DNA from: Lagierella massiliensis
Lineage (GTDB): Bacteria; Bacillota; Clostridia; Tissierellales; Peptoniphilaceae
Assembly (NCBI RefSeq): GCF_001407835.1
Contig: NZ_CYUO01000004.1
Location: forward strand, 14,739-78,738
Length of the DNA stretch: 64,000 bases
Direction: 5' to 3'
This document shows, piece by piece, positions 1 to 64,000 of this stretch. Each line of letters opens with the position of its first letter. Within the stretch, counting starts at the first letter, position 1. Both the position numbers and the translations under genes were made by a program. Under the pieces are notes generated by a model. That model worked only from the letters and a program-made list of their open reading frames with translations. It had not been told where the DNA came from and made no database searches.

Positions 1-2875
1 CTTTTGGTGAGTCTACTTTTGCACCATCTTTTAGGTTTCCTTTTGCTTCTGGAAGTTGTTTTAATACTCCTTCTGGAAGTGTTTCTGGTGATCCTTTTGA
101 TGGTTTGAATTCATAATCTACTTTGTATTCTTTTGTTTCTACTGGTCTGTATACGTAGGTTACGTGTTGGTCGCCTTTTTTAACTTCTCCATTTGCTGGG
201 GCTGAATTGTCATCCATTTTTACAAATTCATAGCCTCCAAATGTTTTTTGTTCTGTTTTGTATGGTGTTCCAACTTCTGCGTTTACTAAGACTTCTTTTT
301 CTTCTTCTAATACTGTTCCGTCTTCTGCTACGTATTTTACGTATACGCTTCCTGTTTCTGGTTTAGGGTCTTCTTTTGCTGTGAATTCCCATGTTCCTAC
401 AAAGTGTTCGTCTGCTCCGTTTATTGTTGCTTCTGTTCTGTCGTAGCCTTTGAATGTCCATGTTCCTTCTGCTGTTGTTACTTCTTTTTGTGTTGGTTCT
501 GTTGGTACGACTGTGTTGCCATCTACTTTTCCTGTTTGGTTTTCTGGCAATAATGCTTTTACTTCGTCTGGTAATTCTTTACCTGGTGTACCTGATTTGA
601 ATTCGTGGGTTACTTTGTATTCTGTTGGTTGTGGTTCTTCATCTTTTGTGAATTTCCATGTTCCTGTTACGTGTTCGTCTGCTCCATTGATTGTTGCAGT
701 TTCTTTATCCCACGCTTCAAATGTCCATGTTCCACCGTTTTCTTCGTCTTTTACTGGAGTGAAGTTTGTTGGTGATGGAACTGCTGTACCATCTTTTAGG
801 TTTCCTTTTGCTTCTGGAAGTTGTTTTAATACTCCTTCTGGAAGTGTTTCTGGTGATCCTTTTGATGGTTTGAATTCGTAGTCTACTTTGTATTCTGTTG
901 GTTGTGGTTCTTCATCTTTTATGAATTCCCATGTTCCTACGAATTTTTCATCTGCTTTATCTATTGTTGCATCTGTTTTATCGTAGTTTTTGAATACCCA
1001 TTTTCCACCTTCTACAGGTACTTCTGTTTTTTCTGGTTGAGTTGGAGTTACTTTTTCTCCATCTTTTTTACCTTCTTGGTCTTTTGGCAATAATGCTTTT
1101 ACTTCGTCTGGTAATTCTTTATCAGCTGTTCCTGATTTGAATTCGTGAGTTACTTTGTATTCTGTTGGTTGTGGTTCTTCATCTTTTGTGAATTTCCATG
1201 TTCCTGTTACGTGTTCGTCTGCTCCATTGATTGTTGCAGTTTCTTTATCCCACGCTTCAAATGTCCATGTTCCACCGTTTACTTCGTCTCTTACTGGAAT
1301 GAAGTCTTTTGGTGATTGAACTGCTGTACCATCTTTTAGGTTTTCTTTTGCTTCTGGAAGTTGTTTTAATACTTCTTGTGGAAGTGTTTTTGGTGTTCCT
1401 TCTGCTGTTGATGGTTTGAATTCGTAGTCTACTTTGTATTCTTTTGCTGGAACGATACCTGCATCTAAATTTCTAATTTCTCTATTTGGTTCTAATGTAA
1501 TTACATCTGTTTTACCTGTTGCTGGATCTATATCTGAATTTGTATCAACAGTTCCTTGTCCCTTTGTTGTGAGAGTTTGTCCTTCATTTGGAACTACTTG
1601 AACTACGTATTCACCTGCTGGTAAGTTCTGAAATTTGTAATTACCATTTGCATCTGTCACTTGGTCTGGAACTTCGTTTCCGTTAAAGTCTTTTACCGGA
1701 TTTCCTTCCTTATCAAGAAGTTTTACAGTTACTCCTTCAACTCCTTTTTCTCCAGCATCTTGTATTCCATTGGCATTATCATCTAACCAAACTTTATCTC
1801 CAATAGATGAAGTCTTTGGAAGTCTTAATGAAGCTCTAAATAAATCCCAGTTTTGATCACCGTTAAAAGATTGCCCTCCAATACGAACACTTTCAGGGTT
1901 TATTACGTTCATTCCATTGATTCCGTCTCCATGAGATGGATCTTGACCTGCATGATTTGCAAAATATGAAAAATGAGTCTTATATTCTGCTTGTGAGAAC
2001 TTTGAATATGGTGTTGCTTGATGATATAACTTAAAAGTTACTTCATCAAATGTTCCCTTTAATTTAACACTTCCTGTTCCTGCTGGTGCAAGTGCAGGAC
2101 TATTTACATTGTACTGTCTTCCATAAGCATCATAGAATTGAATCCAATTGTATCCACCATTATCTACTTCTGCTCTTGTATAAGTATTTCTGTCTTTTAC
2201 TTGAATAATGTTATTATCCGCAGTTAGATTTGAGTTGGACGCTACATTTTCTAAAGTAATTCCTTCAGTTGCAAGATGTAGGTTTGTACTGTTAAATGAT
2301 CCCATACCTACAAGAATCATTTGTCCATTGTAAACATATGAACCAACCCTACTTACATAGCCACCAAGTCCTGATAAATCTAATATTGGATCTGTAACTT
2401 TTCTATCAAATTTAAAAGTTACACTACCCACTTCAAATTCTCCATCAGCGTTGTATTTTGCCCATGATCCTAAAGGTCCGCCACATCCGTTACTTGCTTG
2501 TGTATTAATACCTAAAGCAGGAATAGATGCTGGATTCGGATTTCCATAAAGCATATTGGATTTTGCGCCATAAGATGATTGATTCTCTCCATTTGCAGAT
2601 AAATACGATGCTCCATCATTTCTATCAGCTTGTTTAACAAATGTTGCTGTTACGGCTACATTTCCAATTGTAGCTTTCCCTGTAGAATAGGCTCCAGCAC
2701 CATTCTTAACTGTAAAGTTAGTTGCTATGTTGTCTGACATAGTCCAACTTGTGTTTACGTCAAAATCTTCTGCTGATACTTCAGCATAAGCCTTGTTTAA
2801 TCCCGTAAATCCTAAACTGGTTAAGATTATTGCAAAGGATAAAACTAAAGCTACGAGTCTTTTTCTTTTTGCCAT
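1..2875 (-). CDS. Multi-repeat surface adhesin (SdrD-B, SHIRT and MucBP domains), 3' end outside window
   Basis: The frame is open from the ATG at 2875 (RBS AAGGAGA) down to base 2, so at least 958 residues are present and the C-terminus is missing. Residues 1-31 form a signal peptide (basic start, hydrophobic core, Ala-X-Ala near 30). Residues about 32-355 are a Gly/Asn-rich N-terminal region that I do not recognise. Residues about 358-470 form an SdrD B-like domain (SIGDKVWLDDNANGIQD, then DANGNYKF). After it, SHIRT-type repeats of about 85-90 residues alternate between two subtypes (EYKVDYEFKPS and EYKVTHEFKSG), giving A-B-A-B. A MucBP-like unit (VYVKYVAEDGT) and another A repeat follow at the edge. 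Family knowledge says such repeats make a stalk that presents an adhesin domain. The anchor (LPXTG or CWB2) cannot be seen. The plus-strand open frames here are shadows of the repeats. Confidence 0.9.
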   Translation of the reverse strand, partial: MAKRKRLVALVLSFAIILTSLGFTGLNKAYAEVSAEDFDVNTSWTMSDNIATNFTVKNGAGAYSTGKATIGNVAVTATFVKQADRNDGASYLSANGENQSSYGAKSNMLYGNPNPASIPALGINTQASNGCGGPLGSWAKYNADGEFEVGSVTFKFDRKVTDPILDLSGLGGYVSRVGSYVYNGQMILVGMGSFNSTNLHLATEGITLENVASNSNLTADNNIIQVKDRNTYTRAEVDNGGYNWIQFYDAYGRQYNVNSPALAPAGTGSVKLKGTFDEVTFKLYHQATPYSKFSQAEYKTHFSYFANHAGQDPSHGDGINGMNVINPESVRIGGQSFNGDQNWDLFRASLRLPKTSSIGDKVWLDDNANGIQDAGEKGVEGVTVKLLDKEGNPVKDFNGNEVPDQVTDANGNYKFQNLPAGEYVVQVVPNEGQTLTTKGQGTVDTNSDIDPATGKTDVITLEPNREIRNLDAGIVPAKEYKVDYEFKPSTAEGTPKTLPQEVLKQLPEAKENLKDGTAVQSPKDFIPVRDEVNGGTWTFEAWDKETATINGADEHVTGTWKFTKDEEPQPTEYKVTHEFKSGTADKELPDEVKALLPKDQEGKKDGEKVTPTQPEKTEVPVEGGKWVFKNYDKTDATIDKADEKFVGTWEFIKDEEPQPTEYKVDYEFKPSKGSPETLPEGVLKQLPEAKGNLKDGTAVPSPTNFTPVKDEENGGTWTFEAWDKETATINGADEHVTGTWKFTKDEEPQPTEYKVTHEFKSGTPGKELPDEVKALLPENQTGKVDGNTVVPTEPTQKEVTTAEGTWTFKGYDRTEATINGADEHFVGTWEFTAKEDPKPETGSVYVKYVAEDGTVLEEEKEVLVNAEVGTPYKTEQKTFGGYEFVKMDDNSAPANGEVKKGDQHVTYVYRPVETKEYKVDYEFKPSKGSPETLPEGVLKQLPEAKGNLKDGAKVDSPK

Positions 2876-3100
2876 CTCTTTTCTCCTTATTAAAATAAAT
2901 TAACTAACTGCCAACCAAAAAAATTAATTCTTGACGCCACCTCCAAATATGAATTTAGATTTCCCATGTAAAAATAAATTTACCTATTCAGCAATTAAGC
3001 AAACTTTTCAACATTTTCGTATAAGATACATTACTTAATAGCGAAGAATTTTACGTAAGGAATCATAAATTATAAATTTTTACATTTTACTTCTACCTAT

Positions 3101-3106
3101 ATTATA
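3101..3106 (-). promoter_or_regulatory. Possible -10 element of the adhesin gene
   Basis: The minus strand reads TATAAT here, about 225 bases before the adhesin start codon. No good -35 hexamer lies 17 bases upstream, only an A-rich run on that strand. The result would be a long leader. I see no known riboswitch in it. Confidence 0.35.
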
Positions 3107-3272
3107 CTACATTTATTAGACTTTTTTTCGTTTATTTTTTTTTTTTTTATAAATCATACTTTACCATTTTTCTCAAAAAGTCATCTTCAAAATAATTCTT
3201 TATTCCCTATATTATTTTTATTTAATTTCTATGCCTTGAGTTAAATTTTACAAACTAAAAAGGCAATCCATC

Positions 3273-3306
3273 CCGTCAACCTATTTATGCTGTTTTAGTT
3301 GACATG
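3273..3306. repeat. Inverted-repeat element, copy 1 (degenerate)
   Basis: GTCAAC (3275-3280) faces GTTGAC (3298-3303). This is the most diverged of four related copies. It shares its left flank (AAAGGCAATCCAT) with copy 2. Confidence 0.6.
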
Positions 3307-3661
3307 TTTCTTATGTCATTTAGATTGATAAAACTGTTTAAATTTCAAAATTATTGTTCACTTTTTATGCTCCATACTTTTAAAAATTGTTCTTTATTGC
3401 CCTCACTTAGAAATTTTTTTAACACGCTATTTTTTACTTACCTAACTGCAATAGGCACTCCTTTAATCTCTCCAAAACGATAAAATATTTTTCCCAATTA
3501 AACTACATTAAAATTATTTTATTCTCTCAACCCTTGTAACTTCTCTTACTCACTAAACTTCATTACATAGTTTTTACTCCTTCCAATCCACTTAGTTTTT
3601 TTGCTTAATAATATTATTTTCAAAAGCCATCTTTCCTTGCACGCTACAAAGACAATCCATT

Positions 3662-3694
3662 CTGTCAACCTGTTTATATTATTTTAGTTGACAG
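3662..3694. repeat. Inverted-repeat element, copy 2
   Basis: CTGTCAAC (3662-3669) faces GTTGACAG (3687-3694). The downstream flank GGTTTGCCATGTCG is shared with copy 4, and AAAGACAATCCATT upstream is shared with copy 1. Confidence 0.75.
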
Positions 3695-4130
3695 GTTTGC
3701 CATGTCGTGGGAATATATAATAAAGAATTGAACTGTTGAACTAATTAAGATTTAACGAATAAAAAAATAAAACTGAGCTTAAAATAAAATTAATAGTTAA
3801 AGTGAAATGATTAGCAAAAATAACACAAAAGAACTACTACACTTAAGCTAAAACAAAATCGAGAAATAAAAAAATAGTAGATGAAAATGGAATTGAATTA
3901 GAAATTAAATTAAGATTGAAACAAAAGGTAAAACTATATTATAAAACAAAAGGTAAAACTATATTATAAAATGAAAGGTAAAACTATATTATAAAATGAA
4001 AGAAAGAAATAAGATGACTACAAAACAACATTAATCTTTCTGTTTTCAAAATTACGCCAAGGACTATGATATTTTTCATTTACATAAATACTGATAACAA
4101 GTTCTACCTTTGCATACTTAGCCTACCCAC

Positions 4131-4165
4131 CCTGACAACTTGTTTGCAATATTTTGGTTGACATG
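4131..4165. repeat. Inverted-repeat element, copy 3
   Basis: CCTGACAAC faces GGTTGACATG around the same 15-base centre as copy 4 (TGTTTGCAATATTTT). The upstream flank CCTACCCACC is also shared with copy 4. Confidence 0.7.
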
Positions 4166-4406
4166 TTCGCTGCGTCAAGGGATATATTAAAGAACTGAAC
4201 GAAGAAACTAATCAAGATATAAAGAAATATAAATTAAGATTGAAACAAAAGGTAAAACTAAATTATAAAATGAAAGAAACAAAATAAGATGTCTATAAAA
4301 CAACATTAATCTTTCCCTTTTCTAAAATCACGCAAACAACTATAGTATTTTTCATTTACATAAACATCTATAATAAGTTCTACCTTTGTATACTTCGCCT
4401 ACCCAC

Positions 4407-4441
4407 CCTGTCAACCTGTTTGCAATATTTTGGTTGACAGG
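4407..4441. repeat. Inverted-repeat element, copy 4 (perfect arms)
   Basis: CCTGTCAACC (4407-4416) and GGTTGACAGG (4432-4441) are perfect 10-base arms around a 15-base centre. The layout resembles Firmicutes BirA operators (TTGTTAACC, ~14-base gap, GGTTAACAA), and the next gene on the right is bioY. The distance to bioY is about 860 bases, so any regulatory role is inference. Confidence 0.75.
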
Positions 4442-4523
4442 TTTGCCATGTCGTTAGAATATATTATAAATGAGAGAGCTTTTGAACTAATTACTATGTA
4501 ATGAAATACAAAATGAAAAATAG

Positions 4524-5068
4524 GAAAAAATTAGAAGTAATAGGAAAATTAGAAGTAATAAAAAAATTTAGAAGTAATAGAAAAATTAGAAGTAATAGGA
4601 AAATTAGAAGTAATAGGAAAATTTAGAAGTAATAGGAAAATTTAGAAGTAATAGGAAAATTAGAAGTAATAAAAAAAATTAGAAGTAATTGGAAAATTAG
4701 AAGTAATTGGAAAATTAGAAGTAATAGGAAATTAAAAGTAATAGAAAAATTAGAAGTAATAGGAAATTAAAAGTAATAGAAAAATTAGAAGTAATAAAAA
4801 AATTTAGAAGTAATTGGAAAATTAGAAGTAATAGAAAAATTAAAAGTAATAGGAAAATTAGAAGTAATAGGAAATTAAAAGTAATAGAAAAATTAGAAGT
4901 AATAGAAAAATTAGAAGTAATAGAAAATTAGAAGTAATAGAAAATTAGAAATAATAGAAAATTAGAAATAATAGAAAAATTAGAAGTAATTGGAAAATTA
5001 GAAGTAATTGGAAAATTAGAAGTAATAGAAAATTAGAAGTAATTGGAAAATTAGAAGTAATTGGAAAA
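4524..5068. repeat. 30-copy short tandem array, ~18-bp unit
   Basis: About 30 head-to-tail copies of a 17-19-base unit, consensus GGAAAATTAGAAGTAATA, run without unique spacers. Variants are TTAAAAGTAAT, TTAGAAATAAT, and TTGG or TAGA junctions. An 18-base unit could encode a six-residue repeat, but the 17- and 19-base units break the frame and introduce stops, so I read it as non-coding. The plus strand is very purine-rich. The array looks like a variable-number tandem repeat. Confidence 0.9.
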
Positions 5069-5303
5069 TGAAACTTATAAATTAAATGGAAAGAAAAGCT
5101 ACTACAAATAATCTAAAACTAAATTCAATAACCAAAAATTATACTGGATGAAGTTGGGGGTTAAATTAAAATCAAAAAAAATTAAATAAAGATTGAAGCT
5201 ATCCATGTCTAAATCAATTAGCAAATCACATACTAATTTTAAATGAAGATAAATTCTAAATGGCAAAAATACATAAAATGATTTTATTAAGGGGTGGGAT
5301 TAA

Positions 5304-5825
5304 ATGAATAAGTCAATGGACATTGCTTTAATGGGAATGTTGTTGGGAATTATGGTTATCTCCTCGTGGATATCCATACCAATGACTGTTCCTTTTACTC
5401 TACAGACTTTTGCAATCTTTCTAACTATTCTTCTCCTTGGAACATGGAGGGGATTTTTTGTAGTGCTTTCTTATATTGCCCTTGGACTTTTTGGTCTTCC
5501 AGTTTTTTCTGGTTTTAAGTCGGGGTTTGCAGCAATAGCAGGACCAACTGGTGGATACATCTTAGGATTTTTATTAACTGCAATCGTCACTGGAAAGCTT
5601 CTGGAGTTTTTGCCTGATAAAAAAATTTATAGATACCTTTCCATGTTTATTGGTCTTGTTGTATGCTACGCCTTTGGCACTTTTTGGTTTGTAAATATGT
5701 ACACTAAAGCCGCCATAAGCTTTTCAAGGGCCCTGTCCCTTTGTGTAATTCCTTTTATAATTCCTGATGTTTTAAAGATTCTATTGGCTGATTATATTGC
5801 AAAGCTGTTAAAGAAAGTTGGTTAG
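5304..5825 (+). CDS. bioY: Biotin transporter BioY (ECF S component)
   Basis: A 173-residue, very hydrophobic protein with about six membrane segments. It carries typical BioY features: PFTLQTFAIFL near the N-terminus and the glycine-rich AGPTGGYILGFLL near residues 92-104. It would bind biotin in the membrane and work with an energising ECF module (EcfT plus ATPases), which is not adjacent. The RBS AAGGGGTGGG precedes the ATG. birA starts 2 bases after the stop, so the two are probably co-transcribed. A BirA-responsive promoter is expected. I see no operator in the 70 bases just before the gene, although BirA-like inverted repeats lie further upstream. Confidence 0.93.
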   Translation: MNKSMDIALMGMLLGIMVISSWISIPMTVPFTLQTFAIFLTILLLGTWRGFFVVLSYIALGLFGLPVFSGFKSGFAAIAGPTGGYILGFLLTAIVTGKLLEFLPDKKIYRYLSMFIGLVVCYAFGTFWFVNMYTKAAISFSRALSLCVIPFIIPDVLKILLADYIAKLLKKVG

Positions 5826-5827
5826 AT

Positions 5828-6793
5828 ATGAAGGTAAGAGATGAAGTTTTTAAACTCTTAGAAAAAAATATAAATAATTTTATTCCAGGCACCAAGATGG
5901 CGCTGGAGCTTCAAGTTACAAGAAATGCCATTTGGAAGGCAATTGAAGAGCTTCGCAGGGAAGGCTTTGAAATAGAGGCAAAAAATCAATATGGCTATCG
6001 TCTTTTAAATAAGAGCAGGGAAAGTTTTAGGAAGGATATTTTATCTTTATGTGAAAATAAAATCTCTCTTGAATACTTGGAAGAGGTTTCTTCTACAAAT
6101 GATTATTTGAAGGTGCTTGCTAATAAAAATCATCTTGAGTACTATACTGTTATTGCAAACAGTCAGTCTGGTGGTAAGGGCAGACAGGGCAAGTCCTTTT
6201 ACTCACCTGGTTCTACGGGAGTATATTTATCTATGCTCCTTCGTCCAAAGTTTTCTATGGAGAAGGCATTGAACATTACAACTTCCGCTGCTGTTGCCGT
6301 TTCTAAAACCATTGAAGAGTTTAATAATAAGGACACCAAAATAAAATGGGTTAATGATATCTTTATTGATAATAAAAAAGTCTGTGGCATTTTAACGGAA
6401 GGCTCTATGGACTTTGAACAATTAAATCTGTCTTATGCAGTCCTTGGTATTGGGGTAAATCTTTTTAAGCCAAGGACTTTTCCAAACGATATTTCAAATA
6501 TCGCAGGTTATGTGATTGAAGACTTTGATGAAGAATTAAAAGCAAAGTTTATTGCAAGGCTTATTGATAATGTAATCTACCATTATAAAAATATTGATTC
6601 TAAAGAATTTAATGAGTATTATAGAGAAAAGTCGTATCTTAAAGGTCGTACCGTTACTTTCGACTATGAAGGAAATCAAGAAATAGGCAAGGTACAGGAT
6701 ATTGATGAAAATTATTCTCTTGTTATTGATACAAAAGACAAAGTGATACATCTTAAAACTGGAAGCGTGGAACTTAAGGAGGACATATGTTAA
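5828..6793 (+). CDS. birA: Bifunctional biotin protein ligase / biotin operon repressor
   Basis: A 321-residue protein that makes biotinyl-AMP, transfers biotin to carboxylase carrier domains, and represses biotin genes when loaded. Residues 1-60 form a winged helix (TKMALELQVTRNAIWKAIEE), which marks the regulatory class. The ligase core carries GGKGRQGKSF (about 115-124) and KWVNDIF (about 172-178), the nucleotide/biotin loop and the catalytic lysine region. A C-terminal SH3-like domain follows. Length is normal for a class II BirA. The gene follows bioY directly and overlaps pyrC by 7 bases. Confidence 0.95.
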   Translation: MKVRDEVFKLLEKNINNFIPGTKMALELQVTRNAIWKAIEELRREGFEIEAKNQYGYRLLNKSRESFRKDILSLCENKISLEYLEEVSSTNDYLKVLANKNHLEYYTVIANSQSGGKGRQGKSFYSPGSTGVYLSMLLRPKFSMEKALNITTSAAVAVSKTIEEFNNKDTKIKWVNDIFIDNKKVCGILTEGSMDFEQLNLSYAVLGIGVNLFKPRTFPNDISNIAGYVIEDFDEELKAKFIARLIDNVIYHYKNIDSKEFNEYYREKSYLKGRTVTFDYEGNQEIGKVQDIDENYSLVIDTKDKVIHLKTGSVELKEDIC

Positions 6794-8046
6794 TTAAAAA
6801 TGGTCATGTAATTGATCCTAAAAATAATGTGGATGAAGTGTTGGATATTAGAATTAGTGAGGGCAAGGTTGTAGAAATTGCCAAGGACTTAAGGGAAGAT
6901 GGAGAAGAAGTTATTGATGCAAAGGGGCTTGTGGTTTCCCCCGGCCTTGTGGATGTGCATGTTCACTTTAGAGACCCTGGGTTTACTCATAAGGAAGATA
7001 TATATACTGGCGCAAATGCAGCTGCAAGGGGCGGCTTTACCACAGTTGTTTGCATGGGAAACACCAATCCAACCATGGATAATGAAGACACATTAATGGA
7101 TTTTATTGAGCGTTCAAAAAAATGTCCCATAAACGTTAAGACCATTGCCACCGTAAGCAAGAAGTTAAGTGGTAAGGAGTTTACAGACTTCGAAAAGCTA
7201 ATTGAACTTGGTGCCGTTGGTCTTAGTGATGACGGTGTTGTAATTAAAGACGGAAAGTTTTTAAAAGAAGCACTGGACAGGGCATATAAATTAAATGTTC
7301 CAGTAAGTCTTCATGAAGAGGACTCAGATATGCTTGGCTCTCACGGAGTAAACGAGGGCGAAGTTGCAAAGGCTTTTAATGTAAAGGGTGCATCAAAGGC
7401 TTCGGAATATTCACAAATCGCAAAGGACCTGGCAATAGGACTAAGTACTAAGGGTCACATCCACATTCAACATATATCATGCAAGGAGTCGGTTGAAATA
7501 ATAAAATTATTTAAAGAGCTTGGAGTAAATGCAACTTGCGAAGTGACACCAAACCACTTTAGTTTAAACGAGGAAGATGTTTTAAAATTTGGAACTCTGG
7601 CAAGAATAAATCCACCAATTAGAACAGAAGAAGATAGAATCGCTCTAATTGAAGGTTTAAAATACGGTACAATCGACATGATTGCAACGGATCACGCTCC
7701 CCATACCATGAAGGAAAAAGAAAGGGAATTTGAAAGGGCACCAAGTGGAATCCTTGGACTTGAAACTTCACTGTCCCTATCCATAACAAATCTTGTAAAA
7801 AAAGGACACCTAACACTTCAACAGCTTATTGAAAAGATGTCTTTAAATCCTGCAAAATTATTTAACTTTCCTGCAGGAGAAATAAAAAAAGATTTTCCTG
7901 CGGATATAACAATCTTTAATCCCGATGAAGAGATAATATATGATGAATTTGTTTCCAAATCAAAAAACTCCCCATATGTGGGAATGAAACTGCAAGGTGT
8001 TGTTAAGTACACCATCTGTGGTGGAAAGGTTGTTTATAAAGATTAA
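6787..8046 (+). CDS. pyrC: Dihydroorotase
   Basis: A 419-residue amidohydrolase that interconverts carbamoyl-aspartate and dihydroorotate in pyrimidine synthesis. The metal-binding motif DVHVHFRDPG is at residues 56-65 and TDHAPH is near 301. The rest matches the long, PyrC-type Gram-positive form. The RBS AAGGAGGA lies inside birA and the start overlaps birA by 7 bases, so translation is probably coupled. No other pyr gene is nearby, so this gene is separated from its usual operon and linked to biotin genes. Confidence 0.95.
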   Translation: MLIKNGHVIDPKNNVDEVLDIRISEGKVVEIAKDLREDGEEVIDAKGLVVSPGLVDVHVHFRDPGFTHKEDIYTGANAAARGGFTTVVCMGNTNPTMDNEDTLMDFIERSKKCPINVKTIATVSKKLSGKEFTDFEKLIELGAVGLSDDGVVIKDGKFLKEALDRAYKLNVPVSLHEEDSDMLGSHGVNEGEVAKAFNVKGASKASEYSQIAKDLAIGLSTKGHIHIQHISCKESVEIIKLFKELGVNATCEVTPNHFSLNEEDVLKFGTLARINPPIRTEEDRIALIEGLKYGTIDMIATDHAPHTMKEKEREFERAPSGILGLETSLSLSITNLVKKGHLTLQQLIEKMSLNPAKLFNFPAGEIKKDFPADITIFNPDEEIIYDEFVSKSKNSPYVGMKLQGVVKYTICGGKVVYKD

Positions 8047-8048
8047 AA

Positions 8049-8083
8049 TAACCCCCTTCGATTATGAAGGGGGGCATTTTTAT
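8049..8083. terminator. Bidirectional terminator between pyrC and the CWB2 gene
   Basis: CCCCCTTC (8052-8059) pairs with GAAGGGGG (8066-8073) across a 6-base loop. T-rich sequence follows on the right and A-rich sequence lies on the left, so it can stop transcription from both converging genes. The stop codon of the minus-strand gene lies in its T tract. Confidence 0.85.
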
Positions 8084-11000
8084 TTAATACTTGAAGTACC
8101 ACCAAGTATAATAATATTTTCAATCTTGTTATTGTTTAAGAATTCTTTTAGAGACGAAGGTGCTTCATCATACTTAGTTAGAAGTAGTGGTGTATTTGCT
8201 CTTTTTGTTACTGCACCGCCAACCAATGCGTCAATATAGTTTGAACCATTAGCTAAGAATACGCTGGTAGGGTTTGGATATGCATAATTTGAAACCTTTA
8301 CCGCTGTTTCATAACGATCTTTCCCAGAAAGTCTTATGGCTTCAAGGCCAGTGTTTTCCACTTCTTCCTTTGCTGATTCCGATACAGAAGAACTTCCACC
8401 TATGATTATAACTTTCTTCACATTCCAAGTTTCAATTGCTTCCTTTGTCTTTGCATTAAGTTCATTTTTTCCTGTTAGCAAGATAGGAATTTCTTGTTTT
8501 CCTGAAATGTTATTAGCTGACAGTGAGTCCACCAAATTTTCTCCAGAAGATAAAACCACTTCAGAATTATTTCCTGTGTGCTTTCTTAACTCCTCGCCAA
8601 GTTTCACCGCTGTTTCATATCTATTGATACCTGAAATTCTTGTAACGTTGTATCCTCTATTGCTTAAATCCAACTGTACATCCATTGACAAAGTGCTGGT
8701 TCCTCCAACTAAAAGTATCTTAGATGCCTTTAGTCTTTCTATTTCTCCTAAAGTGATTTTAGGAATGCTTCCCTTGTTGGATAATAGTATTGGTGCATTT
8801 ATCTTTGAAGCAAGAGGAGATACTGTTAGTGCATCAATAAATTCTTCTCCAGAAGCTACTATTACAGTTTCTGATTTTTCGAAATATTTTTTACTTATTT
8901 CTACTGCGGTTTCATATCTATTCTTGCCAGATATTCTGCTTGTTTTAAAATTACGATATATATCCCCAAAGGATTCAACTTTTTTATCCTCGCTATCATC
9001 AGATGGTTTTGTTTCATCTGGCACTGATGGCACTTCATCATTTGGAAGAGATGGTACTTCGTCCTCAGGTTTTGGATTTTCAGGCTCTGAAGGCGTTGGA
9101 TCAACTGGTTTTGTGTCTTCATCTAATTTTTCAAAACCAAGTTTTTCCCTATATTCTCCCTTAATGCAAGAAACTCTAAGGGCTCCTTCTTTTACTCCAT
9201 CTTCAAACCAGAATAGCTTTCTATTGCCATCCTTATCACTTTCTCCAATTGCAAATCCCTCAAGGTTTTTAACAGGTAAGTCTACTGGAGGTATCACATG
9301 AACAATAGTAGGCTCATCAGTTCCATTAAATTCCATTACAGCTCTCATGTTTCCATATCCATCATCAGCGCTTACCCAAAGAAGTCTTTCCTCTTCGTCA
9401 TAGTCAAGGCTCATAGCTCCTCCTAATTTTGAATCAATATCAAAAATAAGACTTGAGCTTTCATCATCATTTAGAACAAATCCATATACATGTCCATTGT
9501 CTTCAAGGGCAACTGTAAAAATTCCACCTCCAATTGCATTTGGATATGAATTTAAATCTATGGGCTTGCCTGTATTTTTGTCTATTACCTTGCCTTCAAT
9601 ATGATCTCTTGGAATCCATTCAATGGCTTCAATTCCCATGTTGGCTGAAACTTGTGGAAGTAGACTGGTTAAATCCCATTCCTTTAGAGCAACTAAATCT
9701 CTATTTGAATCCCTAGGGTCAATCATCAATACGGAGTTAAAGTTTACTCCCTTGTCACTATTGTCCCTTTCTGAAGCAATATACACCATTCCACTTGAGT
9801 CAACTGCTATTCCTTCAGCATCCGGACCTTTAGCGTCTGGGTTTTCTGAATCCTTTTTAAATCTAACTCTCTTTTCAGTTAAAATGTTTAAGCTATTATC
9901 CTCTTTAACTTCGACTATCCAGAATATGCCCGTTCCGTTGTCAACTGCATAGAGTTTTCCATCACGGAAGTCAAGTCCTGATGAGTCTTCTAAGAATGTT
10001 TTTGTTTCATCCAGAATTTTTACAGGGCAAGTTTCCAATGCATCAAATACATCTGGAATTCCTGCGAATTTGTTTTTAGAACCCTTTGTCTCTTCCAAAG
10101 TGTTTCTATATTCAACGCCTTTTTCATCTGGATATAGTCCCCAAGTTGGATTTGTATGGCCATCCCAATTTGTGCTTTGAATAAGAAGGTCATTTTCAAA
10201 AATCCTAACCATATCTGATTTTCCAAGTCCAAATCCAAATTCATCCTCTGTTATTACTAAAAACCCATTTGGTTCGATAACAGTGCCTTCAGGGATTACA
10301 TATGAATGCTTATAATCGTCATCCTTTATAACTAATCCTGATATGTCAAGGTCTTCGTCTGTTGGATTTGCAAGTTCTATCCAGTCCGGTCCCCCATTTG
10401 GATCTTTAGATTGAATTTCATTTAATACAACTGGGTTTTTCTTTATATTCGCCGCATTTTTAGTCGCTGTATCAAAATTTACAAATTCTCCAGTACCATC
10501 GGGAATTCTCGCATACACTCCATTTGCATGGCCAGTCCATGAATAGCTGTCAACTATAGCTCCCCCTGGAATGTGTAGTGTGGCAGAGTCTTCCTTGCCA
10601 AGTCCAAAACCAAAATGTGTATTTTGTTCAAATACAAAAAACTCTCCTGGATTTAAAACACTTCCCTTTGGTAGCCCTGTGTAGTCGGAAGCATGTCCCA
10701 CTGGGTCGTTGTCCATAATGTACCATCCTGAAATATCCACAGGAGTTTTTCCTATATTTATTATTTCAACCCAATCATTAACATCACCATTGGATTCAAT
10801 TTCATTTATCTTAACCTCTGGCTTGTACCACTCATTTGCCCTGCCCTTAGTCTCTGGCATAAGTACAAAGCCTCCAGTTCTATCCACATATCTACCAAGG
10901 GATGCCTTTGAAGCATCACCATCAACAGCCGCATGTTCAGTCCAACTATAGCTGTCAATTAGATTGCCATTTTTGTCATATAGTCTGATTGAATCTCCTG

Positions 11001-11745
11001 ATCCAATTCCAATTGCGGATTCAAAAGTTCCAGGAACAAATTTATTTTCGCTTTGGTCGTAGACTAGTCCGTCAGTCTTTGCATCAATTACTAAAAAGTC
11101 ATCCTTGTTTATGATTGTTCCATCTTTAAATCTCCATCTATGATCATCAGAATTATCCCTTATTTCATATCCGGAGATATCTATGGAGTCTCCACCATAC
11201 ATGGTTATTTCCACCCAGTCATCGGGAGCTGAATTTATTTCGTTTATTTGAACCACGATTTCTTCTTTAGTAACCACATTAGAAGATCCTAAACTTGGAT
11301 CTATATCAATAAATTCTCCTGTTCCATCTGGATACCTTCCATAGGTTCCCGCCGCATGTCCTTCCCATGCAAAGCTATCTACAAGAGACTTACTATTGTC
11401 ATATAGTTTTACTTCGTCATTTTTTCCAAGACCAAAATCAAACTCTACTCCTTCTGTTAAAACTATAAACTCTTTAGGATTTAAAACAGTTCCTTCAGGA
11501 AAAGGAGTTGTCTTGTTTTCTTCAAGCCTAGTATCCTTGTCATCTGTAATATACCATCTAGATATATCTACTGGCTCAGATCCCTTGTTATAAAGTTCAA
11601 CTTGGTCTGGCCCTTTAGCCTGTGCGCTCGATTCAACTTCGTTTATTACCACATTATAACTAGCCGCTAAGCTGATATTTGGTATGGGTAATAAAGAAAA
11701 TACTAACAATAGTGAAAGTAAAATTTTAAAAAAGTTTTTCTTCAT
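8080..11745 (-). CDS. CWB2 surface protein with four lamin-tail domains and a phytase-like propeller
   Basis: A 1221-residue secreted protein. Residues 1-28 are a signal peptide (LLLVFSLLPIPNISLAA). Four lamin-tail-type beta domains follow (about 30-560), each beginning with an INEI/INEVES-like strand (VVINEVESS, VQINEINSA, VKINEIESN, VVLNEIQSK) and containing WVEI/WIEL and DISGW-like strands. Residues about 570-870 resemble the 'esterase-like activity of phytase' beta propeller (SSGLDFRDGKLYAVDN, DAEGIAVDSSGMVYIASE, NLEGFAIG). A Pro/Glu/Ser linker (about 875-920) leads to three CWB2 repeats (about 930-1221), which bind cell-wall polysaccharide non-covalently. The enzyme activity is not proven. 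The ATG at 11745 is preferred over the TTG at 11748 because AGGAGG lies 5 bases before it. Confidence 0.9.
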   Translation of the reverse strand: MKKNFFKILLSLLLVFSLLPIPNISLAASYNVVINEVESSAQAKGPDQVELYNKGSEPVDISRWYITDDKDTRLEENKTTPFPEGTVLNPKEFIVLTEGVEFDFGLGKNDEVKLYDNSKSLVDSFAWEGHAAGTYGRYPDGTGEFIDIDPSLGSSNVVTKEEIVVQINEINSAPDDWVEITMYGGDSIDISGYEIRDNSDDHRWRFKDGTIINKDDFLVIDAKTDGLVYDQSENKFVPGTFESAIGIGSGDSIRLYDKNGNLIDSYSWTEHAAVDGDASKASLGRYVDRTGGFVLMPETKGRANEWYKPEVKINEIESNGDVNDWVEIINIGKTPVDISGWYIMDNDPVGHASDYTGLPKGSVLNPGEFFVFEQNTHFGFGLGKEDSATLHIPGGAIVDSYSWTGHANGVYARIPDGTGEFVNFDTATKNAANIKKNPVVLNEIQSKDPNGGPDWIELANPTDEDLDISGLVIKDDDYKHSYVIPEGTVIEPNGFLVITEDEFGFGLGKSDMVRIFENDLLIQSTNWDGHTNPTWGLYPDEKGVEYRNTLEETKGSKNKFAGIPDVFDALETCPVKILDETKTFLEDSSGLDFRDGKLYAVDNGTGIFWIVEVKEDNSLNILTEKRVRFKKDSENPDAKGPDAEGIAVDSSGMVYIASERDNSDKGVNFNSVLMIDPRDSNRDLVALKEWDLTSLLPQVSANMGIEAIEWIPRDHIEGKVIDKNTGKPIDLNSYPNAIGGGIFTVALEDNGHVYGFVLNDDESSSLIFDIDSKLGGAMSLDYDEEERLLWVSADDGYGNMRAVMEFNGTDEPTIVHVIPPVDLPVKNLEGFAIGESDKDGNRKLFWFEDGVKEGALRVSCIKGEYREKLGFEKLDEDTKPVDPTPSEPENPKPEDEVPSLPNDEVPSVPDETKPSDDSEDKKVESFGDIYRNFKTSRISGKNRYETAVEISKKYFEKSETVIVASGEEFIDALTVSPLASKINAPILLSNKGSIPKITLGEIERLKASKILLVGGTSTLSMDVQLDLSNRGYNVTRISGINRYETAVKLGEELRKHTGNNSEVVLSSGENLVDSLSANNISGKQEIPILLTGKNELNAKTKEAIETWNVKKVIIIGGSSSVSESAKEEVENTGLEAIRLSGKDRYETAVKVSNYAYPNPTSVFLANGSNYIDALVGGAVTKRANTPLLLTKYDEAPSSLKEFLNNNKIENIIILGGTSSIK

Positions 11746-11849
11746 CAAATCCTCCTAATTATCTTGATTAAGTCAAATTTTATCATCCCACTGTTAGTTA
11801 ATTGTAAATTTTTTATTAAGGAAAAGTTATATGTTATTTAATTTTATCC

Positions 11850-11877
11850 AAAAAAATAGCACGGAGTGCTTCCGCGC
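11850..11877 (-). terminator. Terminator downstream of mazEF
   Basis: On the minus strand GCGCGGA pairs with TCCGTGC (one G-U) across AGCAC, and TATTTTTTT follows. It lies about 90 bases past the mazF stop and just before the promoter region of the CWB2 gene. Confidence 0.75.
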
Positions 11878-11966
11878 CATTTATGTTATTAAGTTTTATT
11901 TCTTTTCAGATTCCTTTACTATCTTTTGTACACCTTCATCTTGTTCCATTTTTTCCACAAGTGTAT

Positions 11967-12296
11967 TTAAATCTCTTCCACTTGAGCGTATAAAACTTCT
12001 ATTACTTTTGATAAGATGTCCAAAGGAAGTTTTTCAACAAATTTATATCCCCTCGCATTTAAATCCAAAGTCTTTACATGTTCACACAAAATTACACCGG
12101 TTGTTTCTGTCCTATCATCTAAAGGTATATGCAATGGAAATTTATTATTGGTATTTGTTATTGGACATGCTATAACCAGATTGGTTTTTTGGTTGAAAAA
12201 ATTATTACTCACAATCAAAGCTGGTCTATAGCCTGCTTGCTCATGACCTCTTTGTGGATTGAAATTAACCTTTATTATATCTCCTTGCTCTACCAT
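11967..12296 (-). CDS. mazF: MazF/PemK-family mRNA interferase toxin
   Basis: A 109-residue toxin of a type II toxin-antitoxin pair, expected to cut mRNA at specific short sites. It starts with the family pattern VEQGDIIKVNFNP and contains GYRPALIVSNN. Arg24 (in YRP) and Thr47 (in CPITN) are in the positions of the catalytic Arg and Thr of Bacillus MazF. Its ATG overlaps the antitoxin end by 7 bases, so the toxin is translated after the antitoxin. Just past the stop, a different frame reads on for about 26 codons (DLNTLVEKMEQDEGVQKIV...), possibly a remnant. Confidence 0.92.
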   Translation of the reverse strand: MVEQGDIIKVNFNPQRGHEQAGYRPALIVSNNFFNQKTNLVIACPITNTNNKFPLHIPLDDRTETTGVILCEHVKTLDLNARGYKFVEKLPLDILSKVIEVLYAQVEEI

Positions 12297-12529
12297 ATCT
12301 CTTCTCCAACAGCTTCACCCCAATTTACATCCACGCTTTTATAATCTCCATCAAAGCCTTCAAAGAGTTCTTTGATATTCTTTCTTTGCTCAATTTTTTC
12401 TATTAATATTTTGTTGTCTTCTACTTTTATTTCTAACTCATCTTTGTCGCTTATATTAAGTTCATCAAGAATGACTTTTGGTATTCTTATGCCTTGGCTA
12501 TTGCCCCATTTTTGAATTTTTATTGTCAC
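12290..12529 (-). CDS. mazE: MazE-type AbrB-fold antitoxin
   Basis: A 79-residue antitoxin. The N-terminal swapped-hairpin DNA-binding domain is clear (KIQKWGNSQGIRIPK, then ISDKDELEIKVEDNKILIEK). The C-terminal acidic tail (LFEGFDGDYKSVDVNWGE) is the expected toxin-wrapping segment. I chose the GTG at 12529 because GGAGGG lies 6 bases upstream and the family starts at this point. An upstream ATG at 12571 would place the promoter and operator inside the gene. Confidence 0.9.
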   Translation of the reverse strand: MTIKIQKWGNSQGIRIPKVILDELNISDKDELEIKVEDNKILIEKIEQRKNIKELFEGFDGDYKSVDVNWGEAVGEEIW

Positions 12530-12543
12530 CTTAATCCCTCCTT

Positions 12544-12562
12544 GTATATACCAAGTATAAAC
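12544..12562. promoter_or_regulatory. Palindromic operator of mazEF
   Basis: GTATATAC (12544-12551) and GTATAAAC (12555-12562) are inverted with 7 of 8 matches around CAA. The -10 element lies inside the palindrome. This suits autorepression by the MazE-MazF complex, which is the rule for this family. Confidence 0.7.
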
Positions 12563-12582
12563 TTCATTCAAAGTTTTTTCAA
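12554..12582 (-). promoter_or_regulatory. mazEF promoter
   Basis: The minus strand reads TTGAAA (12582-12577), a 17-base spacer, then TATACT (12559-12554). The leader to the GTG start would be about 20 bases and include the RBS. Confidence 0.8.
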
Positions 12583-12585
12583 TAC

Positions 12586-12643
12586 TAAAAAAGAGTAATG
12601 ATAAGAACTCACTATTAAAAGTTCATATTCTTTTCATTACTCT
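12586..12643 (-). terminator. Terminator of mntP
   Basis: AGAGTAATGA (12592-12601) pairs with TCATTACTCT (12634-12643), with an inner GAACT/AGTTC stem. The minus strand continues with TTTTTT. It insulates mazEF from mntP readthrough. Confidence 0.75.
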
Positions 12644-12668
12644 AATTTTTAAATTCTATTCAAAGATT

Positions 12669-13259
12669 TTAATGGTTCAAAAAACCATGGTCTATTAAAT
12701 GTTCTATAAGTATCTTAAACCCAATAAAAATTAAAATACATCCACCAATAATTTCTGAACTCTTTTTAAACTTATCTCCAAATTTAAATCCGATGTAAAC
12801 TGCCACAAAAGAAAATGCAAATGTGGTAAGTGCTATTATACTTGATGGTTTCAAAATATTTACCTCAAATGCAAGTAGGGAAAGTCCTACTGCCAAAGCG
12901 TCAATACTTGTTGCAACTGCAAGAACGAGCATCTCTTTCATATCGAATTTTACTTCCACTGGACATATATATTCTGTTTCTTTTTCAGATGTAAGGGATT
13001 CGTAAACCATTTTAGCTCCAATAAAGAACAAAAGTATAAATGCCATCCAGTGATCAATGTTTTTTATTAGGTCTATGAAAGCATAGCCTACATAGTATCC
13101 TAAAAAGGTCATCATCCCTTGAAAAAATCCAAATAGAATTGCAATTTTTGTGGCATATCCTCTATCAAATTGGTTTAGACAAAGCCCCTTGCATATTGAA
13201 ACTGCAAATGCGTCTGCAGAGACGCCCACTCCCAAAAGTAACATATCTATTGTTGACAT
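12669..13259 (-). CDS. mntP: Manganese efflux pump MntP
   Basis: A 196-residue membrane protein with about six helices in two related halves. The conserved acidic signatures of the family are present in both: GVSADAFAVSICKGL near residue 12 and ATSIDALAVGLSLL near residue 115. It exports Mn2+ and protects against manganese overload. The RBS TAGGAGAAG precedes the ATG. The leader contains a small GC-rich hairpin (13283-13301), but I do not see the conserved core of the yybP-ykoY manganese riboswitch. Confidence 0.93.
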   Translation of the reverse strand: MSTIDMLLLGVGVSADAFAVSICKGLCLNQFDRGYATKIAILFGFFQGMMTFLGYYVGYAFIDLIKNIDHWMAFILLFFIGAKMVYESLTSEKETEYICPVEVKFDMKEMLVLAVATSIDALAVGLSLLAFEVNILKPSSIIALTTFAFSFVAVYIGFKFGDKFKKSSEIIGGCILIFIGFKILIEHLIDHGFLNH

Positions 13260-13282
13260 ATCTTCTCCTAACTAAATTTAAA

Positions 13283-13301
13283 AGCCCACAAGGGTGGGCT
13301 C
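13283..13301 (-). terminator. Hairpin between argS and mntP
   Basis: AGCCCAC and GTGGGCT form a 7-base GC-rich stem across a short loop, followed on the minus strand by TTTAAATTT. It probably ends argS transcripts. It lies only about 25 bases before the mntP start, so an attenuator role is also possible. Confidence 0.55.
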
Positions 13302-13345
13302 TATTATATTAAAATTAATGAAAGATTCTGTGAAAGTTTAAAGAC

Positions 13346-13478
13346 GAGATTCTTAAGTTTCTTACGCTCCACTATTATGACAGACTAAGTAATTTTGTTG
13401 CACTTGAGTTGTAATACTCCTCGCCATGTCATTCTGAGCGAAAATTTTTGGAACAAAAATTGAAGTCGAAGAATCTCT
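13346..13478. repeat. Facing copies of a 'GTCATTCTGAGCG...GAAGAATCTC' intergenic repeat
   Basis: 13428-13478 reads GTCATTCTGAGCG, then an inserted small hairpin (AATTTTTG, GAA, CAAAAATT at 13443-13461), then GAAGAATCTC. 13346-13383 reads GAGATTCTT ... ATGACAG, which looks like a decayed copy in the opposite orientation. I recall the core motif as a common intergenic repeat in several bacterial groups. That comes from memory and was not checked. Confidence 0.5.
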
Positions 13479-13512
13479 CTTTTCTAACCTCTTACTTTTC
13501 ACTTCTACTAAA

Positions 13513-15222
13513 CTACATCTTTTCAGGTGCTTTTATTCCAAGTAGGTCGAGTCCTTTCTTTATTACATTCTTAACTGTGTAACAAAGTAAAAGTCTTGTA
13601 TTCTTTAACTTTTCATCTTCGTCAAGAATTGGCACTCTATTGTAGAACTTGTTAAATTCTTTTGCAAGTTCTACTACATATCTTGTTATAAAGAAGGGTT
13701 CCATCTTCTCATGTGCATCTATTACGGTGTCTGTAAAGTTATATAGCACTCTAAGCACATTTATCTCTTCTTCTGTCTTTAAAAGTGATGGATCAAATTC
13801 CATATCCAAACTGAAGTCCCCTTTTTTTAGTAATGAACAGATTCTCGCATGTACATATTGTACATATGGTCCTGTTTCTCCTTCAAATGACAAGGTCTTA
13901 TCCCATGAGAATACATAGTCTTTTATTCTTTGGTTGAATAGTTCTTGGAATTTAACTGCACCTATTCCTATTTCTCTTGCAAGCTCTTCTTTGTCTTCTA
14001 TCTTTATACCCTTGTCTTCTTCTCTTTCGGTCAAAATGTCGTCAACCTTGTCAATAGCACGGTTAAGTACATCTTCAAGGTATACAACTCTACCCTTTCT
14101 TGTTGAAAGTGTTCCCTCTTCCAAAGACACCATTCCAAAAGGAACATGGGTAACTTCGTCATACCAATCATATCCCATTTCCTTTAGTACATATTTAAGT
14201 TGTTGGAAATGTAGATTTTGTTGTGACGCTACAACGTAAATATTTTTGTATGGTTTGTAGTTGTCATGACGATACTTTGCTGCAGCCACATCTCTTGTAA
14301 TATAGATTGTAGATCCATCAGATTTTATAATAAGCGCAGGTGGTAGGTTATACTTTTCAAGATCGACTATCTTTGCCCCTTCAGAGTCCACAAGGATTCC
14401 CTTTTCTTCCATTCTCTCAACCTGTTCTGCCATCTTGTCAGAATAGAAGTGTTCTCCTTTGTATGAATCAAAGTCAATGTCTAACATTCTATAGACTCTT
14501 TTAAACTCTTCTAATGAAATATTTCTAATCCACTCCCACATTTTAACTGCTTCTGGATCTTTATTTTCAAGATCTACAAAGGCATCTCTACACTCTCTGT
14601 GAAGCTTTTCGTCATTTTCAATTTCTTCGTTTATCTTCACATAAAGTTTTAGTAATTCAGGAATAGGATTGTTTTCAATTTCTTTTAAATTACCCCATTT
14701 TTTTATTGCGACTATAAGCATACCAAATTGAGTTCCATAGTCTCCAAGGTGGTTATATCCAATTGCATTATATCCTAAGAATGAAAAAATTCTCTTTAAA
14801 GAGTCACCAATAATTGTTGTTCTTATATGTCCAATATGAAATGGCTTTGCAATATTCGGAGAAGAGTACTCAACGATTATATTTTTCCCTTCACCTATAT
14901 CTACACGACCAAAGTCTTCTCCTTTTTCAATGGACTCCTCAATAACTGTTTGTGCCAGTTTTTCTTTGTTGATAAAGAAATTTAGGTAAGCTCCCTTGGT
15001 TTCAATCTTTTCAAACATATCTGATTCTATTGATTCCTTTAATTCTGTTGCTATTACAGCTGGATTTTTCCTAAATACCTTTGCTAATGGAAATGTTGGA
15101 AACGCAAAGTCTCCCATATCATAGCTTGGTGGAACTTCAATGTTTTGAAATATTTCATCTTTCGATATTTCACTTATCTTTTCATTTAACATCAAGGCTA
15201 TTTCATTTTTAAAATCTATCAT
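13513..15222 (-). CDS. argS: Arginyl-tRNA synthetase
   Basis: A 569-residue class I synthetase that charges tRNA-Arg. It has the N-terminal additional domain, the HIGH motif in AKPFHIGHIRTT (about 125-136), a KMSKS-equivalent loop in GTLSTRKGRVV (about 368-378) and the C-terminal anticodon-binding DALR domain (HARICSLLKKG onward). Length and order are normal. It is transcribed divergently from fruK. A 16-base palindrome (GATACAT-TT-ATGTATC, 15262-15277) lies in its leader. No T-box was recognised. Confidence 0.97.
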   Translation of the reverse strand: MIDFKNEIALMLNEKISEISKDEIFQNIEVPPSYDMGDFAFPTFPLAKVFRKNPAVIATELKESIESDMFEKIETKGAYLNFFINKEKLAQTVIEESIEKGEDFGRVDIGEGKNIIVEYSSPNIAKPFHIGHIRTTIIGDSLKRIFSFLGYNAIGYNHLGDYGTQFGMLIVAIKKWGNLKEIENNPIPELLKLYVKINEEIENDEKLHRECRDAFVDLENKDPEAVKMWEWIRNISLEEFKRVYRMLDIDFDSYKGEHFYSDKMAEQVERMEEKGILVDSEGAKIVDLEKYNLPPALIIKSDGSTIYITRDVAAAKYRHDNYKPYKNIYVVASQQNLHFQQLKYVLKEMGYDWYDEVTHVPFGMVSLEEGTLSTRKGRVVYLEDVLNRAIDKVDDILTEREEDKGIKIEDKEELAREIGIGAVKFQELFNQRIKDYVFSWDKTLSFEGETGPYVQYVHARICSLLKKGDFSLDMEFDPSLLKTEEEINVLRVLYNFTDTVIDAHEKMEPFFITRYVVELAKEFNKFYNRVPILDEDEKLKNTRLLLCYTVKNVIKKGLDLLGIKAPEKM

Positions 15223-15261
15223 TATATTCTCCCTCTTAATTCACTGTTTTACTTGCGACAA

Positions 15262-15277
15262 GATACATTTATGTATC
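15262..15277. promoter_or_regulatory. Short palindrome between argS and fruK
   Basis: GATACAT and ATGTATC are perfect 7-base arms around TT, 40 bases before argS and 120 before fruK. It could be an operator for either gene. No assignment is possible from sequence alone. Confidence 0.4.
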
Positions 15278-15397
15278 AATTCTATCATAACTTAGCCTAT
15301 TGATTAAGCTTTTATAGATAAATCTCCTGTAAAGTTTAAAACCATTAAAACAGGGTAAATTAATATAAGATAGTAAATAATATTATAAGGAGATAAA

Positions 15398-16321
15398 ATG
15401 ATTAAAACAGTTACACTAAACCCCTCCTTAGACTACATTGTAAATGTTCCAAATTTTAAAGCTTCTGCTATCAATCGAAGCAATGAGGAAAGATTTCTAC
15501 CTGGAGGAAAGGGGATAAATGTAAGTCAAGTCTTAACCAATTTAGGCTTACCAAATATTGCACTTGGGGTTGTTGGTGGCTTTACAGGAGATTACTTGGT
15601 AAAACTTTTAAAGGGAAAGAAAATCAATGAAGATCTAATTTTTCAAGAAGATGTTTTGACAAGAGTAAATGTTAAAATCCGTTCTAATAGTGAAACTGCA
15701 ATCAATGGACAAGGTCCAGACATATCCGAAGATACAAAAAATAAATTACTTAACCAAATCAAAAGTCTAAACAAAGGTGACTACTTGGTTCTGGCGGGAA
15801 AAATCCCACCTTCTATGCCATCAAATTTTTATCTTGAAATAATGAAATCAATAAAAAACAAAGATATAGAGGTTGTAGTAGATGCAGAAAAAGAACAACT
15901 TAAAACATCTCTTTCCTATAGACCTTTTTTGATTAAACCTAATGAAGAAGAGTTAGGTTCAGTTTTTGATGTAGAAATCAATTCAAATAGTGATGTTATA
16001 CATTATGCAAAAGAGTTACAAAAACTCGGTGCAAGAAATGTTTTAGTGTCTCTTGGCGAAAAGGGTGCTATACTAATTACTGAGGGTAATAAAGTTTACT
16101 TTGGAAATTCTCCTAAAGGAGAACTTATAAACTCAGTTGGTGCTGGCGACTCTATGGTGGCGGGTTTTTTATATGGCTATCTAAAAGAAAATTCTTTTGA
16201 AGAGGCTCTGAAATATGGACTCTCATGTGGAGCTGCATCGGCTTCTTCAGAGGAGCTTGCCACAAAAGACGATGTAATGAAACTCATTAAAAATATAACT
16301 ATAAAAACTTTGGAGGAATGA
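15398..16321 (+). CDS. fruK: 1-phosphofructokinase
   Basis: A 307-residue PfkB/ribokinase-family enzyme that phosphorylates fructose-1-phosphate to fructose-1,6-bisphosphate. It starts with TVTLNPSLDYIVNV, has the substrate-binding FLPGGKGINVSQVL, the NGQGPDIS strand typical of FruK/LacC, and the catalytic NSVGAGDSMVAGF near residue 248. RBS AAGGAGA precedes the ATG. It is first in an operon with two PTS fructose genes. No DeoR-type fruR gene is present upstream. Confidence 0.95.
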   Translation: MIKTVTLNPSLDYIVNVPNFKASAINRSNEERFLPGGKGINVSQVLTNLGLPNIALGVVGGFTGDYLVKLLKGKKINEDLIFQEDVLTRVNVKIRSNSETAINGQGPDISEDTKNKLLNQIKSLNKGDYLVLAGKIPPSMPSNFYLEIMKSIKNKDIEVVVDAEKEQLKTSLSYRPFLIKPNEEELGSVFDVEINSNSDVIHYAKELQKLGARNVLVSLGEKGAILITEGNKVYFGNSPKGELINSVGAGDSMVAGFLYGYLKENSFEEALKYGLSCGAASASSEELATKDDVMKLIKNITIKTLEE

Positions 16322-16323
16322 TT

Positions 16324-17229
16324 ATGAAAATTACTGACTTACTAACTAAAGACAGTATTTTGATTGGTCAAAGTTTTGAAAATAAAACTGAGGCCATTGA
16401 TACTGCAATTGATTTGATGAAAAATCTAAACAATTTATCAGATGTGGAAGAATTTAAGAAACAAGTTTTTATTAGAGAGGATTTGTTCTCTACTGGAGTT
16501 GGTAAAGGAGTTGCCATTCCCCATGGAAAGTCAAATTCTGTCACAAAACCTGGTCTTGCTGCAATCACAATCCCAAACGGATTGGAATTTGATTCTCTAA
16601 ATGGAGAACCTGTTAAGTTAATCTTTTTAATTGCAGATCCTGAACATGACACAAATATACATCTTCAAATTCTTGCAAGACTTTCTACAATGCTTATGGA
16701 TCAAAGTTTTATTGATGAACTTGTAGAAGCAAAGGACAAGGATGAATTTTTAGAAATAATAAATAGAACTGAAAAAGAAAAATTCAAAGACGAAGGCTTT
16801 TCCGAAGAAAAAAATAAAGAAATTTCTGGAGCAAAAAATGTAGTTGCAGTTACAGGCTGCCCTACTGGTATTGTACACACTTATATGGCTGCTGATGCTT
16901 TAGAAAAAAAGGCTAAAGAGCTTGGATATAATATTAAGGTTGAAACAAGAGGCTCTGCAGGTGCAAGAAATGAACTTACAAAAGAAGATATTGAAAAAGC
17001 ATTTGGTGTAATCGTTGCATCTGACACTAAAATTCCTATGGAGAGATTCAAAGGTAAAAGACTTGTTGTGTGTAAAGTAACTGATGGAATTTCAAATCCA
17101 ACTCGCCTTCTTGAAAAAGCTCTTTCCGAAGACACTTCCGTTTTTGATGGAAATGTTCCAAATGAAGATGAAAACGAAAAAAGTGGCAACTGGATATATA
17201 GACATCTTAAAGAAATTTTGAAAAAATAG
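16324..17229 (+). CDS. Soluble PTS fructose IIA-IIB protein lacking IIC
   Basis: A 301-residue protein with an N-terminal EIIA-Fru domain (1-145; active His67 in GVAIPHGKS) and an EIIB-Fru domain (about 172-270; active Cys179 in VAVTGCPTGIVHTY). It ends right after the linker helix that in the neighbouring fruA leads into the membrane IIC domain (GNWIYRHLKEILKK, then stop). Both phosphorylation sites are intact. It is a close paralogue of the first 300 residues of fruA. It may relay phosphate to the IIC of fruA, or be a duplication product that lost IIC. The ATG at 16324 is chosen because GGAGG lies 7 bases upstream. The ATG at 16318 is too close to it. Confidence 0.88.
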   Translation: MKITDLLTKDSILIGQSFENKTEAIDTAIDLMKNLNNLSDVEEFKKQVFIREDLFSTGVGKGVAIPHGKSNSVTKPGLAAITIPNGLEFDSLNGEPVKLIFLIADPEHDTNIHLQILARLSTMLMDQSFIDELVEAKDKDEFLEIINRTEKEKFKDEGFSEEKNKEISGAKNVVAVTGCPTGIVHTYMAADALEKKAKELGYNIKVETRGSAGARNELTKEDIEKAFGVIVASDTKIPMERFKGKRLVVCKVTDGISNPTRLLEKALSEDTSVFDGNVPNEDENEKSGNWIYRHLKEILKK

Positions 17230-17264
17230 ACGTATTTTCTATTATTTAAATTAATTACTAAAGG

Positions 17265-17297
17265 AATAGCACTATCTTGGATTTGGATAGTGCTATT
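17265..17297 (+). terminator. Strong hairpin between the IIAB gene and fruA
   Basis: AATAGCACTATC (17265-17276) and GATAGTGCTATT (17286-17297) form a perfect 12-base stem. Only TATATAAAA follows, so termination may be partial. A role in adjusting the ratio of the upstream genes to fruA is plausible. Confidence 0.55.
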
Positions 17298-17362
17298 TAT
17301 ATAAAAGGTTGTTTGAAAACCTTATCATCTTGTCGCATGATAATATTAAACGGAGGAAGGAT

Positions 17363-19270
17363 ATGAAAATTACCGACTTACTTACAAAAGATAGCATTTC
17401 AATCGGGATAAGTCTACAAAATAAGAGTGATGCGATTGATACTGCAGTTAGTCTTATGGATAATTTAAACAATTTAAAAGACTTAGAAGTGTTTAAACGA
17501 CAAGTTTATCTAAGAGAGGAAAAAGGCTCTACAGGAGTTGGAGAAGGGGTTGCCATCCCCCATGGTAAGTCAAGTGTTGTCACTAAGCCAGGGCTTGCAG
17601 CAATGACAATACCTGATGGTGTAGAGTTTGAATCCTTAGATGGAAATCCTGTAAATTTATTATTTTTAATTGCAGCACCGGACAATGATTCAAATGTTCA
17701 CCTTGAAATTCTTGCTACACTTTCCAAATTGCTTATGGATGATAAATTTATAAAATCTCTTGTAGAAGCGAAGAGTAAGGAAGAATTTTTAGAAATAATC
17801 GACAATGCTGAAAGGAAAAAGTTTGAAGAAGAGGCTCCTGTAGTAACTAAAGAAGTTTCAAATGAAACTAAAAATATTGTTGCAGTTACAGGCTGCCCTA
17901 CTGGTATTGCCCACACCTACATGGCGGCAGAAGCTCTTGAAAAAAAGGCGAAGGAACTGGGATATAATATAAAAGTTGAAACAAGGGGATCTGGTGGTGC
18001 CAAAAATATTTTAACTGACGAAGATATTGCAAAGGCAGATGGTGTAATAATTGCATCTGATACCAATGTTCCAATGGATAGATTTGCTGGTAAAAAAGTT
18101 ATTGAAACTCAAGTTTCCGACGGAATTTCAAAACCAGATGTTTTAATTGAAAGGGTGCTTTCAGAAAATGCACCAATCTACAAGGCAAAAGGTGGAAATT
18201 CTGTAAAGGAAAACAAAGTTGAAAATGAAAGTGCAGGACATAGAGTATATAAACATTTGATGAATGGTGTGTCACATATGCTTCCATTTGTAGTTGGAGG
18301 AGGAATACTGATTGCCCTTGCATTCTTGGTTGACAGTTTATCTGTAGACCTTGGTTCACTTACAGTAGAACAAAGATCAAATCTTGGTACAATAACTGAA
18401 ACTGCAAAGACACTTAAAACCATCGGTGGTCTTTCATTTTCATTTATGCTACCGGTACTTGCAGGTTTTATAGCTATGAGTATTGCGGATAGACCAGGTC
18501 TTGTGGCAGGTTTTATCGGTGGAGCCATAGCAGCTTCTGGAACTTCTGGATTCTTAGGAGCCTTAGCCGCAGGTTTTCTTGCAGGTTATATTGTAAAGGG
18601 TTTAATGAAGATAACAAATCCACTTCCTAAGAACTTAGACGGAATAAGAACAATTTTAATATACCCTGTGTTTGGTGTTTTATTTACAGGTCTTGTAATG
18701 ACACTTGCCATCGAGCCTGTGGTTGGGAAGATAAATGTAGGACTAAACTCATGGTTAGCTGGACTTCAAGGAACAAGTAGCCTTGTACTTGGATTTATAG
18801 TTGCAGCTATGATGGCTGTAGATATGGGTGGACCTTTCAACAAGGCCTCCTATGTATTTGGTACTGCATCCATCGCTGCAGGTAACTACAATATTATGGC
18901 GGCGGTTATGATTGGTGGAATGGTACCTCCAATTGCAATAGCCCTTGCATCACTAATCTTTAAAAATAAATTTACAGAAGCACAAAGAAAGTCTGCGCCT
19001 GCAAATATAATAATGGGCCTTTCATTTATAACTGAAGGTGCAATTCCATTTGCAGCACAAGATCCTGCAAGGGTACTTCCTTCATGTATAATTGGATCTG
19101 GAGTTGCAGGAGCATTGTCCATGTTATTCAACTGTACTCTAATGGCTCCACATGGTGGAATATTTGTAGTTCCTGTAATTGGAAACCCTCTTATGTATCT
19201 ACTTGCACTTGCAGTTGGTACTGCAATTTCCACAGTACTACTGGGAGTTTTAAAGAAAAATATTAAATAG
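17363..19270 (+). CDS. fruA: PTS fructose transporter subunit IIABC
   Basis: A 635-residue complete fructose permease with EIIA (His67 in GVAIPHGKS), EIIB (Cys178 in VAVTGCPTGIAHTY) and a C-terminal EIIC membrane domain from about residue 300 (HMLPFVVGGGILIALAF, then eight or more hydrophobic segments). It imports fructose as fructose-1-phosphate, the substrate of FruK. I use the ATG at 17363, with GGAGGAAGG just before it. A frame extension upstream to 17309 lies outside the domain and lacks an RBS. Confidence 0.95.
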   Translation: MKITDLLTKDSISIGISLQNKSDAIDTAVSLMDNLNNLKDLEVFKRQVYLREEKGSTGVGEGVAIPHGKSSVVTKPGLAAMTIPDGVEFESLDGNPVNLLFLIAAPDNDSNVHLEILATLSKLLMDDKFIKSLVEAKSKEEFLEIIDNAERKKFEEEAPVVTKEVSNETKNIVAVTGCPTGIAHTYMAAEALEKKAKELGYNIKVETRGSGGAKNILTDEDIAKADGVIIASDTNVPMDRFAGKKVIETQVSDGISKPDVLIERVLSENAPIYKAKGGNSVKENKVENESAGHRVYKHLMNGVSHMLPFVVGGGILIALAFLVDSLSVDLGSLTVEQRSNLGTITETAKTLKTIGGLSFSFMLPVLAGFIAMSIADRPGLVAGFIGGAIAASGTSGFLGALAAGFLAGYIVKGLMKITNPLPKNLDGIRTILIYPVFGVLFTGLVMTLAIEPVVGKINVGLNSWLAGLQGTSSLVLGFIVAAMMAVDMGGPFNKASYVFGTASIAAGNYNIMAAVMIGGMVPPIAIALASLIFKNKFTEAQRKSAPANIIMGLSFITEGAIPFAAQDPARVLPSCIIGSGVAGALSMLFNCTLMAPHGGIFVVPVIGNPLMYLLALAVGTAISTVLLGVLKKNIK

Positions 19271-19274
19271 CAAT

Positions 19275-19312
19275 AAAAAAATGTTGAGGTGTATCATGCC
19301 CCAACATTTTTT
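19275..19312. terminator. Bidirectional terminator between fruA and the ABC permease
   Basis: AAAAAAATGTTGAGG (19275-19289) pairs with CCCCAACATTTTTT (19299-19312) with one mismatch. A and T tracts on both sides suit convergent transcripts. Confidence 0.85.
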
Positions 19313-20906
19313 ATTCTTCTGTAATAAACTCCATGTTCCTGTAGAGTTTTCCATTTATAAAAAGTAAGATTATTGAAATCAATATGGCAATTACAGTTGT
19401 AAAATAAAATCCTATATCTTCAATATTTGAAAATACTTCTACCGCAGTTCCTATTCCTAAGCTGATTCCTGAAAGGATTATTCCAATTATTACAAAGGCA
19501 AACATTCCAAAAGTTCTTCCAAGACGAGATTCTAAGATTTTAATTATTCCCTTACCTAAATAATTGAAGATAAGTGAGATTGAATTAAACATTAGCACTG
19601 TTCCAAGTATTCTTACCACACCCTGTCCAGTTATTATAAAAAATGGAAGGAATAAACAAATTGAAACCACCAATGTTTTTATATTTCCTAAAAGACCTGA
19701 GTAAAAAACTTTTTTACCCATGGTATCTGGAATTAGATAAAATGAATAGTGGTTATATTCACCATCCACGGATAAAAATCTAAATGATATTAGGTTTATA
19801 TATATTGAGATAGCTCCTAATACTGCAGAAAAGCCTCCGTCAAATTTTTCGTCACCAAAGATAAATACAAAAAATAACGAAGCTATAACCGCAAAACCTG
19901 GAAGTTTTATTTTATCCAATAGAGGAAGTTTTTTATATTCATTTACTTGCTTTTCAAAAATTGCCTTTGCGTAGTTTCCCTTAATGGTAAACTTAGCATT
20001 TTCTATAACCTTTTGTTTCTTTCCAACTCTATGGGATTTTCCAGTTTCCTTATTCTTTTTAACTGCAATTCTATAATCTTCTGAAAACTTTATTGCATCT
20101 TCATAGTACTCTCCAGTGGAGGTACATTTTTTTGCCAAAATTACCAAGATGATTGTAGTTACAAAACTTAAAATTGTAGAAACAAGCCTTGGTAAAGTGT
20201 ATCCTTTTATAATTAATGAAACAACTCCTATTTCAAAACCATATATTGGTACAAACATAAGTGGGTCTGAGTTTAACATTTTTAAAATTCTTCCACTTAC
20301 TGGCCCCGTTCCTCTAACCACAGTCTCTATCATATAAACTGCAACTGCTATTAACAGTCCATAGGCGACATAGCGAATGATACTTTTATGTTTTTCAGTT
20401 AAGTCCTCTGAAGCATATATAATCACTGCTATTGCAAAGTCTGAAGCAAGTGACACCGTAAGTTGTATCACAAATATTAAAAGCACCTGCCACAGTTTCA
20501 AATGAAACACGAAGTAGCCTCCAACTGCCATGGCAAGTTGTAATATTAGTCCATAAAAGGCATTTAGTGTAAAGCCCTTTAAAAGAATTTGTTTTGGTGT
20601 AAAAGGAGCTATAAAGTCAAAGTTTACATTCTCCTGTTTAAAAATTATTCCCCTTCTCTTTAAATAACTTAATGTTCCAGGGATTCCAAAGTAAATCATA
20701 AGAACTGCAAAAACTGCAACATAACCTTCCGGTGAGTCAAAGTTTATATTTTTAAAATTTTGCTGCAAAATAAATGGAAGATTTATAAAATAAAGTAGTA
20801 TAAGAAGTTTCCCAATTACCTTTAGAGGTTTATATCTAAGCTGCTTTACTCTGTTTATTAAATTTCTCTTAATATAGTAGACACTTGAACTATACATCTT
20901 CATCAC
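19311..20906 (-). CDS. Putative ABC exporter membrane subunit
   Basis: A 531-residue protein with about twelve hydrophobic segments grouped in two halves, plus a basic cytoplasmic loop near residues 275-330. It resembles the large putative ABC-exporter permeases that pair with a single ATPase. Its start overlaps the upstream ATPase gene by 17 bases, so the two are coupled. The substrate is not predictable from sequence. Confidence 0.78.
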   Translation of the reverse strand: MMKMYSSSVYYIKRNLINRVKQLRYKPLKVIGKLLILLYFINLPFILQQNFKNINFDSPEGYVAVFAVLMIYFGIPGTLSYLKRRGIIFKQENVNFDFIAPFTPKQILLKGFTLNAFYGLILQLAMAVGGYFVFHLKLWQVLLIFVIQLTVSLASDFAIAVIIYASEDLTEKHKSIIRYVAYGLLIAVAVYMIETVVRGTGPVSGRILKMLNSDPLMFVPIYGFEIGVVSLIIKGYTLPRLVSTILSFVTTIILVILAKKCTSTGEYYEDAIKFSEDYRIAVKKNKETGKSHRVGKKQKVIENAKFTIKGNYAKAIFEKQVNEYKKLPLLDKIKLPGFAVIASLFFVFIFGDEKFDGGFSAVLGAISIYINLISFRFLSVDGEYNHYSFYLIPDTMGKKVFYSGLLGNIKTLVVSICLFLPFFIITGQGVVRILGTVLMFNSISLIFNYLGKGIIKILESRLGRTFGMFAFVIIGIILSGISLGIGTAVEVFSNIEDIGFYFTTVIAILISIILLFINGKLYRNMEFITEE

Positions 20907-21588
20907 CGGTTACTTTGAAGAAGATTTCTTCCAAGTTCTTTCCTTCTGCCATGTCCTTATCAAATTGTCCCATTACTTTGCCATTTTTAAGTATAACTAT
21001 GGTATCCCAAAGTCCCTCTACCATTTCAAGCATATGGGTTGATATAAGTATGGTTGTACCTCTGTCCTTAAGCTCTAAAATCATCTTCTTAAGCTCTCTA
21101 ATTGCCTTTGGATCAAGACCAATCATCGGCTCATCAAGCATAAGTACCTTTGGCTCTATGATAATAGCGCAGCAGATTGAAACTTTCTGCATCATCCCCT
21201 TTGAAAGCTCATCTCCAAGTTTGTTTTCCTTGTCCTTAAGTTCAAAGGTGTTTAATAAATACTCTATTTTTTCTTCATCAATTGGAAGCCCATATGCCTT
21301 TAAAGTGTATATTATATGTTCTCTAACGGTTAAAAGGGGAAACATTGTAGGAATTTCTGGAACATATCCAAAGATTTTTTTCGCTTCTATGCTCCTGTTT
21401 TCAAAACCCTGTATACTTATTTCTCCAGTGTATCTTAAAAGCCCAGCGATAGATTTTATGGTAGTAGATTTTCCTGAACCATTTGGTCCCATAATAACAC
21501 CAATCTCCCCATCGGGTATAAAGAAAGATACATCATCAATGGCTTTAACTTTATTATATTGTTTAGTGAGTCTCTTTACGTCTAACAT
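20890..21588 (-). CDS. ABC transporter ATP-binding protein
   Basis: A 232-residue ATPase with Walker A GPNGSGKST (about 35-43), the Q-loop region, an unusual signature LSKGMMQKV in place of LSGGQ, Walker B VLMLDEPMIGLD and the switch His (STHMLE). The LSKGM-type signature is common in ABC-2-type and export ATPases. It energises the permease that follows it. RBS AAGGAGG precedes the ATG. Confidence 0.93.
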   Translation of the reverse strand: MLDVKRLTKQYNKVKAIDDVSFFIPDGEIGVIMGPNGSGKSTTIKSIAGLLRYTGEISIQGFENRSIEAKKIFGYVPEIPTMFPLLTVREHIIYTLKAYGLPIDEEKIEYLLNTFELKDKENKLGDELSKGMMQKVSICCAIIIEPKVLMLDEPMIGLDPKAIRELKKMILELKDRGTTILISTHMLEMVEGLWDTIVILKNGKVMGQFDKDMAEGKNLEEIFFKVTGDEDV

Positions 21589-21636
21589 AACTACCTCCTT
21601 AGTACAGTATAGCAGAGTAGTATTAAAAGGTAAAGA

Positions 21637-22455
21637 TTATTTTTCATATTTTAATTCAACCAATACTAACTCAGGCTTGTTAAAAATTCTTATAGGAACT
21701 ACTGAAGTTCCTATTCCAGAAGAGACTATCATCATACTATCTTTCTTTTTGAACGCACCCTTGTCATATGCTGGTAACACCCCTTGATTTGGAACAAAAA
21801 GTGCACCAAGAAATGGAATACGAACCTGTCCACCATGGGTATGTCCAGTGAAGATAATGTCGTAGCCTGCATTTACATACTCATCAAATATCTCTGGTCT
21901 ATGAGATAAAAGGATATTTAAGTGTCCATCCAATTTCTTCTCTTTTAATACATCTCTAATAGTCCATATTGTCGTTATACTTGGATCATCCACGCCGACA
22001 ATATTTATAAAAGAGTCACCCTTTCTAAGAAGAAACGATTCCTGTCTAAGAACTGTAACTCCAAGCTTTTTACAGTCATCAAGAAACTTTTCTATTCCCT
22101 TTACTCTACCCTCATGGTTTCCTAAAACATAATAAATTTTAGTAACTGGTATGAGTTCTTCTATTATATGAAGAGCATATTTAAAATCGGGCTTTCTTGA
22201 GTCAACAAAGTCTCCAGTTAAAAAAACTACATCTGGTCTTTCTGTTATAACCGTTTTTACAAAAAATTCTTTTCTGTGAAATTTCTTATTGTGAAAATCA
22301 CTTATCTGAATTATTCTAAAGCCATCAAACTCCTCTGGAACCTTTGGGCTCTTGAACACCTTCTTATTTATGACTATATTAAAAAAGTTGTATACATTGT
22401 ATATAACAAATACAAGTAAAAGTATTGCCAAAAGCAATTTAAATCTTCTTAACAT
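21637..22455 (-). CDS. Membrane-anchored metallophosphoesterase (YkuE-like)
   Basis: A 272-residue protein with one N-terminal membrane anchor (about 4-27) and a calcineurin-type phosphoesterase domain. The metal ligands are visible as SDFHNKKF, FLTGDFVDS, VLGNHEGR, LLSHRPE and FTGHTHGGQ. The family includes UDP-diacylglucosamine and other phosphoesterases, and the substrate here is unknown. The ATG at 22455 follows GAGGGA and overlaps the end of ogt by 17 bases. Confidence 0.88.
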   Translation of the reverse strand: MLRRFKLLLAILLLVFVIYNVYNFFNIVINKKVFKSPKVPEEFDGFRIIQISDFHNKKFHRKEFFVKTVITERPDVVFLTGDFVDSRKPDFKYALHIIEELIPVTKIYYVLGNHEGRVKGIEKFLDDCKKLGVTVLRQESFLLRKGDSFINIVGVDDPSITTIWTIRDVLKEKKLDGHLNILLSHRPEIFDEYVNAGYDIIFTGHTHGGQVRIPFLGALFVPNQGVLPAYDKGAFKKKDSMMIVSSGIGTSVVPIRIFNKPELVLVELKYEK

Positions 22456-22906
22456 AATTTTCCCTCTCAAGATTTAATAAAAAATTTTTATTATCCAATC
22501 CTATTTTAAAACCTCCAACCTCTCCACTCTTTTTTATAACCCTATGACATGGAATTAGAATTAGTATTGGATTTTTATTAAGCGCATTTCCCACAGCCCT
22601 TGCTCGAGAAATACTTCCTATACCTTTTGCTACTTCACTATAACTTACTCTGTTTCCATAGGAAATTTTTCTTACATATTCATAGACTTCCTTTTGAAAT
22701 TTGGTTCCTCTTAACTTTATTGGAATGTCAAAATCGGTTCTCTTATGATTAAAATATTCTTCAATTTCAGCGATGGTTTTTGATATGACATCTGTTTTTC
22801 TTCTTTCACCGATTGGTTTTTCAAAAGAAATATCTATTACAAAACCATCTTCTTCTCCAATATATAGTGTTCCAATTGGACTTACAAATTCAAAAAAGTT
22901 TTTCAC
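22439..22906 (-). CDS. ogt: Methylated-DNA-[protein]-cysteine S-methyltransferase
   Basis: A 155-residue suicide repair protein that removes O6-alkyl groups from guanine. The active-site motif IPCHRVI is near residue 119. Before it are the helix-turn-helix region VSYSEVAKGIG and the arginine-finger segment SRARAVGNALNKNP. Translation starts at GTG 22906, which overlaps the stop of the upstream gene, so translational coupling is likely. Confidence 0.93.
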   Translation of the reverse strand: MKNFFEFVSPIGTLYIGEEDGFVIDISFEKPIGERRKTDVISKTIAEIEEYFNHKRTDFDIPIKLRGTKFQKEVYEYVRKISYGNRVSYSEVAKGIGSISRARAVGNALNKNPILILIPCHRVIKKSGEVGGFKIGLDNKNFLLNLERENYVKKI

Positions 22907-23529
22907 CCTCTAAGTCCTTCTACCCTGTTTACACTGATGGCAAAAGTTACTACCTTTTTATTTTCATCTGTGTTCATATCTTCATTAATTGCATCTACAA
23001 TCTCATCTGTCGTTGCACATGGGCTGATGATTAACACTACTTCTTTTTCAGGTTCAACCACAAGTTCTAAAATAGGATTTCTCTTTTCATATCCCGAACC
23101 TTTTGCATTAAGTACAGTTGCACCAATACTTCCTGCCCTTTCAGATGCCAAGATAACATTGTCACTATATCCATGGTCAACTATTGCAAATATTGCATCG
23201 TAAAGAAAACCTTCTTCTCTTCTGTCTGTATTCATATCTTCTTCCTCAAATTTTTCTATATCAATATCGAAGGCAATTCCTCGTAAATCCTTACCAAGAC
23301 CCATATCATTAATTAAAAAATCATACATAGCCTCTAAATTATCTTTTGAAACTATAAAAGACATAATATCTTTTTTAATATCGTAAAGCTTTAGCAGGTA
23401 ATGTAGTCCACCAGAAGATGTTCCAGTGCCTTCAAGTAAAAATACATCTTTATATAAACTGTGATCAACACTTTCCAATATCTTCTTGCCATACTTGCTG
23501 CCCACGATGACTGTAAGAATTTTATACAT
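22903..23529 (-). CDS. Tandem PII-like signalling protein
   Basis: A 208-residue protein that looks like two PII-type (ferredoxin-like) domains in a row. The first half (1-95) ends in a MYDFLINDMGLGK segment. The second half (about 108-208) has IVDHGYSDNVILASERAGSIGATVLNAKGSG, close to the GATV(L/I)-ARG-G strand-loop of PII proteins. The C-terminal EKEVVLIIS...VNRVEGL matches the last PII strands. PII proteins sense metabolites and control partners. No transporter or glutamine synthetase gene is adjacent to name a target. It is first in a run with ogt and the phosphoesterase. Confidence 0.7.
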   Translation of the reverse strand: MYKILTVIVGSKYGKKILESVDHSLYKDVFLLEGTGTSSGGLHYLLKLYDIKKDIMSFIVSKDNLEAMYDFLINDMGLGKDLRGIAFDIDIEKFEEEDMNTDRREEGFLYDAIFAIVDHGYSDNVILASERAGSIGATVLNAKGSGYEKRNPILELVVEPEKEVVLIISPCATTDEIVDAINEDMNTDENKKVVTFAISVNRVEGLRG

Positions 23530-23624
23530 AGCTCCTCCTTAACTAATATTTCTTAACTACATTGTAACAACAAAGGGCAATATTTTCCATATATTATTAA
23601 GTGGTTTTTTATCTTATTGGTAAT

Positions 23625-23655
23625 TTGACTAAATTTCTACATAATGTTACATTAT
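23625..23655 (+). promoter_or_regulatory. Promoter with overlapping palindrome upstream of the glycosyltransferase
   Basis: TTGACT (23625-23630), a 17-base spacer, and TACATT (23648-23653). A perfect 15-base palindrome ATAATGT-T-ACATTAT (23641-23655) covers the -10 element, as a repressor operator would. The cognate regulator is not evident. Confidence 0.6.
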
Positions 23656-23699
23656 AGAGGATTGAAGAGATTATAAAAATACTTTTTACAGGAGAAAAA

Positions 23700-24932
23700 A
23701 TGAAAATACTTCATATAATTGCCCAACTTCCTGCAAAAACTGGAAGTGGAGTTTACTTTTCAAATTTGATAAGAGAGTTTAAAAAACATGGAGAAAACTA
23801 TGCCATATATGGATTTGATGAAAGCATAGGCTACCCATTTACAGAACTTCCAAAAGAAAATTGCTATCCAATACATTTTAAAAGCGATAAACTAAACTTT
23901 CCAATAGTTGGTATGTCCGATGTCATGCCCTATGATAGTACAAGGTATAAAGATATGACAACTGAAATGGTAGAGGATTGGAAATTTGCTTTTAAAGAAC
24001 AAATACTAAAGGCATTTGATGAAATCAATCCAGATATAATCGTGTGTCACCACCTTTGGATGTTGACTTCATTTGTTCTTGATTTACTTTCAGATAAAGG
24101 CAAACAAATCGTTGGGATATGCCATGGAACAGACATTAGACAATGCGTTCAAAATAGTATTATGAAGGAAAAATATGTGCACAATTTAAATAGACTTGAC
24201 CTTGTATTTGCCCTGTCTAAAAAACAAATAGACGAAATTACACAAACTTATGATATTGATAAAAATAAAATATATTACACTGGTGGAGGATACAATCAAG
24301 AACTTTTTTATCGTGACGATGAATATAAATATGAAGAACACAACAGCTTTATAAATGTGGTATTCGCTGGAAAGATAGACAACTCAAAGGGCGTCTACCA
24401 GATGATAGATGCATTTAAATCCCTTAACTATAACTCTGATGTAATATTGAATGTTATCGGCACGCCGGTTGGGGAAAATATAAAAAAAATCCATAGCGCC
24501 ATTGAAGGAACAAAAAATATTAAACTATTCAACGCCAAAAACCAACGTTCCCTTGCAGATATGTTTAGATATTCAGATATCTTCATCCTTCCGTCTTACT
24601 ATGAAGGCCTCGGTTTAGTTGCTATTGAAGCCCTTGCATCTGGATGCTTTATAGTCGCATCAGAACTAAAACCTCTTATAGAAGTACTTGGAGAAAAAGT
24701 AAATAACTCCATTGCAATAGAATATTGTCCACTTCCAAAATTAAAAAATTTGGACACACCTGTTGAAGACGAGATACCAACCTATGTAAATAACTTGGCA
24801 AAATGTATAGATACACAAGTTAAAAGAGTAAAACTTGGAAAAAGAATCCCAAAGGAAGTCTTTGATGAAGTTAAAGTTAATTCATGGGAAAATATAGCAA
24901 ATAGAATGTTCGAAATAATAAATCAAATCTAA
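23700..24932 (+). CDS. Glycosyltransferase, GT-B fold, family 4-like
   Basis: A 410-residue cytoplasmic glycosyltransferase. It starts MKILHIIAQLPAKTGSGVYF (glycine-rich acceptor loop), has CHHLWMLTSFVL and GICHGTDIRQ in the N-terminal domain, and VVFAGKIDNSKGVYQMIDAF plus FILPSYYEGLGLVAIEALASG in the donor-binding domain. The EX7E motif of family 4 is E-GLGLVAI-E. Donor and acceptor are unknown. Cell-wall glycan or glycolipid synthesis is typical. RBS AGGAG precedes the ATG, and the hydrolase gene follows after 47 bases. Confidence 0.87.
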   Translation: MKILHIIAQLPAKTGSGVYFSNLIREFKKHGENYAIYGFDESIGYPFTELPKENCYPIHFKSDKLNFPIVGMSDVMPYDSTRYKDMTTEMVEDWKFAFKEQILKAFDEINPDIIVCHHLWMLTSFVLDLLSDKGKQIVGICHGTDIRQCVQNSIMKEKYVHNLNRLDLVFALSKKQIDEITQTYDIDKNKIYYTGGGYNQELFYRDDEYKYEEHNSFINVVFAGKIDNSKGVYQMIDAFKSLNYNSDVILNVIGTPVGENIKKIHSAIEGTKNIKLFNAKNQRSLADMFRYSDIFILPSYYEGLGLVAIEALASGCFIVASELKPLIEVLGEKVNNSIAIEYCPLPKLKNLDTPVEDEIPTYVNNLAKCIDTQVKRVKLGKRIPKEVFDEVKVNSWENIANRMFEIINQI

Positions 24933-24979
24933 AATTATCTTAGAGAATTGAACAATTATGCAAACTCGGGAGGTGGATT

Positions 24980-25918
24980 TTGTTAAAAGTATTAAAAAAA
25001 GTATTAATTGCTATACTTATTATCGTATTATTGCTATCTATAGGTTTTTCAATTTTTATGGGAAAAGAAGTTTTTAAAGGCTTTACAAATATTATGCCTG
25101 TAGAAGAAACTATTAAAAACGCCAAAACATACCAGAAATATTTTGATGCCTTTGCAGAAGATAAGGTTGTGGAAGAATTAAATATTCCTTCAAGTAAATA
25201 TGACCATAAAATACCTGCACTGCTTGTAAGAAAACCAGGAAATAAAAACATTGCCGTTTTAGTGCACGGCTTAGGTGGAACAAAGACATCCATGCCTCAT
25301 ATAATGCGTATATTTTTAAATTTAGGCTATGATGTAATTGCTATTGACCAAAGAAATTCTGGTGATAATAAAGCTCTATATAATACATTTGGAGTCTTAG
25401 AATCCTTTGACGTTTTAGATGCCATTAAGACCGCTAAAACTAAAATAGATGATGACGGAAAAATTGTCTTATGGGGAGAGTCCTATGGAGGCGCAACCGC
25501 TGCAATAGCTGCAGGACGAGATGACAGTGATATAGATTATCTCATTCTGGAATCTCCCGTATCTGACTTCAATGAAATGTTAGACTCTGAGCTTAAAGAA
25601 ATTGAAAAATCACAAGGAATCCCTTTCTCCTATATGAAATGGACTGGCAATATCTATACAAAGTTTAAACTTCACTTTGCTTATAATGATATAAACGCCT
25701 GTGAATGGATAAAAGATGTTTCAGTTCCAGTTCTAATAACTAATTCTGATATAGATAAAGTTACCCCACCTCACATGGGAGAAGATTTATATAATGCCAT
25801 ATCTCACGACCGAAAAAAATTATTCACAGCAAAAGGATTTGAACATACAGAGTTTCCGAAAAAAGAAGAGGAAGAATACAAAAATTTAGTAAATAATTTT
25901 TTAGAAGCGTATAAATAA
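24980..25918 (+). CDS. Membrane-anchored alpha/beta hydrolase
   Basis: A 312-residue protein with an N-terminal membrane anchor (about 9-28) followed by an alpha/beta-hydrolase fold. VLVHGLGGTKTS is the oxyanion-hole strand, LWGESYGGATA (near 165) holds the nucleophile serine, and ITNSDIDKVTPP and GFEHTEF supply the likely Asp and His. It resembles the YjfP/YhfM-type surface hydrolases. Start is TTG at 24980, with GGAGG 6 bases upstream. It probably shares a transcript with the glycosyltransferase. Confidence 0.87.
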   Translation: MLKVLKKVLIAILIIVLLLSIGFSIFMGKEVFKGFTNIMPVEETIKNAKTYQKYFDAFAEDKVVEELNIPSSKYDHKIPALLVRKPGNKNIAVLVHGLGGTKTSMPHIMRIFLNLGYDVIAIDQRNSGDNKALYNTFGVLESFDVLDAIKTAKTKIDDDGKIVLWGESYGGATAAIAAGRDDSDIDYLILESPVSDFNEMLDSELKEIEKSQGIPFSYMKWTGNIYTKFKLHFAYNDINACEWIKDVSVPVLITNSDIDKVTPPHMGEDLYNAISHDRKKLFTAKGFEHTEFPKKEEEEYKNLVNNFLEAYK

Positions 25919-25943
25919 ATTTATATTGTAATACTTATAATGG

Positions 25944-25985
25944 ACCTCATGATTATTGTTAGTAAAAACTAATCATGAGGTTTTT
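25944..25985 (+). terminator. Terminator after the hydrolase gene
   Basis: ACCTCATGATTA (25944-25955) pairs perfectly with TAATCATGAGGT (25970-25981), followed by a T tract. Confidence 0.9.
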
Positions 25986-26017
25986 ATACACAAAATTTTA
26001 CACAGTATATGAAAAAA

Positions 26018-26059
26018 TGTATCAACCCTTACCCTTTTATCATGATTTAGGTTGATACA
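26018..26059. repeat. Inverted repeat TGTATCAACC / GGTTGATACA
   Basis: Perfect 10-base arms (26018-26027 and 26050-26059) flank 22 bases between two converging genes. The TCAACC/GGTTGA core resembles the four elements near 3273-4441, but the spacing differs. It has no T tract. Confidence 0.6.
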
Positions 26060-26080
26060 CAAAATTATTTACATAACGAA

Positions 26081-26112
26081 AAAGGCAATGCGATTTCTCA
26101 CATTGCCCTTCT
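26081..26112 (-). terminator. Terminator of the LRR-CWB2 gene
   Basis: GGCAATG (26084-26090) and CATTGCC (26101-26107) form the stem. The minus strand continues with TTTTTCG. Confidence 0.8.
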
Positions 26113-26121
26113 TACACTAAT

Positions 26122-29100
26122 TTAATTCACATTAGCAATACTACTGTCCCCACCTAAGATTATAGAGTCTTTTATCTTCTTTTCTCTTAGGTATTCTTTT
26201 ACAGATACTGGTACGGTTTCTTTTTCTATCAAGATTATTGGTGCGTTTTCTTTCTTTGATAGGTATGATGCTATTAGTGCATCTGCGTAGGTTCTTCCGT
26301 TTGCAAAGATTACTTTTTCTGGGTTAGTGTTAACTCTCTCTGCTAATTTTAGTGCTGTTTCTACTCTTGTTCTTCCTGCTATTCTTTCTACTGATAGTCC
26401 ATCTTTTTGTAGTTTTGAGATTACTCCTTCTGATACTTGTTGGTTTCCTCCTACTACGATAACATTTTTTATTCCCCATTCTTTGATGGCTTTTTCTGTA
26501 ATGCTATTTAATGAACTGTCTCCTGTTAATAGTATTGGTATGTTCATCTTTGCTGCTAAGCTTCCTGCTGTTAATGCGTCTATGAAGTTGTAGCCGTTTG
26601 CAAGGATGATGTCTGTCTTGTTAGTAGAGTTTCTTCTTATTTCTTCTCCAAGTTTTACTGCTGTTTGGAATCTGTCTTTTCCTGCTGTTCTTTCTACTTC
26701 TACTCCCATTTGTTCTATTTGTTTTTGTACTTTTTCTGAAATTACTGAGTCTCCTCCTGCGATTATTATCTTCTTTGGTTGTAGTCTCTTTATTTCTCCA
26801 AGTACTTCTTGAAGTATTGTGTCTTTTTCTACAAATAGTGTTGGTGCGTTTATTGCTATTCCAAATGGTGATGAGGTAAGTGAGTCTATCATTTCGCTAC
26901 TTGATGTTAATACTATAGTGTCTGCTTGTTTGTATAGTCTCTTGCTTACTTCTACTGCTGTTATTTGACGATTCTTTCCTGATATCCTTGTTGAGTTTAT
27001 TTTTTCAAATACTTCTTTGAAGGTATCGGTGTTTTTGATTTCGTTATCTTTTTGTTCTGGTTCTGTTGGTGTTGGTTCGCTTGGTTCTGTTGGTTTTGTT
27101 GGTTCTGTTGGGTCTGTTTCTTCAACTTTTTCAACTACTACTGGAACTTCTACTATTCTCTTACTTCCATTAGGGAAGGTTACTTCAACTTTTCCTGTAT
27201 ATTCTCCAGCTACATTTGTATCTATATTTGGTTCTGTTATGTCTTTTACTTTTGAACCTTCTGGTAGATTTTTAATGTTGTCTGTTAGGTCTATCTCTTC
27301 TCCCTTTTTAACTACTTCTTTTTCGATGTCGGAAGCTTTTATTTCTGGAATTTCTTCTATTGGAGTTCCTGGAATTACTATCTTTTCAACTACTACCGGA
27401 ACTTCTACTATTCTCTTAGTTCCATTAGGGAAGGTTACTTCTACTTTTCCTTTGTATTCTCCAGCTACATTTGTATCTATATTTGGTTGTGTTATGTCTT
27501 TTACTTTTGAACCTTTTGGTAGATTTTTAATGTTATCTGTTAGGTCTAGCTCTTCTCCCTTTTTAATTACTTCTTTTTCGATGTCGGAAGCTTTTATTTC
27601 TGGAATTTCTTCTATTGGAGTTCCTGGAATTACTATCTTTTCAACTACTACCGGAACTTCTACTATTCTCTTAGTTCCATTAGGGAAGGTTACTTCTACT
27701 TTTCCTTTGTATTCTCCAGCTACATTTGTATCTATCTTTGGTTCTGTTATATCTTTTACTTTTGAACCTTCTGGTAGATTTTTAATGTTGTCTGTTAGGT
27801 CTAAATCTTCTCCCTTTTTAACTACTTCTTTTTCGATATCTTCTTTCTTTATTTCGGGAATATTATCATCTTTAAATACAATAGCTATCTTTTCAACAAT
27901 TATAGAATCTAAATCAAAAGATACTATATTTTTTGATTGGGTAAATTTTAATTCTTCTATTTCGTTATTCGGTTTAACTCTATAAACATGCTCAACTTCT
28001 TTTTCTGTAAGCATATCTCTATTTATTTTGAAATTACCTAAAGCTAATTTAGATATTTCGCATCTGAAAGGATTTATTACTTTTAATTGTAATGTTTGAA
28101 CATCTTTATTTGCTAATTCATCTATTTTTTTTGTATCAAATATATTTGTATTAAGTTCAAGGTTTTTAAAGTTTAATCCTGTAACCTTTGTTCTTCCTGT
28201 ACTACAAACTATTGTTGTATCATTCTTATGTTCTTGCCCTTTATCAACTAATTTAAATTCTACTACTTGATTGCAATTTGTATGATCAAAAGGGAATTTC
28301 CCTATTTTAGTTTCCCAATAAAATCCATCAGCAGGTTGCTTATCCTTTACTACTAAAGGAAATGATTCTATCGCATACTTATCGGATTCAACTATCACCA
28401 TATAGGTAACATCCTCTATTAAATCTGTCTCAACAAAGCCTTGTTGATTACTTGTTAGTTCTAAAGTTTCAAAATCACTTACAAGTTTAAATTTTAAATT
28501 AGGTATAGTTTCTCCATTGTATTTGGCTGGAATTCTTATTGGGTGTCTATAAGAGATATTCTTTCCTTCTTTTTCGAAAACTGTTAAATAATTTATTTCC
28601 CCATTTTTAAAATCTTTAATTATTGAATTATCTTCATATTGCTTGATGTAAAGATTTTTCATATGATAAACATCATCTTTTAATGAAAGAATGTATTTAT
28701 TTCCCTCTATTAATTCCAATTCTGGTAAATATTGTACTCCATTTTCATTTATTGATTTGAATTCTTTTACGAATTCTTGATTTGTTGAATCAAACAAAGA
28801 GAAATTAAGTGACTTTTCAGTTTTTAATTCTTCGTTATTTATTTGAGCTCTTATTGGAGTTTTCTTTGTTTTTACTATAATATCACTAAAAACACAAGTT
28901 CCATCTCCACAACCACTATCATGTCCTGGGTTTTCTTCTTCTGAAGTAATCAGCGATAAATTTAAAATTCCTCCAACAGGACATCCTACAAGTAATTCCA
29001 TAGGATCTTCTTTAGATATGGATTCCGAAGCAAATGGTATAGATATCTCTATTTTGTTTTTTATCTTATCCTTAGGAATTGTTATTATTAAGTCTTCATT

Positions 29101-30654
29101 GTTAGAAGTTACCTTAATATTACTCTTATCTAATTTTTCAGCAGTTTCATTATAGATATTTACAAAATCTTTTATTTCTCTAAATGTTCCAAACAAACTG
29201 TTTAAGTCGTTTATCTCAAAAACTTCTTCGTTAAAGCTTAACCTTTTAGAAGAATCTATTCCTATTCTTTCTCCTCCAACAGAAAACATAGGATTTGCTA
29301 TTTTATATTCAATAGTTTCATTATTTTCCTTAACTTCATTTGCAACTATCGCTTTATTGATTTTTTGATTAACTGCAACAAAAAGTCTAGGTGTTTCACT
29401 ATCTATTTGTGCTTTTAAAGAAGAAAAATCAATAATATTATTATCTGAAAGTTCCATTTGTTCTATTAGACAATCTTGTAAAGAACTAACATCTTCTATA
29501 TTATTATCTTTTCCTTTTAAATCATTTAAATTTGTTAAGGATTTGATAGGTCTTATATCTTTAACAAGGTTATTTGAAAAATCTATACCTTCAAGTTTAT
29601 TTAGTGAGCTTAATGCACTTAAATTTTCAATTTTATTGAATGAAACATCTAAGTATTCTAAATTTAAAAGGTTCTTTAAAGCACTTATATCTTTAACAGA
29701 ATTTTTGTGAATAGATAGAAAAGTTAACTTTTTAAGATTTGTTAAAGCACTTATATCCTCAATAGAGTTTTCTCTTAAAGTTAAATCAGTAAGCTGTGTG
29801 AGCCCTGATAGAGAATCTATATTTTGTATCTCATTATTATCTAAACTTAAATCTTCTAAGTTAGTAAGTTTTGAAAGAGGTCCAATATCTTTAATTTTGT
29901 TATTATTTAAATGAACTGTTGTTAAATTAATAAGTTTTGATAAGGGTTCAATGTTTTCAATATTATTTTCCCTAATATATAATTTTTTTAAGCTTACTAA
30001 ATCTTTCAAAGAGCTTATATTCTTGATTTTATTATTATCTAAGTACATCACTTCTATATTATTTAATCCCTTAACTGAACTAATATCTTCTAAGTTTTTA
30101 TCAGATACATTCAGCCTTTTTAAATTTTGAAGACTTTCTACTCCTTGTAAGCTAACTAACCCATTATTATAAGAAGAAACTTCTTCTAAGTTTTTTAAGT
30201 TATTTATTATATTAAGACTTTCTAAATTGAGTCCACTTAAATAAATTTTATTTAAATTTGTTAACCTACTTATAGCACTTAAGTCTTTGCTATTAACTCC
30301 TGATACCTGTAAATCTTCTAAATTTGTTGCACTTTCAATGCCTGATAAGTTTAATATTTCAACAGAATTATTTAATCCATCAGTAATACCTCTTAACGAA
30401 AGCTTCTTCAGATTTAGCATATCAGCCTTAGTTGGATTATAATTTGATTTAGTTTCTTTTGGTAAGACTTTACTCTTATCAAATAGATTGTTTTTACGTT
30501 TTAATTCACTTACAACTTGCATTCTTACATTGTCATCTCCAAAGACAACTTTGTCATCAACAGGATCTTCAGCAGCTTTAGAGACAGATACTCCTATTAA
30601 GCTAGGTAAAATCATTGCTAAACTTAATAGGATAGACAGTAATCTTTTTTTCAT
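26122..30654 (-). CDS. LRR - Rib-like repeat - CWB2 surface protein
   Basis: A 1510-residue secreted protein. A signal peptide (1-27) is followed by about 17 leucine-rich repeats of 21-22 residues (about 70-420; pattern LxxLxxLxLxxNxIxDIxxL, SDS22/internalin-like). The middle (about 420-920) is beta-rich and unassigned, and includes a Cys-containing CGDGTCVFSD segment. Residues about 925-1175 hold three 85-residue Rib/alpha-like repeats (IEKEVVKKGEELDLTDNIKN ... FPNGTKRIVEVPVVVEK). These are nearly identical in DNA at a 255-base period. A TEPTKPTEP linker leads to three CWB2 repeats (about 1216-1510) for attachment to wall polysaccharide. The LRR region suggests protein binding, perhaps a host ligand. 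RBS AGGAGG lies close upstream. Confidence 0.9.
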   Translation of the reverse strand: MKKRLLSILLSLAMILPSLIGVSVSKAAEDPVDDKVVFGDDNVRMQVVSELKRKNNLFDKSKVLPKETKSNYNPTKADMLNLKKLSLRGITDGLNNSVEILNLSGIESATNLEDLQVSGVNSKDLSAISRLTNLNKIYLSGLNLESLNIINNLKNLEEVSSYNNGLVSLQGVESLQNLKRLNVSDKNLEDISSVKGLNNIEVMYLDNNKIKNISSLKDLVSLKKLYIRENNIENIEPLSKLINLTTVHLNNNKIKDIGPLSKLTNLEDLSLDNNEIQNIDSLSGLTQLTDLTLRENSIEDISALTNLKKLTFLSIHKNSVKDISALKNLLNLEYLDVSFNKIENLSALSSLNKLEGIDFSNNLVKDIRPIKSLTNLNDLKGKDNNIEDVSSLQDCLIEQMELSDNNIIDFSSLKAQIDSETPRLFVAVNQKINKAIVANEVKENNETIEYKIANPMFSVGGERIGIDSSKRLSFNEEVFEINDLNSLFGTFREIKDFVNIYNETAEKLDKSNIKVTSNNEDLIITIPKDKIKNKIEISIPFASESISKEDPMELLVGCPVGGILNLSLITSEEENPGHDSGCGDGTCVFSDIIVKTKKTPIRAQINNEELKTEKSLNFSLFDSTNQEFVKEFKSINENGVQYLPELELIEGNKYILSLKDDVYHMKNLYIKQYEDNSIIKDFKNGEINYLTVFEKEGKNISYRHPIRIPAKYNGETIPNLKFKLVSDFETLELTSNQQGFVETDLIEDVTYMVIVESDKYAIESFPLVVKDKQPADGFYWETKIGKFPFDHTNCNQVVEFKLVDKGQEHKNDTTIVCSTGRTKVTGLNFKNLELNTNIFDTKKIDELANKDVQTLQLKVINPFRCEISKLALGNFKINRDMLTEKEVEHVYRVKPNNEIEELKFTQSKNIVSFDLDSIIVEKIAIVFKDDNIPEIKKEDIEKEVVKKGEDLDLTDNIKNLPEGSKVKDITEPKIDTNVAGEYKGKVEVTFPNGTKRIVEVPVVVEKIVIPGTPIEEIPEIKASDIEKEVIKKGEELDLTDNIKNLPKGSKVKDITQPNIDTNVAGEYKGKVEVTFPNGTKRIVEVPVVVEKIVIPGTPIEEIPEIKASDIEKEVVKKGEEIDLTDNIKNLPEGSKVKDITEPNIDTNVAGEYTGKVEVTFPNGSKRIVEVPVVVEKVEETDPTEPTKPTEPSEPTPTEPEQKDNEIKNTDTFKEVFEKINSTRISGKNRQITAVEVSKRLYKQADTIVLTSSSEMIDSLTSSPFGIAINAPTLFVEKDTILQEVLGEIKRLQPKKIIIAGGDSVISEKVQKQIEQMGVEVERTAGKDRFQTAVKLGEEIRRNSTNKTDIILANGYNFIDALTAGSLAAKMNIPILLTGDSSLNSITEKAIKEWGIKNVIVVGGNQQVSEGVISKLQKDGLSVERIAGRTRVETALKLAERVNTNPEKVIFANGRTYADALIASYLSKKENAPIILIEKETVPVSVKEYLREKKIKDSIILGGDSSIANVN

Positions 30655-30880
30655 TCTATATGTTCCTCCTTTAAAATTAAATTTAACAGCTCCTCATACG
30701 GTATGTTTTTTTAATTATTATATATTTATGATAGAGCTATTTTATTACTCTTTTATTTTATCACCAAATACATTCGAATTCCAATTTAATGCAGATAATT
30801 CCACAATTTGCTAACTACATATCAAGTTATTATTTTATTCGTTAGAAAACTTAATTCCCTAAGGTCATTAATTTAATAAT
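30655..30880. other. AT-rich gap upstream of the LRR gene
   Basis: This stretch contains the leader and presumably the promoter of the LRR gene, with several AT-rich hexamers but no convincing -35/-10 pair. I see no gene in it. The IS200-like element begins to its right. Confidence 0.5.
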
Positions 30881-30988
30881 AATCCCACAGCATAGCCAGG
30901 GTTTCACATGCGTCCCAAAAAGCCTGCAATACAAGCCCCGCCTCAAAGGCGTTGGTCGTCTGCCACTTGCAGACTTTACTTGCTACCC

Positions 30989-31441
30989 TTAAAAAGGGTC
31001 AACTACATCAAATGTTAACTGCTCGCTTAATTGGTCTGTCTTAAGTTGATTTCTTATATATTCTTCTATTTTCTTTGCATTCTTTCCTGCTGTATCTACA
31101 TAATATCCTCTACACCAAAATTGTCTTCCCCTGTATTTGTATTTTAAGTTTCCCCACCTTTCATATATCATTATGCTACTTTTCCCTTTCAAAAAACCCA
31201 TGAAGCTTGATACTGATATTTTTGGTGGTATCTCCAATAACATATGAATATGATCGGGACAAACTTCTGCTTCTATGATATTTACTTCTTTCCAACTACA
31301 TAATTCTCTTAATATTGCTCCTATTTCTAGTCTTTTTGATTCATAAAATTCTTTTCTTCTATATTTTGGTGCAAATACTACATGATATTTACAATTCCAT
31401 TTAGTATGTGATAAACTATGAGTGTCATTTAACGATGTCAT
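30989..31441 (-). CDS. tnpA: IS200-type Y1 transposase TnpA
   Basis: A 150-residue single-strand DNA transposase. It starts with the family pattern HTKWNCKYHVVFAPKYRR, has the HUH-type metal motif CPDHIHMLLEIPP (near 62-74) and the catalytic Tyr in a YIRNQ segment (near 130). Length is normal and the frame is intact, so it could be active. RBS AAGGAGG precedes the ATG. Confidence 0.95.
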   Translation of the reverse strand: MTSLNDTHSLSHTKWNCKYHVVFAPKYRRKEFYESKRLEIGAILRELCSWKEVNIIEAEVCPDHIHMLLEIPPKISVSSFMGFLKGKSSIMIYERWGNLKYKYRGRQFWCRGYYVDTAGKNAKKIEEYIRNQLKTDQLSEQLTFDVVDPF

Positions 31442-31540
31442 TCAATACCTCCTTGATTTTTTATTTTGCAGTTGGCAGACCGCAATTTTATTATATCACT
31501 GAGGTATTTTTGTTTGGTTATCATTGCTAAAGCTATACTG

Positions 31541-31565
31541 AACCCCCAGTCTAACTGGGGGTTTT
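31541..31565. terminator. GC-rich hairpin at the left end of the IS
   Basis: AACCCCCAGT (31541-31550) and ACTGGGGGTT (31554-31563) form a 10-base stem across CTA, followed by T residues on the plus strand. In IS200 a comparable hairpin blocks incoming transcription and marks the transposon end. Confidence 0.8.
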
Positions 31566-31573
31566 CTTATACA

Positions 31574-31602
31574 ATAAAAACCCACCAGTGAGGTGGGTTT
31601 TA
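31574..31602 (-). terminator. Terminator of the ECF/ABC operon
   Basis: AAACCCACC (31578-31586) pairs with GGTGGGTTT (31592-31600), with T tracts on both strands. It lies about 80 bases after the last gene of the operon and just outside the IS. Confidence 0.8.
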
Positions 31603-31679
31603 AAATTCAAAAATACAAAGAAATTTAAAATAAGTAGAATGTCTTTCTTAGTTGTGGATTTGGTTCAATTATAAACTTT

Positions 31680-33044
31680 TTACAATTCATAAATCTCATT
31701 TGCAACTTCGTTCAAAAATTCTATATCATGGGAGACTACAAAAATCATTTTATCTTTATTTCTATATTTTTTGATTAATTCCGATATTTTTATCATATTT
31801 GAATAATCCATACCACTTGTAGGCTCGTCGAAATAGAGAAACTGAGAATCTTTACACATAACAGATGCTATTGCAAGTCTTTGCTTTTGCCCTCCCGATA
31901 AACTCATCGGATGTCTTTTGGTAAATTCATCTATACCTAAATCTTTTAATATGATTTTTGCCTTTTTCTCGTCAAAATTCTTTACTCCTAAGCTAAGCTC
32001 GTTGAATACTTCATCTGTAAATAATTGATGGTTTACGTCTTGCATAACAAGTGAAGAGTTTTTTAGTCTTTCTTTTTTAGATAGCTTCTCTCCCTTAAAA
32101 TAAATTTCTTCTTTTGATTTTTTCTCAAGACCTATTAAACATCTTAAAAGCGTTGATTTTCCTTGTCCATTGAATCCTATTATGCCATATATTTTACCAA
32201 GTTTAAACGAAATGTCTTTTAAGCTTAAACACTCATCATCAGTAAATTTGTACCTAAGATTTTTTATCTGATACTCTCCGCCTTCTTTTAAATAAGGAAC
32301 TTCTAATTTACTTAATTCTTTATCTCTTAAACTTAAAGCTTTCAATTCATTTTTATCAAACTTTAAAAATTCATTTATTGTATAAATTTTTTTAATCTTA
32401 CCTTTGTCAATTATAAAGACACGATCAACTACGTCCATCAAATAATAAATTCTATGCTCAGCTGCAATTATGTTTATTCCTCTCTCTTTTAGAATTTTAA
32501 GCATCTTCGTCAAAACATCTATGCTTTTAATATCCAAATTTGATGAAGGTTCATCCATAACTATGATCTTTGTGCCTGCTATATAAGAAGCGGCAATGCA
32601 AAGTATTTGTTTCTCACCGCCGGATAGATTAAATATATTTCTGTTCAAAAGATTTTTTATCGGGAATATCTCAAGCATATCCTTCAAACGCCTGTCCATC
32701 TCTTCTCTTGCAAGACCAATATTTTCTAAATAGAACAATAATTCTAATGTCGTATTAACATTAAAGAAATATGTCTTAGGGTTTTGAAAAACAGTTGAGA
32801 CAAGCATTGAGATTTGATAAAGCTCCAAATCTTTTATATTTTTACCATCAATAATTATTTCGCCCTTTGTCTTTGCGTTATCATACCTTACAGCTAAGCC
32901 ATTGATTGAATTTATTAAAGATGACTTACCACTTCCACTTTTTCCTGTAAATAGCACGCACTCTCCCTCGGCTATGGATAGTGATATATCATCTAATATA
33001 TGCTCTTCACCATAATCAAGACTTAAATTTTTTATTTTTACCAT
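31680..33044 (-). CDS. Fused ECF transporter ATPase (two ATP-binding domains)
   Basis: A 454-residue protein with two ABC ATPase domains in one chain, equal to EcfA1 plus EcfA2. The first has Walker A TGKSGSGKSS (about 33-42), LSGGEKQIL and MDEPSSNLD. The second, from about residue 245, has GFNGQGKST, LSGGQKQRLA and FDEPTSGMD. It energises the EcfT and S subunits encoded just upstream. Its start overlaps the EcfT gene by 7 bases. It is the last gene of a five-gene operon that begins at a Fur-like box. Confidence 0.92.
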   Translation of the reverse strand: MVKIKNLSLDYGEEHILDDISLSIAEGECVLFTGKSGSGKSSLINSINGLAVRYDNAKTKGEIIIDGKNIKDLELYQISMLVSTVFQNPKTYFFNVNTTLELLFYLENIGLAREEMDRRLKDMLEIFPIKNLLNRNIFNLSGGEKQILCIAASYIAGTKIIVMDEPSSNLDIKSIDVLTKMLKILKERGINIIAAEHRIYYLMDVVDRVFIIDKGKIKKIYTINEFLKFDKNELKALSLRDKELSKLEVPYLKEGGEYQIKNLRYKFTDDECLSLKDISFKLGKIYGIIGFNGQGKSTLLRCLIGLEKKSKEEIYFKGEKLSKKERLKNSSLVMQDVNHQLFTDEVFNELSLGVKNFDEKKAKIILKDLGIDEFTKRHPMSLSGGQKQRLAIASVMCKDSQFLYFDEPTSGMDYSNMIKISELIKKYRNKDKMIFVVSHDIEFLNEVANEIYEL

Positions 33045-33724
33045 ATTAAGCCTCCTACAATAAGTCCAGCAACCGCTAATATATAAACAAAATCAATTAG
33101 CTGTATCTTTACAGGGATATATCTGGTCTTAGCAACTGGACTTTCTATTGCCTTTGTTTCTGCCGATTTTGCAATGTCATCTGCAATGTTCGAAGATATA
33201 ATTAGTAGTGGAACTGAAACATATTCAAGATATCTAATTGGATTTTTAAAATTTATCCCTCTTACTCTCATAGCCATTTTTATGTTCTTCTTCTCTTCTT
33301 TAAATGATGGGAAAAATCTAAACATAACCGCAATAGGTATGGATACATTCTTTGAGATCTTAAGCTTATCCATTGACGAAATTATTGTGCCTACGTCAGA
33401 AGTTTTTATCATAAGACTAGCAGCCATAAATGGCAAAATAAACATCCTAATCACAATAGGTATACTTAAAAACATCTTAAGTAAAGGGTTTAATGTGGAT
33501 AGAACCATAAAATTTGGTAGCGAATAAAGTATCCCACATAAAACTATCCATTTTAAAAGTGTTTTTTTGTATCCATTCAAATAAAGCAAAATACCAATAA
33601 GACAAACAATCGCTAGCTCAAAACGAATGTTTATGCTATGCATAACAGTTAATCCAGTAAAGAATACAACTAAAATTTTACTGATAGGATTGGGATTAAA
33701 ATAGGTCTTTGAATAAGCAGGCAT
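33038..33724 (-). CDS. ECF transporter T component
   Basis: A 228-residue membrane protein with about five helices and the characteristic coupling motif KMAMRVRGINF (near 150), which matches the A-x-R-x-R-G signature that EcfT uses to contact its ATPases. It joins the S component to the ATPase. The start overlaps the S gene stop by one base. Confidence 0.88.
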   Translation of the reverse strand: MPAYSKTYFNPNPISKILVVFFTGLTVMHSINIRFELAIVCLIGILLYLNGYKKTLLKWIVLCGILYSLPNFMVLSTLNPLLKMFLSIPIVIRMFILPFMAASLMIKTSDVGTIISSMDKLKISKNVSIPIAVMFRFFPSFKEEKKNIKMAMRVRGINFKNPIRYLEYVSVPLLIISSNIADDIAKSAETKAIESPVAKTRYIPVKIQLIDFVYILAVAGLIVGGLIW

Positions 33725-34305
33725 TATACAATGCCCGCTTTACTAAAGTGTTTTTTCAATAAAGCCTTGCCTATATATGCTCCAATAAATCCCCCTACAA
33801 TTGCTCCTAAAGCTACTAAAACCATATGAGGATATGTTATTAGTTTTTCCAAGGCTACTACATAGTCATCCCCCATCATCCTACAATACTCTATATATAC
33901 TTCTTTTGCCAAAAGCATTTGCATCATAGAACTACAAATCCATGTGCTAAAAATGGTATAAGATATCATATTGTATTTAAATGAATTATAGTTTCCAATC
34001 TTTCTAATTAACTCTGCTATTATCATTACTATAAGCGATAGAACTAAAACTACGTAGGTATGACCAGCTGCAAACATCACAAGTGGTGATATCATTCCGA
34101 AAATAAATAATGCCCATGGCTTTTGAACTTTAGTCATAAATAACATAACTACAGTTCCTGCAATTATGCCCAGAACTGCCGGATATATTAAAAACAATAT
34201 TGGAATCATTCCCATCATGCCAATACCAAACATCAAAACGAAATAAATTACGCCAAAAACACCGATAGTTACTAAATCTTTCACATTTAATTTTTTATTA
34301 TCCAT
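33724..34305 (-). CDS. ECF transporter S component (Trep_Strep/MptD-type)
   Basis: A 193-residue membrane protein with about six helices and a typical S-component start (NVKDLVTIGVFGVIYFVLMF). It resembles the Trep_Strep family of putative ECF substrate-binding subunits. The substrate has to be inferred from context, where co-transcription with two siderophore/heme-type ABC half-transporters under a Fur-like site points to an iron compound. Gene order matches the siaDE-siaFGH part of the Streptococcus pyogenes heme locus as I recall it. Confidence 0.8.
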   Translation of the reverse strand: MDNKKLNVKDLVTIGVFGVIYFVLMFGIGMMGMIPILFLIYPAVLGIIAGTVVMLFMTKVQKPWALFIFGMISPLVMFAAGHTYVVLVLSLIVMIIAELIRKIGNYNSFKYNMISYTIFSTWICSSMMQMLLAKEVYIEYCRMMGDDYVVALEKLITYPHMVLVALGAIVGGFIGAYIGKALLKKHFSKAGIV

Positions 34306-34315
34306 TTTATACCTC

Positions 34316-36037
34316 CTAATAAATAAATTCTTCTGCCATTTTTGTCTTTTTTATTAAATTCTTGTAAACTTTTGATTTTTGTAAAAGCTCTTCATGTTTG
34401 CCTTCACTTTCTACTCTTCCGTTTTCAAGAACTACTATCTTGTCAGCATTTTCTATGGATTTCATTCTGTGTGAAATGATTACAACAGTTTTATCTTTAA
34501 TTAAATTATTTAAAGACTCTTGAATTTTTTTCTCATTGTCAACATCAAGGCTGGCTGCTATCTCATCTAAGATCAAGATTGGTGCATCTTTTAAGAAGGC
34601 TCTGGCTATTGATAACCTTTGTCTTTCTCCTCCTGATAGCTCAGCTCCGTTCTCACCAATAACTGTATCGAAACCCTTATCCATTTTTTCTATAAAATCT
34701 GTGCAGTTTGCAAGTTTTGCTGCTCTTTTAACTTCTTCGTCACTTGCATCTTGCTTTCCGATTCTAATATTTTCCATAACGCTTTGATTAAAGAGAACCA
34801 CATCTTGGAAAACAATAGACACCTTATCAAAAAGAGATTCTGTTGATATTTCTTTTATGTCTTTACCATCAATTAAGATTTGTCCATCTTCATAATCATA
34901 AAGTCTCGATATAAGTTTCAAGATAGTTGTTTTACCGCAGCCACTTGCACCTACCAAAGCAGTAACCTCTCCCTGCTTAGCTTTAAAGCTTACACCATTT
35001 AAAACTTTTGCGTCTTTATTGTAGTCAAACTCAACATCTTTTAGATCAATATCGAATTTTTTTAATTCATAGTCTTCGCCTTCTTGAAGATTTTGATTTT
35101 GAATTTCTTTTAATCTTTCTATTTTGGGCGATAAATAAAATATTTCCATCAAGCCCTCTTTAGATGCATCTAGAGAGTCTTTTATCTTTATAGCCGCTAG
35201 TAAATATCCTACAAGGTAGAGAGCACTTATCTCTTTATTAATAATTAGATTTACGCCAACAAATATTACGACAGCAAGGGAAATAAAGCTAAATATTGAT
35301 GACAATGACATAGTTAAAATAAGTCCTATTTCTGTCTTTAAGTGCACTTTTTCACTTTTATCCATTTTTTCATATAGCTTTTCTTTCATTTTCTCTGATA
35401 AGCCATAGGCTTTAATCTCCATTTGCATTTCTATATTTTCTTGAAAGCTTTCTGAGTTTGCTCTCAAGACGTTATAATATTCTTTCTCTCCCTTAACTGA
35501 ATGTTTTTTAGACAAGGGGATAAATATAAAACTTAATATAGTTGGAATAATTACAGCTAAACCCATCTTGACATTGCTAATTAGCATCATGATAGATATT
35601 AGTGGGAAGAATAATACCATGCCGCCCACTTTTGGTATTGCGTGGCTCATTGCATGCTCTATACCTTCAATATCAGCCATGATTGTTTGTGATAGGTCGG
35701 AAATATCATGCTTAGAAAAGTATGACAGAGGTAGTTTTGATAAATTCTCTGCTGTCCTTATTCTTAAGTCCGCACTTTCTTGATAGGTTGTGCTATATAA
35801 TTTATCGTATTCGATAGAAAGCAAAATATACATTGCTATCAAGGTCAAAACTGAGAATACTATATAAAATCCCTTGCTTTTGCCCATATTTTCCAAAACT
35901 TCCTGAGCAAAAATCATAAGTAATATGGCAGGAAGCATGTTTATACAATAAACGAAAAATGAGGACAGTGTTGCTTTAGTTAGATTTCTTGCTCCCTTAT
36001 CTGTAAGAGCAAATCTTTTTTTATAAAACTCCTTCAT
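34316..36037 (-). CDS. ABC transporter, fused membrane/ATPase half-transporter 2
   Basis: A 573-residue half-transporter: six membrane helices (about 20-300), then an ATPase with Walker A GASGCGKTT (near 365), signature LSGGERQRLS and Walker B ILDEIAASLD. It pairs with the gene upstream as a heterodimer. Such pairs (YbtPQ, IrtAB, SiaDE) have an exporter-type fold but import iron-siderophores or act with heme. The ATG at 36037 has GGAGGG 6 bases upstream and overlaps the previous gene by 17 bases. A frame extension to 36061 lacks an RBS. Confidence 0.9.
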   Translation of the reverse strand: MKEFYKKRFALTDKGARNLTKATLSSFFVYCINMLPAILLMIFAQEVLENMGKSKGFYIVFSVLTLIAMYILLSIEYDKLYSTTYQESADLRIRTAENLSKLPLSYFSKHDISDLSQTIMADIEGIEHAMSHAIPKVGGMVLFFPLISIMMLISNVKMGLAVIIPTILSFIFIPLSKKHSVKGEKEYYNVLRANSESFQENIEMQMEIKAYGLSEKMKEKLYEKMDKSEKVHLKTEIGLILTMSLSSIFSFISLAVVIFVGVNLIINKEISALYLVGYLLAAIKIKDSLDASKEGLMEIFYLSPKIERLKEIQNQNLQEGEDYELKKFDIDLKDVEFDYNKDAKVLNGVSFKAKQGEVTALVGASGCGKTTILKLISRLYDYEDGQILIDGKDIKEISTESLFDKVSIVFQDVVLFNQSVMENIRIGKQDASDEEVKRAAKLANCTDFIEKMDKGFDTVIGENGAELSGGERQRLSIARAFLKDAPILILDEIAASLDVDNEKKIQESLNNLIKDKTVVIISHRMKSIENADKIVVLENGRVESEGKHEELLQKSKVYKNLIKKTKMAEEFIY

Positions 36038-37775
36038 TTGAAACCCTCCATTCATTCGCACTGTTAAACATCTCTTGCAGCCTCTTATAGCTTGTATCTC
36101 TTGACATTAATTCTTTGTCAGAGCCTCTTTCTATAATTTTTCCACTATCCATCACAATAATTTCATCAAGATCTTTAATTGTAGATAGCCTGTGTGCTAT
36201 CATGATAACTGTTTTATCCTTCATAAGATTTTTGAAAGCTTTTTGTAGTTCATACTCGTTATCTGGGTCAATTGATGCCGATGCCTCATCCATAATAATA
36301 ATTTTGGAATCCTTTAAAATCGCTCTAGCAATTGCAATTCTTTGTTTTTCTCCACCAGATAAATAAACTCCTTTTGAACCTATAATTGTGTTTTCTCTTT
36401 CTGGGAATTTATCTAGTATCAAATCGCATCCTGCTAGTTTTAAGGCTTTCATAACGTCATCTCTTGCCGCTTCTTTATTAGCTAAAGCTACATTGTCATA
36501 AATGCTTTTCTTGAATAATTTTGAATCTTGAAAAACAAAGGAAATGGCTTTAATTAAGGCTTCGTCAGAATATTCACTTATTGCTATGCCGCCTATCTTT
36601 ATGCTTCCTTCGTTAACATTGTAAAAACCTGATATAAGTTTTGCTACCGTTGATTTGCCTGATCCAGATGAACCGACTAGTGCATAAGACTTTCCCTCTT
36701 CTAATTTAAAGGATAGATTTTCAATGACAGCTTTATCATTATAAGCAAAGCTTACATTCTCAAATTCTATATTATAGTTTTTAAAATTATTGACATTACC
36801 ATGCACTAATTTATCTTTTTGCATATCCTCGTATAGTGCCTCTAAAGTATCTACTGCATAATTGCCTTGAGAAATGTACATAGAGTACCACATCATTCTC
36901 ATAAATGAAACAAAGAGAACTCCTGATAAAAATAAAATCATTATAAGCTCAAGTAATATCATCTTGGTGCTGCCTAAACTAGTCATAAAATAAACTATAG
37001 GAATAATTAAAATTGCAATTAAACCAAAAAATAACCATTGATACAAAACATAAGGTTTTTTACAAGATAGTGAATAATCATAAGCATACTTTGAGTAATC
37101 TTTTATCGCCTTATAAAAGCTTTTAAATGACTCTACATTTGCTCTAAATATCTTTACTACCTGCATCCCTCTAACGTATTCAACAGTTTCAGCGCTTAGT
37201 TTAGATAGAGCTTCTTGGTATATCTGCATAAATTTTTGCTCGCCCATCATTGCCCCTAAAATTAAGCCGCCAATTATTGTAAGAGCAAGCAAGGTGATGC
37301 CAACCCTTATGCTTACTATAAAGCCAAGTGCAAGTACAAGCACGGGTGTAACTATTGCCTGAGAGCTATCAGGTATCATATGGGCTACTACTTGATGAGT
37401 TTGTGCGGCATTGTCATCTATAATCTTTCTTATTTGACCAGATGGGTTTAGGTCAAAGAACCTAAAACTTGCTTTCTCTAAGCCATCAATCCCTCTTTTT
37501 CTTAAATTTGTTTCAAGCCTAAATCCCAAGATGTGTGAAAACGTTGCTGAAACAATATAAAATATTGCTCCACTGGTTAGTGTAATAACTGATTTTAATG
37601 CTAAGCTCTCTGCGCCGGATAAATTTGAATTAATTATTAACTTATCTAGAAATTTGTAGATTAAATAATATCCATATACCGTAAGTACAGCAGATATGGC
37701 AGAAAAAACCATAGCTAAAACCCCAAGATGTTTTTTATCCTGTACATAAGCAAATAGTTTTTTGTAAATCTTCAT
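36021..37775 (-). CDS. ABC transporter, fused membrane/ATPase half-transporter 1
   Basis: A 584-residue half-transporter with six N-terminal helices, Walker A GSSGSGKST (near 370), signature LSGGEKQRIA, Walker B IIMDEASASID and the switch His (AHRLST). It is the first gene of the five-gene operon. RBS AAAGGAGAT precedes the ATG. The upstream gap to the divergent AraC gene contains the Fur-like box. Heterodimer with the next gene is inferred from overlap and family. Confidence 0.9.
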   Translation of the reverse strand: MKIYKKLFAYVQDKKHLGVLAMVFSAISAVLTVYGYYLIYKFLDKLIINSNLSGAESLALKSVITLTSGAIFYIVSATFSHILGFRLETNLRKRGIDGLEKASFRFFDLNPSGQIRKIIDDNAAQTHQVVAHMIPDSSQAIVTPVLVLALGFIVSIRVGITLLALTIIGGLILGAMMGEQKFMQIYQEALSKLSAETVEYVRGMQVVKIFRANVESFKSFYKAIKDYSKYAYDYSLSCKKPYVLYQWLFFGLIAILIIPIVYFMTSLGSTKMILLELIMILFLSGVLFVSFMRMMWYSMYISQGNYAVDTLEALYEDMQKDKLVHGNVNNFKNYNIEFENVSFAYNDKAVIENLSFKLEEGKSYALVGSSGSGKSTVAKLISGFYNVNEGSIKIGGIAISEYSDEALIKAISFVFQDSKLFKKSIYDNVALANKEAARDDVMKALKLAGCDLILDKFPERENTIIGSKGVYLSGGEKQRIAIARAILKDSKIIIMDEASASIDPDNEYELQKAFKNLMKDKTVIMIAHRLSTIKDLDEIIVMDSGKIIERGSDKELMSRDTSYKRLQEMFNSANEWRVSNEGVL

Positions 37776-37822
37776 AATCTTATCTCCTTTCTTTGATATT
37801 CCTTTTAGATTGGTTTTAGTAT

Positions 37823-37841
37823 AATGATATCAATTATCATT
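37823..37841. promoter_or_regulatory. Fur-like box between the ABC operon and the AraC gene
   Basis: AATGATA-TCAAT-TATCATT is a 19-base palindrome. The core TGATATCAATTATCA matches the 7-1-7 Fur consensus (TGATAATnATTATCA) at 12 of 14 positions. On the minus strand TATACT follows directly, a good -10 for the transporter operon. Repression by iron-loaded Fur is inferred. Confidence 0.75.
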
Positions 37842-37933
37842 CCATTTACAGTATACATTTGGTATAATCAGTAATGCAATAACTTGCTAAATATAAGGCT
37901 AATTGGAATATTGTCTAAAAGGGATAGTGTATT

Positions 37934-38926
37934 ATGACTTATTATGATTTTGTAAGAGAATATATGGAAGTAGATGAATGTAAAAACAATAGGAAATATT
38001 CAAGTGCAGGGTATACATTTTGTTGGAGTAAAGATGATTCAACTTATGCAGAAGGGCTTTATTGGTTTTATGAAGGAGATGGATTTATTATTGATGTCCA
38101 TGATTTTTATATCAAAGAAGAAGTAGTTCAAAATAGTACCTATAGTATGGCGGATTATGTTTCAATTTATTCAAGTTACATTGTCAGTGCAAATGGAGAA
38201 AAGTTTAATCCATATCAAACACTTACTGCAAACTCATTATGTACTTTTGACTTTGACAATATAAAAGACGATTTTGTTTTTTTATTACACGAGAATTGTT
38301 GTTATCTTGCTGTTTCCATTGGTTTTAAAAAAGAGCTAATAGAAAAACATTTATCATCTATTAACATTAATCCAGAGTCATTTTATGGGGCTTTACTTCA
38401 ACCAAATCAAATAATTCTTACAAAATCCTTAGAAAAAGTGGCAATGGAAATATTAAATTGTAAGATGGACTCTCCAGCCGCTGATTTTTTCTTTAAAGCC
38501 AAAGCAAATGAATGGGTAAGTATTGTAATCGACACCTACTTAAATAGGAAAAAATATAAAATTGAATCTGATGATAATAAAGCACTTGAAGATGTGGCAA
38601 GATTCTTGGATGATCATTTCGCCATGAATGTAAATCAAGAAACCCTTGAAAAAATATCTAAAATGAGTGGAACTAAATTAAAAAATTTATTTAAGGAAAA
38701 ATATTGTCAAAGCATTACAGAATACACCCAGAGAAAAAGAATGAATGTGGCTGAGACTCTTCTCTTAAATACCGAACTACCTATAAAGGAAATAGCTGAA
38801 TCTGTTGGATACACATCCCATAGCAAATTTTCTATTTATTATAAAAGATACAAGGGAAAGCTTCCTAGCGAGGTACGTGATTTAACTTGCAATCATCATA
38901 ATTTAAAATGCGAGTACTGTGATTAA
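37934..38926 (+). CDS. AraC-family regulator of the iron/heme-type transport locus
   Basis: A 330-residue regulator. The C-terminal AraC/XylS double helix-turn-helix (about 215-315) is clear: NQETLEKISKMSGTKLKNLFKEKY, and IKEIAESVGYTSHSKFSIYYKRYKGKLPSEVR. The N-terminal 200 residues are probably the ligand domain and contain a Cys pair (ENCCYL). The tail after the second HTH reads CNHHNLKCEYCD, a Cys/His-rich end that could bind metal. YbtA/PchR-type AraC proteins activate siderophore genes when the ferri-siderophore is bound. It reads divergently from the transport operon, as expected for such an activator. Confidence 0.88.
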   Translation: MTYYDFVREYMEVDECKNNRKYSSAGYTFCWSKDDSTYAEGLYWFYEGDGFIIDVHDFYIKEEVVQNSTYSMADYVSIYSSYIVSANGEKFNPYQTLTANSLCTFDFDNIKDDFVFLLHENCCYLAVSIGFKKELIEKHLSSININPESFYGALLQPNQIILTKSLEKVAMEILNCKMDSPAADFFFKAKANEWVSIVIDTYLNRKKYKIESDDNKALEDVARFLDDHFAMNVNQETLEKISKMSGTKLKNLFKEKYCQSITEYTQRKRMNVAETLLLNTELPIKEIAESVGYTSHSKFSIYYKRYKGKLPSEVRDLTCNHHNLKCEYCD

Positions 38927-38943
38927 TAAAAATTTAGTTTACC

Positions 38944-38996
38944 AGTTACACACCCATATCTTATGTGCGTCTAAATATATATATTGGTGTGTAACT
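38944..38996. repeat. Inverted repeat after the AraC gene
   Basis: AGTTACACACC (38944-38954) and GGTGTGTAACT (38986-38996) are perfect 11-base arms around 31 bases. No T tract follows. It may form the 3' end of the AraC mRNA or be a remnant of a small mobile element. Confidence 0.6.
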
Positions 38997-39260
38997 CTAC
39001 CCTATTAGGAACAATAAATAAGACCTTTAAGTCATTGTCCTCTTAGTCTGATGCTAAAAATAGCTAAATTTATCAATATTAAATCATATCTTTCAACCTC
39101 CATTTCTTTCTATTATTTTATTTTAAAACTCTCTCAAATACTTCCTGGTTTAATTCTAGAAATATTTATTTTTAATCAATAAAATTACTACCATAATTCA
39201 ACTTAACTTTTTTATTCCCATCCATCTTCATCCATAACCATACATATTTTTAAACTTTAA
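38997..39260. other. AT-rich gap before the damage cassette
   Basis: No open frame, hairpin or RNA gene was recognised here. The promoter of the next operon begins at 39261. Confidence 0.5.
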
Positions 39261-39289
39261 TTGACTTAATAGGACTTTAAAAGTATAAT
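39261..39289 (+). promoter_or_regulatory. Promoter of the XRE-ImmA-polymerase operon
   Basis: TTGACT (39261-39266), exactly 17 bases, then TATAAT (39284-39289). It is one of the best promoter matches in the window. Confidence 0.85.
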
Positions 39290-39290
39290 A

Positions 39291-39376
39291 TAGTCATTAA
39301 GAGTCTTGTTTTTTATATTAATAGGTCATTTAGTGACTTGAATCAATTTTAATTGTAAATTAGGACTTAGTGAATA
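39291..39376. promoter_or_regulatory. Repeated operator-like sites upstream of the XRE gene
   Basis: AGTCATTAAGAGTCTTG (39292-39308) and GGTCATTTAGTGACTTG (39324-39340) are related 17-base sites, the second containing GTCA-TTTAG-TGAC. A further AGGACTTAGTG half-site lies at 39362. Repeats of this kind just downstream of the promoter suit binding by the adjacent repressor. Confidence 0.55.
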
Positions 39377-39389
39377 AAGGAGGATGAGT

Positions 39390-39803
39390 ATGAACTTTGC
39401 CACAAAATTAAAGGACTTAAGAATAAAAAAGAACTTAACTCAGGAAGAACTTTCTAAAAAATCTGGAATCTCTATAAAATCCATATCCAGGTATGAACTG
39501 GGTGAAACTGTTCCCCGTTCTGAAAAATATTATGAGAAATTAGCCAAAGCTTTAGATGTTGATAGCGACTATTTTCTTTCTCAAGAGACCAATTTTTTAC
39601 TTAATGTTAAAAAGGAATTTGGTTATAAGGGTGCAAAGGATGCTGAGGACATAGTCAATGGAGTAATTGGACTAATGGCTGGTGGAGAACTACCAGAGGA
39701 AGACAAGGCAACCATATTAAATGCTATGCAGGAAGCTTTTTATATGGCAAAGATTGAAAATAAGAAGTACACGCCGAAGAAGTTTAGAATTGAAGAAGAA
39801 TAA
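39390..39803 (+). CDS. XRE-family repressor of the damage cassette
   Basis: A 137-residue phage-type repressor. An N-terminal Cro/CI helix-turn-helix (about 1-62; LRIKKNLTQEELSKKSGISIKSISRYELGE) is followed by a helical C-terminus without an autocleaving LexA/S24 peptidase domain. It would therefore need the adjacent ImmA protease for removal. The ATG at 39390 lies 6 bases after GGAGG. The ATG at 39384 touches the RBS. Confidence 0.88.
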   Translation: MNFATKLKDLRIKKNLTQEELSKKSGISIKSISRYELGETVPRSEKYYEKLAKALDVDSDYFLSQETNFLLNVKKEFGYKGAKDAEDIVNGVIGLMAGGELPEEDKATILNAMQEAFYMAKIENKKYTPKKFRIEEE

Positions 39804-39832
39804 AATTGAAGTATTGTTGAAAGGAGGGTTTC

Positions 39833-40390
39833 ATGAGTAATCAAATATCAACAATATATGATGATGTACAAAATTTAATAAGCTTGCATGGCACCAGGGA
39901 CCCTCAAATTATTTTGCAAGAAAGAAATGTAACCCTTATTCCCTTCAAGGAAAAAACGAAGTTATTGGGAATGTACAAGGTCATTCTTAGGAATGAATTT
40001 GTGTTTTACAATCCATATGTTGATGAAAGGATTTTAAATATGGTCTTTGCCCATGAGCTTGGACACAATGTCTATCATGGCAATTTTGCTAAACATAAGG
40101 AAATTTTTGAATATGAACTTTTCAATATAACTAACTCCACTGAGCTTGAGGCAAATATTTTTGCTGCACATCTCTTAATTGACGAAGAGGAGCTTATGGA
40201 ACATATTTTACTTGGCGAAGATTACGAAGCTCTATCAAAAATTTTCAATGTAAACATCAATCTAATGATCTTTAAATTAAATGAAATGTATAGAATGGGC
40301 TATCCAATTAATCGGTTAGATTTGCCTAATAATAATCAGTTCTTTACTAAAATTGACGGAACCGATAAGAAAAACGAAGAGCTTTTTTAA
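39833..40390 (+). CDS. ImmA/IrrE-family metallopeptidase
   Basis: A 185-residue zinc peptidase with the HExxH motif in VFAHELGHNVYHG (near 76-88) and a downstream Glu-rich helix (STELEANIFAAHLLID) that supplies the third ligand, as in the M78 family. In ICEBs1 and in Deinococcus, proteins of this family cleave a repressor in response to DNA damage. Position between an XRE repressor and a Y-family polymerase supports that role here. RBS GGAGGG precedes the ATG. Confidence 0.92.
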   Translation: MSNQISTIYDDVQNLISLHGTRDPQIILQERNVTLIPFKEKTKLLGMYKVILRNEFVFYNPYVDERILNMVFAHELGHNVYHGNFAKHKEIFEYELFNITNSTELEANIFAAHLLIDEEELMEHILLGEDYEALSKIFNVNINLMIFKLNEMYRMGYPINRLDLPNNNQFFTKIDGTDKKNEELF

Positions 40391-40410
40391 AAGTAGTAGA
40401 AGGAGGGGTT

Positions 40411-41823
40411 ATGGGTATTATAGATTATTCTTTAGAACCAAAATCTGATATTGCTTTTGTGGATATGAAAAGTTTTTATGCCAGTGTTGAATGTGTTAAA
40501 AGAAATCTAAATCCTCTTACTACATCCCTTTGCGTAATGAGTAACTCAGACAATTCTTCTGGGCTTACCCTTGCCAGTAGTCCCACTTTTAAAAAAGTTT
40601 TTGGTAAGAAAAATGTTGGTAGAGCCAGGGATCTCCCCTTTGATATCCAAACGAGAAAGTTTTCTTTTGAAAATGCAAAAAATCAAAAATTGGATATTAC
40701 AAGGGATTACATTGACTATGTGGAAAGATGGGCAGAAAAGACTTTGATTGTCCCTCCTCGAATGAGCTTATATATTGAAGAAAACTTAAAAATTCAAAAA
40801 GTTTTTCAAAATTACGCTCCAAAAGATGAAATACATCCCTATTCTATTGATGAGTCATTTCTTGATTTAACAGGGTCTTTAAATTATTTTGTACCTAATA
40901 GGAACATGACTAAGAAGGATAAATTGGACTGTGTTTCTGCAAAGATTCAAAATGAAATTTGGAAGGAAACTGGTATCTATTCAACGGTTGGAATGAGTAA
41001 CTCTAATCCATTACTCGCTAAGTTGGCCCTTGATAATGAAGCTAAGACCACAAGGCAGATGAGGGCAAACTGGTCCTATGAAGATGTGGAAACTAAGGTA
41101 TGGAATATTAAAAATCTTACAAGCTTTTGGGGAATTGGAAGTAGAACTGCTACAAGGTTAAATAGACTGGGAATTTATTCCATTAGGGACCTTGCCAATT
41201 ATAATGTGGATATTTTGAAAAAGGAATTTGGTGTAATCGGTGTGCAGCTTTGGTTTCATGCAAATGGTGTTGATGAATCTAAGGTAAATGTCCCCTATAT
41301 AGCAAAGTCAAAAAGTTATGGCAATTCACAAGTACTACCAAGGGACTATGATAGTCAAAGTGAAATTGAAATAGTTTTAAGGGAAATGGCTGAACAAGTT
41401 GCCACAAGAATTAGAAAAAAGAATAAAAAAACTGGTCGAATTTCCATTTACATTGGTTTTTCATATAAGGAAGACATGAAGTCTATTAAGGCTCAAAAAA
41501 GTATAAATCCAACAAATTCTACAAATGTTTTATCGAATGAAGTAATAAAACTTTTTAGAGAAAGGTATAGAGGTGGTGCCGTAAGAAATATTGGTGTGAC
41601 CTATGGCAAATTAGTCGATGACAGTTTTTTTAATTATACTTTTTTAAATGATGTGGAAAAATTACAAAAACAAGAAATTTTGGATAAGACATTTGATGAA
41701 ATAAGAGATAAATTTGGTTATACTTCTATCCTTTCTGGATTTTCACTAATGGAAGGATCAAGAGTTATTGAAAGAAGTAAATTAATCGGCGGCCATGCCG
41801 GTGGAATGGACGGTATTATATGA
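40411..41823 (+). CDS. Y-family translesion DNA polymerase (UmuC-like)
   Basis: A 470-residue error-prone polymerase. AFVDMKSFYASVECV near residue 15 carries the first catalytic Asp, and YSIDESFLDLT near 148 the Asp-Glu pair. VGMSNSNPLLAKLALDNEAK and a helix-hairpin-helix (FWGIGSRTATRLNRLG) follow, then the little-finger domain. It matches the Gram-positive UvrX/UmuC-like group usually found on phages, plasmids and ICEs. RBS GGAGGGG precedes the ATG. YolD overlaps its stop by 4 bases. Confidence 0.94.
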   Translation: MGIIDYSLEPKSDIAFVDMKSFYASVECVKRNLNPLTTSLCVMSNSDNSSGLTLASSPTFKKVFGKKNVGRARDLPFDIQTRKFSFENAKNQKLDITRDYIDYVERWAEKTLIVPPRMSLYIEENLKIQKVFQNYAPKDEIHPYSIDESFLDLTGSLNYFVPNRNMTKKDKLDCVSAKIQNEIWKETGIYSTVGMSNSNPLLAKLALDNEAKTTRQMRANWSYEDVETKVWNIKNLTSFWGIGSRTATRLNRLGIYSIRDLANYNVDILKKEFGVIGVQLWFHANGVDESKVNVPYIAKSKSYGNSQVLPRDYDSQSEIEIVLREMAEQVATRIRKKNKKTGRISIYIGFSYKEDMKSIKAQKSINPTNSTNVLSNEVIKLFRERYRGGAVRNIGVTYGKLVDDSFFNYTFLNDVEKLQKQEILDKTFDEIRDKFGYTSILSGFSLMEGSRVIERSKLIGGHAGGMDGII

Positions 41824-42170
41824 TTGTAAGAGATTATCTTAACTATGAATCAGCAAGGAAATATGTGGATAGAGGAATGGCAAAATGGATGGGCTTTTTC
41901 ATTTCTGAACACACCAGTGCCCTATTACAAATGGGAAATGAAATAAATTTTTCAAATCAGATGAAGGAAGAAGAAATCCTTATGCTCTTGAGGCAAGTCT
42001 ACCTAAATAATCTTGAAATTATTTTATATACTAACGAGAGCTATAAACCATATATTGGCAAAATAATAGATCTGGAAAATTTAAGCATCTACTTTAGAAC
42101 TGAATCGGCAGTTAAGAAGATTCTATGTAAAAACATCATCAGATTAAGACTTTTGGAGAATGAATCATGA
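41820..42170 (+). CDS. YolD-like protein
   Basis: A 116-residue small protein of the YolD-like type, which sits next to Y-family polymerases in Firmicutes and is thought to take the place of UmuD as a partner. DRGMAKWMGFFISEH near the N-terminus fits the family pattern. The ATGA overlap with the polymerase and the next gene implies coupled translation. Confidence 0.82.
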   Translation: MIVRDYLNYESARKYVDRGMAKWMGFFISEHTSALLQMGNEINFSNQMKEEEILMLLRQVYLNNLEIILYTNESYKPYIGKIIDLENLSIYFRTESAVKKILCKNIIRLRLLENES

Positions 42171-42448
42171 ATGAATTACAAAAAAATAGTATTCAATTTG
42201 ATTACTTTTCAAATAATTATGAGAAATTTGAGAAGGATTTTTATGAATTTGTAGATACAAACATTCCCCTTACTTTTTTAGTTGACGATATTCTCCACTG
42301 CTTAAGTTCATCCAATAAAAACTATTTTATGCTTAATAATAGGAATTCAAAGGATAAAAAGGAACATTACTTTTTCTTTAAGAGAAATCATATTGAGGAA
42401 AATAAAAATATTATCGTATATTCTTACTTAGGCCATCAATGTAGATAG
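42167..42448 (+). CDS. Hypothetical protein ending the damage cassette
   Basis: A 93-residue protein I do not recognise. It is rich in Asn, Lys, Phe and Tyr and has no membrane segment, signal peptide or known motif. It overlaps yolD by 4 bases (ATGA) and is followed directly by a strong terminator, so it is a genuine last gene of the operon. A role alongside the polymerase is only inference. Confidence 0.7.
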   Translation: MNELQKNSIQFDYFSNNYEKFEKDFYEFVDTNIPLTFLVDDILHCLSSSNKNYFMLNNRNSKDKKEHYFFFKRNHIEENKNIIVYSYLGHQCR

Positions 42449-42474
42449 AAACCCACCAATAGGTGGGTTTTTTA
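42449..42474. terminator. Terminator between the damage cassette and the ABC gene
   Basis: AACCCACC (42450-42457) pairs with GGTGGGTT (42462-42469) across AATA, then T6. The opposite strand has A/T-rich flanks, and the minus-strand gene stops inside it, so it probably serves both. Confidence 0.9.
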
Positions 42475-44031
42475 TATGGAAATACTTTTTGTGAAGTAAT
42501 TTTCGCTAATATGTTTATGGTCGATTATAATTACTGTTTTTGATTCTAAGTATTTCATAATATCATCAAATATTTCATAGAAAAGAATTTCGTCAAGTCC
42601 TGTACTTATTTCATCAAAGATATATAATTCACAGTCTTTATACAATGCCCTTGCTAATAAAACCCTTGTCTTTTCTCCACCTGATAGAGTACTATTATCA
42701 AATCCGATGTTGTTCGTACAATATTTTTTAATAACTTCATCTAATCTACAAATTTTAATAATCTGATTCAATTTATCTTCGTCTATATTGGATTTAAATG
42801 TAATGTTATCTACAATCGACATATTAAATAATTTATTTTCTTGAAAAACTGCTGACAGAGATATTGTTTTATTTTCTTTTCCATCAACATATATATTGCC
42901 AGTAGTTGGTTTGTACATATTGGTGATTAATTTTGCAATAGTTGATTTACCTGATCCCGTTCTTCCATTTATCTTTAATTTATCTCCTTTATTTATGATT
43001 AAATTAAAATTTTCTAAAATGTGATTATCTCCATAATTTAATGAAACATCTTTAAATTCAATTGTAGTAAAATCGTCAATTAAATTTATATTCTCTTTCT
43101 CTATGATTTCAAAGGTATCATCTATTCTCTTAACGGAATTCTTAAAAGCAGAAATTTCTTTTTGATTTTCTATTATATTAAATATAGGATCAGTAATCAT
43201 TGATGCATATAAAATTATTGCAATTAATGCACCAACAGATAAACTACCTTGACTAACACGCATTCCTCCAATAAAGATTAAAATAGCCATAATAAGATTA
43301 AACAGTAAACTGACAAGTGCTTGAGATACATTTTTAATGTTTACAATTTTTTTATCCAGCTTATTTAACTCATAGTTTTCTTTGAGAAATTCACTGGTAA
43401 AAACTTTCTCTTTGTTAAATAATTTAATGTCCCTGGCACCTACAATTATGTCAAAAAATTTATTTATAACATTAAGCCTTTGAATTTGACTATTTTTAGA
43501 TGCTATTTCTGAATTCTTTAAAATTTTTTGAATTACAATAGTTGAAATGGCAGAAATTAAAATCATAGCAAATAACATAATGTAGTCATATTTTATTATT
43601 ATAATCGATCCGATTACAAAACTTGATATTGAAAAACCTAATTCAAAAACAAGAGGTATAAGTTTGTCATCGAGGGATTTTAAATCATCAATAAGAACGT
43701 TAAAAACATTGCTTTGACCAGCTTTTTCTAATAGATCAATCTTTGTGCTAAGAATGCTTTCAACAATCTCATTCCTTATATCTCTATTCAGATTAAGTTC
43801 AAATTTTGAACCAAAGTTGACAAGAATAATCCTAAACATATTAACAAAAATATATACCAATGAATAAAATATTATATTTTTTATAAAATCACTTGTGTTA
43901 CCCATTGTTAAGTAATCTATTACCTTTTGAATGAAAATCATAGGAAGTATACTTAAACTTCCTACGACTATCCCTGTTAAAAATAATAATAAAATTTTAG
44001 AAAAATTATTTTTATATTTATCTCTTATCAT
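42472..44031 (-). CDS. ABC transporter, fused membrane/ATPase protein
   Basis: A 519-residue half-transporter, shorter than the usual 570-600. Six N-terminal helices are followed by an ATPase with Walker A GRTGSGKST (near 360), LSGGEKTRVLLARAL and FDEISTGLDE. The switch His is in IIDHKHISENYF. It probably works as a homodimeric exporter. The substrate is unknown. A 10-base-arm palindrome lies just upstream. RBS GAGGAAA precedes the ATG. Confidence 0.87.
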   Translation of the reverse strand: MIRDKYKNNFSKILLLFLTGIVVGSLSILPMIFIQKVIDYLTMGNTSDFIKNIIFYSLVYIFVNMFRIILVNFGSKFELNLNRDIRNEIVESILSTKIDLLEKAGQSNVFNVLIDDLKSLDDKLIPLVFELGFSISSFVIGSIIIIKYDYIMLFAMILISAISTIVIQKILKNSEIASKNSQIQRLNVINKFFDIIVGARDIKLFNKEKVFTSEFLKENYELNKLDKKIVNIKNVSQALVSLLFNLIMAILIFIGGMRVSQGSLSVGALIAIILYASMITDPIFNIIENQKEISAFKNSVKRIDDTFEIIEKENINLIDDFTTIEFKDVSLNYGDNHILENFNLIINKGDKLKINGRTGSGKSTIAKLITNMYKPTTGNIYVDGKENKTISLSAVFQENKLFNMSIVDNITFKSNIDEDKLNQIIKICRLDEVIKKYCTNNIGFDNSTLSGGEKTRVLLARALYKDCELYIFDEISTGLDEILFYEIFDDIMKYLESKTVIIIDHKHISENYFTKSISI

Positions 44032-44046
44032 AATTTCCTCATTTAA

Positions 44047-44075
44047 CTATATAAAATCATGTACCTTTTATATAG
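44047..44075. promoter_or_regulatory. Palindrome upstream of the ABC gene
   Basis: CTATATAAAA (44047-44056) and TTTTATATAG (44066-44075) are perfect inverted arms around 9 bases, between the DUF1287 stop and the ABC start. This may be an operator or an mRNA hairpin. Confidence 0.5.
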
Positions 44076-44086
44076 ATGCGAATGTT

Positions 44087-44848
44087 CTACTGTTTATATT
44101 CATCTTCATCCCATGGAACTATTACATCTTCTAAAATATTTTCCCTTTCAAATCTGTAATGCCCTGTTATTGGGGAGCGTTTAATATAGTCGTCTTCTCT
44201 CTTAAGCTGTCCTCCATTATGAAATATAAATGGAAATCCCTCGCTATTTCTATTATCAGAACACATTCCTATGTGAAAATCATTTGGTCCAAATATTATT
44301 ATATCTCCTGGTTGGAAGTCCTTTGGATCCTTTACTTCATTTGTCAAAACCGTGCAGTAATTTTCAAAAAATGGTCTTAATGTCTTAACTCTTCTAAAGT
44401 CAATGTTGTTGTCGGGTTTTTCAACCATTGGGTAGCGCTCTGGGGACCTTTCAATATCTTTATTTAACATGGATCTTAAAGAGTAACCTGCTTCTCTAAA
44501 TGCTCTCCATATAACATCGGTGCAAACGCCGCTATTTTCATCTGGGTAGCCATTGTTGTCCTTTACATAGTCTGGAACATATTTTGGATGGTTTTTTGCA
44601 TCTTTTCTTGCTCCATTTACAAAGTCTCCGTAGTCATCTACTCCATTTTCATTGTAATCGGAGTTTGATTTTATATTTAGTTTTTTAAATTCTTTATTTT
44701 TCCCATCTTCATATAGAACATCCTTTAAAATAGGACCATTTAAAATAACTTTTGCATTTTCACTTTTGTAAAGAAATAGTACAAATAGGGCTGCTATTAT
44801 TAAAACGGGAATTATAATATATCTTTTTTCTGTTTTCATTTCACTCAC
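44087..44848 (-). CDS. Membrane-anchored DUF1287 protein
   Basis: A 253-residue protein with one N-terminal membrane segment (about 10-27) and an outward DUF1287 domain. The domain carries GVCTDVIWRAFREAGY, with a likely nucleophile Cys, and NDFHIGMCSDN with a conserved His, an arrangement like NlpC/P60-type cysteine peptidases. LQPG-like DFQPGDIIIFG is also typical. A role in wall or peptide cleavage is inferred. It may share a transcript with the ABC gene 55 bases downstream. Confidence 0.82.
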   Translation of the reverse strand: MSEMKTEKRYIIIPVLIIAALFVLFLYKSENAKVILNGPILKDVLYEDGKNKEFKKLNIKSNSDYNENGVDDYGDFVNGARKDAKNHPKYVPDYVKDNNGYPDENSGVCTDVIWRAFREAGYSLRSMLNKDIERSPERYPMVEKPDNNIDFRRVKTLRPFFENYCTVLTNEVKDPKDFQPGDIIIFGPNDFHIGMCSDNRNSEGFPFIFHNGGQLKREDDYIKRSPITGHYRFERENILEDVIVPWDEDEYKQ

Positions 44849-44970
44849 CTTTTCTTAGCTCTATTTTATACTTTTTTACATTATATTTCACTAACTTTGA
44901 CATATTGTAACAATTTTTCACCCTTTTAATGTTTTTATATTCGATGTAGAATGTATGAGAGGAGATTTGT

Positions 44971-45690
44971 ATGGATGAAAATAATATAGAAGATGTGTAC
45001 TTAACATGTGAAGAGCCCTTTATATATAAACTATTAATCACTGTGGGAGGCTTTTTTGGAGCATATACATTTATACTTCGTGGGGGAGTTTTTTGTAATG
45101 CACAAACTGCCAATGTAGTGCTTTTTGCCATAGCTCTCGGAAAAGCCGATTGGACCAGAGCACTACATCTACTCTTGCCGATTTCCGTTTATTTTTTTGG
45201 TTCCTTTTTGTCGGAACATTTAGGAAGAACTGTAAAAAAATTTTTCTTTTTACGATGGGATACCTTATTAATTGGAATTGAAATCATAATTGTATTTATT
45301 TTAGGTTTACTACCAAAGTCTGCACCAGACCAAATATGTCAAGTTGCGTTAAATTTCATTTGTTCAATGCAGTTTAACACATTTCGTCAAGTTCGGGGAA
45401 CACCGGCGGCTACAACTTTTGTAACAAACCATATTCGTCAAGTTGGTTCAAACCTTTCGGTTTATTTGAGAAAAAAAGATGATTACTCTAAGAATAAATT
45501 AAAGATCCATGGATCTATGATTTTTTATTTTATTTTGGGAACTGTGCTTAGTACCATAAGTATTAAATTTTTTAATTATAAATCAATTTGGGGAGCTTGT
45601 ATATTACTTTTGATTATCTTTATAAAACTTTTTTATGCAGATAGAGTTATTGAAAGGGAAATGTTTAATAGAAAACCCCATGGACATTAA
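44971..45690 (+). CDS. YoaK/DUF1275-family membrane protein
   Basis: A 239-residue membrane protein with about six helices. It has the family features GGFFGAYTFILRGGVFCNAQTANV and the conserved RQVRGTPAATTFVTNHIRQVG segment. The function of the family is not settled. It reads divergently from the DUF1287 gene, with RBS GAGAGGAG before the ATG. A small palindrome (ATTGT-A-ACAAT, 44904-44914) lies in the shared upstream gap. Confidence 0.87.
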   Translation: MDENNIEDVYLTCEEPFIYKLLITVGGFFGAYTFILRGGVFCNAQTANVVLFAIALGKADWTRALHLLLPISVYFFGSFLSEHLGRTVKKFFFLRWDTLLIGIEIIIVFILGLLPKSAPDQICQVALNFICSMQFNTFRQVRGTPAATTFVTNHIRQVGSNLSVYLRKKDDYSKNKLKIHGSMIFYFILGTVLSTISIKFFNYKSIWGACILLLIIFIKLFYADRVIEREMFNRKPHGH

Positions 45691-45718
45691 AACACCGACC
45701 TTATGGTCGGTGTCTTTA
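45690..45718. terminator. Bidirectional terminator after the DUF1275 gene
   Basis: ACACCGACC and GGTCGGTGT pair across TTAT. It separates two converging genes. Confidence 0.85.
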
Positions 45719-45979
45719 TAGAAATTTCATTCTACTTGGATCAATATCTCTTTCTATTTCGTGAAATCCTTTAATGACAATGTCATTTTCTTTAATGATT
45801 TCTTCAATCTTCTCCTTGTCTTCTATGTTGTCATAGAGAATTGATATTCCACAACACACATCTAAAACTCTTGGAGTTGGTGCAATAGTTGCTTTAATAT
45901 TGTTTTCTTTTATTAAGCTATAGAGTTTTTGACCATTTTGTACATCTTCAAATAGAATGTAGTTTTGTTTACTTTTCAT
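45716..45979 (-). CDS. DUF3343 protein (putative Se/S carrier-like)
   Basis: An 87-residue protein with a ferredoxin-like pattern and a conserved double cysteine (LDVCCGISI) near residue 40, typical of DUF3343, which NCBI describes as putative Se/S carrier-like. It overlaps the dehydratase gene by 11 bases with the ATG at 45979 (an in-frame TTG at 45985 is also possible). Co-occurrence with 2-hydroxyacyl-CoA dehydratase-like proteins is common in anaerobes. Confidence 0.8.
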   Translation of the reverse strand: MKSKQNYILFEDVQNGQKLYSLIKENNIKATIAPTPRVLDVCCGISILYDNIEDKEKIEEIIKENDIVIKGFHEIERDIDPSRMKFL

Positions 45980-47252
45980 TTTCAATCATTTCAACGAATG
46001 CTTCTATTCTTGTCTTTAGTTGTTCAGCATCTTCATCAGTATAGTCTGTTTCTATTCCAAGTACAGGAATGCCTGCTTCTTTAAGTTCTTTTTCTACTAT
46101 GTGACCTTCTGTATCATATATGTTACAGAATTTAAGGTTAACGTCTATAACTCCATCTACATTATATTCTTTTGCAAGTCTTATAATATCTTCAACTCTT
46201 TCGTGATTTGGAGTATAACAAGCACAGTTGATTCCCTTCATATATCTATCTGTTAGATGTGAAACCATTTCGTCTATAGTTTCGCCAGATTCGTCAACTG
46301 TAAGTTCGAAATATCTTGAACCTGTACACATTTCTTCACATACTACAGCTGCTCCACTGCTTTCTATGATGTGATGTAGTTTCCAGTTTGGAATTGAAAG
46401 TGGTGTTCCTGTAAGCATAAGTCTTGTAGCGCCTTTTTTGTAAACAGAAACATTTTCTTCTTTTCTCTTATCAAGTTCGTCACATAGTTCGTTAACCATT
46501 TGTGCAAATCTTGTTGGGTCGTCATAGAATGCAATTTGAGAAATAAGTAGACAGTCTTTACCGCTTATTGGTACATTGTCTAACTTTCTAAATTCCCAAA
46601 GTCTTTGCATTGCTCTTCTCTTGTTGTTAATAAGAACTATTGCATCATGTAGTGATTCTGCAGTAAGTTTGTTTCCTGTAAGCTCTTCGATTCTGTCTAT
46701 GTATCTATAAACTTCGTCCTTAAAGAACTCAACGTCTTTATCTCTCTTCATTTGTGGTAAGTCAAAAACGTACATTGGTGCATCTTTTGATAAAATTTCC
46801 CATGCCTTTTTCTTACCGTCACATGTAGTTTCTCCAACGAATAGGTCTGCTATTCTGAAAAAAGGACAAGTTCTTTCAAATCTTGCACCTAATGATGCTT
46901 TTATTAGTGGACAAGTTGCTGTTGGAAGATGTTTTTCTCCTCCTGGTACCCAGAATTGTGATCCTGAGCAAAGTCCAGTGTTAATTGCTCCACAACCAAA
47001 TACTACTTCATCAGGAACGTGAATACAGAATGTTCCTACTACCTTTCCTCCATTTTTTTGGAACTCAATAAGTTCTGCTGGTCTTATTCCATGGATTTCT
47101 GCAACAACCATGTTAAAGTAATCCATTTTTTCTGGTCTGTTTTCTTGTGATAGATAAACGTCCCCAAATGCTTGTGGTAAAACTTCACATAAAACGTCAT
47201 GAGTTTCTACGTCCATTCCTAAATCTTCCCACATTTTTCTGTAATCTGCCAT
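45969..47252 (-). CDS. 2-hydroxyacyl-CoA dehydratase / double-cubane-type iron-sulfur protein
   Basis: A 427-residue, Cys-rich protein of the HgdB/FldB fold. Key segments are CGAINTGLCSGSQ (near 91-103), TATCPLIKASLGA, RTCPFFRIADLFVGETTCDGKK (near 131-152), VCEEMCTGSRYFE and NCACYTPNH. The number and placing of cysteines also suit the double-cubane cluster proteins, single-chain relatives that reduce small molecules. Its partners are the ATPase and the small homologue upstream. No CoA-transferase or acyl-CoA dehydrogenase gene is nearby, which weakens a classic amino-acid fermentation role. Confidence 0.85.
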   Translation of the reverse strand: MADYRKMWEDLGMDVETHDVLCEVLPQAFGDVYLSQENRPEKMDYFNMVVAEIHGIRPAELIEFQKNGGKVVGTFCIHVPDEVVFGCGAINTGLCSGSQFWVPGGEKHLPTATCPLIKASLGARFERTCPFFRIADLFVGETTCDGKKKAWEILSKDAPMYVFDLPQMKRDKDVEFFKDEVYRYIDRIEELTGNKLTAESLHDAIVLINNKRRAMQRLWEFRKLDNVPISGKDCLLISQIAFYDDPTRFAQMVNELCDELDKRKEENVSVYKKGATRLMLTGTPLSIPNWKLHHIIESSGAAVVCEEMCTGSRYFELTVDESGETIDEMVSHLTDRYMKGINCACYTPNHERVEDIIRLAKEYNVDGVIDVNLKFCNIYDTEGHIVEKELKEAGIPVLGIETDYTDEDAEQLKTRIEAFVEMIENEK

Positions 47253-47266
47253 GAATTATTCCCCCT

Positions 47267-48061
47267 TTAATATTTTATGGTTTTATAATCAATATCAAAT
47301 TGGTTACAGCCTCGAATTATATAGTCGGGTTCTAAATTAAATTTTCCATATTTTTCTTTTATAAATTCAAAACCGCTACTTTCGTAGTCTTTATGAAGTT
47401 CTCCTTCACAAAAGTAACCCTCATTGATTAATTGAACTATTTTTTTATAAATTCCAGCTCCCGCTTGTATTTTAGCTACTTCCTTCTCTCTAAAACTTTC
47501 ATCAATATGTCCCCTAATAAATGAAAGTCTCTCGTCTACATCAAAGATAAACTTAGAAAAGTATTCTACTTCGTATATCCTTTTCTCATCCACATCACAT
47601 TTTCTTAGCTTACCTATTGCACTTGAAATCTGTTTTGATTTTTCCACAATATCCACAAATTTATCCATATTGAAAGGCTCTTTTGACTTTTCTTCCATAA
47701 ACTTAATTAGGGATTTGTAATCGTTGTCTTTGTAAATATAAACTTCTTTGTCCGTCTTCTCCTTTAATTTTTCATATCTTATTTTACAGTTATCATCCAC
47801 TATAAAAAACTTTGAAGAGAACATAAATGGACATTTTCCAAGTTCTAAGTATGCAAATGATGAGTTTAACATATCACAGTAGTTATTGTCGTCATACCCT
47901 TCTGTTACATGCTTATCAATTCCATAGGAGTATAGTCCTTTGTATCCAAAGCTTTCTACTATCTCCCATGGAACTCTCCCCCAAAGCGAAATAACTTTAC
48001 CTGTTTCACTTAAAGTTAATGCTTCAATATAAGCATTTTTTCTTATATCTAAATATTCCAT
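47267..48061 (-). CDS. Short, diverged 2-hydroxyacyl-CoA dehydratase-like protein
   Basis: A 264-residue protein that looks like a reduced relative of the dehydratase beta chain. The N-terminus (ISLWGRVPWEIVESFGYKG), LNSSFAYLELGKCPFMFSS and the C-terminal PDYIIRGCNQFDID keep the outline, but the GETTCDGKK segment of the neighbour is missing. It may be a structural partner of the 427-residue protein. It overlaps the activator stop by one base (TAATG). Confidence 0.72.
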   Translation of the reverse strand: MEYLDIRKNAYIEALTLSETGKVISLWGRVPWEIVESFGYKGLYSYGIDKHVTEGYDDNNYCDMLNSSFAYLELGKCPFMFSSKFFIVDDNCKIRYEKLKEKTDKEVYIYKDNDYKSLIKFMEEKSKEPFNMDKFVDIVEKSKQISSAIGKLRKCDVDEKRIYEVEYFSKFIFDVDERLSFIRGHIDESFREKEVAKIQAGAGIYKKIVQLINEGYFCEGELHKDYESSGFEFIKEKYGKFNLEPDYIIRGCNQFDIDYKTIKY

Positions 48062-48819
48062 TACTTTGCAAGCATTGCAGCTCCTATCGCTCCTGCAAAT
48101 CTGCCATCTTCATGGGTACTAACATCTGCTTTTAGAAGTTCTTGCAAATGTTCAACCATGTAATCATTTCCTGCAAAACCACCTGTTAAGAAATATTGGT
48201 CTGATTTTGGAATTCTATTTACTAAAATTATTACTTTATTAATAATGGAGTGAATAACCCCACATGCAATGTCTTCCTTTGGTGTTCCCTTACCAATTAA
48301 TGAGATGATTTCAGTTTCTGCAAATACGGTACACATAGATGATATCTTTATATCCTTTCCCTTTCTTGCAAGTGCAAACATCTCGTCAAGATCCACACCA
48401 AGCCTTCCTGCCATTACCTCTAAGAACTTTCCTGTTCCTGCAGAACATTTGTCGTTCATCTTAAAGTCATCTACAAAGTTGTCTCTAAAGCTTATAACTT
48501 TTGTGTCCTGTCCACCAATATCTATAATTGTAATATCTTTTCCAGGATTAAAGAAACTCGCTCCTTTTCCATGACATGTTATTTCTGTTATAACTTTGTC
48601 AGCAAAAGGCACAGAAACCCTTCCATATCCAGTGGCAACAACTTTTCTATTGTCCTCTGTTACTCCATTTTCTAAAAGCCATTCTTCAATATCTCTACTG
48701 GCTTGAACTGAACTCCAGCCAGTAGGCATGACTTTTTTATAAAGTATTTCTTTTTTTGAATCGTCTAAGACAACAACTTTTGAAGCTGTTGAACCTATAT
48801 CAATTCCAACATTATACAT
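48061..48819 (-). CDS. Dehydratase activator ATPase (BadF/BadG/HgdC type)
   Basis: A 252-residue ASKHA-fold ATPase. GIDIGSTASKVVV is the phosphate-1 loop, IDIGGQDTKVISF phosphate-2, and TGGFAGNDYMVE the adenosine loop. The two cysteines that hold the bridging [4Fe-4S] cluster are in NDKCSAGTGKFLE and ISSMCTVFAETE. It injects a low-potential electron into the dehydratase-type partner with ATP hydrolysis. I choose the ATG at 48819, with AGGTGG 8 bases upstream. Earlier in-frame starts sit on the RBS. Confidence 0.92.
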   Translation of the reverse strand: MYNVGIDIGSTASKVVVLDDSKKEILYKKVMPTGWSSVQASRDIEEWLLENGVTEDNRKVVATGYGRVSVPFADKVITEITCHGKGASFFNPGKDITIIDIGGQDTKVISFRDNFVDDFKMNDKCSAGTGKFLEVMAGRLGVDLDEMFALARKGKDIKISSMCTVFAETEIISLIGKGTPKEDIACGVIHSIINKVIILVNRIPKSDQYFLTGGFAGNDYMVEHLQELLKADVSTHEDGRFAGAIGAAMLAK

Positions 48820-48942
48820 ATACATCACCACCTAAATTATATCACCAAATATCGATTTTGAAAAATTTATTAATAGTATAAATAATTTTTCCACTAAGAT
48901 GAGTTTTATCTATCGATAAACTTAACGAATTAAAACTAAAAA

Positions 48943-48970
48943 ACCCTCCTTACACATCGGTAAAGAGGGT
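48943..48970 (-). terminator. Terminator of the dnaN-to-aminopeptidase gene run
   Basis: ACCCTC (48943-48948) pairs with GAGGGT (48965-48970) with further inner pairing. The minus strand continues TTTTTTAG. It lies just after the aminopeptidase stop. Confidence 0.85.
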
Positions 48971-48986
48971 GTATTGTATTTTTTTA

Positions 48987-50372
48987 TTATTTTACAAATA
49001 CTTCATATGCCTTTGAAGTCATATATGCATCTGCCTTTGAAAGAAGTTCTATAGGTGCGTGCATTGAAAGCATTGCTGTTCCAATATCAACAACTTCTGC
49101 GCCATAGGCTGCAAGTATATATGCAATTGTTCCACCACCACCTTGGTCTATCTTTCCAAGTTCTCCTGTTTGCCAAATTACACCATTTTCATTAAATAAT
49201 GTTCTAAGTTCTTGTAAAAATTCTGTGTTTGCATCATTTGAACCAAACTTTCCACCTGAACCTGTATATTTTGCAAGTGCAACACCATGACCTACAAGTG
49301 CTACATTATTCTTTTCTGTAACTTCTGCAAAATTAGGATCAAAGGCAACTGTAACATCTGCTGAAAGAACCTTTGAATTTGCAAATGCTCTTCTTAAAAG
49401 TACATCTGAGTAGTTTTCAACTTGATTGTTCAATACTTCTGCAACCATATTTTGGAAGAAGTTTGCTCCCATTGATGCATTACCTACAGAACCTATTTCT
49501 TCCTTGTCAACAAATAGTGAAACTGCTGTTTTCTTTGGATTTTCAACTTTTAGTATAGCTTCAAGTGATGCATAAGCACAAACTTTATCATCGTGACCAT
49601 ATGAAGCTATTAGAGATCTGTCAAATCCAACATCTCTTGCTTTTCCAGCTGGAACTATTGTAAGTTCTGCAATTAAAAAGTCTTCTTCTACAAGTCCATA
49701 TTCCTTATTTAAATATTTTAAAACACTGTCTTTGATAGGATTCTTTTCTTCATCTTTAGTTTTATATGATCTATGTCCTATAATTACATTTAGTTGTTCT
49801 CCTGTAATTCCTTCATCCATAGATTTCTTTCTTTGATCTTTAGAAAGATGGATTAAAAGGTCTGAAATATAAAATACAGGATCTTCTTCTTTTTCTCCAA
49901 TCACAATATCAAGTTTCTTTCCATCTTTTGTAAAAGCTGTTCCATGAAGTGATAGAGGAAGTGTTGCCCATTGATATTTCTTAACTCCACCATAGTAGTG
50001 AGTCTTGAAGTATGCCATATGACCGTCTTCAAAAATAGGATTTTGTTTTAGGTCAAGTCTTGGAGAGTCTATATGAGAACCAAGTATATTCATACCTTCT
50101 GTTATATCTTCTCCAACAATCATCATAACAACTGATTTGTTCTTGTTGTTTAAATAGATTTTATCTCCCTTTTTAATCTTACCTTTTAATGCTTCTTCTA
50201 AACTTATAAATCCATTTTCTTTAGCTTTTTCAATTATTGTAACTGTAGCTTCTCTTTCAATCTTTGAATTATCCAAGAATTTTTTATATCTTTCTCCATA
50301 TTCAAAAATTTCATTAATTTCCTTTTCAGAAAGTTCTTCCCAGATATTCTTCTTTTCATAATTTAATTCCAT
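48987..50372 (-). CDS. M18-family aminopeptidase
   Basis: A 461-residue zinc aminopeptidase. ILGSHIDSPRLDLKQNP (about 95-111) holds the first metal His and Asp, SYGHDDKVCAYASLEA the bridging Asp, and LFVDKEEIGSVGNASMG the catalytic and metal Glu residues. FDPNFAEV and the closing AMLSMHAPIELLSK fit M18. It releases N-terminal residues from peptides, which suits a peptide-fermenting organism. It lies 22 bases after the CWB2 gene and ends the gene run. Confidence 0.93.
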   Translation of the reverse strand: MELNYEKKNIWEELSEKEINEIFEYGERYKKFLDNSKIEREATVTIIEKAKENGFISLEEALKGKIKKGDKIYLNNKNKSVVMMIVGEDITEGMNILGSHIDSPRLDLKQNPIFEDGHMAYFKTHYYGGVKKYQWATLPLSLHGTAFTKDGKKLDIVIGEKEEDPVFYISDLLIHLSKDQRKKSMDEGITGEQLNVIIGHRSYKTKDEEKNPIKDSVLKYLNKEYGLVEEDFLIAELTIVPAGKARDVGFDRSLIASYGHDDKVCAYASLEAILKVENPKKTAVSLFVDKEEIGSVGNASMGANFFQNMVAEVLNNQVENYSDVLLRRAFANSKVLSADVTVAFDPNFAEVTEKNNVALVGHGVALAKYTGSGGKFGSNDANTEFLQELRTLFNENGVIWQTGELGKIDQGGGGTIAYILAAYGAEVVDIGTAMLSMHAPIELLSKADAYMTSKAYEVFVK

Positions 50373-50394
50373 CTCAATACCTTCTTTCTATTCT

Positions 50395-51426
50395 TTAACC
50401 TACAGGATCTTCTTTAGGATTTCCTATTTCTTCTGGTCCTCTTATTTGATCTTTATTTATTACTTCTAACAACTTATCAGGTAGTGAATTAGTACCTCCA
50501 ACTACTATAAGCCTTGTTACATCTCCACCTTTAATATAATTTACTATATTTTTATCTATGGCTTTTGAAGATGATAATAGTATTGGTCCACTTACATATT
50601 TTGCAACATTTGATGCGCAAAGTGCATCTGGAAAATCTTCTCCACTTACAAGAACTACAGTACGAACATCACTAAATCCCTTTTCTGCAACATCTAAAGA
50701 TGTTAAGTATCTGTTTTTACCTGAAAAGTTAGTCTTTTCTATTCTTTTAAGATTGTTATTTGATAAAATATTAGGATTTATAGATCCCTTTCCTCCTACT
50801 ACAATCCCCTTTGTTATTCCAGAGTTTTGTATATAGTTTAAGTTTTCTCTTTCTAAAGAATTTCCACCTGTGAGTAATAGTGGAATTCTTGTTGTAGCCA
50901 AATAACCACTTACTGAAAGTGAGTCAGCAAAATTTTGACCATTTGCTATTGCAAAATATCTTTTATCATAATTATTTCCTGAAGCTTTGATAAAATTTGC
51001 AACCTTTGCTGCAGTATCAACTCTATTTTTACCAGATATTCTCTTTACATTATACCCATTTAACTGTTTTAATGCATTTTCTTCAATTGCACTTGTTCCA
51101 CCAACTATATATACATTTTTAACTTGTAGTCTTTTAAGTTCATCTTTAACTTCATTTGGAACTTCTGTTTTTGACATTAAGAGTACAGGACCGTTAAGTA
51201 CAGAACCAAGTACCCCTCCTGCAAGTCCATCCGCAAAATTATCTCCACTTACTAGGACTGCATTTATAGTCTTTTTATAAGAAACCTTACTTGTTTCTAC
51301 AGATGTACCATATCTACTCTTTGCAGATATTCTATATAAATACACTTTACTATTTGCAAGAGCTGTTGTAGGAAGACTTATCATACAAATTAAAAGTAAC
51401 ATTAAAATTTTTTTATTTTTTATCAT
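50395..51426 (-). CDS. CWB2-repeat surface protein in the sigma-factor operon
   Basis: A 343-residue secreted protein made almost only of three CWB2 repeats after a signal peptide (1-25, LLLICMISLPTTALA). Each repeat has the AVLVSGDNFADGL...VYIVGGTSAI pattern. The C-terminus is a short charged tail. With no extra domain it may cover wall polysaccharide or act as an assembly partner. The ATG at 51426 is chosen because AAGGA lies 8 bases upstream and the signal peptide begins there. It overlaps the sigma gene by 14 bases, so it is translationally coupled to it. Confidence 0.88.
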   Translation of the reverse strand: MIKNKKILMLLLICMISLPTTALANSKVYLYRISAKSRYGTSVETSKVSYKKTINAVLVSGDNFADGLAGGVLGSVLNGPVLLMSKTEVPNEVKDELKRLQVKNVYIVGGTSAIEENALKQLNGYNVKRISGKNRVDTAAKVANFIKASGNNYDKRYFAIANGQNFADSLSVSGYLATTRIPLLLTGGNSLERENLNYIQNSGITKGIVVGGKGSINPNILSNNNLKRIEKTNFSGKNRYLTSLDVAEKGFSDVRTVVLVSGEDFPDALCASNVAKYVSGPILLSSSKAIDKNIVNYIKGGDVTRLIVVGGTNSLPDKLLEVINKDQIRGPEEIGNPKEDPVG

Positions 51427-52195
51427 GTATGCCATCCTTTTCAAATTCTTCTCTAAATTTTTCCAAAGCTTTTTTTTCAATTCTGGAAACAGACATTTGA
51501 CTTATGTTTAATGAATTTGCTATGGAAATTTGAGTTCTCTTTTCAAAGTATCTCTCTATAATAACCTTCTTTTCAAGTTCATTAAGTTTTTCCATAACTC
51601 TGTCTATCAAGTCTTTTAATTCAACTTTTTCATAGTCTTCGTCTAAAACTCCGATAAGTTCCTGAATATTTACTTCCTTATCATCATTTTGTGAATCATA
51701 GGTAATTTCAAGTGATGAAGGTGCATAAACTTTACTACCTTCTATAGCTTCTATGACTTCTTCTTCTGTAACCTCCAGATAATCTGCAATATCACCAATT
51801 GTAGGAGTTTTTTGAAGATGTTGAGAAAGTTGTGTCTTTGCTGTATTAACCTTTTTTGACATCTCTTGAATTCTTCTTGGAACTCTAATTACCCAACCTT
51901 TGTCTCTAAAATATTTTTTTATTTCTCCAACTATAGTAGGGGTAACATAACTTGAAAATTCAAATCCTCGAGATACATCAAATCTATCTATAGCCATAAT
52001 GAGCCCAAGGCTTGCAACTTGAAATAAATCATCGTACTCTATTCCTCTATTGGCATATTTCTTCGCAAGGATTTCAGCAATATAAATATGTCTTTCAATG
52101 AGTTCTGTCCTTATGGCCATATCTTTATTTTTATCATATTCTTCAAAAAGCTCTTTTGTATCAATATTTTTAAGTTCTTTTTTATCTCTGGTCAT
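51413..52195 (-). CDS. SigB/SigF-type alternative sigma factor
   Basis: A 260-residue group 3 sigma factor. Region 2 is clear (GIEYDDLFQVASLGLIMAID, FSSYVTPTIVGEIKKYFRDKGW), followed by VRVPRRIQEM-like region 3 and a region 4 helix-turn-helix (QISIANSLNISQMSVSRIEKKALEKF). This is the sigma class controlled by partner switching. The anti-sigma gene lies 5 bases upstream. Target promoters are unknown. The organism type does not usually sporulate, so a stress or envelope role is more likely than sporulation. Confidence 0.93.
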   Translation of the reverse strand: MTRDKKELKNIDTKELFEEYDKNKDMAIRTELIERHIYIAEILAKKYANRGIEYDDLFQVASLGLIMAIDRFDVSRGFEFSSYVTPTIVGEIKKYFRDKGWVIRVPRRIQEMSKKVNTAKTQLSQHLQKTPTIGDIADYLEVTEEEVIEAIEGSKVYAPSSLEITYDSQNDDKEVNIQELIGVLDEDYEKVELKDLIDRVMEKLNELEKKVIIERYFEKRTQISIANSLNISQMSVSRIEKKALEKFREEFEKDGIHDKK

Positions 52196-52200
52196 AGTTT

Positions 52201-52548
52201 TTAGTCCTTAAGCTTTTTACTAAGTTTAATTAATCCTTCCTCTATTTCAACTTCATCCATAAGAGTTTCTAAGATAATTCTTGCAAATTTATTTGGTTCT
52301 TCTGTTTTATTCTTATCTGGATTTATAGCTATAACTTCAATGTCCAGTTTGTTTTCTGATGAAAAGAACACAATCTTTACTTGTTCTGCACTTCCAAGCA
52401 AAAGATTTAAAGCTTCATTTAGAGAAACTTTAATATCTTCTACTTCTTCAATATTAAATCCAACTTTATTGGCAATAAATGACACATTAAGTCTTGCAAG
52501 TGCAAAATTCTCTGGCGTGTATTCAAAGGATAAATAATATTTTTTCAT
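52201..52548 (-). CDS. RsbW/SpoIIAB-like anti-sigma factor with degenerate ATP site
   Basis: A 115-residue GHKL-fold protein. EDIKVSLNEALN aligns with the N-box helix of RsbW (EDLKIAVSEACTN), and ILETLMDEVEIE with the last helix and strand. The usual Mg-binding Asn is displaced, the G1 box (D-x-G) is replaced by INPDKN, and the glycine-rich G2 box is absent. It is also shorter than RsbW (about 160). Sigma binding may remain while kinase activity is doubtful. It lies between the STAS and sigma genes with gaps of 3-5 bases. Confidence 0.82.
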   Translation of the reverse strand: MKKYYLSFEYTPENFALARLNVSFIANKVGFNIEEVEDIKVSLNEALNLLLGSAEQVKIVFFSSENKLDIEVIAINPDKNKTEEPNKFARIILETLMDEVEIEEGLIKLSKKLKD

Positions 52549-52551
52549 ATT

Positions 52552-52860
52552 CTACTCCTTAATATTGAAGAGCTTATTTAATTCAGTTATCTCGAATATT
52601 TGTTTTACATTAGGTTTTATTTCTTCAATACTTATATTTTTATCTTGCTCTTTAATTGTATTATAAATACTTATCAAACTTCCAAGACCAGTGGAGTCAA
52701 TAAAATTTAACTTTTTAGCATTTATAAGTATATCTTTTGAAGATGATACTTTTTTTAATACAGCTTCCTTAAATTCATCACTTGAATAGGCATCTAAATC
52801 TCCATCTAAGGAAATTTTAATTAGATCTTTTTCTTCATTAATATCATAATTTAAACCCAT
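52552..52860 (-). CDS. STAS-domain anti-anti-sigma factor (RsbV-like)
   Basis: A 102-residue STAS protein. LDGDLDAYSSDEFKEAV and ILINAKKLNFIDSTGLGSLISIY match RsbV/SpoIIAA, including the phosphorylatable Ser in DSTGLG. Unphosphorylated protein would bind the anti-sigma factor and free the sigma factor. It begins 12 bases after the gyrA stop, with RBS AGGAGG in that gap. Confidence 0.92.
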   Translation of the reverse strand: MGLNYDINEEKDLIKISLDGDLDAYSSDEFKEAVLKKVSSSKDILINAKKLNFIDSTGLGSLISIYNTIKEQDKNISIEEIKPNVKQIFEITELNKLFNIKE

Positions 52861-52872
52861 ATGAACCTCCTA

Positions 52873-55305
52873 TTATTCGATATCTTCTATATATTTTGCG
52901 ACAGCTACAATCTTATCGCCTTCATCACTTACTTCTCTAATTTTAACTCCCATAGTATCTCTGCCCTTTGTTGAAACTTGTCTAACCTTAAGTCTGATAA
53001 CATCTCCCTTGGCAGACATAAGGATTATTTCGTCATCAATTTTTACAAGCTTTGCTGATATGATATCTGAAGTTCTCTTTGAAATCTTGTAGGTTATAAC
53101 TCCCTTTCCACCACGATTTTGAACTTTATACTTATCAACTAAAGTCTTTTTACCATATCCATTTTCTGAAACAATTAATAGATATTCATTATCTTTTACA
53201 ATGTCCATAGCAACAGCTTCATCATCTTTATTTAGAGTAATTCCCTTAACACCTTGAGCTGCTCTTCCAATTGCTCTTATATTTTTTACTTTAAATCTAA
53301 TACATTGTCCCTTCTTAGTTACAATCATAGCTTCTTCGTCTTTTCCAATTGACCTTACTGAAATAAGTTCGTCATTATCTCTTAAAACTATAGCTATAAG
53401 TCCTGATTTTCTAAGATTTTTGAACAAATTAATCTTTGTCTTTTTAATAAGACCAGATCTTGTTGCCATTAATAGATAGTGATCATCTTCATCTTCATTA
53501 AATGGTATTGCAGCTTGTACAATTTCTCCCTTTGAAATTTGAATTAGATTTACAAGAGCCTGTCCTCTTGCCTGTCTACTTCCCTCAGGAATTTCATAAG
53601 CCTTAAGAGTGTATACTCTACCTTTATTTGTAAAGAATGCTATCGTACTGTGGGTTGATGTTACAAATAGTGAGTCTACATAATCTCCGTCTTTTAGGTT
53701 AAGTCCCACTACTCCCTTTCCACCACGATTTTGAACTTTATATGAGCTTGCAGGAATTCTCTTTACGTAACCGTGCTTTGTTACTGTTATAAGAACATCT
53801 TCTTCTTCAATAAGCTCTTCTATATCTATCTCATTGTAATTAGGTTTTATTTTTGTTCTTCTCTTGTCACCAAACTTTTCTTTTATCTCTATTAATTCAT
53901 TCTTAATTATATCAAGAAGTAATCTCCTATTTGCAAGTATTTCTTCAAGTCTTGCAATTTCTTTTATTAAATCTTCATATTCAGTTTTAAGTTTTTCTCT
54001 TTCCAAGCCTTGTAGTCTTCTAAGTCTCATATCAAGAATGGACTGAGCTTGTACTTCAGAAAATCCAAATCTTTCCATAAGTCTTTCCAGTGCATCTGAA
54101 TAGGACTCTCTTATTATCTTTATAATTTCGTCAATATTGTCTATTGCTTTTAAAAGTCCTTCTACAATATGGGCTCTGTCCTTTGCCTTTTTAAGATCGA
54201 ACTCTGTTCTTCTTGTAATTACTTCTTCTTGATGTTCTACATAGTACTTAATGAGTTCTTTTAAATTTAATATTTTTGGAACTCCATTTACAAGTGCAAG
54301 GTTTATTATACCGAATGTAATTTGCATTTGACTATATTTATATAGATTATTAAGAACTATTTGAGCATTTGCATCCCTCTTTAATTCAACTACAATTCTA
54401 AGTCCTTTTCTATCTGATTCGTCTCTTAAATCTGAAATGCCCTCTATTCTCTTATCCTTTACAAGTTCTGCAATCTTCATTATCAAATTGGACTTATTTA
54501 CTTGATATGGGATTTCTGTAATTACAATTCTTTCTCTCTTGTGGTGTTCTTCTATCTTAGCAACTGCCCTTAGAATAATCTTTCCTCTACCTGTGTTATA
54601 TGCATCAATAATTCCCTGCTTTCCCATAATATTTGCACCTGTTGGAAAGTCAGGTCCCTTAATATGTTCTCTTAATTCATCTATTGTAATATCTCTGTTG
54701 TCAATGTATGAAACTATACCATCTATAACTTCACCTAAGTTATGAGGAGCCATATTTGTAGCCATACCTACTGCAATACCAGATGATCCATTTACAATTA
54801 AATTTGGAAATCTTGATGGAAGCACTACTGGTTCAAGTTCTCTACCATCGTAGTTCTCTTGAAAATCTACAGTTTCTTTATTTATATCTCTAAGCATTTC
54901 AAGACAAAGCTTATTCATTCTAAGCTCTGTATACCTTGGAGCTGCGGCTCCATCACCATCAATCGATCCAAAGTTACCTTGACCTTGTACAAGTGGATAT
55001 CTCATATTGAAGTCTTGTGCAAGTCTTACTACAGCGTCATAGATTGCTGAGTCGCCATGGGGGTGAAACTTACCCATTACATCCCCAACAAGTCTTGCAG
55101 ACTTTGTAAATCCTCTATCTGGGAACATACTTTGCTGTTGCATAGAATATATTATTCTTCTATGAACTGGCTTAAGTCCATCTCTAACATCTGGTAAAGC
55201 TCTTGAAACTATAACACTCATTGAATAATCCAAGTAGGACTTTTTCATTTCTTTATCTATATCAACATCTATAATATTGTCATGACCTTTTATTAATTCA
55301 CTCAC
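52873..55305 (-). CDS. gyrA: DNA gyrase subunit A
   Basis: An 810-residue breakage-and-rejoining subunit. The active Tyr is in APRYTELRM (near 123) and the quinolone region HPHGDSAIYDAVVRLAQ is near 80. The C-terminal half has six beta-pinwheel repeats, including the GyrA box QNRGGKGV (seen twice). Length is normal. It follows gyrB after 11 bases. Confidence 0.98.
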   Translation of the reverse strand: MSELIKGHDNIIDVDIDKEMKKSYLDYSMSVIVSRALPDVRDGLKPVHRRIIYSMQQQSMFPDRGFTKSARLVGDVMGKFHPHGDSAIYDAVVRLAQDFNMRYPLVQGQGNFGSIDGDGAAAPRYTELRMNKLCLEMLRDINKETVDFQENYDGRELEPVVLPSRFPNLIVNGSSGIAVGMATNMAPHNLGEVIDGIVSYIDNRDITIDELREHIKGPDFPTGANIMGKQGIIDAYNTGRGKIILRAVAKIEEHHKRERIVITEIPYQVNKSNLIMKIAELVKDKRIEGISDLRDESDRKGLRIVVELKRDANAQIVLNNLYKYSQMQITFGIINLALVNGVPKILNLKELIKYYVEHQEEVITRRTEFDLKKAKDRAHIVEGLLKAIDNIDEIIKIIRESYSDALERLMERFGFSEVQAQSILDMRLRRLQGLEREKLKTEYEDLIKEIARLEEILANRRLLLDIIKNELIEIKEKFGDKRRTKIKPNYNEIDIEELIEEEDVLITVTKHGYVKRIPASSYKVQNRGGKGVVGLNLKDGDYVDSLFVTSTHSTIAFFTNKGRVYTLKAYEIPEGSRQARGQALVNLIQISKGEIVQAAIPFNEDEDDHYLLMATRSGLIKKTKINLFKNLRKSGLIAIVLRDNDELISVRSIGKDEEAMIVTKKGQCIRFKVKNIRAIGRAAQGVKGITLNKDDEAVAMDIVKDNEYLLIVSENGYGKKTLVDKYKVQNRGGKGVITYKISKRTSDIISAKLVKIDDEIILMSAKGDVIRLKVRQVSTKGRDTMGVKIREVSDEGDKIVAVAKYIEDIE

Positions 55306-55316
55306 TTTACCACCTC

Positions 55317-57233
<1,917 letters not shown>

Positions 57234-57245
57234 TTATCCTTTCAT

Positions 57246-58361
57246 CTATCTATATTTCTTTACTTTAAGTTCATTATTATCCAGTTCAAAAATTCTATAC
57301 TCTCCATTATAGTCATCTATAAAAGATTCTGATGTTGCAGTTATTATACTTTGATAACCTTTAATTTCATTTAAAATAAAATTTGTCCTGTCCTTATCAA
57401 GTTCTGAAAAAACATCATCAAGGAGTATAACAGGGCTTGTTTCTTTTATTTCATAAAATATCTTAAGTTGAGATAGTTTTAAAGTCAGTATAAGCGTTCT
57501 CTGCTGCCCTTGTGATAAAAATATTTTTGAATCAAGATTATTTACAAATATTTTTATATCATCTCTATGTGGCCCCACTGAACTAAATCCTCTATATAGA
57601 TCTTTTTCAAGAGAATTCATCATTTCTTCATAGAGCATTTCAAAATTTTTTTCAGTATCTTTATAACAATCCTCATACTTTCCATTGTAAAAAATACAAA
57701 AATCTTCACTTTCATCAGTTAGTCTTTTATGAATATTTTTTGCAACTTCTTCAATAATCCTGATATATTTCGATCTGATTTTTAATATCTTTGCACCTTC
57801 TTCAGCCATCTGCTTAGTTGATGCTATAATCTGTTCCTTAAAGTATTTTTCTTTATTCTTGTTTTTGAGAATATAATTTCTTTGATTTAAAATGTTATTA
57901 TATTTTATTAAAATAAGGTTGAATCCTGGAATAATTCCACAAATTACATCATCTATGAAGTTACGTCTATATGATTTAGTTTCCTTTATTATTTTTATAT
58001 CTTCTGGTGTAAAAGTTACTATATCAAAAAAAGTTCGTAACTCCTGCATTGTATCTATTTTATTTTCATTTATTCTTATAACTTTTTGTCCGTTTTTAGA
58101 GATTTTTACTTCTATTTTTTCCTCAAGTCCATCTGACTCTGTATCAGTTCTTATATAACTTTCAACTTTGTCAAACTTTATTAAATTCTCCTGACTTACC
58201 GACTTAAAGGACTTTCCTTTTGAACTAAAATATACACCTTCAAGAATATTTGTCTTACCAACTGCATTCGGACCAGTTATAATATTTATTTTGTCTAAAA
58301 ATTTGATATTCAAATTATCGAAATTTCTAAAATTTAAAAGATAACAGTTATTTATCTTCAA
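57246..58361 (-). CDS. recF: DNA replication/repair protein RecF
   Basis: A 371-residue SMC-like ATPase that helps load RecA at gaps. Walker A is GPNAVGKTN, the signature is FLSQGQQRTLIL and Walker B is VILLDDVFSELD. The TTG at 58361 has AGGTGA 5 bases upstream and gives the usual N-terminus (MKINNCYLLNFRNF). An in-frame GTG at 58370 directly touches the yaaA stop. Confidence 0.95.
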   Translation of the reverse strand: MKINNCYLLNFRNFDNLNIKFLDKINIITGPNAVGKTNILEGVYFSSKGKSFKSVSQENLIKFDKVESYIRTDTESDGLEEKIEVKISKNGQKVIRINENKIDTMQELRTFFDIVTFTPEDIKIIKETKSYRRNFIDDVICGIIPGFNLILIKYNNILNQRNYILKNKNKEKYFKEQIIASTKQMAEEGAKILKIRSKYIRIIEEVAKNIHKRLTDESEDFCIFYNGKYEDCYKDTEKNFEMLYEEMMNSLEKDLYRGFSSVGPHRDDIKIFVNNLDSKIFLSQGQQRTLILTLKLSQLKIFYEIKETSPVILLDDVFSELDKDRTNFILNEIKGYQSIITATSESFIDDYNGEYRIFELDNNELKVKKYR

Positions 58362-58370
58362 AACTTTCAC

Positions 58371-58580
58371 CTATTTTATAATATAAACATCTTTTTCATA
58401 TTGAACTTTGTCGCCTGGTCTAAGTTTCTTTCCTCGTCTTGTCTCAACTTCTCCATTTACATAGACTTCTCCATTTTGTATGATTTCTTTTGCAATACCA
58501 CCTGAAGAAACTATATTTACGTATTTTAATAATTGTTCAAGTTTAATAAACTCTGTTTCTATTTTAATTTCTTCCATCAT
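58371..58580 (-). CDS. yaaA: S4-domain RNA-binding protein YaaA
   Basis: A 69-residue S4 domain: [47 protein letters not shown]-like pattern typical of the small protein encoded between dnaN and recF in Firmicutes. It probably binds rRNA. It overlaps the dnaN stop by 4 bases. Confidence 0.95.
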
Positions 58581-59677
58581 TGTCTCCCCAATCTAACTGG
58601 TAGTACCAGGTAAAGATATTCATTTTCTTCATCTACAGGATTTATAATACAAGGCTTTAAGCTATCAGTTAAATTAAGTGTGCATTCTTCTGAATCTATT
58701 ACCTTTAATCCATCAAGTAGATATTTAGCATTAAATGCTATATCTAAATCATTTCCATCTTTTTCGCAATATATGTTTTCTGACACATTTCCATACTCAG
58801 AATTTGATGTAATGTGAATATTGTTTTCAGTTATTGATATTTTAACAAGATTTGCCTTTTCTTCTCGTGCTAAAAGAGATGCTCTTTCAAGAGCGTCTTG
58901 AAAATCCCTTTTTATTACATTTACTTTACAAGTTGAAGGTGAAAATATTATTCCTTTATAATCAAAAAAGTTTTTATCTAAAAGCCTTGAATAAATTAAA
59001 GTATCACCCAAATCAAACACAATATTGTTTTTCACAAAACTAAGTGTGATATCACCTTCTTCTGGCATTATTTTATTAAGTTCGTTTAATGATCTTGATG
59101 GAACTATTTCCTTGATATCTTCATGAATTTCACTATCATATCTCATAAGAGCTATTCTAAAACCATCAAGGGCAACAAAATTCAAATAATTTTCTTCCAC
59201 TTCTATCATCACACCTGTTAAAGAAGGTCTTGACTCGTCTATAGAAGCTGCGAACACTGTATTTCTTATTGCTTTTTTCATGACTTCTACAGGTATTTCT
59301 ATCTTTTTTTCTATATCTATATTAGGAAGTGGTGGATAATCATAAGAATCAAATCCTATTAGATTGAATTCAGAATTTGCACAACGGATTTGTATATTTT
59401 CACCTGTAATATTAAATTTTATGGTAGAATCAGGTAACTTTCTTACTATATTACCTATCATTGCTGAATTTATAACTATTTTTCCCTCTTCTTCAACCAT
59501 GCAATCTGTTGAAGTCTTTATTCCAAGTTCCAAATCTGTCGATTTTAATGTAAGTTTATTATCTTCTACTTCAAAAAGAATTCCTTCTAATATAGGAAGA
59601 GTTGTTCTTGAAGAAATTGCTTTTTGAGCAATGTTTATATGTTTTAATAATTCTCTTTTTTCTATTTCGAATTTCAT
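58577..59677 (-). CDS. dnaN: DNA polymerase III beta clamp
   Basis: A 366-residue sliding clamp in three similar domains, from [22 protein letters not shown] at the start to the closing YLVLPVRLG, both typical. It encircles DNA and tethers the polymerase. RBS TTAGGAGA precedes the ATG. The origin region lies directly upstream. Confidence 0.97.
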
Positions 59678-59692
59678 TTTTTTCTCCTAATA

Positions 59693-59746
59693 AAAATAAT
59701 AATAAGTTAGTAGTAGTCGTAGTAGTACTGTTTATTATGTGGATAA
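59693..59746 (-). other. Basal unwinding system: DnaA box plus DnaA-trio-like tract
   Basis: Read in the dnaA-to-dnaN direction, a perfect DnaA box TTATCCACA (59746-59738) is followed after about 10 bases by a run of TAC/GAC triplets (59727-59707; plus strand TAGTAGTAG...TAGTAGTA), then TTATTATTATT. This copies the order of the Bacillus subtilis unwinding element, where DnaA-trios (TACTATTACTTC...) guide DnaA onto single strands. Confidence 0.75.
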
Positions 59747-59913
59747 GTATAATTCTTTTGATATTACATAGGTAAATCATCTGAATATCTCTGTGAATAA
59801 TTTCTGTATAAATTCAAAGTTATAAACATTATCCACATAAAAAAAGTAAAATTTTAAATTTTAACTTTATCAACATTTTATCCACAGTGTTATCAACAAG
59901 AAATTGTGGATTA
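59738..59913. other. oriC: Origin region, dnaA-dnaN side: DnaA box cluster
   Basis: Seven boxes or near-boxes in 176 bases: TTATCCACA at 59738-59746 (minus), 59829-59837 and 59878-59886; TTATTCACA at 59792-59800 (minus); TTATCAACA at 59867-59875 and 59890-59898; TAATCCACA at 59905-59913 (minus). The sequence between them is very AT-rich. Confidence 0.88.
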
Positions 59914-61299
59914 CTCTCCTTTTATAATTTCAATTAAATTATTTATATCTTCAGCTAAGTAAGGATCATTAGTAATATCTGTAGTTATCTTATCAACACC
60001 ATGCATAATTGTTGAGTGATCTCGGTTAAAAGAATCTCCAATAATAACAAGTGAAAGATCTGTAAGTTGTCTACATAAATACATTGCAATTTGTCTTGGG
60101 TATGCAATTTGTCTTGCTCTATTTTTTGATGACATATCTTTTAATTCAAGATTATATTTTTCGCAAACTGCTTTTTGAATAGACTCTAATGTTATAGGTT
60201 CTTTTTCACTTTCTTCTATAACTTTTTTTAAAGCAAATTTGGCATGGTCTAAATCAATATTTCCATTTAAAAGCTGTGAATGAGCAAGTACTGTCATAAG
60301 TGCTCCTTCAAGCTCTCTTATATTTGATTTTATATTCATGGCGATGTATTCTAATATATCATCCGATACATATGAATGTTCTGTTTTTAATTTAGCTTTA
60401 AGTATTGCAACTCTTGTTTCATAATCGGGCATTTGAATATCTGCCATAAGTCCCCATTCAAATCGTGAGACCAGTCTCTCCTCTAAGGTTTCTATCTCTT
60501 TTGGAGGTTTATCAGAAGATAGAATTATTTGTTTGTTTTGGGCATATAAATCGTTAAATGTGTGGAAAAACTCAAGCTGTGTTCCTACTTTTCCTGCAAT
60601 AAATTGAATGTCATCAATTAGAAGTACATCTATATTTCTATACTTATTTCTAAATTGGCTGTTTTTCTTACTTGATTTGTCACCTATTGAAGATATAAGT
60701 TCATTTGTAAATTTTTCACTACTTATATACATAACTTTAAGTTCTGGATTGTTATCCATTATTTCATGAGCAAGAGCTTGCATTAAGTGAGTCTTTCCAA
60801 GTCCTGGTCCTCCATAAATAAATAATGGATTATAAGCGGTTGCAGGATTTTTTGCAACTGCCATTGCTGCAGACAGGGCAAATTCATTAGATTTACCTTT
60901 TACAAATGATTCAAATGTATATTTCGGATTTAGCATCTGCTCTATTTTTAATTTTTCAATATCTTCTTTAGTAGTGCTTACTTCTTGTTTATTGTCATAA
61001 AAATATTGTTGTCCTCCAGGTTGCACCTTTACTTGGTATTGTTTGTAGTTGGAATCAGTAGGAAGTACAATTTTTATTGAGGCTTCACTTTTTAATATAA
61101 AACTAAGTATCTCTACAATATCATTCAAGTATCTTTTTTCAATCATCTTTTTTGTAAAACCATTTGGAGCAGATAGTATAAGCTCTGAAGAGGTTAATTT
61201 TATAGGTTTTAATGCCATTATCCAAGTTTCAAAGACAACAGTATCCATATTAACTTCAAGAACAGATAGTAATTCAGACCATAAAGTATTAAGATCCAT
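59911..61299 (-). CDS. dnaA: Chromosomal replication initiator DnaA
   Basis: A 462-residue AAA+ initiator. Domain I is at 1-85, Walker A GGPGLGKTHL near 165, Walker B VLLIDDIQFIAGK near 226, sensor and Arg-finger region ERLVSRFEWGL, and the domain IV DNA-binding motif RDHSTIMHGVDKI near 428. It binds the surrounding DnaA boxes and opens the origin. RBS GGAGGTG precedes the ATG. Confidence 0.98.
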   Translation of the reverse strand: MDLNTLWSELLSVLEVNMDTVVFETWIMALKPIKLTSSELILSAPNGFTKKMIEKRYLNDIVEILSFILKSEASIKIVLPTDSNYKQYQVKVQPGGQQYFYDNKQEVSTTKEDIEKLKIEQMLNPKYTFESFVKGKSNEFALSAAMAVAKNPATAYNPLFIYGGPGLGKTHLMQALAHEIMDNNPELKVMYISSEKFTNELISSIGDKSSKKNSQFRNKYRNIDVLLIDDIQFIAGKVGTQLEFFHTFNDLYAQNKQIILSSDKPPKEIETLEERLVSRFEWGLMADIQMPDYETRVAILKAKLKTEHSYVSDDILEYIAMNIKSNIRELEGALMTVLAHSQLLNGNIDLDHAKFALKKVIEESEKEPITLESIQKAVCEKYNLELKDMSSKNRARQIAYPRQIAMYLCRQLTDLSLVIIGDSFNRDHSTIMHGVDKITTDITNDPYLAEDINNLIEIIKGE

Positions 61300-61323
61300 A
61301 ATTCACCTCCGTTATTAACATAA

Positions 61324-61625
61324 TAATCCACAATATTATGATATGTTTTTATTGTAATGTACAACTTATATCAAGTTATCAACAAAAATATAAAGTTATC
61401 CACATTTTTTTGAAAAAATCTAAAAATACTTAAAAAAAAGAGAGAATAAGCCATTTCAATCGTACAAATTCCCTTTCAAATGTGGGGTTATCCACAAAAG
61501 TTTTTTAAAATTGTGAATTAAAATTATTTTTTTCTGCTAATATTATACCAAATAGAAGTATTTACTTCAAATTAAAAACTGTTCTTAACACATTGATTTT
61601 TCAATGGAAATTTCATTTATCCACA
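61324..61625. other. oriC: Origin region, dnaA-rpmH side: DnaA box cluster
   Basis: TAATCCACA (61324-61332), TTATCAACA (61376-61384), TTATCCACA at 61396-61404, 61488-61496 and 61617-61625, and TAATTCACA (61512-61520, minus). Boxes also flank the dnaA promoter, so DnaA probably controls its own gene. This accounts for most of the 450-base gap between dnaA and rpmH. Confidence 0.85.
61542..61570 (-). promoter_or_regulatory. dnaA promoter
   Basis: Minus strand TTGAAG (61570-61565), 17 bases, TATAAT (61547-61542), with TG one base before the -10. The leader is about 235 bases and contains four or five DnaA boxes. Confidence 0.75.
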
Positions 61626-61683
61626 ATGATTTTCATAAAAATTAAAATTTCATAAAAAATTCTGATTTTTTTTAATGATTTTC

Positions 61684-61712
61684 TTGACAGTTTCTCGTCT
61701 CGTTTATATAAT
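61684..61712 (+). promoter_or_regulatory. rpmH operon promoter
   Basis: Perfect TTGACA (61684-61689), 17 bases, perfect TATAAT (61707-61712). It should drive rpmH-rnpA-yidD-yidC-jag. Confidence 0.92.
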
Positions 61713-61751
61713 CATCATAGTGTTTTGTATTATTTTACGGAGGTGAAAAAG

Positions 61752-61886
61752 TTGAAGAGAACATATCAACCAAATAGAAGAAAAAGAAGTAAAGATCATG
61801 GATTTAGAAAAAGAATGTCTACTAAAGGTGGAAGAAGAGTTTTAGCAAGAAGAAGAAAAAGAGGTAGAAAAGTTATTTCAGCTTAG
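61752..61886 (+). CDS. rpmH: 50S ribosomal protein L34
   Basis: A 44-residue basic protein, too short for most gene finders. MKRTYQPN at the start, [19 protein letters not shown] in the middle and a C-terminal Ser-Ala match L34. It starts at TTG 61752, with GGAGG (61739-61743) 8 bases upstream. An in-frame GTG three codons earlier overlaps the RBS. Confidence 0.96.
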
Positions 61887-61914
61887 GCCATTTTTATGGT
61901 CTTTTAATTTATTT

Positions 61915-62253
61915 ATGGAAAAAGATAAAAGATTGAGAAGTAATAGAGATTTTAGAAATGTTTACAAAAAAGGAGAAGGCTATTTCAATAGGAACTTCAC
62001 TTTTGTTGTAAAAAAGAATAATTTACCTGGATCTCGTGTTGGTTTCTCTATTACTAAAAAATTTGGAAATGCCGTTACAAGAAATAAAATAAAAAGAAGA
62101 CTTAAAGAGATTTTCAGGTTAAACTTTGACTCGTTGATTCAAGGCTACGATATTGTAGTAATACCAAAACAAAACACTAAAGAGTTAAGTTATGAAGAAC
62201 TTGAAAAATCATGTATGCATCTTATAAGAAAAATATCGAAAAGAGTGAAGTAA
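61915..62253 (+). CDS. rnpA: Ribonuclease P protein component
   Basis: A 112-residue basic protein that helps the RNase P RNA mature tRNA 5' ends. It has LRSNRDFRNVYKKGE at the start, NFTFVVKKN, and the family signature GNAVTRNKIKRRLKEIFR (RNR motif). It overlaps yidD by one base. Confidence 0.96.
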   Translation: MEKDKRLRSNRDFRNVYKKGEGYFNRNFTFVVKKNNLPGSRVGFSITKKFGNAVTRNKIKRRLKEIFRLNFDSLIQGYDIVVIPKQNTKELSYEELEKSCMHLIRKISKRVK

Positions 62254-62465
62254 TGAGATATATACCAATATTCATAATAAGATTATATCAAATATTTATT
62301 TCCCCATACCTTGGGCAAAATAAATGTAAATATTATCCGACATGTTCCGAATATGCTATTCAGGCATATAAAAAATATGGTGTATTTAAAGGAACTTTAC
62401 TCGCTTTGTGGAGAATTTTGAGATGTAATCCTTTTAGCAAGGGCGGCTATGATCCATTAAAATAA
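62253..62465 (+). CDS. yidD: Membrane insertion efficiency factor YidD
   Basis: A 70-residue protein with an amphipathic N-terminus (IPIFIIRLYQIFISPYLG) and the conserved Cys-containing CKYYPTCSEYAIQAYKKYG and RCNPFSKGGYDP segments. It acts at the inner membrane face in YidC-dependent insertion. The ATG at 62253 shares a base with the rnpA stop (TAATG). Confidence 0.95.
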   Translation: MRYIPIFIIRLYQIFISPYLGQNKCKYYPTCSEYAIQAYKKYGVFKGTLLALWRILRCNPFSKGGYDPLK

Positions 62466-62479
62466 GATTAGGAGAGTAT

Positions 62480-63220
62480 ATGACAAAATTATTGAGTTCG
62501 ATAATTGGTAAGATTCTTGAAGTTATTTATCTTACTGTATCGAAAATAGGAACTGAACCTAAGAGCATTTCATATTTTGCTATATCAATTCTTATACTTA
62601 CATTGATATACAAATTGGTAATGATGCCGGTTACAATTTCTAACATAAAAATGCAAAAGCTAAATGCAAAGTTTCAACCAGAACTTAAGAAGCTTGAAGC
62701 AAAATATAAACATGACCCTCAACTCTATCAGCAAAAGGTTATGGAGTTTCAAAGGGAGATGGGTTATAATCCACTTGCTTCCTGTTTGCCTATGCTAATA
62801 CAAGTTCTTATTATTTGGGCACTTTTCCCAGTTATGAGAGAACCTCTTAAGTATTTAGAGTTAAGTAAGGATATTAACCTTAATTTCTTCTGGATTAAGG
62901 ATATTACAGTAGCTAATTCAAAAGATTTAATTCTTCCTATACTATTAGCACTTACTCAATTCTTATTTACAAAGATGATGACTCCAAAAATGCCACAAGA
63001 TGATAATAATAATCCTATGCAAGGTATGAACTTTGCAATGCAATATGCAATGCCTATAATGTTCTTTTTCTTTGCAAGAAATTATCAACCGGCACTATCT
63101 ATTTATTGGATAACAGGAAATATCATTGAGATGATATTTAGATTTTTTATCATGAAAAATGATGATGAAGAAGAAGTTGTATTGAATAATAAGGACAGTA
63201 AAAAGGGTAACAAGAAATAG
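62480..63220 (+). CDS. yidC: Membrane protein insertase YidC/OxaA
   Basis: A 246-residue insertase with five membrane helices. YKLVMMPVTISNIKMQKL starts the conserved core, a charged coiled loop (ELKKLEAKYKHDPQLYQQ) follows, then the CLPMLIQVLIIWALFPVM helix. The C-terminus is Asp/Glu/Lys-rich. No lipobox Cys is seen at the N-terminus. RBS AGGAGA precedes the ATG. Confidence 0.96.
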   Translation: MTKLLSSIIGKILEVIYLTVSKIGTEPKSISYFAISILILTLIYKLVMMPVTISNIKMQKLNAKFQPELKKLEAKYKHDPQLYQQKVMEFQREMGYNPLASCLPMLIQVLIIWALFPVMREPLKYLELSKDINLNFFWIKDITVANSKDLILPILLALTQFLFTKMMTPKMPQDDNNNPMQGMNFAMQYAMPIMFFFFARNYQPALSIYWITGNIIEMIFRFFIMKNDDEEEVVLNNKDSKKGNKK

Positions 63221-63232
63221 GAAGGAGCTTAG

Positions 63233-64000
63233 ATGAAATCGACAGTTAAAGTGGCAAAGACCGTTGATGAAGCGGTAAAACTTGCTATTGAAGAATTGAA
63301 TTGTTCGAAAGAAGAAGCTGTTATAGAAGTAATAGAAGAACCTAAATCTGGTATATTTGGACTTTTTGGCGCAAAGGATGCCATGGTAAGAGTTTCATGT
63401 GAAGAAGATATAGGTCAGCTTTTAAATGAAGTAATATCTGATAATAGCTCCAAAGTAGACACAGAAGTTAAGAAAGAGACTAAATCAAAAGAAGTTTTTG
63501 AAAAAGAAAATAAAAAAGAAATTGACAAGGATTCTAATAGGGAAGTTTCAGATAGAGATTTAAAAACTAAAGAAGTTGAAAAATTTGAAGAAGTTAGTTC
63601 TTCAGAAGAGAGCACAAAACCTGTTGAAGTGGATGAAGAATTTAAATCTAAAGTTAGGGAATTTTTAAATTCTGTAGTTGAAAAGATGGGTATTGAATCA
63701 AATATTGAAACTTTTCATGATGAATTTGGCATCAAATTTAATATAGTCCCAGTAAATGAAAATGACATTGGAATTGTTATTGGAAAAAGAGGGGAAACAC
63801 TTGATGCAATTCAATATATTGTAAACCTTGTTGCCAATAGAAACTCTGATAAATACATCAGAATTTCTGTAGATTGCAATGGATATAGAGATAAAAGGAT
63901 TAATTCTTTAAAATCTCTTGCAAAAAAAATGGCAAATAAAGCGTTAAAATACAATAAAAATATGAGATTAGAACCAATGAATCCATTTGAAAGAAGAGTA
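63233..64000 (+). CDS. khpB: Jag/KhpB RNA-binding protein, 3' end outside window
   Basis: At least 256 residues. The Jag-N domain (1-55) contains PKSGIFGLFGAKDA. A long Lys/Glu/Ser-rich linker (about 60-140) follows, then a KH domain with IGIVIGKRGETLDAIQYIVN (near 178-197), and the start of R3H is cut by the edge. It binds RNA and, with KhpA, affects cell elongation and division in related Firmicutes. RBS AAGGAGC precedes the ATG. It is co-transcribed with yidC. Confidence 0.93.
   Translation, partial: MKSTVKVAKTVDEAVKLAIEELNCSKEEAVIEVIEEPKSGIFGLFGAKDAMVRVSCEEDIGQLLNEVISDNSSKVDTEVKKETKSKEVFEKENKKEIDKDSNREVSDRDLKTKEVEKFEEVSSSEESTKPVEVDEEFKSKVREFLNSVVEKMGIESNIETFHDEFGIKFNIVPVNENDIGIVIGKRGETLDAIQYIVNLVANRNSDKYIRISVDCNGYRDKRINSLKSLAKKMANKALKYNKNMRLEPMNPFERRV

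Follow-up and report, generated by a model that had tools for sequence, protein, structure and literature searches.

Gene content and layout

The window, a stretch of 64,000 nucleotides from Lagierella massiliensis, contains a 7.3-kb cassette of six genes that specifies two membrane pumps together with an AraC regulator of its own, and bears an iron-repressor site that relatives conserve (Table 1). The genes for EcfA-A', EcfT, the S component, ABC2 and ABC1 overlap or are spaced by 10 bp gaps, all on one strand, and the AraC gene is divergent from them. All six open reading frames listed in a preliminary description of this DNA were found at the same positions, with agreeing domains. For ABC2, an ATG at 36037, with GGAGG upstream, appears a more likely start than the GTG at 36061. 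The terminator scan returned a single site, against 0.2 expected.

Table 1. Features of the cassette and its control region (window coordinates)
Feature	Position	Strand	Basis or remark
Rho-independent terminator, 3' of EcfA-A'	31577-31601	-	10-bp stem and T run
EcfA-A', fused ECF ATPase-domain pair, 454 aa	31680-33044	-	two PF00005 domains
EcfT, ECF transmembrane coupling protein, 228 aa	33038-33724	-	PF02361 CbiQ, 50.6 bits
S component, Trep_Strep/MptD family, 193 aa	33724-34305	-	PF09605 and TIGR02185, above cut-off
ABC2, half-ABC transporter, exporter-type fold	34316-36061	-	PF00664 and PF00005
ABC1, half-ABC transporter, YbtPQ/IrtA-like	36021-37775	-	PF00664 and PF00005
Predicted AraC operator copy 3 TCTAAAAGGAATA, ABC1 leader	37797-37809	-	opposite orientation, conserved
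Fur-type box TGATAATTGATATCA	37825-37839	-	12/14 to 7-1-7 consensus TGATAATNATTATCA
Predicted ABC1 promoter, TTGCAT, 18 bp, TATACT	37850-37879	-	weak -35; read from sequence
Predicted AraC operator copy 2 GCTAATTGGAATA, degenerate	37898-37910	+	16 bp from copy 1
Predicted AraC operator copy 1 TCTAAAAGGGATA	37914-37926	+	phylogenetic footprint
AraC-family regulator, 330 aa, divergent	37934-38926	+	PF12833 HTH_18, 65 bits

The S component is assigned to an ECF transporter by its family scores and by its setting, its gene lying beside those for EcfT (PF02361) and two ECF ATPase domains (PF00005). It scores 201.1 bits against PF09605 (cut-off 28.7) and 123.1 against TIGR02185 (cut-off 76.45). Its AlphaFold model (pLDDT 95.2) has one confident match in the PDB, the ECF S component 5edl (probability 1.00, E 5.9e-3); a sequence search of the PDB gave no match. 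For EcfA-A' the top NCBIfam matches are ECF ATPase models, with scores under their cut-offs.

The half-ABC genes had been described as a YbtPQ-type pair. This suits ABC1, whose nearest solved half-transporter is 6p6i, the YbtPQ structure, followed by IrtA, but not ABC2 specifically, for which the best half-transporter match among solved structures is Sav1866. YbtPQ and IrtAB are, likewise, exporter-fold heterodimers; the pair in the window differs from them in that ABC2 is not specifically like YbtQ or IrtB, and in being joined to an ECF transporter.

Control region upstream of ABC1

A Fur-like box with 12 of 14 matches, proposed in the preliminary description, was confirmed, and lies about 4 bp past the predicted start point of ABC1. 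The promoter predicted here was not returned by a consensus promoter scan. We abandoned the attempt to judge the box on its own score, since genome-wide sites with at most two mismatches to the Fur pattern number 35, compared with 41 for the reversed control; promoter shuffles gave p ~0.02 for the window's box. A 7-5-7 inverted repeat, AATGATA-N5-TATCATT, was also rejected as a separate motif (37 sites, 33 in the control).

The window's box is weak when taken alone, and its significance lies in its conservation in relatives. In eight AraC-type copies, counting the window's, a Fur box lies at -64/-65 with no more than two mismatches, and nearly all Peptoniphilaceae copies of this type have one at the same place, again with 0-2 mismatches. 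The TetR-type promoters of the Aedoeadaptatus group are unlike the AraC-type ones apart from the Fur box, which lies at -30/-31 in six copies and is perfect in four of these; S. ovis has a perfect box upstream of its tetR gene. Among distant copies, most of the TetR type and many of the AraC type have no Fur box within 200 bp. The genome contains one Fur-like and one PerR-like gene, and a search for a third FUR-family gene, a candidate Zur, found none. On the basis of a conserved 7-1-7 box at its predicted promoter, the cassette belongs to the predicted Fur regulon, and the Fur control proposed earlier is backed both by this conservation and by the Fur-like gene. A DUF3793-flavodoxin operon of the same genome has a one-mismatch Fur box upstream, flavodoxin being a typical iron-sparing gene.

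An AraC gene accompanies the operon in about one third of relatives, with TetR in others. Phylogenetic footprinting of the AraC-type loci gives a predicted operator that is present in three copies in the window and persists in far relatives; in most AraC-type loci it forms a direct repeat with a 16-bp period. The divergent gene and the conserved predicted operator bear out the suggestion that the operon has an AraC regulator of its own.

Mobility and variation in relatives

The six-gene set, which the preliminary description had suggested seeking in other anaerobes, was found in other genera, Streptococcus among them, with cassette DNA 88-91% identical. This identity stops sharply near the outer stop codons, and RNase J proteins are only 45-69% identical. 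We conclude from these comparisons that the cassette has been transferred horizontally between unrelated anaerobes and streptococci. Matches of the S component to plasmids are distant (30% identity), in Corynebacterium and Subdoligranulum. The cassette is also modular: in S. ovis and P. indolicus an unrelated pair takes the place of the ABC pair while S, EcfT and EcfA are kept. The earlier statement that the locus stands alone thus holds with two additions, namely that it is a horizontally transferred cassette and that some copies include a MATE gene. A motif scan of up to 9 kb of flanking DNA in 63 relatives found no NRPS A-domain motif. To our knowledge, iron uptake in Anaerococcus, Peptoniphilus and their relatives has been little studied, and a cassette that moves among unrelated bacteria of human mucosae could shape the competition for iron there.

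Probable function and related loci

What does the cassette import? Most likely it lets the cell take up an iron-carrying molecule, either a borrowed siderophore or heme, under iron scarcity. Our best explanation, to which we give a probability of about two in three, is Fur-repressed, AraC-controlled uptake of a ferric chelate by a horizontally mobile cassette, with a xenosiderophore slightly favoured over heme; of the iron/heme uptake first suggested, the iron part is likely and heme is not established. When iron is plentiful, Fur would occupy the box, which lies at the start site of ABC1, and keep the five-gene operon silent. As iron drops Fur would leave, and AraC would activate the weak ABC1 promoter from the direct repeats, probably after sensing the imported ligand, and would also tune its own gene. 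Outside the membrane the S component would bind the ferric chelate, and EcfT with EcfA-A', as the motor, would power its entry. The ABC1-ABC2 heterodimer would work on the same ligand, either as a second importer, like YbtPQ and IrtAB, or in the opposite direction, sending the ligand back out once its iron has been released; the optional MATE pump could take part in such export. Counting against this explanation are the two mismatches in the window's own Fur box, the loss of the box from the S. mitis copy, the many distant copies that have no box within 200 bp, and a gene content that includes no biosynthetic or iron-release gene. The compact, neighbour-free copy in the window offers a clean test case for what a half-ABC pair adds to an ECF transporter.

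The sia locus of group A Streptococcus has the same order as the cassette: two half-ABC genes, an S component (PF09605), EcfT and a fused EcfA; its regulation is likewise of an iron type. In the sia locus that we compared, siaD-H follow genes for the NEAT protein Shr, Shp, Peripla_BP_2 and FecCD; shr, shp and siaABC are missing from the window cassette, which has a Fur-type box and AraC where the sia genes are repressed by MtsR (PMC6593403). The parallel with siaDE-siaFGH drawn at first is not borne out as kinship. In the tree, the ABC pair and SiaD/SiaE (~18-19% identity) fall in separate clades with high support, and the S component, 32% identical to SiaF, also lies in a separate clade; the cassette was accordingly dropped as a candidate sia ortholog, and the resemblance is one of architecture only. 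No linkage to a NEAT receptor, Shp or HtsABC was found. The absence of surface heme receptors, claimed earlier, was upheld genome-wide, no NEAT domains being found (the same search gives 12 matches in Peptostreptococcus). No FecCD genes were found either, and the iron-uptake candidates found are the cassette and FeoB only. A single HemN_C match, of 386 aa, is present, which we do not take as evidence of anaerobic heme breakdown.

Within the best explanation, the ligand may be heme, imported by the ECF part, with the half-ABC pair and MATE handling heme or its toxicity; we regard this as rather doubtful. Both SiaFGH and LhaSTA are reported as heme-importing ECF transporters (PMC6593403; PMC7299338), and SiaF shares the PF09605 family with the S component, in which H186 is invariant and H82 is invariant in the close family. 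LhaSTA of Staphylococcus lugdunensis is a Fur-boxed, iron-regulated transporter that acquires iron without surface receptors (PMC7299338); compared by description, its unit lacks a half-ABC pair and AraC, and heme is the proven ligand for LhaSTA only. The NEAT and FecCD searches, which found no other type of heme importer in the genome, also favour heme. The distances from SiaF and from SiaD/SiaE (~19%) argue the other way, as does a cassette without a heme-degrading gene. AraC control, moreover, is commoner in siderophore systems, for example YbtA and PchR.

The architecture recurs in two further pathogen loci. In the equibactin locus of Streptococcus equi, which is regulated by iron, the importer genes eqbHIJ adjoin a YbtPQ-like half-ABC pair, eqbKL (PMC3672683). 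Compared by description, it has NRPS genes and a DtxR-like regulator, unlike the cassette, and, judging by the paper's lettering, a different gene order. The eqbHIJ genes are required for equibactin-linked iron uptake, whereas deletion of eqbKL does not block uptake (PMC3672683), which counts against our explanation. In Mycobacterium avium subsp. paratuberculosis, mptABC-mptDEF consists of exporter-fold ABC genes resembling IrtAB and, after them, genes for MptD, from which the S family takes its name, for a cobalt-type permease and for an ATPase (PMC4298942). This locus shares an island with a siderophore-like biosynthetic cluster, with no mention of AraC, and responds to zinc through FurB/Zur, not to iron (PMC4298942), a further point against our explanation. 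A plan shared by loci connected with heme (sia), a siderophore (eqb) and zinc (mpt) implies metal-chelate uptake without specifying the ligand. That the cassette carries the chelate of another metal, such as the zincophore proposed for mptABC-DEF, seems very unlikely: the same architecture is there zinc/FurB-dependent and adjoins a cluster with a putative role in siderophore synthesis (PMC4298942; PMC4132290), but the window's box is of the Fur type (TGATAAT-N-ATTATCA) and the FUR-family genes found in the genome are Fur-like and PerR-like, with no Zur-like one.

The best explanation can be extended, tentatively, to a portable iron-piracy unit, in which an S component outside the SiaF clade imports a siderophore made by others, an undescribed ligand, and an exchangeable ABC pair with an optional MATE re-exports it emptied, the whole circulating in urogenital, oral and gut anaerobes and streptococci. 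Another reading leaves iron aside: the half-ABC pair, with or without MATE, would export drugs or metabolites and the ECF part would be an importer of the vitamin type, the grouping serving small-molecule resistance or trade. The TetR regulators, MATE neighbours, exporter fold and Sav1866-like ABC2 are consistent with this, as is the unrelated pair swapped in beside a retained S-T-A set in S. ovis and P. indolicus. We nevertheless consider it unlikely, given the eqb and sia precedents, the Fur boxes kept in two unrelated promoter types and in S. ovis, and the Criibacterium copy, which is joined to a FecCD/ATPase/Peripla_BP_2 importer immediately downstream of the operon.

The cassette and its relation to known loci

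All six open reading frames of the gene set in the preliminary description are present (table), with two half-ABC transporters of exporter-type fold (ABC1, ABC2) and an ECF module (S component, EcfT and fused EcfA-A', here S-T-A) read divergently from an AraC regulator. Neighbouring genes overlap or are separated by 10 bp, and beyond the last of them is a terminator (31601-31577), so that the five-gene operon looks like one transcription unit. For ABC2 the better start is the ATG at 36037, with GGAGG upstream. The predicted fold of the S component (pLDDT 95) has only one confident PDB match, 5edl, an ECF S component.

Features of the cassette, its promoter region and MATE genes at related loci
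Feature	Position	Strand or direction	Basis
ABC1, half-ABC protein	36021-37775	leftward	PF00664+PF00005
ABC2, half-ABC protein	34316-36061	leftward	PF00664+PF00005
S component	33724-34305	leftward	PF09605/TIGR02185
EcfT	33038-33724	leftward	PF02361
EcfA-A', fused	31680-33044	leftward	two ABC domains
AraC regulator	37934-38926	opposite to other five	PF12833
Fur-type box TGATAATTGATATCA	37825-37839	-	12/14 fixed positions matched
Predicted AraC site, TCTAAAAGGGATA	37914-37926	+	intergenic alignment
Predicted AraC site, degenerate direct repeat 16 bp off	37898-37910	+	intergenic alignment
Predicted AraC site, inverted copy in ABC1 leader	37797-37809	-	intergenic alignment
MATE genes beside ECF module	L047:9509-10867; L081:7583-8938; L107:7623-8978; L110:11784-13112

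Three studied loci share this plan: the sia operon of group A Streptococcus, in which siaDE-siaFGH stand alongside shr, shp and siaABC (PMC6593403); the equibactin locus, in which eqbHIJ are required for uptake, loss of eqbKL left uptake unblocked, and eqbKL may export (PMC3672683); and mptABC-DEF of M. paratuberculosis, dependent on zinc and FurB (PMC4298942). The kind of locus is already known; what its member here adds, and what gives it interest, is mobility, predicted dual Fur/AraC control and exchangeable parts. The proposed parallel with sia extends to the plan only. Compared with SiaD and SiaE of a Streptococcus sia locus (L193), the window pair shows about 18-19% identity and groups in different clades; the S component and SiaF share 32% identity. 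Judged by these distances, the window locus would function on the sia plan without itself being a sia locus. The label of a YbtPQ-type pair fits ABC1, whose nearest solved half-transporter is YbtPQ with IrtA next, but not specifically ABC2, which is nearest to Sav1866. In Streptococcus (L190, L192 and L196) there is a further AraC-ABC-ABC-S-T-A locus of the same plan but a different S clade; identity with the window proteins is about 50% for ABC and about 30% for S.

Predicted control by Fur and AraC

The Fur-like box noted previously would sit just past the start point of a predicted promoter, TTGCAT-18-TATACT, and is kept among relatives. Taken alone it is not convincing, sites with at most two mismatches numbering 35 genome-wide against 41 for the reversed pattern; it gains conviction through comparison with relatives. 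In Anaerococcus, Peptoniphilus, Urinicoccus and one Peptoniphilaceae MAG, boxes with 0-2 mismatches keep the window's spacing to ABC1 (-65), but copies with an AraC regulator upstream are ~90% alike in DNA, and the boxes among them are thus not independent. In Aedoeadaptatus and near relatives, where the promoter differs from the window's and the upstream regulator is TetR-type, the 15-mer occurs with 0-2 mismatches at -31/-30 (perfect in 4 of 6), and in S. ovis a perfect box precedes the tetR gene; these sites are independent. The box is lost from the S. mitis copy L083, and many distant copies have none within 200 bp.

The window's genome contains one Fur-like and one PerR-like gene, with no third FUR-family member found. 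A one-mismatch box upstream of its DUF3793-flavodoxin operon (G000 C5:214590, L036) makes this a likely further Fur target; the feoAB promoter has only a three-mismatch Fur-type site.

Besides the Fur-type box, alignment of intergenic regions revealed one more conserved element, TCTAAAAGGGATA. The repeats are also present, as TCTATTCGGGATA with a 16-bp period and one inverted copy, in distant AraC-type loci, where identity of the ABC proteins falls to about 36-44%. We predict that this element is an AraC binding site; its arrangement suggests that AraC would activate ABC1 through the upstream repeats and regulate its own gene.

Candidate ligands

The observation in the preliminary description is confirmed, and its interpretation, a probable Fur-controlled iron or heme uptake locus, is supported in part. 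It had remarked on the lack of surface heme receptors at the locus, and no NEAT protein was found in the whole genome (the same search was positive in a control genome), nor any FecCD; thus the searches turned up no standard import system there for either heme or siderophores. Heme is possible as the ligand, since the ECF heme importer LhaSTA can work without receptors (PMC7299338). The AraC control, the resemblance of one half-transporter to YbtPQ and the divergence of the S component from SiaF slightly favour a siderophore made by other organisms, or a comparable ferric chelate. A zinc chelate is less probable: the box has the Fur pattern, and the genome yielded no Zur-like gene.

Transfer of the cassette and exchange of its parts

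Comparison of its copies shows that the cassette has spread by recent horizontal transfer. The suggested search of other anaerobes found copies with 88-91% DNA identity in members of several Peptoniphilaceae genera as well as in Streptococcus. Similarity ends near 31678 and 38926-38945, the two outer stop codons, and the flanks are unrelated except for a 690-bp patch (the IS200 region) and a 62-bp patch. RNase J proteins of those genomes share only 56-69% identity with the RNase J of the window's genome (95% within its genus, 45% in Streptococcus), while ABC1 is 94-96% identical in most genomes so compared. The window cassette is nearer the Anaerococcus vaginalis copy than that of the sister species Mediannikoviicoccus vaginalis (S component 93% versus 85%). 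The latter cassette (L054/L082) is broken, with ABC2 shortened beside three serine-recombinase genes and neither AraC nor ABC1 found in the stretch examined. In an S. mitis assembly (L083/L198) the cassette is flanked by RepA_N replication genes, with a C-5 cytosine methylase gene nearby.

The MATE pumps of 8 of 63 named relatives belong to a single family (62-99% identity); their genes lie between ABC2 and S or downstream of EcfA-A', and the window cassette has none. S. ovis, P. indolicus and others keep S-T-A (S 68-74%) with the ABC pair swapped for another, about 32% identical (loci L090, L104, L105, L110 and L199), and Criibacterium has a FecCD/ATPase/Peripla_BP_2 importer directly downstream. 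S-T-A is thus the stable core, with the exporter-fold pair and MATE as recurrent partners. In Peptoniphilus lacydonensis (L052/L080) a deletion fuses a truncated ABC1 to the MATE gene and ABC2 is absent; S-T-A is intact.

An IS200-like Y1 transposase gene (PF01797; 30989-31441) adjoins the 3' end of the window cassette, and the L053 copy has a patch related to this region beside its araC end. At 26122-30654 lies a gene for a 1510-aa surface-type protein with, by eye, N-terminal leucine-rich repeats and C-terminal cell-wall-binding repeats. Genes for a Cro/C1-type HTH protein, an IrrE-like M78 peptidase and a Y-family DNA polymerase, then a small ORF, stand in a row at 39384-42170, a set similar to the SOS modules of mobile elements.
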